A stretch of 28,308 nucleotides of DNA from Roseivirga sp. UBA6061. Lineage in GTDB: Bacteria; Bacteroidota; Bacteroidia; Cytophagales; Cyclobacteriaceae. The notes below the pieces were generated by a model. It ran no database searches, was not told the origin of the DNA, and worked only from the letters and a program-made list of their open reading frames with translations. Each line of letters begins with the position of its first letter. Positions within the stretch are counted from its first letter, which is position 1. Location: assembly GCA_002427745.1 (NCBI GenBank), contig DIYF01000065.1, forward strand, positions 10,158 through 38,465. The letters run 5' to 3'. The position numbers and the translations under genes are program-made. Shown one piece after another: positions 1 through 28,308 of the stretch.

Positions 1-24
1 TGTATCATGTATCATGTATCATGG
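1..24. repeat. 7-bp tandem repeat at window edge
   Basis: The unit TGTATCA occurs three times head to tail (1-21), followed by a partial TG. The window edge cuts it, so the true copy number is unknown. It is a simple-sequence tract outside any gene, 230 bp downstream of the nearest stop codon. Confidence 0.8.
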
Positions 25-254
25 TAACGCGTTTTGAAGGTCAGCGTTGCGGGAATTTGTGAATAATTATTTAGCTGGTCGCTCTCGTCAGGTCGGTATA
101 TTACTTTGAGGTACCGAATTCACTGATACACGTTTAACTGCGCAATAATACATCGTTTGCTTTCTTAGGGTTGTTTTAAACCCGAGCTTGTACTCTTCGC
201 TCTATGCGTTTAGAGATTCTACACGAATCTCACATGTTAGGAATGACAGGTAAA
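25..254. other. Non-coding stretch with a small hairpin
   Basis: No supported gene. A perfect 7-bp inverted repeat (GAGATTC, loop TACAC, GAATCTC) lies at 213-231, 24 bp past the stop of the minus-strand gene at 255. It could mark the 3' end of that transcript, but no U-rich tract follows it on the minus strand, so a terminator call is weak. Confidence 0.35.
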
Positions 255-812
255 TTAAGACTCACACCATTCGTGCAGCATCCGCTGTTTATAATGTTCT
301 GGTGCCTGGCATTCCGGATATAGCTCAGGATCATTCTTGCTTCTTTCCAAGGCTTCTTTAATATGTTTGGGGTCAGAGATTCCATAAGGTAAACGATAAT
401 GATATTCAGAATCCTCAGGCAAGTATTTATTTAAAATCAGAGCGATCTCATTATATCGGAGGTCAAAGTAATTCCCTATATAGATTTTCTTAGTCTGCTG
501 GTTAAGAGAAAGGTAGAGTTTCAAATGAAAGCCATCAGATACGCAAGGCACTGACCAAAATTCATCACCGGAAGTCATGAACATATCTTCAACAGATGCT
601 TTAAGTTTTTTCAAGTCTTGTTTGGCAATTTGAACCGTGTCCTTTCTTACAGGCCATGTGCTGCTTAGGTAGTAAGTAGTATCTTTTAATTCCAGATCTA
701 CTCCCGCTGCACAGACCCTGATGAAAATGCCAAACTCATTATCTGGCTTGGTAGAATCAGTACTGATCATGATCAATGGCAGAATTAAAAAAGCTAGTAG
801 TCTCAGAGGCAT
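255..812 (-). CDS. Hypothetical exported protein, 185 aa
   Basis: I do not recognise this protein. The first 17 or so residues (MPLRLLAFLILPLIMIS) form a short hydrophobic segment after one Arg, which fits a signal peptide or N-terminal anchor. The mature part is mixed and charged, with four Cys (including C35 in RVCAAG, one in the VPCVSD stretch, one in PECQ and C183 near the end), which could form disulfides outside the cytoplasm. No catalytic motif stands out. The ATG at 812 is chosen because the hydrophobic start follows it immediately. The gene stands alone, with long non-coding flanks on both sides. Alternatives are a periplasmic or inner-membrane-tethered protein. Confidence 0.7.
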   Translation of the reverse strand: MPLRLLAFLILPLIMISTDSTKPDNEFGIFIRVCAAGVDLELKDTTYYLSSTWPVRKDTVQIAKQDLKKLKASVEDMFMTSGDEFWSVPCVSDGFHLKLYLSLNQQTKKIYIGNYFDLRYNEIALILNKYLPEDSEYHYRLPYGISDPKHIKEALERSKNDPELYPECQAPEHYKQRMLHEWCES

Positions 813-1291
813 ATTTGAAGTTTAATTGATCATTTAAACTAAAAAACGACTGTACTATCCAGACATTGCCTTGGCCGTTCAAGCCATTAGGCTTTTACTT
901 TCTCTCTTAAAGAGAGAGTAAACAAACCTGCCTGCAAGCGGAGGATTCAAGAAGGAGTAATGATCCAGCCACACAACCTTGCTTTATTAAGGGCTCTGCA
1001 AAAGCGAGTCCGGTACCTCTTGATAAATTACTCAAAGAGCTGACTGAAAGAATCTGTAAACAGAAGATCAACAGTTAGGAAAGCTTAAAAATGAGATTCG
1101 ATCAGGAATAGATTTCTCTCCCCCTGTCTACCCCTGCTGACAGAGCCAATCGCCTACTCCGCGGCACAAAAGTCCTAAGCAGTGTGCCAGACTAATCGAC
1201 TAATTCACCAATTACTCAATCATCTCTCTGCCCTGTCGGTTTTTTACAATACTCTTAGTTTTGCAGCGGCTAGTTTTCGGCAAAAAAGAAT
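813..1291. other. 479-bp intergenic region, no clear gene
   Basis: It separates the divergent 185-aa and DUF6265 genes. An imperfect inverted repeat built on CTCTCT/AGAGAG sits around 899-917, with no U tract. A short frame near 1057-1120 reads EDQQLGKLKNEIRSGID, vaguely like the C-terminus of a ParD/RHH antitoxin, but it is preceded by a stop and has no N-terminal domain. I see nothing else that looks functional except the candidate promoter just before 1292. Confidence 0.4.
1256..1263 (+). promoter_or_regulatory. Candidate Bacteroidota -7 element
   Basis: TAGTTTTG matches the TAnnTTTG -7 consensus of the Bacteroidota housekeeping sigma factor. It is preceded by a T tract near 1239-1245 at roughly the right distance for the poorly conserved -33 element. 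The start codon lies 29 bp after it. Identified by motif only. Confidence 0.4.
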
Positions 1292-1768
1292 ATGTACAAG
1301 AAATTACTGCTCATTATCACCAGCCTTTCCCTCCTGATACCTGCTTTGGTGCCACAGGACACCTCAAGACAGACCAGAAAGGATTTTAAGAAGCTCAGCT
1401 GGATTCTTGATACCTGGGAGCGTACCAATGTAAGGCCGGGAAGCACCGCCTTTGAGACCTGGCAGAAAGAGTCTGGCCAGGTTTTTACGGGTATGGGCGT
1501 AAGTATGAAAGGTAGTGACACCACCTTTGTAGAGAAGCTGCGCATTGAAATCAAAGATGATAAGATCTACTATGTGGCAGATGTAAAGCAAAATGCCACG
1601 CCCACCTACTTTCTTATGACAGAGATCACAGATCATGGCTTCAAGAGTGAAAACCCGGATCATGACTTTCCTAAAGTGATCAGCTATGAGCTGAAAGGAG
1701 ATGACTTAACCGCTATCATCTCTGATGGCGGACAGAAGAAAATGGGCTTTGTTTTCAAGAGAAAGTAA
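1292..1768 (+). CDS. DUF6265 domain protein, exported
   Basis: This 158-residue protein has an N-terminal signal peptide (MYKKLLLIITSLSLLIPALV). The body resembles the DUF6265 family: a LSWILDTWER motif near residue 35, then ETWQKESGQVFTGMG, an FVEKLRIEIKDDKIYYVADV strand pair and a C-terminal DFPKVISYELKGDDLTAIISDG segment. DUF6265 proteins are small lipocalin-like beta-barrels of unknown function, usually periplasmic. The length suits a complete single-domain member. It is monocistronic, with a candidate promoter just upstream, and the neighbouring minus-strand gene is convergent. The family call rests on motif recall, not a search. Confidence 0.75.
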   Translation: MYKKLLLIITSLSLLIPALVPQDTSRQTRKDFKKLSWILDTWERTNVRPGSTAFETWQKESGQVFTGMGVSMKGSDTTFVEKLRIEIKDDKIYYVADVKQNATPTYFLMTEITDHGFKSENPDHDFPKVISYELKGDDLTAIISDGGQKKMGFVFKRK

Positions 1769-1841
1769 CTAATCGAACACTACTTTTGAACTGAGGCTGT
1801 ATCTGGGTTAACTCTGATTGACCCGGGTATGGCCTTGCCTG

Positions 1842-2348
1842 TTACCAGCCCCAGGTACCCTCTCCTCCTTTAAAAGGCCCCACAATATTGGAGGTAATCC
1901 AGCCTCCGTAAAAACTTCCCTCCTGTGCCTGCACCAGCTCATCATTCACATAGCAGGCATCCATCAGGTGCGCATATACTGATACGCAGTTGCGGATAGG
2001 CTCAAATCCTCCGGCAGGTTGGGGGTATCCCCAGGCAGCCTGTGGCACTCCGCTTCGTTTGCTCTTGATATTGTAGTAGGTCGCTTTTCCTTTAAACTCA
2101 CAAAAAGACGTGCGCTGCGATGGAAACAACACGCCTGGCTTAAAATCTTCTATGGGTAAGTAATAGGTAGGCGGATGGCTGGTTTCCAGGACCCTGTAGG
2201 CATTTCGGGTGTCGGCAATTACTTCTCCTCCAAAAACAATGCGCAGATGGCCTTTAAAAGCCTGGAGGGCCGGTGGCCTCGGATAATCTCAAACCGACTC
2301 CTGCCCGGCCCGGGGCTTTTCTTTCTTAATCTTCAAGGTGTAGCTCAT
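1842..2348 (-). pseudogene. DUF427 family gene with in-frame TGA (codon 20)
   Basis: Reading the minus strand from the ATG at 2348 gives a start MSYTLKIKKEKPRAGQESV, then TGA at 2291-2289, then DYPRPPALQ and onward without interruption to the stop at 1842 (168 codons plus stop). DUF427 proteins have ESVWDYPRPP here, so the TGA replaces the conserved Trp (TGG to TGA, one base). Downstream, the family signature is intact: VLETSHPPTYY, PSQRTSFCEFKG, GFEPIRN, DACYV and FYGGWITSNIVGPFKGG at the C-terminus. The only in-frame standard start after the TGA is a GTG near 2132, which would remove half the domain. TGA is used as a normal stop nearby (2914), so recoding is unlikely. It is either a very recent pseudogene or a base-call error. 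Confidence 0.85.
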
Positions 2349-2515
2349 TCACTATTAGCAACACGCTCGTGGATCGAATGTTCAGGAAAGTACCAAATAA
2401 TACTTATCCGTCATTTCAGTTCTGTAAACCTCAAAAAGTAGCGACTTATCTAAAAGGCCGGAGCCAAACTCTAAAGCCCCAGTACATTCGATCATAATCA
2501 AAACAAAAACGAGAT

Positions 2516-2914
2516 ATGGAAAAGGTATTGATCATAGAGGATAATGCGATGATGAGATTGTTTTTGAGCAATTACCTCTCTCGCAATTATGAAGTAACGG
2601 CAGTAGAAAGCCCACAGCAAGCCAAAGCGGTTATCAACTCAGAGGAAGTGTTTTCTCTGGTGCTATCGGACTACTATGCCGCTAACACGGAAGAGCACAC
2701 TGTATTGAAAGGCATTCAGACGGCCATGACCTGGCAGGGAATCCCTATGGTGATTCTCACGGATGAACACAAGAGCGAGCAGCGTATTGCAGCTTTTGAA
2801 ATGGGAGCACAAGACTGTGTCAGCAAGCCATTTAACCCACTTGAGCTATCACTTAGGTTGAAGACCATGATCGCTCAGAAGGAAACTAAAATGGTGTATC
2901 GCCCTGTAGCCTGA
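2516..2914 (+). CDS. Stand-alone response regulator receiver protein
   Basis: This 132-residue CheY-like protein is a receiver domain with no output domain. The acidic pair E8/D9, phospho-acceptor D52 (VLSDYY), switch T82 (ILTDEH) and K104 (SKPFNP) are all present, so it should be phosphorylatable. Without a DNA-binding domain it probably acts by protein contact or as a phosphorelay intermediate. The next gene (LruC lipoprotein) starts 6 bp after its stop, so the two are very likely co-transcribed. No histidine kinase is adjacent, so its partner is not identifiable here. The ATG at 2516 is the first in frame. Confidence 0.9.
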   Translation: MEKVLIIEDNAMMRLFLSNYLSRNYEVTAVESPQQAKAVINSEEVFSLVLSDYYAANTEEHTVLKGIQTAMTWQGIPMVILTDEHKSEQRIAAFEMGAQDCVSKPFNPLELSLRLKTMIAQKETKMVYRPVA

Positions 2915-2920
2915 TTTGTC

Positions 2921-4975
2921 ATGAAGAGATTAACATATATTATACTGACCTGCGCACTCCTGAGTGCCTGTATTGAAGAGCCGGATGTTACCGGTGTGGA
3001 GACGCCTGAGGTACAGCCCAACGGTTTTGATTTCAAGACCACCTCAAGCACCAATGTCGACCTATCTTTCCGCCTGGCGGATGGTCAGCCCCTGAAGGGA
3101 GTGATGGTAGAGCTTTGGGACAAACCTGAAAGCGAAGAAGGAAAAGTGCTTTTTAAAGCTCTTACCAATGAACAGGGCCTTATCAGCGCGAGTCTGGCTA
3201 TACCCCGATACCTGGAAACGGTATTGGTCGAGGCCAACTACATTGGTATTCCCAACAGTATCTGGCTTCCGGTAAGCGGTCAGTCTATACGGCTTGACTA
3301 TAAGGGAGGAGTTCCTGCCTCACAGCTGGCTGATCGCAGCAGTGCACGCCCACAGGGAGTAAGATCATCTGCAGCTCATACCAGTACTTCTCATTTGAAT
3401 TATGGTGTAGAACAGGTGACGTTTAACTATATGGGCAGCTATAGCGGTAATGGTGTACCGGATTATCTGGAGCCCGATCGCGATGTGATTTCGGCCGAAT
3501 TGCTTGAATACATCAATGCATCGCTCCCGGAAAAACAGCCTGTACCCGAGTATCACCCCACTTTCCTGGCTAATGGCAAGAAAACGACTCTGGAGATAGT
3601 GGAAACCTGCGATGTGTGGATCACTTTTGTACATGAGGGAGCCGGCTTCAGAAATGCCATTGGTTTCTACACTTACCCTACGGCCACACCACCGCAGTCT
3701 ATCGATGATATTTCTACGGTCAATGTGATTTTTCCAAACCTGTCCTTTGCCGGATCAGGAGGCGGATTGTATGCCGGTGATAAAGTGAATATAGGCCAGT
3801 TTGAGCCGGGCATCTCTATAGGCCTGGTGTTGATGGCTGACGGCTGGGATGGCACCAATTCTGAGGATTATTATCACATCGTCTATGGTGATAAAAGTCT
3901 CAATCCTGAAGAGGATGAGGACCTGAAACAACATAATGTATTGTTATGGGACGAAGAGAATGAGTTATTCCTGCTGGGTTTTGAGGATATCCTGAGAGAT
4001 AACCGTCCTTTTGCCTGTGACAATGACTTTAATGATGCGATCCTGTTCGTAACATCCAATCCGGTAGAAGCCATTAGTATAGTAGACGTAAACCCTATTG
4101 ACAAACCGGGAACGCTGGACACAGATAATGATGGTGTGAATGATATTTACGATGAGTATCCCTCAGACCCTACTAAAGCATATGACAGCTACTACCCCTC
4201 TTCTACCACCTACGGCACATTTTCTTTCGAAGACAACTGGCCAGACTATGGTGATTATGATTTCAACGATCTCGTAATTGATTATCAGTTCAAGCATGTG
4301 CTGAATGCAGAAAACAAGGTAGTACAAATGGACCCGACCTTTAAAATCAGGGCCATCGGTGCCGGTTATCGCAACGGTTTCGGGTTTGCCACAGACCTGA
4401 GCCCTTCGGAAGTCAACACCAGTACGGGGCATTCTCTGAACGCAGGCTATATCAATGTAAATGCCAACGGTACTGAAGCCGGACAGAGCAAGGCGGTCTT
4501 CGTAGTCTCGGATAATGTGCATGATCACTTCAGCACGGGAGGTTTTGTGAACACGGAAGAAGGTGCCACCTACTATGAACCGCAGAACGTGGGCTTGAGC
4601 ATTACCTTCAACAGCCCTAAGACCTATACGGAGATCGGGACTATCCCATACAATCCTTTCCTGATCATATCACAAAACCGTGGCAGAGAAGTTCACCTGC
4701 CGGGATATGTACCGACAGATCTGGTGGATACAGATTTCTTCGGGACACTGGATGACGATACGAATGTGGCAGAAGGCATTTACTATCGTTCGAAAACGGC
4801 ACTTCCCTGGGCCATTCATTTGCCGGAAAGCTTTGCCTACCCCAAAGAAAAGGCCGACATAAGAGCAGGACATTTAAGATTTAACGATTGGGTACAAAGT
4901 ACAGGATACAGCTATATGGACTGGTACCGCGACCAAAACGGGTACCGCTCAATCAATCACCTGTACAAAAGATAA
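2921..4975 (+). CDS. LruC domain-containing lipoprotein
   Basis: This 684-residue protein begins with a lipoprotein signal (LLSAC, lipidated Cys17) followed by IEEPD, an acidic +2 region like Bacteroidota surface-export signals. Residues of about 40-115 look like a carboxypeptidase-regulatory-like beta-sandwich. The middle contains a DUF4114-like segment ending in DNDFNDAILF (about 367-376). It is followed by a TDNDGVNDIYDEYPSDP calcium-loop type motif and a second DYDFNDLVID motif (about 446-455), which opens the LruC/DUF4842 domain. The C-terminus, rich in Trp and Tyr (DWVQSTGYSYMDWYRD), is typical of the family. LruC proteins are large Bacteroidota and Leptospira outer-surface lipoproteins of unclear function. 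It is the second gene after a receiver protein and is closed by a strong hairpin. Confidence 0.9.
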   Translation: MKRLTYIILTCALLSACIEEPDVTGVETPEVQPNGFDFKTTSSTNVDLSFRLADGQPLKGVMVELWDKPESEEGKVLFKALTNEQGLISASLAIPRYLETVLVEANYIGIPNSIWLPVSGQSIRLDYKGGVPASQLADRSSARPQGVRSSAAHTSTSHLNYGVEQVTFNYMGSYSGNGVPDYLEPDRDVISAELLEYINASLPEKQPVPEYHPTFLANGKKTTLEIVETCDVWITFVHEGAGFRNAIGFYTYPTATPPQSIDDISTVNVIFPNLSFAGSGGGLYAGDKVNIGQFEPGISIGLVLMADGWDGTNSEDYYHIVYGDKSLNPEEDEDLKQHNVLLWDEENELFLLGFEDILRDNRPFACDNDFNDAILFVTSNPVEAISIVDVNPIDKPGTLDTDNDGVNDIYDEYPSDPTKAYDSYYPSSTTYGTFSFEDNWPDYGDYDFNDLVIDYQFKHVLNAENKVVQMDPTFKIRAIGAGYRNGFGFATDLSPSEVNTSTGHSLNAGYINVNANGTEAGQSKAVFVVSDNVHDHFSTGGFVNTEEGATYYEPQNVGLSITFNSPKTYTEIGTIPYNPFLIISQNRGREVHLPGYVPTDLVDTDFFGTLDDDTNVAEGIYYRSKTALPWAIHLPESFAYPKEKADIRAGHLRFNDWVQSTGYSYMDWYRDQNGYRSINHLYKR

Positions 4976-4999
4976 GCATTAGTTTAGGTTGAGGTTCGG

Positions 5000-5040
5000 G
5001 CCCTCGTCTGCGTAAGCGGACGGGGGCTTACTTGTTGTTC
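5000..5040 (+). terminator. Hairpin terminator after LruC gene
   Basis: A 12-bp stem (5000-5011 with 5016-5027, two G-T wobbles) is capped by a GTAA tetraloop and followed by TTACTTGTTGTTC. It lies 25 bp after the LruC stop codon. The tail is only moderately T-rich, so efficiency is uncertain. Confidence 0.65.
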
Positions 5041-5142
5041 ACAACATATTGCGGTCAGTCACAACAGGTTCGGAATGCCTGCTCCTTCCTACTTGTTTTT
5101 GATATATATTGATGAGGTATTAAGATATAAACCTACCCTGAT

Positions 5143-5793
5143 ATGATTGCCAGTTCCACTTCAGCTTATTTCCTCACCAATGCCATTCATCCGCAGGTTG
5201 CTGTTACCTTCACTCCTCAGTTCAACCCCAACCTGGAAACCATGCAGGTGATTGTTTCGCTTATTCAGGGAGGCCCTTCAGATGCTCCTGTAGCCTCTTC
5301 TACTGAGCCACTGAGTTCCATGCAACAAAACGTAGGGCTGACGGGAGGTAATGTCGTGCTGAATGGCTTCATTTGGCTGGATAATAATATCATCTACTTT
5401 GATGGAGGGTTTTCTGCTCCCGGGGTGGCTGCCAACCTGAACGGGCCGGTAGGTGGCTTTTTTCACCAAAACCCGGGCTCTGAAACGTTAACTACTCCTA
5501 TGAATATCAGTGCCGGAGAACGTACTGACAGCCTGGGCCTGAGCCTGCAGGCAATGGTAGGCAATGGACCTCTGGAAGTCTCCTATAATTTTGATGGCAC
5601 AACGGGCACTATTCCGCTCACCAACAATAACTCAGGCACAGTCGGTGTGAACCAGGGCGGTATCGCTATTAGCGGAGAGGCTTCCTTTGCTCAAAACAGC
5701 TTTCAGTTTACAGGCGCTTTTATTAAGGCAGATGTTGTACAAATCGGCTTCAGTAGTGGCATCTTTGCCTGTATGGCCACATCGGGCAGCTAA
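5143..5793 (+). CDS. Hypothetical beta-rich protein, 216 aa, nearly free of Lys/Arg
   Basis: Not recognised. The sequence has no signal peptide and no transmembrane helix. It alternates hydrophobic and small or polar residues with many Gly, Asn, Ser and Thr, suggesting an all-beta fold. It contains only one Lys and one Arg in 216 residues and a single Cys near the C-terminus (FACMATSGS). The two halves each contain a strand-rich Gly/Phe segment (near residues 75-105 and 170-207), which might reflect an internal duplication. The ATG at 5143 is the first in frame and follows an AT-rich leader. It sits alone after the LruC terminator and converges with the MFS gene 10 bp away. Confidence 0.7.
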   Translation: MIASSTSAYFLTNAIHPQVAVTFTPQFNPNLETMQVIVSLIQGGPSDAPVASSTEPLSSMQQNVGLTGGNVVLNGFIWLDNNIIYFDGGFSAPGVAANLNGPVGGFFHQNPGSETLTTPMNISAGERTDSLGLSLQAMVGNGPLEVSYNFDGTTGTIPLTNNNSGTVGVNQGGIAISGEASFAQNSFQFTGAFIKADVVQIGFSSGIFACMATSGS

Positions 5794-5803
5794 ACCAAGG
5801 AAA

Positions 5804-7015
5804 CTACTGAGTCATCCTGATCTGAATGATCACTGCTGAAATCACCGTGAGTATGCCTATACTGAGTATGGCTGTATCCATGGGAAAGTAATAGCTCAGT
5901 AAAATGGTAAGACCTGCACCAAAAGCATAACCCAGGTCACGCCAGAGACGGAAAACCCCTATTGACTGCGCCCTTTGGCTGGGATGTGTAAACCCTGCTA
6001 TAGCTGATAAAAAGGTGGGATATACAATGGCCGTGCCGACTCCCAGTATAACGGCCGGAATGATAAACTGAAGCTCTGTACCGGCCCAGAACATGGCCAT
6101 CAGTGCTATGCCCTGAGCGGCCATTCCCAGCACCAACATGTGTTTTTTATTATAGTGATCTGACAGCTTACCGGTTACAAGCTGCCCTATGCCCCAGACG
6201 GCCGGATATATGGATACTATCAGGGCTATAGCCTTTAAGTCAAAACCACGATTGGCCAGCACAATGGGTAAAGTGCCCCAGACCATACCATCATTCAGGT
6301 TATTGACAAAACCGGCCTGAGAAACGGAGCCCAGGTTGTTATCCCGCCAGGTAGTATCAATGAAAACATTTTTTAAGAACTTCTGATTATTCGTTTTGGC
6401 CTCAGCCGCTACATGATGCTGTGTGTCCTTTACAAATACAAGGCTCAACAAGAGACCTAAGGTCACAAAGCCAACTCCCTGATAGAAGGGATAAGGTCGC
6501 AACCCGTATTCCGCTGCGATCCAGCCTGTGGTAAAAGCCACCAGTGCGATGGAGAAATAACCAAAAGATTCATTGAGCCCCATGGCCAGGCCGCGGTGCT
6601 TCTCTCCCACCATATCTATTTTCATCACCACGGTGCTGGACCATGCCAGGCCCTGGTTAACCCCTAGCAGCACATTAGCCAGCACAACCCACTCCCAGGC
6701 CTGGGCATACATGAGTATGAAAGGAACAGGCACTGCAAAGAGCCACCCGATAACCAGGAGATTCTTTCTTCCCAACCTGTTGGCCAGCAGGCCCGCAAAA
6801 TAATTGACTATGGCTTTAACGAGGCCAAATACAATGATAAAAGAGAGTACGGCAGAAGTGGCCACAATCAGAAACTCCTCTTCGGCCAGCTTTGGTAAAA
6901 TGGTACGCTCCAGGCCTACCATTCCCCCCACAAATGCATTGATAAGAAGTAAAAGCGAAAACTGCTGCCAGTTCTCCTTAAAGCCAAGCCTGATGTCAGT
7001 TGCTGATTTACTCAT
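5804..7015 (-). CDS. MFS transporter
   Basis: This 403-residue protein has about 12 predicted membrane helices in two six-helix halves. The loop 2-3 signature of the major facilitator superfamily is present as GLLANRLGRKNLLV (about residues 75-88), with a weaker second copy GKLSDHYNKKHMLVLG in the second half. A charged central loop (KDTQHHVAAEAKTNNQK) separates the halves. The length is normal for a drug or metabolite proton antiporter. The substrate cannot be read from the sequence. It is a single gene, convergent with the 216-aa gene and divergent from the 196-aa gene. Confidence 0.9.
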   Translation of the reverse strand: MSKSATDIRLGFKENWQQFSLLLLINAFVGGMVGLERTILPKLAEEEFLIVATSAVLSFIIVFGLVKAIVNYFAGLLANRLGRKNLLVIGWLFAVPVPFILMYAQAWEWVVLANVLLGVNQGLAWSSTVVMKIDMVGEKHRGLAMGLNESFGYFSIALVAFTTGWIAAEYGLRPYPFYQGVGFVTLGLLLSLVFVKDTQHHVAAEAKTNNQKFLKNVFIDTTWRDNNLGSVSQAGFVNNLNDGMVWGTLPIVLANRGFDLKAIALIVSIYPAVWGIGQLVTGKLSDHYNKKHMLVLGMAAQGIALMAMFWAGTELQFIIPAVILGVGTAIVYPTFLSAIAGFTHPSQRAQSIGVFRLWRDLGYAFGAGLTILLSYYFPMDTAILSIGILTVISAVIIQIRMTQ

Positions 7016-7183
7016 GAGAAAGCCTGCAAGTACGCAGAAGACAACAACATTTTACAGTTATTGACAGTTCTTTTACATTTTTCGGATTACCGGGCACCAG
7101 ACATGGGCGTAGGTTTACAGCAAGCCAGGTCATAGACAGAAGCCAGATGTTGGCGGACAGGGCTACTAACAAAACTCTATCTT

Positions 7184-7774
7184 ATGCAAAAAAGTCTGAT
7201 AATACTCACCATTACTTTTTTATGCCAGGCCGCACTTCACGGACAGGAAATCAACCTTATCGCTGCAGACAGTACCTGGGGCAAAGAGCACTTTACCTTT
7301 CCTCTGAGCTTTGCCCAAAGAATCGACTTTCAGGGCGTTGAAGAGGCTGTATTTCCCCGGGGATGGGCCGATGTTGACAGCCATGAGTTCTGGTCTTATG
7401 CCTTCGCCTGGAAAATTGATGCCGACAAAGCCTTAAAGGAAGATGAAATGGAAATCAACCTGCAATACTACTTTGATGGCCTTCTTGGGCTGGAGACCGA
7501 CAAACAAGATGAATCAGCCACTTCCGGCAGTACTGCTTTGTTTATCAAGACCAGCGGTGCATCGGGTAAGGTCATGTATTCCGGAAAAATCAGAACCTTT
7601 GATACGAGAATATCCCAAAAACCACTGACACTTTATGTGCAGGCCGATCAATACTACTGTGTGAGTGAGAAAACATGCTTCATACTGTTCAGGCTATCAC
7701 CAGCAGATTATAACCAGGAAATCTGGTCGAGACTCAAAGCCCTGACCCTGCATGAGCATATATGCCCTGATTAA
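7184..7774 (+). CDS. Hypothetical secreted protein, 196 aa
   Basis: Not recognised. Residues 1-20 (MQKSLIILTITFLCQAALHG) are a clear Sec signal peptide with a likely cut before QEINL. The mature region has aromatic-rich stretches (HEFWSYAFAWKID, LQYYFDGLLG) and a late Cys pair (YYCVSEKTC) plus a Cys near the end, which suggests a disulfide-stabilised periplasmic protein. An earlier frame starting at 7147 is a different reading frame and is discarded. The gene is convergent with the GAF protein gene, only 15 bp apart. Confidence 0.75.
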   Translation: MQKSLIILTITFLCQAALHGQEINLIAADSTWGKEHFTFPLSFAQRIDFQGVEEAVFPRGWADVDSHEFWSYAFAWKIDADKALKEDEMEINLQYYFDGLLGLETDKQDESATSGSTALFIKTSGASGKVMYSGKIRTFDTRISQKPLTLYVQADQYYCVSEKTCFILFRLSPADYNQEIWSRLKALTLHEHICPD

Positions 7775-7789
7775 GGCAGATGTTTGTTA

Positions 7790-10141
7790 TCAGGCCTTCG
7801 TGCCTTCAATCTCCTGAATCAGCTCATCATAGGTAACTCCCCCATTGTAGGCGACTTCTGCCCGAAGGGCGTGCAAGCCGTGCACTCCCTGGAGGTCTTC
7901 CAGTGGATAGTCCTTATAGCCGGGCTTGAGATAGCCCTTGGCAATCAGGAAGTCGAGATAAGTACGGTATTCAAGGGCATCCTGCTCTTGTGAGTATACA
8001 ATCACGATACTTCCGGGACGCGTAATCCTTTCCTTTGTGCCTTTGATATGGGCCTTATCCACACGCTTTTTGATGATCTCATAGCGTGCATTATAAGCAC
8101 CTTCCACATCGAACTGCTTTTCGTCCATGCGAAACTGTACGGATATGGAGGTATTGTATACCAGGATCAGTGAAGCGATTTCGATGTTTGTGTCCAGCTC
8201 CTGCTGCATCGACTTAAACTCATTCTCCATCTCGCACATTACCTGAAGCTGCCATAGTCGGATATTCCTCAGGAAGATGGGGTTAAAAGTCTTATCCCTC
8301 GTAATGGACTGGCCTATATAGATATTGTGCTCTACACCATCAGTTTTATATCGCTCGAAATAATGCGGAAAAACCTGCTGGGCTTCTACCTGTTTTTTAT
8401 CGAGATAAGAGGCAAGTCGCTGATTGATCTGATTGACGCTGGTATCATACTTCTTGCGCTCTTCATATACTGTTTTCATCTCAGGATGAATCAGCGCTTC
8501 ATACTCTTCAATGAGTGATCTGACGCTGTGGTTTTCCTCTTTCAGGTGTTCAAAAACAGGATACACGTTCGCTCCCAGGAAGGCGAGTAATTTATGCTCT
8601 GTGCCGGCAGACAGTTCTGACTTAAGCTCCTTTATATAGGCTTCTGTGCGGAACAGCAACTCCTCATATACGGGCATTCTGCTCTCATCAAAGACCGTTT
8701 TAAGCACCTTATTCACCGCATTCAACTGCTTGATCAGGTCAGCACTCACTGCCTTATTTCTTCGTTCCGAAGACCCTTTGATATCCATCTGGCCATAGAG
8801 CGGATATAGATTATCAAAGGCTATATCCGTAAACACCGGCTGCTCCCCTTTTGCCTGCTGGGCTACAAATTTCTCTGCCTCCTGCTCAAAGCGCCACTTT
8901 ACCGATGGGTGAATGGTAGTGCATTCCTGCTGTATTACCGCTTCGATCTGATTCTGCGATTCAGTGATAAATCGCTTATGGGCCATGGCCAGAATAGGCA
9001 TTACCAAAGCCAGGGCTTTGAGGCTCCCCTTGTGTAGTTCGTATTTCTTTTTTGCGGCCAGTTCCATATATCCCAGGAATTCGCCTTCATGCACAATAGG
9101 AATGATGATATAGCTCTGGTATCCGGAGGCCAGAAGTTTGCGGGATAATCCTGTGCTGGCCCTCTTATCAAAGTAAGCCGCGTCCGTAATCACCAAAGGC
9201 TCCTTGCGCGAAATCAACAGTTCTGTGCTGAAGTCACACAGGTCTGTGGTACAGTTCAGGGATTCTCCGTCATTCAGCAGAATGCTTCTGAGTTCCTCCT
9301 GCTCTTTCTTTACAATCAGGTCTTTTTCCTGAGCCAACACCCCGATTGATAAATCATTGTTTCCTAACAGGTTACGAATGCCTTGTTCAATCTTTTCAAA
9401 GGTGTCGGTAGACTTAATCAGCAAGTTGGAGGTAATATTTCCCAGAGACTGATCAAAGGTAACATCGACCATATTGACCAGGTTAAGGCCTCTCATAATC
9501 CAGCTGTTTGGAGGAAACTTCTTCTTCCAAAGCTCCATATCACCAAAGTTGTTGATCAGCTCTTCAAAATCTTCCTGTGTAATGTCCACAGCCTTGTCCG
9601 TGGGGATAAACTCCGACATATCCGCATTGATGAGCATTTTATAAGTACGGGTCAGTCCCTGATGCTTATTAAAGAACTCGAGGAATTGTGGGGTTCCGCC
9701 CGTTAAGGGATAGTGGTAGTAGTGCCCCAGTATAAAGAAGCAGCAGTAGAGGTAAAAGAGGTCCTCGTCTACATTCTTCATAGTAAAGGCAAACTCTTCG
9801 CCCGAAGCCTCAACAATGCTGTCAAAGCGTTTTGAGGTATAGATTGGCTCAAAATAGAACGGTGGAGTCAGAATTTTAATCTCGTTAGAGGTCAGGGCAT
9901 CGGGGAAAAGAGCCCTGCTGAGCATCTTAAGTGACTTGTCATACTGCCCAAGCTGCGACATATCAGCGATACCATCTCTCAGCTCCGGGTGTTTTTCTAC
10001 CTCAGCCAACAGCGATTTTGCATATTGGGCTGCAGCCTCATCCTCACCTTTTACCTGCTCTTCGAGGGTTTCTATCAGCTTAAAAAAACTCACCTGCATT
10101 ATGGCAGGAAACTCAACTTCTTTCCCATTATATATCATCAC
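7790..10141 (-). CDS. Large GAF-domain protein, 783 aa
   Basis: No signal peptide or membrane segment is seen, so it is predicted to be cytoplasmic. Residues of about 240-395 look like a GAF sensor domain (DLCDFSTELLISRKEPLVITD, YQSYIIIPIVHEGEFLGYMELAAKK). They are flanked by an N-terminal helical region containing an aromatic patch (YLYCCFFILGHYYHYPLTGG) and a long charged C-terminal region with coiled-coil character. There is no histidine kinase, GGDEF or DNA-binding output domain. Proteins of this layout are known in Cytophagales and Flavobacteriia as GAF domain-containing proteins without assigned function. It is probably a stand-alone sensor or scaffold. The start MMIYNG at 10141 is the first ATG. 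Confidence 0.75.
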   Translation of the reverse strand: MMIYNGKEVEFPAIMQVSFFKLIETLEEQVKGEDEAAAQYAKSLLAEVEKHPELRDGIADMSQLGQYDKSLKMLSRALFPDALTSNEIKILTPPFYFEPIYTSKRFDSIVEASGEEFAFTMKNVDEDLFYLYCCFFILGHYYHYPLTGGTPQFLEFFNKHQGLTRTYKMLINADMSEFIPTDKAVDITQEDFEELINNFGDMELWKKKFPPNSWIMRGLNLVNMVDVTFDQSLGNITSNLLIKSTDTFEKIEQGIRNLLGNNDLSIGVLAQEKDLIVKKEQEELRSILLNDGESLNCTTDLCDFSTELLISRKEPLVITDAAYFDKRASTGLSRKLLASGYQSYIIIPIVHEGEFLGYMELAAKKKYELHKGSLKALALVMPILAMAHKRFITESQNQIEAVIQQECTTIHPSVKWRFEQEAEKFVAQQAKGEQPVFTDIAFDNLYPLYGQMDIKGSSERRNKAVSADLIKQLNAVNKVLKTVFDESRMPVYEELLFRTEAYIKELKSELSAGTEHKLLAFLGANVYPVFEHLKEENHSVRSLIEEYEALIHPEMKTVYEERKKYDTSVNQINQRLASYLDKKQVEAQQVFPHYFERYKTDGVEHNIYIGQSITRDKTFNPIFLRNIRLWQLQVMCEMENEFKSMQQELDTNIEIASLILVYNTSISVQFRMDEKQFDVEGAYNARYEIIKKRVDKAHIKGTKERITRPGSIVIVYSQEQDALEYRTYLDFLIAKGYLKPGYKDYPLEDLQGVHGLHALRAEVAYNGGVTYDELIQEIEGTKA

Positions 10142-10250
10142 ACGGTTGGTTTAGGGTTTTTAGCCTGTTATTACTCTGACCTGTTCCGGAGGTATTGTAA
10201 CGTTTGTCAGATAAAATTGATTCAATCTTCTACCACAAAACCTGGCAAAT

Positions 10251-10286
10251 AAAGAAGGTCAGAGCTAAACACCCTGACCTCTTCTT
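10251..10286 (-). terminator. Hairpin downstream of the 91-aa gene pair
   Basis: A 7-bp perfect stem AGGTCAG/CTGACCT (10256-10262 with 10274-10280) can be extended by partly paired A/G and T/C arms. On the minus strand it is followed by TTCTTTATTTG. It lies 21 bp past the stop at 10307 and before the GAF gene, so the two are probably separate transcription units. Confidence 0.5.
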
Positions 10287-10306
10287 ATGATTCGAAATGT
10301 ACCACA

Positions 10307-10582
10307 TCAGGTAGAACAATGGTCTATAGCTTCCTGAATACCATTCCATATTTCTCCATCCGTTACAAAGAACGGCTTTTGCTGAACGGTATAAGTAACG
10401 GAGTCTTTCTGAGCGTTGTAATCGAAGCTGAAAACAAATTTTCCGATTTTGCTATCGGTTGTGGCCGTTCCCTGGTCGGCATTGGCTGGTGCATAAACCG
10501 TCCCGTGTTCCTTCTCACTGGTGGTCTTGAGGCACTGCCATACAGCGGTGGTGACACCGCCAAAGGTTCTTGATTTTCCCAT
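10307..10582 (-). CDS. Small protein, 91 aa, paralogue 2 of tandem pair
   Basis: Unknown family. It starts MGKSRTFGGVTTAVWQC and ends IWNGIQEAIDHCST. It has no signal peptide or membrane helix. Cys17 and Cys89 are shared with the adjacent paralogue, as are the stretches ADQGTATTD and SFDYNAQKDSV. It is 64 of 91 residues identical (70%) to the upstream copy by my count, without gaps. The divergence is concentrated in the middle (residues 44-51 and 65-68). It lies 36 bp downstream of its sister and is probably in the same operon. A binding or toxin-like role is possible but nothing in the sequence proves it. Confidence 0.75.
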   Translation of the reverse strand: MGKSRTFGGVTTAVWQCLKTTSEKEHGTVYAPANADQGTATTDSKIGKFVFSFDYNAQKDSVTYTVQQKPFFVTDGEIWNGIQEAIDHCST

Positions 10583-10618
10583 ATGTTTTAATGTTTGGTT
10601 TTGGTTTGAAATTGAAGA

Positions 10619-10894
10619 TCAGCTGGAGCAGTGATCGATTGTTTCCTGAATACCATTCCAGATCTGATTATCTGACACGATAAAAGGTTTTTTGATGATC
10701 TTATAAGACACAGAGTCTTTCTGAGCATTGTAGTCAAAGCTGAGCTCTACGGTGCCTACCACCGTGTCGGTTGTAGCGGTGCCCTGGTCTGCATCTGCCG
10801 GTACATATTTTGTTCCGTGTTCCTGTAAGCTGGTGGATTTCACACATTGCCATACAGCGGTGTTAACACCTCCGAATGTTCTTGATTTAGCCAT
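10619..10894 (-). CDS. Small protein, 91 aa, paralogue 1 of tandem pair
   Basis: This is the promoter-proximal member of the pair. It has the same length and architecture as its neighbour: MAKSRTFGGVNTAVWQC at the start, EHGTKY and ADQGTATTD in the first half, SFDYNAQKDSV in the middle, IWNGIQETIDHCSS at the end. It has no signal peptide. Strict conservation of both ends, including the two Cys, against variable central residues suggests one folded domain with a variable surface. It is transcribed away from the polysaccharide operon, from a 286-bp divergent intergenic region. Confidence 0.75.
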   Translation of the reverse strand: MAKSRTFGGVNTAVWQCVKSTSLQEHGTKYVPADADQGTATTDTVVGTVELSFDYNAQKDSVSYKIIKKPFIVSDNQIWNGIQETIDHCSS

Positions 10895-11180
10895 AATATT
10901 AAGATTAGTGTTTTGAAGTTTAAAAAGTATTATAAACTAATATGACAATTTTTTATCAATTTATCACCAAAATAGATTAGGCAATTCTAAATTATCCTTG
11001 CCTCGCCTGAAAGATCAGGCAAACACCCCGCAAAAATATTCCACATACTGAGTAGTCAGGTGCAAATCAGCCTATCGCTGATATACTCACATTCACCCCT
11101 CGTCCCGGTTCAGTCATCTAAAAGCACAGCACATAAAGGCGCACTGAAATAGCTTTGATCAAACAAAAAAATTAAAAGCC
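10895..11180. promoter_or_regulatory. Divergent intergenic region with overlapping hairpins
   Basis: It holds the promoters of the 91-aa pair (minus) and the polysaccharide operon (plus). GCCTGA-AAGA-TCAGGC (11005-11020) is a perfect 6-bp stem. TTGCCT/AGGCAA (from 10999 to 11022) is an alternative stem overlapping it. A TAGCTTTG sequence at 11150-11157 fits the TAnnTTTG -7 element, 23 bp before the sugar transferase ATG, but I see no matching -33 element. The 10895-10975 part is strongly AT-rich. Confidence 0.4.
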
Positions 11181-11939
11181 ATGGAAGCCAGAATATCCAC
11201 TCCGCCCCTTAAAAGATGCTTTGACCTGATCGTGACAGGAATCCTGTTCATTTGCCTCAGTCCTCTTTTTCTACTGGTAGCATTGCTCATCAGGCTGGAG
11301 TCCAAAGGACCGATATTTTATTACTCCTATCGCGTGGGTCAGGGATACAAGGTATTCAAGTTCTATAAGTTCAGGTCGATGAAGGTGAATGCTGATCAGC
11401 TGGTGGATCAGATGAAGGACAAAAACCAATATGGTGGCGTTGCTTCAGGCCCCCAGGGCTATCAGCTCACACGCGCGGATCTGGCAAAGTCAAACCATGA
11501 GCACATGATGGTTAGTGATGACATGGCTTACCCGGTAGAAGCTTATGAGCAATACCAGAGTCAAAGCGATGAAAATTCATTCGTCAAATTCAAAAACGAC
11601 CCGCGCATTACCCGGGTGGGCAAGTTCATCCGCAATAGCAGCATTGATGAATTGCCTCAGCTGTTCAACATTCTGAAGGGAGATATGTCACTGGTAGGCA
11701 ACCGCCCTCTCCCACTATATGAGGCAGAGAAGCTTACGAAAGACGATACAGTCGGGCGTTTTCTGGCCCCTGCAGGACTTACAGGACTTTGGCAGGTAAC
11801 GGAAAGAGGAAAAGACAATATGACCCCTGAGAGTCGCTGCAAGCTGGATATCGAGTATGCTCAACGCCACAATTTCTGGATGGACATGAAAATACTCTTC
11901 AAGACCCCGCTTGCCGCCTTTCAACATGAAAACGTCTAA
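11181..11939 (+). CDS. Polyprenyl-phosphate sugar-1-phosphate transferase (initiating)
   Basis: This 252-residue protein belongs to the bacterial sugar transferase family (WcaJ/WbaP C-terminal catalytic type), which loads the first sugar-phosphate onto undecaprenyl phosphate at the inner membrane. One hydrophobic segment (about 14-37) precedes the signature GPIFYYSYRVGQ and FKFYKFRSM. The later motifs NDPRITRVGKFIRNSSIDELPQ, LVGNRPLP and GLTGLWQV are all present. An insert of about 55 residues (VNADQ to QSDEN) lies between FRSM and FVKFKNDPR, longer than in the typical enzyme. It is the first gene of a five-gene operon; the next ORF starts 11 bp later. Confidence 0.93.
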   Translation: MEARISTPPLKRCFDLIVTGILFICLSPLFLLVALLIRLESKGPIFYYSYRVGQGYKVFKFYKFRSMKVNADQLVDQMKDKNQYGGVASGPQGYQLTRADLAKSNHEHMMVSDDMAYPVEAYEQYQSQSDENSFVKFKNDPRITRVGKFIRNSSIDELPQLFNILKGDMSLVGNRPLPLYEAEKLTKDDTVGRFLAPAGLTGLWQVTERGKDNMTPESRCKLDIEYAQRHNFWMDMKILFKTPLAAFQHENV

Positions 11940-11950
11940 ACCCATTCGAC

Positions 11951-13120
11951 ATGAAGAGTATTCAGACAATTCTCAAATCACTTAAAAGGCAAACCTCTTC
12001 CGGCAGGTTTATCCCCTTTGTAGACGGACTGCGATTCCTGGCCATTATGCCGGTAATCATACAGCATGCCAGTGAACGCCTCATGAAGTACAATCCACAA
12101 GTGGAAATTCAGGCAGGCATAGAGCAACAGGCAGAATTCCTGGTATCTCGTGGTGCTATTGGCGTGATCATTTTCTTTACACTCAGTGGCTTTATACTAA
12201 GCCTGCCTTTTGCTCAGGCTACGGCTACCTTTAACTATAAAAAGTACCTGGGAAGAAGACTGACCCGACTGGAGCCTCCCTTCATTTTCTGGATGACCTG
12301 CTTTGCCATAGTGCTGCTTATTCAATCAGGCATGGATGTGAGCATGATAACAGAGCGCTGGCTGGCGAGTGTCCTCTATATACACACCATCAACTATCAG
12401 GAGTTCTCTCTGATCAATCCGGTAGCCTGGTCACTTGAAGTAGAGATTCAGTATTATCTGATCGCCCCTTTTCTGGCCATGCTCTATTTCAACCAGCCTG
12501 ATAAGCGCTTCAGAAGAGCCTTTCTGATTGTGTTTCTCCTGCTTTTCCTGGTTTATCAACACTCTTTGGGCTGGCACCTGTTTCCTGTCAAAGCCTCTCT
12601 TCTGGGGCATTTACAGCACTTCCTGATCGGAATGCTCATAGCAGACCTGTACAGGAATGATACGCAGTGGGTTGCTCAGAAGCATATCATCTGGGATCTC
12701 ATGGCTCCGCTTTGCCTGCTGACTATGGCCTATACATGGACTGAGGAGTTTGGCAAAACCCTCCTGATGAATCTGGCGCTCGCAGGTTTGTTTATTGCCG
12801 CACTGAAAGGCCGCTATTTCCCTGCCTTATTGAGTACGCGCATGGTCACAGTGATTGGCGGCATGTGCTATACCATTTATCTGATACATCTGCCATTGCT
12901 CGAACTGCTCTATTCATTTATCGGGGATTTCGGTCAGTCAACCTCCTGGTCTGTTCAGTTATCGTTATCTCTGCTCATTGCCCTGCCTCTGGTTTTACTT
13001 AGCAGTATGATTGGTTTCAAGCTGATAGAACAACCCTTTATGAAACGAGATGCCATGACGCAACTCAAAGGGTTCTTCAGCTTCTCCAATACCAAAAAAC
13101 AAGTTTCTGTTTCAAAATGA
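11951..13120 (+). CDS. Acyltransferase family 3 membrane protein
   Basis: This 389-residue OafA/YrhL-type protein is predicted to acylate the repeat unit or another envelope sugar. About ten membrane helices are visible. The N-terminal signature FVDGLRFLAIMPVIIQHASERL contains the conserved His region. FFTLSGFILSLPFA, RRLTRLEPPFIFWM and NPVAWSLEVEIQYYLIAPF are typical of the family. There is no C-terminal SGNH domain, so it is the short form. It lies 11 bp after the sugar transferase and 6 bp before the TolC-like gene, within one operon. Confidence 0.92.
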   Translation: MKSIQTILKSLKRQTSSGRFIPFVDGLRFLAIMPVIIQHASERLMKYNPQVEIQAGIEQQAEFLVSRGAIGVIIFFTLSGFILSLPFAQATATFNYKKYLGRRLTRLEPPFIFWMTCFAIVLLIQSGMDVSMITERWLASVLYIHTINYQEFSLINPVAWSLEVEIQYYLIAPFLAMLYFNQPDKRFRRAFLIVFLLLFLVYQHSLGWHLFPVKASLLGHLQHFLIGMLIADLYRNDTQWVAQKHIIWDLMAPLCLLTMAYTWTEEFGKTLLMNLALAGLFIAALKGRYFPALLSTRMVTVIGGMCYTIYLIHLPLLELLYSFIGDFGQSTSWSVQLSLSLLIALPLVLLSSMIGFKLIEQPFMKRDAMTQLKGFFSFSNTKKQVSVSK

Positions 13121-13126
13121 ACGACC

Positions 13127-13843
13127 ATGAAAAAGTTATTGACCGCTATACTGATTCTGATTTCACTTAAGGGACATGCTCAGGAAATGCCTCAGAGCAA
13201 GATGGCCATGGACAAGATTAAAGAGGTGGAAGAGCTGATCAACCTGGCTATTGCTGCTGCTCCCGGATTAAAAGTATTCAGTAAGAGTCAGGAGCAGACG
13301 AGTGAGGAAATTGCTATTACCAAAAAGAAATGGCTGAGACATCTCGCACTGACTGCGGGTATGAACTATGGCAATGGCGTAGTGTCTGACCAGCTTACCA
13401 ATGGAACAGGTACAGACAACCGCATCACCTACCTCACACGCCAGAACATAACCTACAATGTAGGCCTGAACATCAGACTCCCCTTTTCTGAAATGTCTTC
13501 CAGAAAAAATGAGATCAAGATCAAAAAGCTGGAGCTGGAGCGGTTGGAATACCTCAAAATGGATCAGCAGAAATTTATCAGAGAAGAAGTAATCAAACGA
13601 TATAAGTCTCTGGCCTACTGCCTGAAAGCCGTAAAGCTGCAGACCGAAGTAGTAGAAGCGAATGATATTGCCTTACAGGTGGCAGAAAACTACTTCAAAG
13701 AAGGTACGCTGCCTATGGAGCAATATAGAATGGCTGTAGATCAGACCTATACCTCCAAGCTGGAGCTGGAAAAATCGAAGAATGAAGCCTGGTACTGCTT
13801 CAGGTCACTCACTGAAATCGTAGGACAATCTATCTTAAAATAA
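13127..13843 (+). CDS. Half-length TolC-like outer membrane protein
   Basis: This 238-residue protein has a signal peptide (MKKLLTAILILISLKGHAQ). A helical stretch with VEELINLAIAAAPGLKVFSK resembles the repeat start of outer membrane efflux proteins. A beta-strand region follows (LALTAGMNYGNGVV, ITYNVGLNIRLPFSEM), then a long heptad-rich helix (from about 125 to 235). Canonical TolC proteins are about 420-480 residues with two such repeats, so this is one repeat. It lies between the acyltransferase and the Wzz-like gene, 6 bp from each. A role in polysaccharide export or as a periplasmic partner of the co-polymerase is inferred. Confidence 0.8.
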   Translation: MKKLLTAILILISLKGHAQEMPQSKMAMDKIKEVEELINLAIAAAPGLKVFSKSQEQTSEEIAITKKKWLRHLALTAGMNYGNGVVSDQLTNGTGTDNRITYLTRQNITYNVGLNIRLPFSEMSSRKNEIKIKKLELERLEYLKMDQQKFIREEVIKRYKSLAYCLKAVKLQTEVVEANDIALQVAENYFKEGTLPMEQYRMAVDQTYTSKLELEKSKNEAWYCFRSLTEIVGQSILK

Positions 13844-13849
13844 GCCGTC

Positions 13850-15952
13850 ATGGACTTTTTGCAAATCATACGACTACTGGCCAGATACTTCCACTACATT
13901 GCCTTAACGGCTGTATCACTGGCTGTACTGGTATTCCTCTCAACGAAGGATGCCAAGCAACAATATGTCTCTCATACTTTGCTGAATACAGGACTGATCT
14001 CCGGATACAATATTGAAAGCAACAAATCATCCGGTGTGGATTATGCCTTCACCAACAATGAGATAGAAAACCTGATCAACCTGGCTACCTCTTACGAAAC
14101 AAACAAGGAGCTTTCAGCCAGGATCATGTCAAAACTGTTATGGGACAATCATCAGCAAAAGAACTCAATGCTGGCAGACAACCGCGAAGATCTGAAGGAG
14201 TCTATCAACTCCCTGGAATTTACCATCCAGCCCAAAGACACCGAGGAAAGTATTTATCACCGCATTGTATCAATAAGAGATCAAGACCAGTCCAACGTCA
14301 TATACAAGGTTACCAACTCTGACAACCCCTTCTTCGGTATCGAGCAACTGGAAACCCTGACTGTTTCCCGTGAAGGCAAAAGTGATATGATACGTATGCA
14401 ATACTCCACCCTGGACCCTTTTCTGAGTCAATATACGCTGGAGCTGCTGACCACTATCTTTATTGAAAAGCACAAGAATATAAAAAATGGCCAGAGTGAA
14501 TCAGTTATCGGTTTCTTCGAAGAAGCTACCGCGAAGACTTCTGCCAAACTGAAGGCTGCTGAAGATGAGTTACTCAATTTCAGAGTACGGAATAAGATTA
14601 TCAACTACTATGAGCAGACTCGCTTTATCTCTGGTAATAAGGAGGAACTGGACAAGCAGTATCAGGAGGAGTTGAAGGTATTGGCAGGTGCACGTTCTGC
14701 CCTGGCCAAAGTAGAAATGGAGATAGCTGATAAGAACATACTGCCCAGACTTCAGGCACAAATTGCGAATAACCGCTCTCAGCTGTCTCAATACACTACC
14801 CGGGTGACAGAATTGAATCTTATCAAAGATACCATTCCTCAAAGCCCTGCCCAGATTATGGCCAAAGCGCAGCTCAATCATCGAATTGACTCGCTCAAAA
14901 CGGCCATGACGAGTGTGGTAAAGAAAATCATAGCTGTAAACAGAACCCCCAGTGGTATAGAAACCAAGGAGTTTCTCACCCAGTGGCTTAATAGCACAAT
15001 TACCCGTGAGGAATCTGCAGCCAAGCTGGATGTAATGAAAGCCAGAAAGAAAGAGTACGAAGTGATTTATGACAGGTTTGCCCCGCTCGGATCTACGCTG
15101 AAGCGTTTGGAAAGAGAGATTGATGTAGCCGAGCGGGAATATCTGGAAAACCTGCACAGTTATAACCAGGCCCGCCTGCATAAATATAATATGCTCATGA
15201 GCAGCAATCTGAAGGTGATTGATACTCCTTATTATCCGCTGAAACCTGAGAAGTCAAAAAGAGCTATGCTGATTATTCTGGCCTTTATGGTAGGACTGGT
15301 ATTACCGACAAGTGGTATTATTGCTACTGAACTTCTGGATAGCAGCCTGAAAAACCCGGAAAATGCAGGAGCACAAACAAAGCTGAAAATTGCAGGAACC
15401 CTGCCTGTGGTACCTGAAAAAGGCAAATCACAAAAGATTGATTTTAAGTCACTTAACCAAAAGGCTTTAAACCTCTTTGTTCAGGAGTTGCGCTCAGCAG
15501 CCAAGGGTACCGACAATCCTGCCAGAGTTATCTTCTTTAGTATTAACCCTGGTGAAGGCAAGAGCTTTTTACAGGAGCAATTAGAGGCCTATCAGTCAGA
15601 TAATCGTGTCAATGCTTTTCTGGGTAAAAACAAAGCAGCTGATCTTGAGTCTGAATTCAGCTTTACAGAACTGCCCGCTATTATTCAACACCCCTATTCA
15701 AAGCAGGATGTAAAAGATGGTGATATCCATATACTGGTTTGCAAGGCCAGCAGAAAGTGGACAGATGCCGACCGACATGCGCTGAAGGTCTATAAAAAGT
15801 TGGCTGGCAAAAAGCCTATCCTGTTCTTAAATGGGGTGAGCACCCATGTTATGGAAGAAATGATAGGAGAAATCCCTAAAAAACGTACCAGGTTCAGAAA
15901 GTTGGTGAAGCGCATTCTGACCGAGGGTTTCAAACAAAACGGAAGCTTCTAA
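13850..15952 (+). CDS. Wzz/GumC-like polysaccharide co-polymerase with degenerate kinase domain
   Basis: This 700-residue protein has an N-terminal membrane helix (about 12-32), a long periplasmic region with coiled coils (about 220-300 and 385-445), and a second membrane helix (about 470-492). This is the Wzz chain-length fold. The cytoplasmic tail resembles a BY-kinase: a Walker A-like NPGEGKSF (566-573) and a CKASRKWTDADRHALKVYKKL to FLNGV segment. A Walker A-prime Asp cluster is missing, and the C-terminus (KLVKRILTEGFKQNGSF) has no Tyr cluster. The tail is therefore probably a pseudokinase. It is the fourth gene of the polysaccharide operon. Confidence 0.88.
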   Translation: MDFLQIIRLLARYFHYIALTAVSLAVLVFLSTKDAKQQYVSHTLLNTGLISGYNIESNKSSGVDYAFTNNEIENLINLATSYETNKELSARIMSKLLWDNHQQKNSMLADNREDLKESINSLEFTIQPKDTEESIYHRIVSIRDQDQSNVIYKVTNSDNPFFGIEQLETLTVSREGKSDMIRMQYSTLDPFLSQYTLELLTTIFIEKHKNIKNGQSESVIGFFEEATAKTSAKLKAAEDELLNFRVRNKIINYYEQTRFISGNKEELDKQYQEELKVLAGARSALAKVEMEIADKNILPRLQAQIANNRSQLSQYTTRVTELNLIKDTIPQSPAQIMAKAQLNHRIDSLKTAMTSVVKKIIAVNRTPSGIETKEFLTQWLNSTITREESAAKLDVMKARKKEYEVIYDRFAPLGSTLKRLEREIDVAEREYLENLHSYNQARLHKYNMLMSSNLKVIDTPYYPLKPEKSKRAMLIILAFMVGLVLPTSGIIATELLDSSLKNPENAGAQTKLKIAGTLPVVPEKGKSQKIDFKSLNQKALNLFVQELRSAAKGTDNPARVIFFSINPGEGKSFLQEQLEAYQSDNRVNAFLGKNKAADLESEFSFTELPAIIQHPYSKQDVKDGDIHILVCKASRKWTDADRHALKVYKKLAGKKPILFLNGVSTHVMEEMIGEIPKKRTRFRKLVKRILTEGFKQNGSF

Positions 15953-15989
15953 AAGTACATCAGGAACGATTCTAACAGTTTTACCCCTT

Positions 15990-17129
15990 ATGAAAAAGAC
16001 CATTATCTGCCACTCCTTCCCTTCCTGGGATGCTCCTTATGTGAAATCTACCATGGAGCTCATGAAGCGACTAGCTGCCCGTCACAGGGTGATCATCATA
16101 GACTATCACTATACCTGGAAGGACCTTTTCACCTGTAAATATGCTCCTAAAAAAGCATTGCTGGGCCTGAAAAACCGGTGGAGAAAACTGAATACACGGT
16201 TTGGGGAAGTGGAGATATACAATACTCCTCCGGTAATACCGGTGAACTGGATTAACAACCAAAAGCTTTTCAAACTGGTGGCGGGTATCAATGCATGGCT
16301 GTTAAGAAACACCTTCAGGAGAATCCAGAAGAGAATCTCGTCAGAAGAGACCGTGCTGGTCAATGCCTTTAATCCGGTATATGGCCTCCTGACGGATAAG
16401 ACCTGGGACGTTTCACAGAAGATATACTACTGCTATGACGAAATAAGTGGCACCAACTGGAGCAGCAAATGGGGATCGGTGTTTGAAGAGCAGTATATGA
16501 AGAAGGTTGATCGGGTAATCACTACCTCTTCAAAGCTCAGATCTGTTAAAGGAGACAGCAATCCGGAATGTCATTTGGTAAAGAATGGCGTAGACCTGGA
16601 CATTTTTCAGGAGCCTCAATTGACGAAATCGAAAAACCGGGTGATTGGTTATGTGGGAGCGGTGGATGATCGTATAGATGCTGAGCTGGTAAAAATGCTG
16701 GCAGGCAGGCTCACAGAGTATCAGTTCAGGTTTATCGGCCCGGTAAAGTCTGCAGAACACCTGAGTTACTGGAGCTCTGTGCCGAACATCGAATGTATCG
16801 GGGCAGTAGACCAGGCACTGTTACCGGCTATGATCAATAAAATGGACCTTTGTATCATTCCATTTGTTCAAAATGAACTGACAGCGGCTATTTACCCTTT
16901 AAAGATCAATGAGTATCTGGCCATGGGAAAGCCGGTAGTCAGCACCGGTTTTGCTGACTTATCCGACTTTAAATCATTAATTGCTGTGGCTGAAGATACG
17001 AACAGCTTTGAGCAACTGATTGAACGTGAGCTCAAGGGTAATACCCGTCTCAGAATTCAGAAACGCATTAAATTCGCCAAACAGAATAGCTGGGAATCAA
17101 GAGCCGAAGAATTTGCCGCTTATTTATAA
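15990..17129 (+). CDS. Glycosyltransferase, GT4-like
   Basis: This 379-residue enzyme has a GT-B fold. The C-terminal half has the strand VIGYVGAVDDRIDAELV, the mid motif FRFIGPV, and the donor-binding segment AAIYPLKINEYLAMGKPVVSTGF (about 305-327), with the Glu used by GT4 retaining enzymes for nucleotide-sugar binding. The N-terminal half has ICHSFPSWDAPYVKSTMELMKRLA. It presumably adds a sugar to the lipid-linked repeat unit in the cytoplasm. It is the last gene of the operon, 37 bp after the co-polymerase. Its stop codon lies 3 bp past that of the convergent tpx gene, so the two ends overlap. Confidence 0.9.
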   Translation: MKKTIICHSFPSWDAPYVKSTMELMKRLAARHRVIIIDYHYTWKDLFTCKYAPKKALLGLKNRWRKLNTRFGEVEIYNTPPVIPVNWINNQKLFKLVAGINAWLLRNTFRRIQKRISSEETVLVNAFNPVYGLLTDKTWDVSQKIYYCYDEISGTNWSSKWGSVFEEQYMKKVDRVITTSSKLRSVKGDSNPECHLVKNGVDLDIFQEPQLTKSKNRVIGYVGAVDDRIDAELVKMLAGRLTEYQFRFIGPVKSAEHLSYWSSVPNIECIGAVDQALLPAMINKMDLCIIPFVQNELTAAIYPLKINEYLAMGKPVVSTGFADLSDFKSLIAVAEDTNSFEQLIERELKGNTRLRIQKRIKFAKQNSWESRAEEFAAYL

Positions 17130-17621
17130 GGCTGCCAGTGCGGCCTCATAATCAGGCTCGTGAGCGATTTCCGAGATAAGCTCAGTGTGCACTACTTTGC
17201 CTTCTTCATCCAGCACTACAATGGCTCTTGCATCAAGGCCGGTAAAGGGACCGTCCACAAGCAATACTCCAAGTTCTTCAGAAAAAGCAGCATTTCTGAA
17301 ATCAGAAAGTGTCATCACGTTTTCGATGCCCTCTGCCCCACAGAAGCGGGCTTGTGCAAAAGGAAGATCTTTGGAGATGCAGAGTACTACGGTATTGTCC
17401 AGTGAGGCTGCCTTTTGATTGAAGGTACGCACTGAGGTGGCACAAGTAGATGTATCAACACTCGGGAAAATATTGAGAATCACCTTTTTACCCTTGAAAT
17501 CACCGAGTGTGGTGGTAGATAAGTCAGCCTTTACCAGATCGTGGTCGCTGAGGGCTGTGCCATTTGAAGGAAGGTTGCCATTGGTATTTACAGGAGTACC
17601 TCCCAGAGTTACTTGTGCCAT
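17124..17621 (-). CDS. tpx: Thiol peroxidase
   Basis: This is a 165-residue atypical two-Cys peroxiredoxin of the Tpx family, which reduces hydrogen and alkyl peroxides with thioredoxin. The peroxidatic Cys60 lies in SVDTSTCATSVRTFN, with the supporting Thr57. The resolving Cys94 lies in FAQARFCGAEGIENV. The length matches E. coli Tpx (168). There is no signal peptide, though Tpx is periplasmic or cytoplasmic in different bacteria. It is read from its own promoter in the 105-bp region shared with the divergent 69-aa gene. Its stop overlaps the end of the glycosyltransferase gene. Confidence 0.95.
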   Translation of the reverse strand: MAQVTLGGTPVNTNGNLPSNGTALSDHDLVKADLSTTTLGDFKGKKVILNIFPSVDTSTCATSVRTFNQKAASLDNTVVLCISKDLPFAQARFCGAEGIENVMTLSDFRNAAFSEELGVLLVDGPFTGLDARAIVVLDEEGKVVHTELISEIAHEPDYEAALAAL

Positions 17622-17726
17622 GTGATTTTGTTTTTAGGAATAACCCTTAAAAATAAGTTTTGGTTTAGGCTTATCTACCCTTTACTCCATAAATTTCGTT
17701 GAAAGTAAAAAACCGGTACAAATACT

Positions 17727-17936
17727 ATGAAAACTCTCGGCATTGTGGGGCTCGTTTTAGGTGTGGTGGCTCTGTTGGCGTGGATCGTTGGGCAGACACT
17801 CTCTTCTCATAAAGAAGATGCTCCTTATAATATGCACCCCAGTAACTTCGAAAAGCCTGAACTTGAAAATACGATCAGCTTTGAAGAGAAAGATGATGAT
17901 GAAGAGACGCTGGACCTGACCGACAATTGGAAATAA
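17727..17936 (+). CDS. Small single-span membrane protein, 69 aa
   Basis: Residues 4-26 (LGIVGLVLGVVALLAWIVGQTLS) form one membrane helix. The remainder is a hydrophilic, very acidic tail ending EEKDDDEETLDLTDNWK, predicted to be disordered. No family is recognised. An ATG with the helix directly after it, an upstream AT-rich leader and a perfectly placed downstream terminator support it as a real gene. It is divergent from tpx. Confidence 0.7.
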   Translation: MKTLGIVGLVLGVVALLAWIVGQTLSSHKEDAPYNMHPSNFEKPELENTISFEEKDDDEETLDLTDNWK

Positions 17937-17966
17937 AAAAAGCCGCTCCCGAGAGCAGCTTTTTTA
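17937..17966. terminator. Bidirectional terminator
   Basis: A hairpin with stem AGC-C-GCTC/GAGC-A-GCT (one C-A mismatch, loop CCGA) is flanked by an A run before and a T run after. It begins directly at the stop of the 69-aa gene and lies 27 bp beyond the stop of the convergent lipase gene, so it can serve both strands. Confidence 0.85.
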
Positions 17967-17992
17967 AATGGTTGAAATAGCGACCTTGCCTT

Positions 17993-19363
17993 CTACTGAC
18001 AGTCTTTGCAATTGTGTGTAGCAAAATAGGTTAAAGCCTCAGTAGCAAACTTAACACCCAGCTTCTTGGCAAAAGCAGCAGCAGTGATCGTAAAGTCTTT
18101 CACACTGACATAAGTATTTAAGTCGATCAGAACATCAGCCGGCAGTTTCAGGCCCTGCTCACCGTAAACAGTGGTATGCTGCCCTCCGGCTTCCATCATA
18201 TAAGCCAGAAACTCTGAGAGTAGTTTTGGCAGGTGAAGCTGGTCAACCGGCTTGCCACATTTACCCACCATCACTCTGAATGCACTGGCAGACACAGGGT
18301 CTTTCAGAATCTCTTTGGCAATTCCCAGGGTAGTCGTAGAGCTAACGGCAATAGGCTTACCTTCGAAAATGGTATCTGTGCCGATACGTTTATAGTCATT
18401 ACCGCCTCTCTGCGCCTTGGCCCAGCAAATAAAACCATTGATGATCGGACCTACAGGAATACCCTTTCCGTCAAAGCAGTTAAAGGTAGAATAGAGAGTA
18501 GACAGGTGGTTCATATCCATAGCCTGTGGGTTGTCTGAGGGCCAGGCGTGAGGAACGATATCATATCGATTCACAATGGAATGAAAGTGACCATTGAATT
18601 TTTTAGTAGCATAATCGGCAAAAACACTGTTGCCCGGACTTGGTCCTGCTGAAGGATGAGCTGATACAACTACATTGGCCTTCGCGCTCTCTTCCTGATT
18701 CTCCAGCAGAGAAAGTGCCACCAAAGGAGAAAGTGCCCCTCCCAGACTATGGCCACAGGTGGCTATTTCTGCCTTTTCTGTGCCATTTAGTGTTTCTGAG
18801 AGAAAATCGATCAGCGTTCCTTTTGCCGGATCTACCATTCCCCAGAGCTTTTCAAGTCCATCGTAGCTACCATTGGAAATAGCACCGGCATTGGCAGGTT
18901 TTGCCAAAGTGACAAACTGAGGGGGCCAGGCCTGTACTTTCTTAACCTTCAGGTCTTCATCAAACCAGCCATATTCTGATACGGGGTTGGTACCGGCTGT
19001 GGCTACTACATACAAAGTACTCCCGTTAACCGGATCCTTTCCTTTGGCCACATACATCAGGTTGGTAGTGCTGAAACCCGATACTTCAATCTCAATAGTC
19101 TTGGCGTTTTTTCCATCGCCATCCTTTACCTTTTCTTTGAACGAGGTGTAGGCGTTGCTTGTAACAGGTCCCCATACTACGGAGAAGTCATTCCCCAGGA
19201 ATGTGGCGGTAGCACCTGACCCGCTAACGGCTGTCTTGATTCTTTGGGCATTGAGGTTCAGTTGCACTTCTGATGGTAACAGAAGCCCTGCGTTAATGTT
19301 CGCAAGATCTGAAAGTGCCCAGATCATTTGTTCTTTTTTGAATTCTGGTGTTGTGTCATTCAT
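17993..19363 (-). CDS. Class 3 lipase family protein
   Basis: This 456-residue alpha/beta hydrolase has the nucleophile elbow CGHSLGGALSP, with Ser206. A likely Asp268 lies in NRYDIVPHAWP and a likely His396 in GGQHTTVYGEQ, giving a complete candidate triad of the fungal (class 3) lipase type. An upstream strand ATAGTNPVSEYGWFDEDL and the oxyanion region fit the fold. No signal peptide is seen; the protein begins MNDTTPEFKKEQMIWALSDL. The C-terminus ends in a Cys pair (HNCKDCQ). It is transcribed from its own promoter region, which carries three 21-bp-spaced repeats, so the LytTR regulator encoded upstream probably controls it. Substrate is unknown. Confidence 0.88.
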   Translation of the reverse strand: MNDTTPEFKKEQMIWALSDLANINAGLLLPSEVQLNLNAQRIKTAVSGSGATATFLGNDFSVVWGPVTSNAYTSFKEKVKDGDGKNAKTIEIEVSGFSTTNLMYVAKGKDPVNGSTLYVVATAGTNPVSEYGWFDEDLKVKKVQAWPPQFVTLAKPANAGAISNGSYDGLEKLWGMVDPAKGTLIDFLSETLNGTEKAEIATCGHSLGGALSPLVALSLLENQEESAKANVVVSAHPSAGPSPGNSVFADYATKKFNGHFHSIVNRYDIVPHAWPSDNPQAMDMNHLSTLYSTFNCFDGKGIPVGPIINGFICWAKAQRGGNDYKRIGTDTIFEGKPIAVSSTTTLGIAKEILKDPVSASAFRVMVGKCGKPVDQLHLPKLLSEFLAYMMEAGGQHTTVYGEQGLKLPADVLIDLNTYVSVKDFTITAAAFAKKLGVKFATEALTYFATHNCKDCQ

Positions 19364-19433
19364 GTCTTTATTGTTTTAGATTTAAAAATTCGAATGGTTG
19401 AAGATTGGCTATTCAGAGCCATACAGGAAGCTT

Positions 19434-19487
19434 TCAGGACGAATGGCCCTAAAAACTGAGCGAATGAAACAGTATTCAGGACGAATG
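19434..19487 (-). promoter_or_regulatory. LytTR-type box array upstream of the lipase gene
   Basis: On the plus strand TCAGGACGAATG, ACTGAGCGAATG and TCAGGACGAATG begin at 19434, 19455 and 19476, exactly 21 bp apart. A degenerate fourth unit (TCAGAGCCATAC) begins at 19413 in the same phase. LytTR regulators bind such direct repeats about two helical turns apart. The reverse complement CATTCGTCCTGA resembles the CCGTTCGTC core bound by AlgR. The array ends 71 bp upstream of the lipase start codon. Confidence 0.75.
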
Positions 19488-19508
19488 ATTTTCTACCTTC
19501 TGAGCAAT

Positions 19509-19533
19509 AAAAAAGGCCGCAAAAAGCGGCCTT
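19509..19533 (-). terminator. Rho-independent terminator of the 155-aa gene
   Basis: A perfect 8-bp stem (AAGGCCGC/GCGGCCTT, A5 loop on the plus strand) is followed on the minus strand by a T6 run. It lies 22 bp after the stop of the 155-aa gene and separates it from the lipase gene, which therefore needs its own promoter. Confidence 0.9.
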
Positions 19534-19554
19534 CCCTGTGCTTGACATGAATGC

Positions 19555-20022
19555 TCAGGCACTTAGAATCTCGAGAATAAGCTCGATGATTTCTTTGTAT
19601 TCATTATCCTGTTCCAGGATTTCTGCTGCTGTATACAAGGTACCGTAAGCACTGCCATCCGAATCAGTATAGTTCTGGTTTTCGAAAGTATCAATGCGTA
19701 CAGTGGCACCACTGCCTGACCCCAGCACGTGCAGAGAGGCGGCACCATTGGCCGGAGTTTCACACTCCTTAAAGGGAGCAAATGCATTGCAAAGAATGTA
19801 TTGGTTATCATCTCCTTCAAACTGAATGACCATGGTCCACCAGTCCAGTGTGAAAGATTCCTGCTGTGCTTCAGCGTTAAAAGAGGCTGCTGTCAGAGGC
19901 AGGTTTTCTACTGTCATTACCTTTTCCAGTGAATCAGGGTAAACGGTACTGGCTGAATGACCTACGGTAGCGACTGTGATAAGCTTGTCGCAATTGTTGA
20001 CTACTTGGGTATTACATTGCAT
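19555..20022 (-). CDS. Hypothetical acidic protein, 155 aa
   Basis: Not recognised. It starts MQCNTQVVNNCDKLITVATVG with two early Cys (C3, C11) and has two more in the middle (ILCNAF and KECETP). There is no signal peptide. The central LTAASFNAEAQQESFTLDWWTMVIQF and the QYILCNAFAPF segments look like beta strands. The C-terminus is a strongly acidic helix (EILEQDNEYKEIIELILEILSA). It is strongly acidic overall. It is a single transcription unit between the LytTR regulator and a strong terminator. Its upstream region holds both a 21-bp repeat array and a long inverted repeat, so it is a likely direct target of the regulator. Confidence 0.75.
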   Translation of the reverse strand: MQCNTQVVNNCDKLITVATVGHSASTVYPDSLEKVMTVENLPLTAASFNAEAQQESFTLDWWTMVIQFEGDDNQYILCNAFAPFKECETPANGAASLHVLGSGSGATVRIDTFENQNYTDSDGSAYGTLYTAAEILEQDNEYKEIIELILEILSA

Positions 20023-20034
20023 AACTTAAAGAAT

Positions 20035-20099
20035 TAAGAGTGAAAATTTGTTCAGATCACCGGCTTGGTTGCTGATGATGTATCAAATATTCACTCTTA
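20035..20099 (-). repeat. 16-bp inverted repeat in the leader of the 155-aa gene
   Basis: TAAGAGTGAAAATTTG (20035-20050) and CAAATATTCACTCTTA (20084-20099) pair over 15 of 16 positions around a 33-nt spacer. The proximal arm ends 12 bp before the ATG at 20022. On the minus strand the distal arm contains AATATTTG (20091-20084), one base off the TAnnTTTG -7 consensus. The element may therefore be a leader stem-loop, an operator pair, or a promoter-bearing repeat. Confidence 0.75.
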
Positions 20100-20118
20100 G
20101 ACAGGCGAGAGAAAGGAC

Positions 20119-20172
20119 TCAGGACGAATGACCCGGATTACTGAGCGGATGGAAAGTTCTTGCGTACGAACA
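20119..20172 (-). promoter_or_regulatory. LytTR-type box array upstream of the 155-aa gene
   Basis: On the plus strand TCAGGACGAATG, ACTGAGCGGATG and TGCGTACGAACA begin at 20119, 20140 and 20161, exactly 21 bp apart. The first two units, with their order and spacing, align without gaps to the array before the lipase gene. If the AATATTTG at 20091-20084 is the -7 element, the nearest box lies near -47, a usual activator position. Confidence 0.75.
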
Positions 20173-20183
20173 GAATAGGAGCA

Positions 20184-20921
20184 TCAGAGCGTCCTGAACC
20201 GATTGAAAACAGCTTCTCTGAAGTTTTTACTCACCGGTATCTCATTTTCTTCGATAAACACCCGGTTGCCCTCAAAGCCGGTGATGTGCATCAGGTTCAG
20301 CAGGTATGACCGGTGACTCTGGATAAAGTATGGGTAGGTCAGGCGATTGATAACCGTTTTCAGAGTAAGGCTCAATAAATAACTCTCAGCTCTGGTTTTG
20401 ATCAGCGTATAATTGCGCTGTGCTTCGGCAAAGAGGATATCTTCCACTCTTACCTTGTCATACCTGAATTTCTTTTTGATAAAGAAACTGTCATTAATCA
20501 GGTAGGAATCGGCATCTTCCTCATTTACCTCAGGCGCTTCCTTCAGTGCAAAGTTCGATACCGCCAGGTCGATGGCAATTTGTATTTCACGATCGCGGAA
20601 GGGCTTGATCAGGTAAGCCGATGGGCCGGTGCTCTGGGCTTCTTTTACAATTTCCGGTTCGGCATGAGAGGTCAGGAAAATAAAAGGCCTCTCTCCTGTT
20701 TCCTGCAGTTCTCTGGCAATATCAATACCGGAGAGTTCCCCGTCCAGCTCAATATCGATCAGCATCAGATCAAAATCCGGACGTTCCGATAAATGAGATT
20801 TTGCATCGGCATAGGTATGAAATGTACCGGCTATCTCATATCCCAGATGCCTGAGTCTGTTGCCCAGATCGCGGGCAACCAGCACCTCATCCTCTAATAT
20901 AACTACCTTAACCTTCGACAT
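20184..20921 (-). CDS. LytTR-family response regulator
   Basis: This 245-residue protein has an N-terminal receiver (about 4-122) with E10/D11, phospho-acceptor D56 (LMLIDIEL), T84 (FLTSHA) and K106 (LIKPF), all conserved. A LytTR DNA-binding domain follows (about 140-245), with VEDILFAEAQRNYTLIKT, the SHRSYLLNLMHITGFEGN signature and IPVSKNFREAVFNRF. It is a transcription factor that binds tandem direct repeats. Its start overlaps the end of the histidine kinase gene by 14 bp, so it is co-translated with its presumed kinase. The two 21-bp repeat arrays downstream are its likely targets. Confidence 0.95.
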   Translation of the reverse strand: MSKVKVVILEDEVLVARDLGNRLRHLGYEIAGTFHTYADAKSHLSERPDFDLMLIDIELDGELSGIDIARELQETGERPFIFLTSHAEPEIVKEAQSTGPSAYLIKPFRDREIQIAIDLAVSNFALKEAPEVNEEDADSYLINDSFFIKKKFRYDKVRVEDILFAEAQRNYTLIKTRAESYLLSLTLKTVINRLTYPYFIQSHRSYLLNLMHITGFEGNRVFIEENEIPVSKNFREAVFNRFRTL

Positions 20922-22866
20922 GCGCGCTTAGCGGAATATAAGGAAATACGATGGTGAATTCAGCACCGGATTGATTATCGGTAGTCATTTTTCCTTTAAG
21001 CTGCTTCATCAGGTCACCTATTAACTCCAGACCGAAAGATGATGCCTTTACTTCTCCTGTATGAGGAAGTCCGGGGCCATTATCTCCTACCGTCAATGTG
21101 AGTTTCTGAGAGGCCTTATCCATATTGAGATAAACCCTCAATGCCGGCCTGGCAACGGCCTGGAAAGCATGCTTGAAAGCATTGGTAATCAGTTCGTTGA
21201 TGATGATCCCGAGAGGAATAGCATACTTTACGTCCAAAGGACTGTCATCAATATCCAGGTCCAGATCTACCGCTTCCGGCTCAAAATCATACAGGTAGAT
21301 GGCATTTTCAATCAGGTGCACCACATAATCCTTCATCTCAAGAGCGGTATCATTCTCTCCCTGATATAGCTCACGATGGATCATAGACATGGCTTCCACA
21401 CGTGTTTGTCCTGCCTTAATCGCTTCTGCTGCTGTATGGCTCTCCGCCTCGTAATACTGTAAGTTCAAGAGGGATGAGACCACCTGAAAGTTATTCTTTA
21501 CCCTGTGATGCAGTTCCCTTAGCAACAGGGCCTTTTCCTGCTCTCTTTTCTCTATCAGCTCCTTTTTAGACTGTAGAAGTTTGTTGGATTTCTTTTTACG
21601 TAAGAGGGACCAATAGATAAAGCCAGCCACCAACAGTAGAAAAACCAGTCCTGCAAGAAGTTGTTTCTGCTCAATGCTGGCCTCTGTCAGTTCCAGCGTC
21701 TTTTCCGCAATCTCCCGGTCTTTCTTTTCTGTATCAAACTTTACCTGCAGCTCGGCCAGTTGAGCGTTTTTCTCAGTGTTGGTTATTTCGTAATCAATGC
21801 TGTCAGAGAGTTTGTAATACTCAAAAGACCGCTTGTAATCTCCCAGAGCTTTATAGCTGTCTGAAAGGTTGTAGTAAAGAGATGAGAGGAGTTCCGGAGA
21901 GCCTACTTCTTTTGCTAAAGCAACCCCCTCTTCGGCATAGTTTACTGATTTACGATAAGTTTTACGTTCAAAAGCTAAAGCGGTCAGGTTATTCAAAAGT
22001 AAGGCCTGACTATAGGCGTTTCCGGATTCCTGTCTGATTTTCAAGGCTTTTTGATAGAACAACTCGGCCGAATCGAGAATACTTGAACGGTAAAATAGAT
22101 TACCTAGGTTAGTCAGTAAACCTGACTGAAACCTGTCATGATTTGGCCCAACAGCATATCCAAGTGCTAGAAGGTAGTTTGACTTCGCCAGTTCATCATT
22201 GTCCATGGCAGCCTGTAAGTTACCTAATACTTGATAGGAGCGAATAATGCCTATCGAATCCAAATTAGATAATCTTATACTAAGAGCTCTGTTATAGTAT
22301 TCATCAGCCAGCTTGTAGTCTTGGTCCATTCTGTAATAATTACCCAGTCCATCAAGTACTTTGGTCAATCCGGTAGTTTTTTCTGAATTATCTAAGAGAC
22401 TAAGGGCCGCCAAAAGATTATCCAAAGTGGCCACTTTGTCACCCATTCTCCTTGTGACCTGGCTAATGACAAAATGAGCATCTGCCAGTTTGATGGTATC
22501 TTCATCGCGTTTTCTATAGTCCAGGTTGAACTGATAATGTCTTTTTGCCTTAACTAAGTCCCCATATTTTAAATAAACATAGCCGAGCCTGCGATGTGAA
22601 GTTGCGACACCGTCTATGTATCCTAAGCTATTCGCTATCTCAAGTGCCTGAAGAGCGAACTGGATAGACTTGCTCGAATCAGAATCTACATACTTTCTAG
22701 ACTCTTTGTTTAAACTGTCCACAGTAGCCTTCGTACCCTGATAATGGACAAACGTCACTAAAGAACTGTCTACTGGTTTCCGTTCAAAAGAGTGTAACTG
22801 GTAATTAAAAAAAAGAATAATCGGGAAACTCAACAAAGCAAGAAACCTATTCCTTTCCAGTCCCAT
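20908..22866 (-). CDS. TPR sensor histidine kinase (HisKA_2 type)
   Basis: This 652-residue protein has an N-terminal hydrophobic segment (about 8-23), then tetratricopeptide repeats (about 50-385, with recurring NLGNLFYRS, LADEYYNRALSIR and AEELFYQKALKIR-like units). A coiled coil and a membrane helix (about 403-421) follow. The dimerisation and phosphotransfer motif is LLLRELHHRVKNNFQ with His453/454. The ATPase domain has the N box NELITNAFKHAF (about 556-567) and the G1 box DNGPGLP. This TPR-TM-HisKA_2 layout with an adjacent LytTR regulator is common in Bacteroidota. The TPR region is probably periplasmic and senses a protein or envelope signal. The gene overlaps the 144-aa gene by 20 bp and the regulator by 14 bp. 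Confidence 0.93.
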   Translation of the reverse strand: MGLERNRFLALLSFPIILFFNYQLHSFERKPVDSSLVTFVHYQGTKATVDSLNKESRKYVDSDSSKSIQFALQALEIANSLGYIDGVATSHRRLGYVYLKYGDLVKAKRHYQFNLDYRKRDEDTIKLADAHFVISQVTRRMGDKVATLDNLLAALSLLDNSEKTTGLTKVLDGLGNYYRMDQDYKLADEYYNRALSIRLSNLDSIGIIRSYQVLGNLQAAMDNDELAKSNYLLALGYAVGPNHDRFQSGLLTNLGNLFYRSSILDSAELFYQKALKIRQESGNAYSQALLLNNLTALAFERKTYRKSVNYAEEGVALAKEVGSPELLSSLYYNLSDSYKALGDYKRSFEYYKLSDSIDYEITNTEKNAQLAELQVKFDTEKKDREIAEKTLELTEASIEQKQLLAGLVFLLLVAGFIYWSLLRKKKSNKLLQSKKELIEKREQEKALLLRELHHRVKNNFQVVSSLLNLQYYEAESHTAAEAIKAGQTRVEAMSMIHRELYQGENDTALEMKDYVVHLIENAIYLYDFEPEAVDLDLDIDDSPLDVKYAIPLGIIINELITNAFKHAFQAVARPALRVYLNMDKASQKLTLTVGDNGPGLPHTGEVKASSFGLELIGDLMKQLKGKMTTDNQSGAEFTIVFPYIPLSAHVEG

Positions 22867-23281
22867 CGTCTGGATCTACTTCAAGCGGGTCCTCAAAAAT
22901 CACCTTTGGCTTCGGATCAGTATCAGTGTCATTTACATCAAATTCCAGGACCAGTACCTCTGGTACCTCTTTTGTGATTTCAAACTCATAGCCCAGCCAG
23001 CGCCCCTCAGTATGTTGCCCTTCTTCTGTAACATGGGAGGTAGTAACCAATACAGTCTGAATTCCATTTTCAGTAGCGCTCAATCCATTATTGAGATCGG
23101 GATATCGAATATCAGTAACTACTTCATCAGGTCTCAAATAGATAAAAAACTCCACCTTGTAAGTTCTGGGAAGTATATCAGCATCCTGTTCGTTAAGAAG
23201 AAAGGCTTCACCCACAATATCATGGTATTGACCATGGATTTGAGAAAAGCTTGCCTGAATAAGATTGTTGGGGTCTGCCAT
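22847..23281 (-). CDS. Hypothetical 144-aa protein, first gene of the sensor operon
   Basis: Not recognised. It has no signal peptide (MADPNNLIQASFSQIHGQYHD) and looks beta-rich (TYKVEFFIYLRPDEVVTDIRY, GIQTVLVTTSHVTEE, LGYEFEITKEVPEVLVLEF). The last 25 residues form an acidic Pro-rich tail, DPKPKVIFEDPLEVDPDDG plus TGKE, absent from the rest of the window except in the broken lipoprotein at 23500. The tail's coding sequence overlaps the kinase start by 20 bp, so translation is coupled. Position and coupling suggest it works with the kinase, for example as a ligand, accessory sensor or effector whose production is matched to it. Confidence 0.8.
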   Translation of the reverse strand: MADPNNLIQASFSQIHGQYHDIVGEAFLLNEQDADILPRTYKVEFFIYLRPDEVVTDIRYPDLNNGLSATENGIQTVLVTTSHVTEEGQHTEGRWLGYEFEITKEVPEVLVLEFDVNDTDTDPKPKVIFEDPLEVDPDDGTGKE

Positions 23282-23329
23282 TTTTAGTGATTTTGGTTAT
23301 ATGATTGAGGTTTTTAATTGTATATGAAC

Positions 23330-23345
23330 TGAGAATATACTCTCA
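23330..23345. promoter_or_regulatory. Near-perfect palindrome upstream of the sensor operon
   Basis: TGAGAATATACTCTCA is palindromic at 14 of 16 positions. It is framed by GTATA (23320-23324) and TATAC (23349-23353). It lies 49-64 bp before the 144-aa start codon, in the region shared with the divergent broken lipoprotein gene, so it may be an operator. No factor is assigned. Confidence 0.45.
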
Positions 23346-23499
23346 ATCTATACGAAGATAAAAATTTATCACTTTCAGAAGTTGTTTTTTGTTTATTAGA
23401 CTTGGGGACTACAAATGTTAGACCTCAATAGGGTACATCAGAAAAACGTATTTGCCAATTCCCTCGTTTGATCTAAATATTTCCAGATAAAGCTATTCT

Positions 23500-23658
23500 A
23501 TGAAAAAGTTCTGTTGCTGACCCTGATAACAAGTCTCTTTGCCTGTACCCCCCTCAGAAGATGCCAATCCTGACCTTACGATTGATAATGTAAAAAACGA
23601 CCCCAAACCTAAAGTAATACTGGAGGACCCTATCGAAGTCGATCCCGGGGATGGCTGA
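23500..23658 (+). pseudogene. Frameshifted small lipoprotein gene (52 aa when repaired)
   Basis: From the ATG at 23500 the frame ends at once (TGA at 23518). Adding one A to the A5 run (23503-23507) and removing one C from the C6 run (23548-23553) restores a full reading frame to the TGA at 23656. The repaired start is MKKVLLLTLITSLFACTPSE, a classic lipoprotein signal with Cys16. The C-terminus reads NDPKPKVILEDPIEVDPGDG. That tail matches the end of the 144-aa protein at 16 of 19 positions, and 11 of the 16 shared residues use different codons, which shows past selection on the protein. The two homopolymer lesions compensate exactly. It is a recent pseudogene or a sequencing artefact. Confidence 0.75.
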
Positions 23659-23750
23659 CTGGTTTATTTCACTTAACTGCTTTTCCTGTTCACTAATCGG
23701 GTATGCGTGTGCGGTCTTCGTAATTATCCGCTTTCCATAAACCACTCGCT

Positions 23751-23758
23751 TAGTTTTG
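23751..23758 (+). promoter_or_regulatory. Candidate -7 element of the polymerase gene
   Basis: TAGTTTTG fits TAnnTTTG and lies 13-19 bp before the possible ATG starts, which would give a very short leader. No clear -33 element is visible. The adjacent TGATCATT-GAAAAT-AATGATCA (23757-23778) is a perfect 8-bp dyad covering the start codons. Confidence 0.35.
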
Positions 23759-23771
23759 ATCATTGAAAATA

Positions 23772-25193
23772 ATGATCATGAAAGCAGCCTTAATACATGT
23801 ATTCTCTCTTCAGCGTGTCCTCAGGGTCATGCTGGCAGGATGCTTTATAGTATTTAGCTTTCTTGTTATCTATGTATTAGGCCTGATTGGTGCTGCTCTG
23901 TTGTTATCTCTTCCTGTACTCTTTTATGGAGTAAGTTATCTGGCAAAAAAGCCTAAACAGGCCGTATGGCTGGTGCTGATACTGAGCTTTCTTTCGCCTG
24001 GCCTTACCCGCTATGTACCCGGCCCCTGGGGCTTGACTATTGATATACTATTGGCCCTGTCCTGGCTGAGTATTCTGCTCAATAAGAAAATTAAGGTTAA
24101 ATGGAAGCACGCTAAAAACCCGGTCGTCTGGGTTTCGCTTATCTGGATGGGCTATCTGGCCTTTGAAATGGTCAATCCTGCTGGTAACGGACCGATTGCC
24201 TGGTTTTATGCCATGAGGGGAATCGGCTTTTATCAGGCACTATCTGTACCACTGGTATTTCTGTTGTTCAGAAAAGAAAAGGACTTTCAGCGTTTTCTGC
24301 ACCTCTTAATCCTTCTCTCACTGGCCGGTACAGCCTGGGGACTGAAGCAACAGATTTTCGGAGTGGATGCTGCCGAGTATCGCTGGTTATACGATGAAAA
24401 TCATCACGAAGAGCATGTACTTCACGGGGTACTGCGGGTTTTCTCTTTTTACAGCGATGCCGGTGCTTTTGGCGCTTCACAAGCTATGATGTCACTGATG
24501 TGCGCCATACTATTTACCGGACCATTCAAGCAAAAGAAGAAGATATTCTACCTGGCTTGCGCCCTGATTTTCCTGATAGGTTTCGCCATATCAGGCACAC
24601 GGGGAGCACTTGCAGTACCCCTGGCCGGTGGCATTGCCTACCTGATCGTGATCCGGAATTTCAGGATTCTGATTGCAGGAGCCAGTGCCATTGTTATCGT
24701 CTTTTGCATTCTTAAATACACTTTTCTCTTTCAGGGAGTAGAACAGGTCAGGCGTATGCGCACCGCCCTCGACCCCAACAACAAGTCCCTTTCTGTAAGA
24801 CTGGACAATCAAAAGACCTTTGCGCGCTATCTGGCCAACAAGCCTTTTGGTGGTGGCGTAGGGACAGCGGGTTTCTGGGGAGCCCGCTTTAACCCTGAGT
24901 CATTGATGGCCAACACTGCTACGGATAGCTGGTATGTGAAAATCTGGGCAGAAACAGGGGTAGTTGGATTAGTGCTTCATGTATCGATTCTTGGATTTAT
25001 ACTGGGTAAGGGAGGTAAAACCTGTATGCTTCTCCGCGACCCTAAAAAGAAGGTCTGTGCCTCTGCCCTCTTTGCTGCCATTACCGGGATAATCTTTGCC
25101 AGTTATGGCAACCAGGTATTCGGGCAGATGCCCACAGGAATCATTATGAACCTGGCCATCCCCTTTCTGTTTCTTATACCCAAATGGAAGTAG
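23772..25193 (+). CDS. O-antigen ligase / polymerase family membrane protein
   Basis: This protein of about 473 residues has 10-12 membrane helices. A large periplasmic loop (about 195-240, including WLYDENHHEEHVLHG and FSFYSDAGAFGASQ) and the signature SGTRGALAVPLAGG are typical of the Wzy/WaaL fold, which polymerises or ligates lipid-linked sugars on the periplasmic side. A second loop holds RLDNQKTFARYLANKPFGGGVGT. A TTG at 23763 is the longest start, but ATGs at 23772 and 23778 are more likely and both fall in a dyad. No other sugar gene is adjacent. It probably polymerises the product of the 11181-17129 operon, which lacks a Wzy of its own in this window. Confidence 0.88.
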   Translation: MIMKAALIHVFSLQRVLRVMLAGCFIVFSFLVIYVLGLIGAALLLSLPVLFYGVSYLAKKPKQAVWLVLILSFLSPGLTRYVPGPWGLTIDILLALSWLSILLNKKIKVKWKHAKNPVVWVSLIWMGYLAFEMVNPAGNGPIAWFYAMRGIGFYQALSVPLVFLLFRKEKDFQRFLHLLILLSLAGTAWGLKQQIFGVDAAEYRWLYDENHHEEHVLHGVLRVFSFYSDAGAFGASQAMMSLMCAILFTGPFKQKKKIFYLACALIFLIGFAISGTRGALAVPLAGGIAYLIVIRNFRILIAGASAIVIVFCILKYTFLFQGVEQVRRMRTALDPNNKSLSVRLDNQKTFARYLANKPFGGGVGTAGFWGARFNPESLMANTATDSWYVKIWAETGVVGLVLHVSILGFILGKGGKTCMLLRDPKKKVCASALFAAITGIIFASYGNQVFGQMPTGIIMNLAIPFLFLIPKWK

Positions 25194-25260
25194 AAGACCG
25201 GATATCATCAGGAAATACCCATGAATACGAAAACTGAGGTGCTCTTATGTATCGATAGGT

Positions 25261-28017
25261 CTAAGCCTCTCCATTGATAAAGTCCAGTAAGGCTTTTTCA
25301 CAATGCTCCTGGTCCAGTTTCCAAAAACTATATGGCATAGGAAAAGTACGAATACCTGCGCGGTGCAGTACTTTGTAAGTGCTTAGTGCCAATCCCTCTT
25401 TAAAGACACCAGGATAACCAATCAAATCTACGGCAACAATCTTTTCTCCCCGGATAACTGCCAGGTCGAGCGATAAGTCAGCTACCTCATAGCCCACTTT
25501 TAGCGTGAGATCATGAGGGGCCATGGCCTTGATAACCTGATCCAAAAACACGTCATATACATCATTGAGCACCGCACCTTTTCGTGGCTCACTGGCAGCT
25601 TCTGCAAGAAAAAGCCTTAAATAGGCATCAGCTTTTAGTTTCGTGAGATCGAAAGATGTATAGACCTTCATGGTAGACTTAGCTCTTGTAACACTAACAT
25701 TAAATACATCCGCTCTATTGAGATGATTAAAACCTGTCGCATGACTTGAATTATCCAGAGCAAAGGACAAGAACATAATATCCCGCTCTTCACCCTGGAA
25801 GGAATGTGCTGTACCACAGAGTATATCATGCTTATGTATAGCGTCCAGACTCAGATTCTCAAGGATCATCGTGTTGATTCGATCCACCTGATCTCTAAAT
25901 GGTGATAAAATGCCCAGAGACCGGCTCAAATGTGCATCCAGATCTTTTTCTTCCCTGATAAGCATCTGAATATCAGCCAAAATCCGATTAGCTTCATGTT
26001 CATTGAACCCCTGAGTATTTCTTGATCCCTCAACAATTATATGCTCAATGTTATTCCGTGAATGGTCTTCAGGAATAACATTCATAATTCTCAGTCCATC
26101 TCCGTAAAAGTGTTTGTTACTAAAGCGGATCAGGTCAGGGAGACTGCGATAATGCTCGTTCAAAAAAGTGACCTGTTCCTGACTCTTGAGCGCATTGTCA
26201 ACAAAATCTAAAATGCTGTTATTTCTGTAGTCAAGAGAGCCATCTGTATCTTCTAATCCATATTTCTTTTGTAAAACATGTTGGGCAGTCCCTGACAGAA
26301 AAGAAACATGTCTTAACTGCTTAGGGTCGCCTACAATGACCGTACGATTCGCCCGGTAGATTGCAGGCAAACAGCTGGCCACGTCACATTGAGTTGCCTC
26401 ATCAATAATCACTACATCAAAAAGCTCAGGCTGAAAAGGGAGCACTTTATGAAGGTCTGACAGTTTACAAAGCCAGATGGGAAATGCATTAAACATCGTT
26501 CCGAAATTCAACTCGGAAAAAAGTAATTCTCTTTTACCAGAAGTTCGGGCTCGGATTGCATTGAGAAGCTTTCTAACTGTCTTGCGGTCTTTGAGCAGGG
26601 AATCTGTAATTCTCAATTCGAAAAGCAATTCGATGTACTCCCTGATCAGGCGCGTATTCTTAGCAAGTGCCTGCATGTATTCATCTGCTACCAACCAATG
26701 CGGCTTTTTTTGGTCGGTAAGCCAATGTATGTATTTAAGCCTTAAAGCGTCAAAGAAAGACTCCGGGTTTGATTTCGCCAACCGTTCACCCCACCTATTC
26801 TCATGCCTTATCAGTGAATCATATTCCTTCTTACACTTCTTAATCAGGTTATTTGTAGCATGAATACCTACTTCCATGGCATCTGCAACCTGACCATCTA
26901 TTCTCATCGCATCCCGGGCAGCTTTGGTTCGAAAACCTCCCAGAATTTCAGTCATACGAGCCTTTAACTTTTTTAAATAGTCCCGTTTTCCTGCTCGTAC
27001 GGTAGCTTTTTTAATACCGAGATCATGCTCAATCTTTGACTCGATTACATCTACGGCCTGATCCGTTTTCGATACAATAAGTACTGACTTACCCCGACTC
27101 ATATACTCTATAGCCAGAGAAGCAATAGTAAAGGATTTACCTGTCCCCGGAGGACCAATGGCCATACTCAGTGGGTATTTGTGTGCATTTTTGATGATGC
27201 TCTTTTGAGCTTCATTCAGCACGCCCGGAACATGCCCTGTCCTGGTTTTAAATAAAGGTGCATATACTTCCTGTCCAAACAGCGCTTTGACAGAGTCAGG
27301 AAGCTCCATATGCTCATTGGCCATAGCAGCAAGTTCCGTCATAATACCCTGCGTATCACTAGAACGTTTGATAAGGCAAAGCCCTGCTGCCGGTACTACC
27401 TGAAAACGGCCTTCTTTGATATGCTTTCGCGAATAAAGCCGCTTGATAGTTTTCTCAACATTCAATGTAGGGTATAACAGAAGATCTTCTGCGCTAAGGT
27501 TCTCATAAGACCTCTCGAGAATGGACCTGAGCTTCCCAAGAGAGCCAAAGCCAAAACCATCAGCGGGAACTTCATGACTTATCAGAGACCGAATATCTTC
27601 TTCTGTTTTCCTGATACCAGACAGAGGTTCAAGATTAATGAGTCGCTTTCCAGGATCAATACTTATCGAATAGCCATCTTCATATCTCGCAAGCTGTACT
27701 TCATTCAGAAACAAAGGTGCACAAATACGCTGCTGCCTGCCGTTTATAGTAGTACCAAACCCTACTACAAAAAAGGAAGCATAGTACAGACCTTTCTCCT
27801 GACTGTATAAGCTCAAAACCCCATCTAGTTTCTCACCCAGTTCATCCGGAATGGGCAGATAAGGCATTTTACCATTCAGCAGTTGCTCTTTGCCCTCAAA
27901 GAGGTATCGCTGCTCTACCTTTCGGCCGAAGAAATTATCCAGCTGCGTAGTGCGGGTATCAAGGCGGTAACAATCCCTGAAATATGACAGGGCGGATTTA
28001 ATAGGAATCACAGACAC
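25261..28017 (-). CDS. SF1 (AAA_11/AAA_12) helicase with C-terminal nuclease-like domain
   Basis: This 918-residue protein of the DNA2/NAM7 group has an N-terminal region of about 270 residues of unknown fold. The helicase motifs follow in order: Walker A GPPGTGKS (K294), a helical insert (about 345-500), Walker B VVIIDEATQ (D539/E540), motif III VGDPKQLRH, motif IV LNEHYRSLP, motif V GTAHSFQGEERD and motif VI SVTRAKS. Residues of about 825-918 resemble a Vsr/DUF559-like endonuclease fold (SLDLAVIRGEKIVAVDLIG), but the usual Glu-X-Lys is not obvious. The start is GTG at 28017, because an in-frame TGA lies directly before it. Similar helicase-nuclease proteins occur in anti-phage systems, so defence is a reasonable inference. 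Confidence 0.88.
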   Translation of the reverse strand: MSVIPIKSALSYFRDCYRLDTRTTQLDNFFGRKVEQRYLFEGKEQLLNGKMPYLPIPDELGEKLDGVLSLYSQEKGLYYASFFVVGFGTTINGRQQRICAPLFLNEVQLARYEDGYSISIDPGKRLINLEPLSGIRKTEEDIRSLISHEVPADGFGFGSLGKLRSILERSYENLSAEDLLLYPTLNVEKTIKRLYSRKHIKEGRFQVVPAAGLCLIKRSSDTQGIMTELAAMANEHMELPDSVKALFGQEVYAPLFKTRTGHVPGVLNEAQKSIIKNAHKYPLSMAIGPPGTGKSFTIASLAIEYMSRGKSVLIVSKTDQAVDVIESKIEHDLGIKKATVRAGKRDYLKKLKARMTEILGGFRTKAARDAMRIDGQVADAMEVGIHATNNLIKKCKKEYDSLIRHENRWGERLAKSNPESFFDALRLKYIHWLTDQKKPHWLVADEYMQALAKNTRLIREYIELLFELRITDSLLKDRKTVRKLLNAIRARTSGKRELLFSELNFGTMFNAFPIWLCKLSDLHKVLPFQPELFDVVIIDEATQCDVASCLPAIYRANRTVIVGDPKQLRHVSFLSGTAQHVLQKKYGLEDTDGSLDYRNNSILDFVDNALKSQEQVTFLNEHYRSLPDLIRFSNKHFYGDGLRIMNVIPEDHSRNNIEHIIVEGSRNTQGFNEHEANRILADIQMLIREEKDLDAHLSRSLGILSPFRDQVDRINTMILENLSLDAIHKHDILCGTAHSFQGEERDIMFLSFALDNSSHATGFNHLNRADVFNVSVTRAKSTMKVYTSFDLTKLKADAYLRLFLAEAASEPRKGAVLNDVYDVFLDQVIKAMAPHDLTLKVGYEVADLSLDLAVIRGEKIVAVDLIGYPGVFKEGLALSTYKVLHRAGIRTFPMPYSFWKLDQEHCEKALLDFINGEA

Positions 28018-28308
28018 TCAGTTAACAGAGCTAATCTAAAAAGTAAATTTTAAAGGGCGCAGTCACGGTCTCACTTATCTGTGAAAGCCTGGCATTTTAC
28101 ATAAAGTCATTTTGTAACCCTATGGTTACAAACATGAATTAGCAGACTTTCATCCATGTAGGTCACCGTTGATTTTCTAAATATTTTAAGACTATAATAC
28201 ATTCTTTTAAGCATTGATAATCAATCACTTAAGCATCTACCATAGTCCTCCCCTAATGACAGCCTGAAAATTTTTATTTATTAAAACTGCAATTACGAAT
28301 AAAATAAT
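28018..28308. promoter_or_regulatory. Helicase upstream region with two dyads
   Basis: No gene is seen. TTTGTAACC-CTAT-GGTTACAAA (28111-28132) is a perfect 9-bp inverted repeat about 95 bp before the helicase start, looking like an operator. ATTGAT-A-ATCAAT (28213-28225) is a second palindrome, lying between two TTAAGCAT direct repeats. The 28140-28308 stretch is AT-rich. The promoter of the helicase probably lies here. Confidence 0.5.

Follow-up and report, generated by a model that had tools for sequence, protein, structure and literature searches.

Triplet box arrays at a 21-bp period as candidate operators of a LytTR response regulator in Roseivirga sp. UBA6061

Two arrays of three 12-bp boxes, each with an exact 21-bp period, lie on the minus (coding) strand of a 28,308-nt stretch of DNA from Roseivirga sp. 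UBA6061 (contig DIYF01000065.1), referred to here as the window. Array 1 is found 5' of a class 3 lipase gene and array 2 is found 5' of a gene for a 155-aa protein, with the boxes of each array on one helix face and on the same strand as the gene. We read both arrays as candidate operators of the adjacent LytTR response regulator, a reading to which we assign a probability of about 0.85, and a scan of the genome suggests a regulon of just these two promoters. The interpretation of the arrays as LytTR sites had been proposed in a preliminary description of this DNA, and it is supported by the scan of the source genome and by conservation of the register at one orthologous locus.

Box arrays and neighbouring genes

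On the plus strand, array 1 reads TCAGGACGAATG at 19434 and 19476 with ACTGAGCGAATG at 19455, and array 2 reads TCAGGACGAATG at 20119 with ACTGAGCGGATG at 20140, in steps of 21 bp throughout. Because the target genes are on the minus strand, CATTCGTCCTGA (unit A) and CATTCGCTCAGT (unit B) are the natural reading of the units; in that direction, shared with both target genes, both arrays read CATTCG... and the boxes run A-B-A ahead of the lipase gene and A'-B-A ahead of the 155-aa gene (Table 1). The core is TTCGTnC in the outer boxes and GCTCAGT in the middle box. The preliminary description had given the two arrays the same unit, order and 21-bp period, and the coordinates, letters and steps bear this out, but in the third unit of array 2 only 7 of the 12 letters agree with unit A. 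The preliminary description had also placed the start of the regulator gene 12 bp beyond array 2. The gene in fact ends there, 11 bp beyond the array, and starts at 20921; array 2 therefore faces the 155-aa gene. No Rfam family was found in the window at gathering score.

Table 1. Features of the arrays and the surrounding genes, in window positions. L186 is the orthologous locus in the same-genus genome G611.
Feature	Position	Strand	Letters or evidence
Class 3 lipase, 456 aa, target 1	17993..19363	-	Pfam Lipase_3, E 1e-15
Weak -7-like element	19400..19406	-	AATCTTC; 27 nt after array 1; equal offset after array 2 and in L186
Array 1, unit A on lipase side	19434..19445	-	CATTCGTCCTGA; end 70 nt 5' of lipase ATG
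Array 1, middle unit B	19455..19466	-	CATTCGCTCAGT
Array 1, distal unit A	19476..19487	-	CATTCGTCCTGA
Terminator-like hairpin with T run	19509..19533	-	AAGGCCGC-TTTTT-GCGGCCTT; between 155-aa gene and array 1; read by eye
155-aa protein, target 2	19555..20022	-	No Pfam match at E 0.001; predicted beta-sandwich, PUD-1/PUD-2-like
Weak -7-like element	20084..20091	-	AATATTTG; 27 nt after array 2
Array 2, unit A on 155-aa gene side	20119..20130	-	CATTCGTCCTGA; end 96 nt 5' of ATG
Array 2, unit B	20140..20151	-	CATCCGCTCAGT
Array 2, distal degenerate unit A (A')	20161..20172	-	TGTTCGTACGCA; 7/12 against unit A; TTCGTnC core as in array 1 and L186
Response regulator, receiver and LytTR, 245 aa	20184..20921	-	Pfam Response_reg, E 1.6e-16 (60.9 bits); LytTR, E 1.6e-15 (57.5 bits)
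Sensor kinase, TPR, HisKA_2 and HATPase, 652 aa	20908..22866	-	Pfam HisKA_2, E 3.8e-23
144-aa protein, frame overlaps kinase start	22847..23281	-	No Pfam match at E 0.001; 35% identical homologue in the same place in L186

The presence of a LytTR regulator and of its kinase beside the arrays, both claimed earlier from the letters, was confirmed by Pfam. The regulator carries Response_reg and LytTR above the Pfam cut-off, the receiver preceding the LytTR domain, and its receiver has acidic residues at 10-12, Asp56, Thr84 and Lys106; we take Asp56 to be the phosphoacceptor and the acidic pair, Thr and Lys to be the other receiver residues. The TPR-HisKA_2 kinase is encoded directly next to it in an overlapping frame and is presumably cognate to it. 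Because the genome holds 106 LytTR matches, adjacency to a regulator is by itself weak evidence. Relatives of the regulator at E <=1e-45 were found in 10 of 241 genomes of the order and in 5 of 18 genomes of the family of G163. Genomes G000 (106 LytTR matches) and G611 measure 8.2 and 8.6 Mb, and most of the same-genus genomes compared measure 4-5 Mb. Elsewhere in the window, tandem 91-aa paralogues (GKSRTFGGV/AKSRTFGGV) are encoded at 10307-10582 and 10619-10894, the first with a sub-threshold DUF1923 match (E 0.01).

The lipase was matched at E <=1e-20 in 2 of 241 genomes of the order, its own and G127 (44% over part of the length), in a sample that did not contain G611. Searches for the 155-aa gene gave its own genome and one weak match (G196) among 390 genomes of the order, and again its own genome and one weak match (G598) among 390 genomes of the family; none was found in plasmids, and the 8 and 62 contig stretches matched by peptide patterns included none encoding a relative. 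In a Roseivirga MAG the 155-aa protein and the regulator carry the neighbouring locus tags Roseis2KO_33650 and _33660, and a protein search located both in R. pacifica on a contig of the same length. The hairpin between the 155-aa gene and array 1 was missed by the terminator scan, probably as the T run is taken up in G-T pairs. Given its placement, the lipase gene and the 155-aa gene look like two separate transcription units.

Known LytTR operators and the sign of regulation

The LytTR response regulators of the Firmicutes, AgrA and ComE among them, bind 9-bp direct repeats at a 21-bp period, as is seen here, but those sites have other box letters, are pairs and not triplets, and belong to another phylum. 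RcoM, in turn, is a one-component CO sensor, unlike the two-component regulator of the window. In the passages of PMC11347149 that deal with LytTR sites, these are direct repeats about two helical turns apart, in pairs or in triplets (RcoM1, CoxC), and canonically the site consists of two 9-bp direct repeats 10-13 bp apart. The layout of LytTR operators, direct repeats of about 9 bp set about two helical turns apart 5' of the target, is found at both targets of the window with three boxes each, and so is the RcoM/CoxC-type triplet of repeats about two turns apart. The letters follow neither the consensus TTCNNGCA nor TTNNNGCN.

Three described systems come closest. The operator of RcoM1 in Paraburkholderia xenovorans, a triplet of TTCNNGCA, likewise has three direct repeats about two turns apart, and as described in that source it lies upstream of the target promoter, is bound by LytTR and serves an activator, like the reading given here (PMC11347149). 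Of its consensus only TTC is present in our boxes, and the middle box here has a core other than that of the outer two. CoxC of Afipia carboxidovorans is alike in that its operator has direct repeats at 18-21 bp, three in number and all of them required, but it is a membrane MHYT regulator and a repressor whose repeats overlap the -35 element, according to the same passages (PMC11347149). In Escherichia coli, YpdB and yhjX share with the window a two-component LytTR regulator and a direct repeat, GGCATTTCAT, that stands at a 21-bp period in the printed oligonucleotide, with a strong and a weak site used sequentially and cooperatively; they differ in having two like boxes instead of A-B-A, and other box letters (in the portions of PMC4847170 concerned). 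The arrays of the window match RcoM and CoxC in geometry and box number, not in letters, and would belong to a two-component regulator. Triplet LytTR operators being already known from RcoM and CoxC, the heterotypic A-B-A layout is the most novel trait here. No mapped LytTR operator in Bacteroidota stood out among the open-access papers surveyed, which is no proof of novelty.

In the mechanism that we infer, the operon kinase, through its TPR sensor and HisKA_2 domains, would phosphorylate the regulator at Asp56. The regulator would then occupy the three boxes side by side on one helix face, one LytTR domain per box and cooperatively, and would recruit RNA polymerase at a promoter just downstream of the boxes. 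The lipase and the 155-aa protein would be switched on as two separate units.

The distance from the last box to the ATG is 70 nt for the lipase gene, 96 nt for the 155-aa gene and 76 nt in L186. CTTY and AATMTTY recur at fixed offsets after all three arrays; because 499 of 20,000 letter shuffles scored equally well, these promoter-like elements are kept as weak. Sigma-70 and terminator scans were set aside as a poor fit to the phylum. Since the boxes stop 70 and 96 nt short of the start codons and lie upstream of the weak promoter-like elements, activation seems likelier than repression. Within the same operator reading, the regulator could instead repress both genes, with signalling relieving the repression, and the example of CoxC shows that a LytTR triplet operator can be repressive (PMC11347149, in the part concerned). 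We regard this as fairly unlikely, given that in CoxC the operator extends over the -35 box, while the boxes here end well before each ATG with the promoter-like elements downstream of them, and that most LytTR-type regulators, as summarised in that source, bind upstream of -35 and activate (PMC11347149).

Upstream of the 144-aa gene, where the operon of the regulator itself begins, no array is present in the 481 bp of the window, which hold only 4 single cores with one mismatch, and the 80 bp upstream of the operon in L186 contain no such core. For this reason autoregulation through the boxes is not supported.

Conservation and rarity of the arrays

Among 19 genomes of the genus, the source genome included, G611 carries a regulator about 67-68% identical to that of the window, and the next best is 39% identical. 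The gene order is kept at this locus (L186), with the 144-aa gene (35% identity), the kinase (51%), the regulator (about 67%) and the lipase (36%) followed by the genes beyond, GNVR-domain and glycosyltransferase genes among these. The 155-aa gene is absent from the syntenic locus. The 141-bp gap between regulator and lipase reads CATTCGTCCGTC-N9-TACCTGCTCAGT-N9-TGTTCGTCCGGT, an A-B-A array that aligns ungapped in the 21-bp register of the window. A comparison of upstream regions in relatives, suggested in the preliminary description, thus found the array in register at the one orthologous locus reached (1 of 1), in a same-genus genome, and this locus is the whole of the comparative DNA. When the gap was scored by the 30 box columns common to the window arrays, it agreed at 22 of 30, the best dinucleotide shuffle agreeing at 20 (0 of 5,000 reached 22). 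Across the three arrays 22 of 36 box columns are invariant against 4 of 18 spacer columns (Fisher p 0.0096). Between the two regulators, 81 of 99 positions are kept in the DNA-binding half and 74 of 121 in the receiver.

The array starts 11 bp past the regulator stop in both genomes, this being array 2 in the window and the single array in L186. In letters the L186 array is nearer to array 1 (36/54) than to array 2 (28/54), as expected if the L186 array belongs with the lipase. The 155-aa gene and array 2 may in that case together be a cassette gained or lost between regulator and lipase.

Within the source genome (8.18 Mb), single 12-mers are unremarkable: allowing up to 2 mismatches, 30 were counted where 21.5 would be expected. 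The pair pattern CATTCGnnCWGW-N9-CATTCGnnCWGW, searched throughout this genome at up to 3 mismatches, gave 7 matches. The 3 with 0 or 1 mismatch all fall in arrays 1 and 2, while the remaining 4 carry 3 mismatches and compare with 5 matches of a reversed control pattern. A genome scan for box pairs at 21-bp spacing, likewise proposed earlier, accordingly revealed no further array. A wider search, covering 380 genomes sampled from the family, used the skeleton TTCGTnC-N17-GCTCAGT-N11-TTCGTnC and allowed at most 2 mismatches. It returned 23 matches, of which 3 are exact (array 1, array 2 and the G611 array, where exactness is by construction because the skeleton was drawn from them), none has one mismatch and 20 have two. 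The reversed skeleton gave 30 matches, counted from the listing, and the 20 two-mismatch matches, not exceeding this control, were set aside. What the search does show is that nothing else in these 380 genomes comes near the three arrays.

These results bear on the identity of the binder. The arrays could be operators of another transcription factor encoded elsewhere, such as another LytTR regulator, with the two-component system merely sharing the locus; the 106 LytTR matches supply many candidates, and the lack of an array upstream of the regulator's own operon would agree with a distant binder. We hold this to be distinctly unlikely. In G611 the array is again found in the regulator-lipase block, and the rest of the source genome offers nothing close to it; a dedicated neighbour therefore fits better than a distant regulator. 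It is very improbable that the arrays are copies of one promoter region, produced when the 155-aa gene took its place between regulator and lipase, with a likeness that is descent and only partly function. Arrays 1 and 2 do agree at 30 of 36 box letters, and G611, without the 155-aa gene, has one array placed like array 2; but the spacers of the window arrays agree at only 8 of 18 letters, and the three-array comparison likewise shows boxes more invariant than spacers. On that account the boxes look selected even if one array is a copy, and such a copy is compatible with their being operators of the adjacent regulator.

21-bp repeats beside other LytTR genes

Direct repeats at lags 13 to 60 were counted in gaps of at least 50 bp beside 105 of the 106 LytTR matches of the source genome (104 stretches, 183 gaps), the window's own locus being left out, with 12-mers scoring at least 10 bits or at least 14 bits. 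At 10 bits, lag 21 was found in 32 of the 183 gaps, while the mean for the other lags, lag 42 also left out, was 12.3 (sd 3.9, highest 24 at lag 20); at 14 bits it was found in 10 gaps against 1.8 (highest 5). Lags 20 and 22 are also somewhat raised (24 and 21 of 183 gaps). In 166 control gaps from 20 stretches without LytTR, lag 21 gave 17 against 10.2 (sd 3.3, highest 17), tying for highest at this looser threshold, and at 14 bits 2 against 1.5. Some of the strong lag-21 matches, which are included in the counts, are plain short tandem repeats (e.g. a 7-bp repeat in L033). In this genome, repeats at 21 bp thus characterise the surroundings of LytTR genes, with letters that differ from locus to locus, and the excess backs the geometry independently of the window locus.

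Of 26 loci of related regulators, ranked without the upstream gaps of L054 and L061 (cut by called frames), only 6 had a nearby gap where lag 21 took first rank; two of these gaps measured about 50 bp. In a separate scoring lag 21 was best in L053 and L061, tied best in L054 and L056, and outside the best four in L058. In genus g54, whose regulators are about 38-44% identical, L053 has CCATTTACTAAA-N9-CCATTCACTCAA in the gap before the kinase operon. At L060, ACAAAAGACATT-N9-ACAAAAGAAATT lies after the regulator. The geometry recurs at more distant regulators and the letters do not carry over.

Several of these loci have features of their own. Between the kinase-regulator operon and a divergent gene, a conserved block is present in L053 (9335-9510), L061 (3457-3690), L054 (9285-9529), L056 (9603-9847) and L058 (5143-5382), with a 21-bp repeat that is clearest in L053 and L061; the divergent gene has a weak, sub-threshold Stv-adhesin match in L053 and L054. 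The g54 repeats (CATTCACTCAAT, by eye 10/12 to unit B) were considered as a shared motif and rejected, since a box model derived from the window arrays together with that of L186 gave scores of 1.3-4.3 in the 5 gaps and up to 11.6 in 95 control gaps. L060, from another family, carries ACAAAA(G/A) repeats at 21- and 42-bp lags directly after a LytTR regulator (6766-6880), the layout of the present arrays in other letters. Related HisKA_2-LytTR systems of the genus, in L195 (G611) and in L196 and L201 (source genome), carry TTCGGAACA or TTCAGAACA repeated at 21 bp immediately past the regulator gene, probably another type of LytTR operator.

As a tentative proposal, the heterotypic A-B-A triplet may seat three LytTR protomers at two-turn steps, the regulator reading two box cores (GCTCAGT and TTCGTnC), perhaps as a graded or ordered switch. 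On the same proposal, 21-bp repeats whose letters vary would be the code used generally by the hundred or so LytTR regulators that such Bacteroidota genomes encode, every regulator having letters of its own. If the arrays are operators of the neighbouring regulator, they would connect a kinase-regulator pair with the lipase and with a small protein of predicted PUD-like fold as its targets. With a conserved and uniquely placed candidate operator beside its presumed regulator, the recognition code of a large set of LytTR regulators becomes directly testable.
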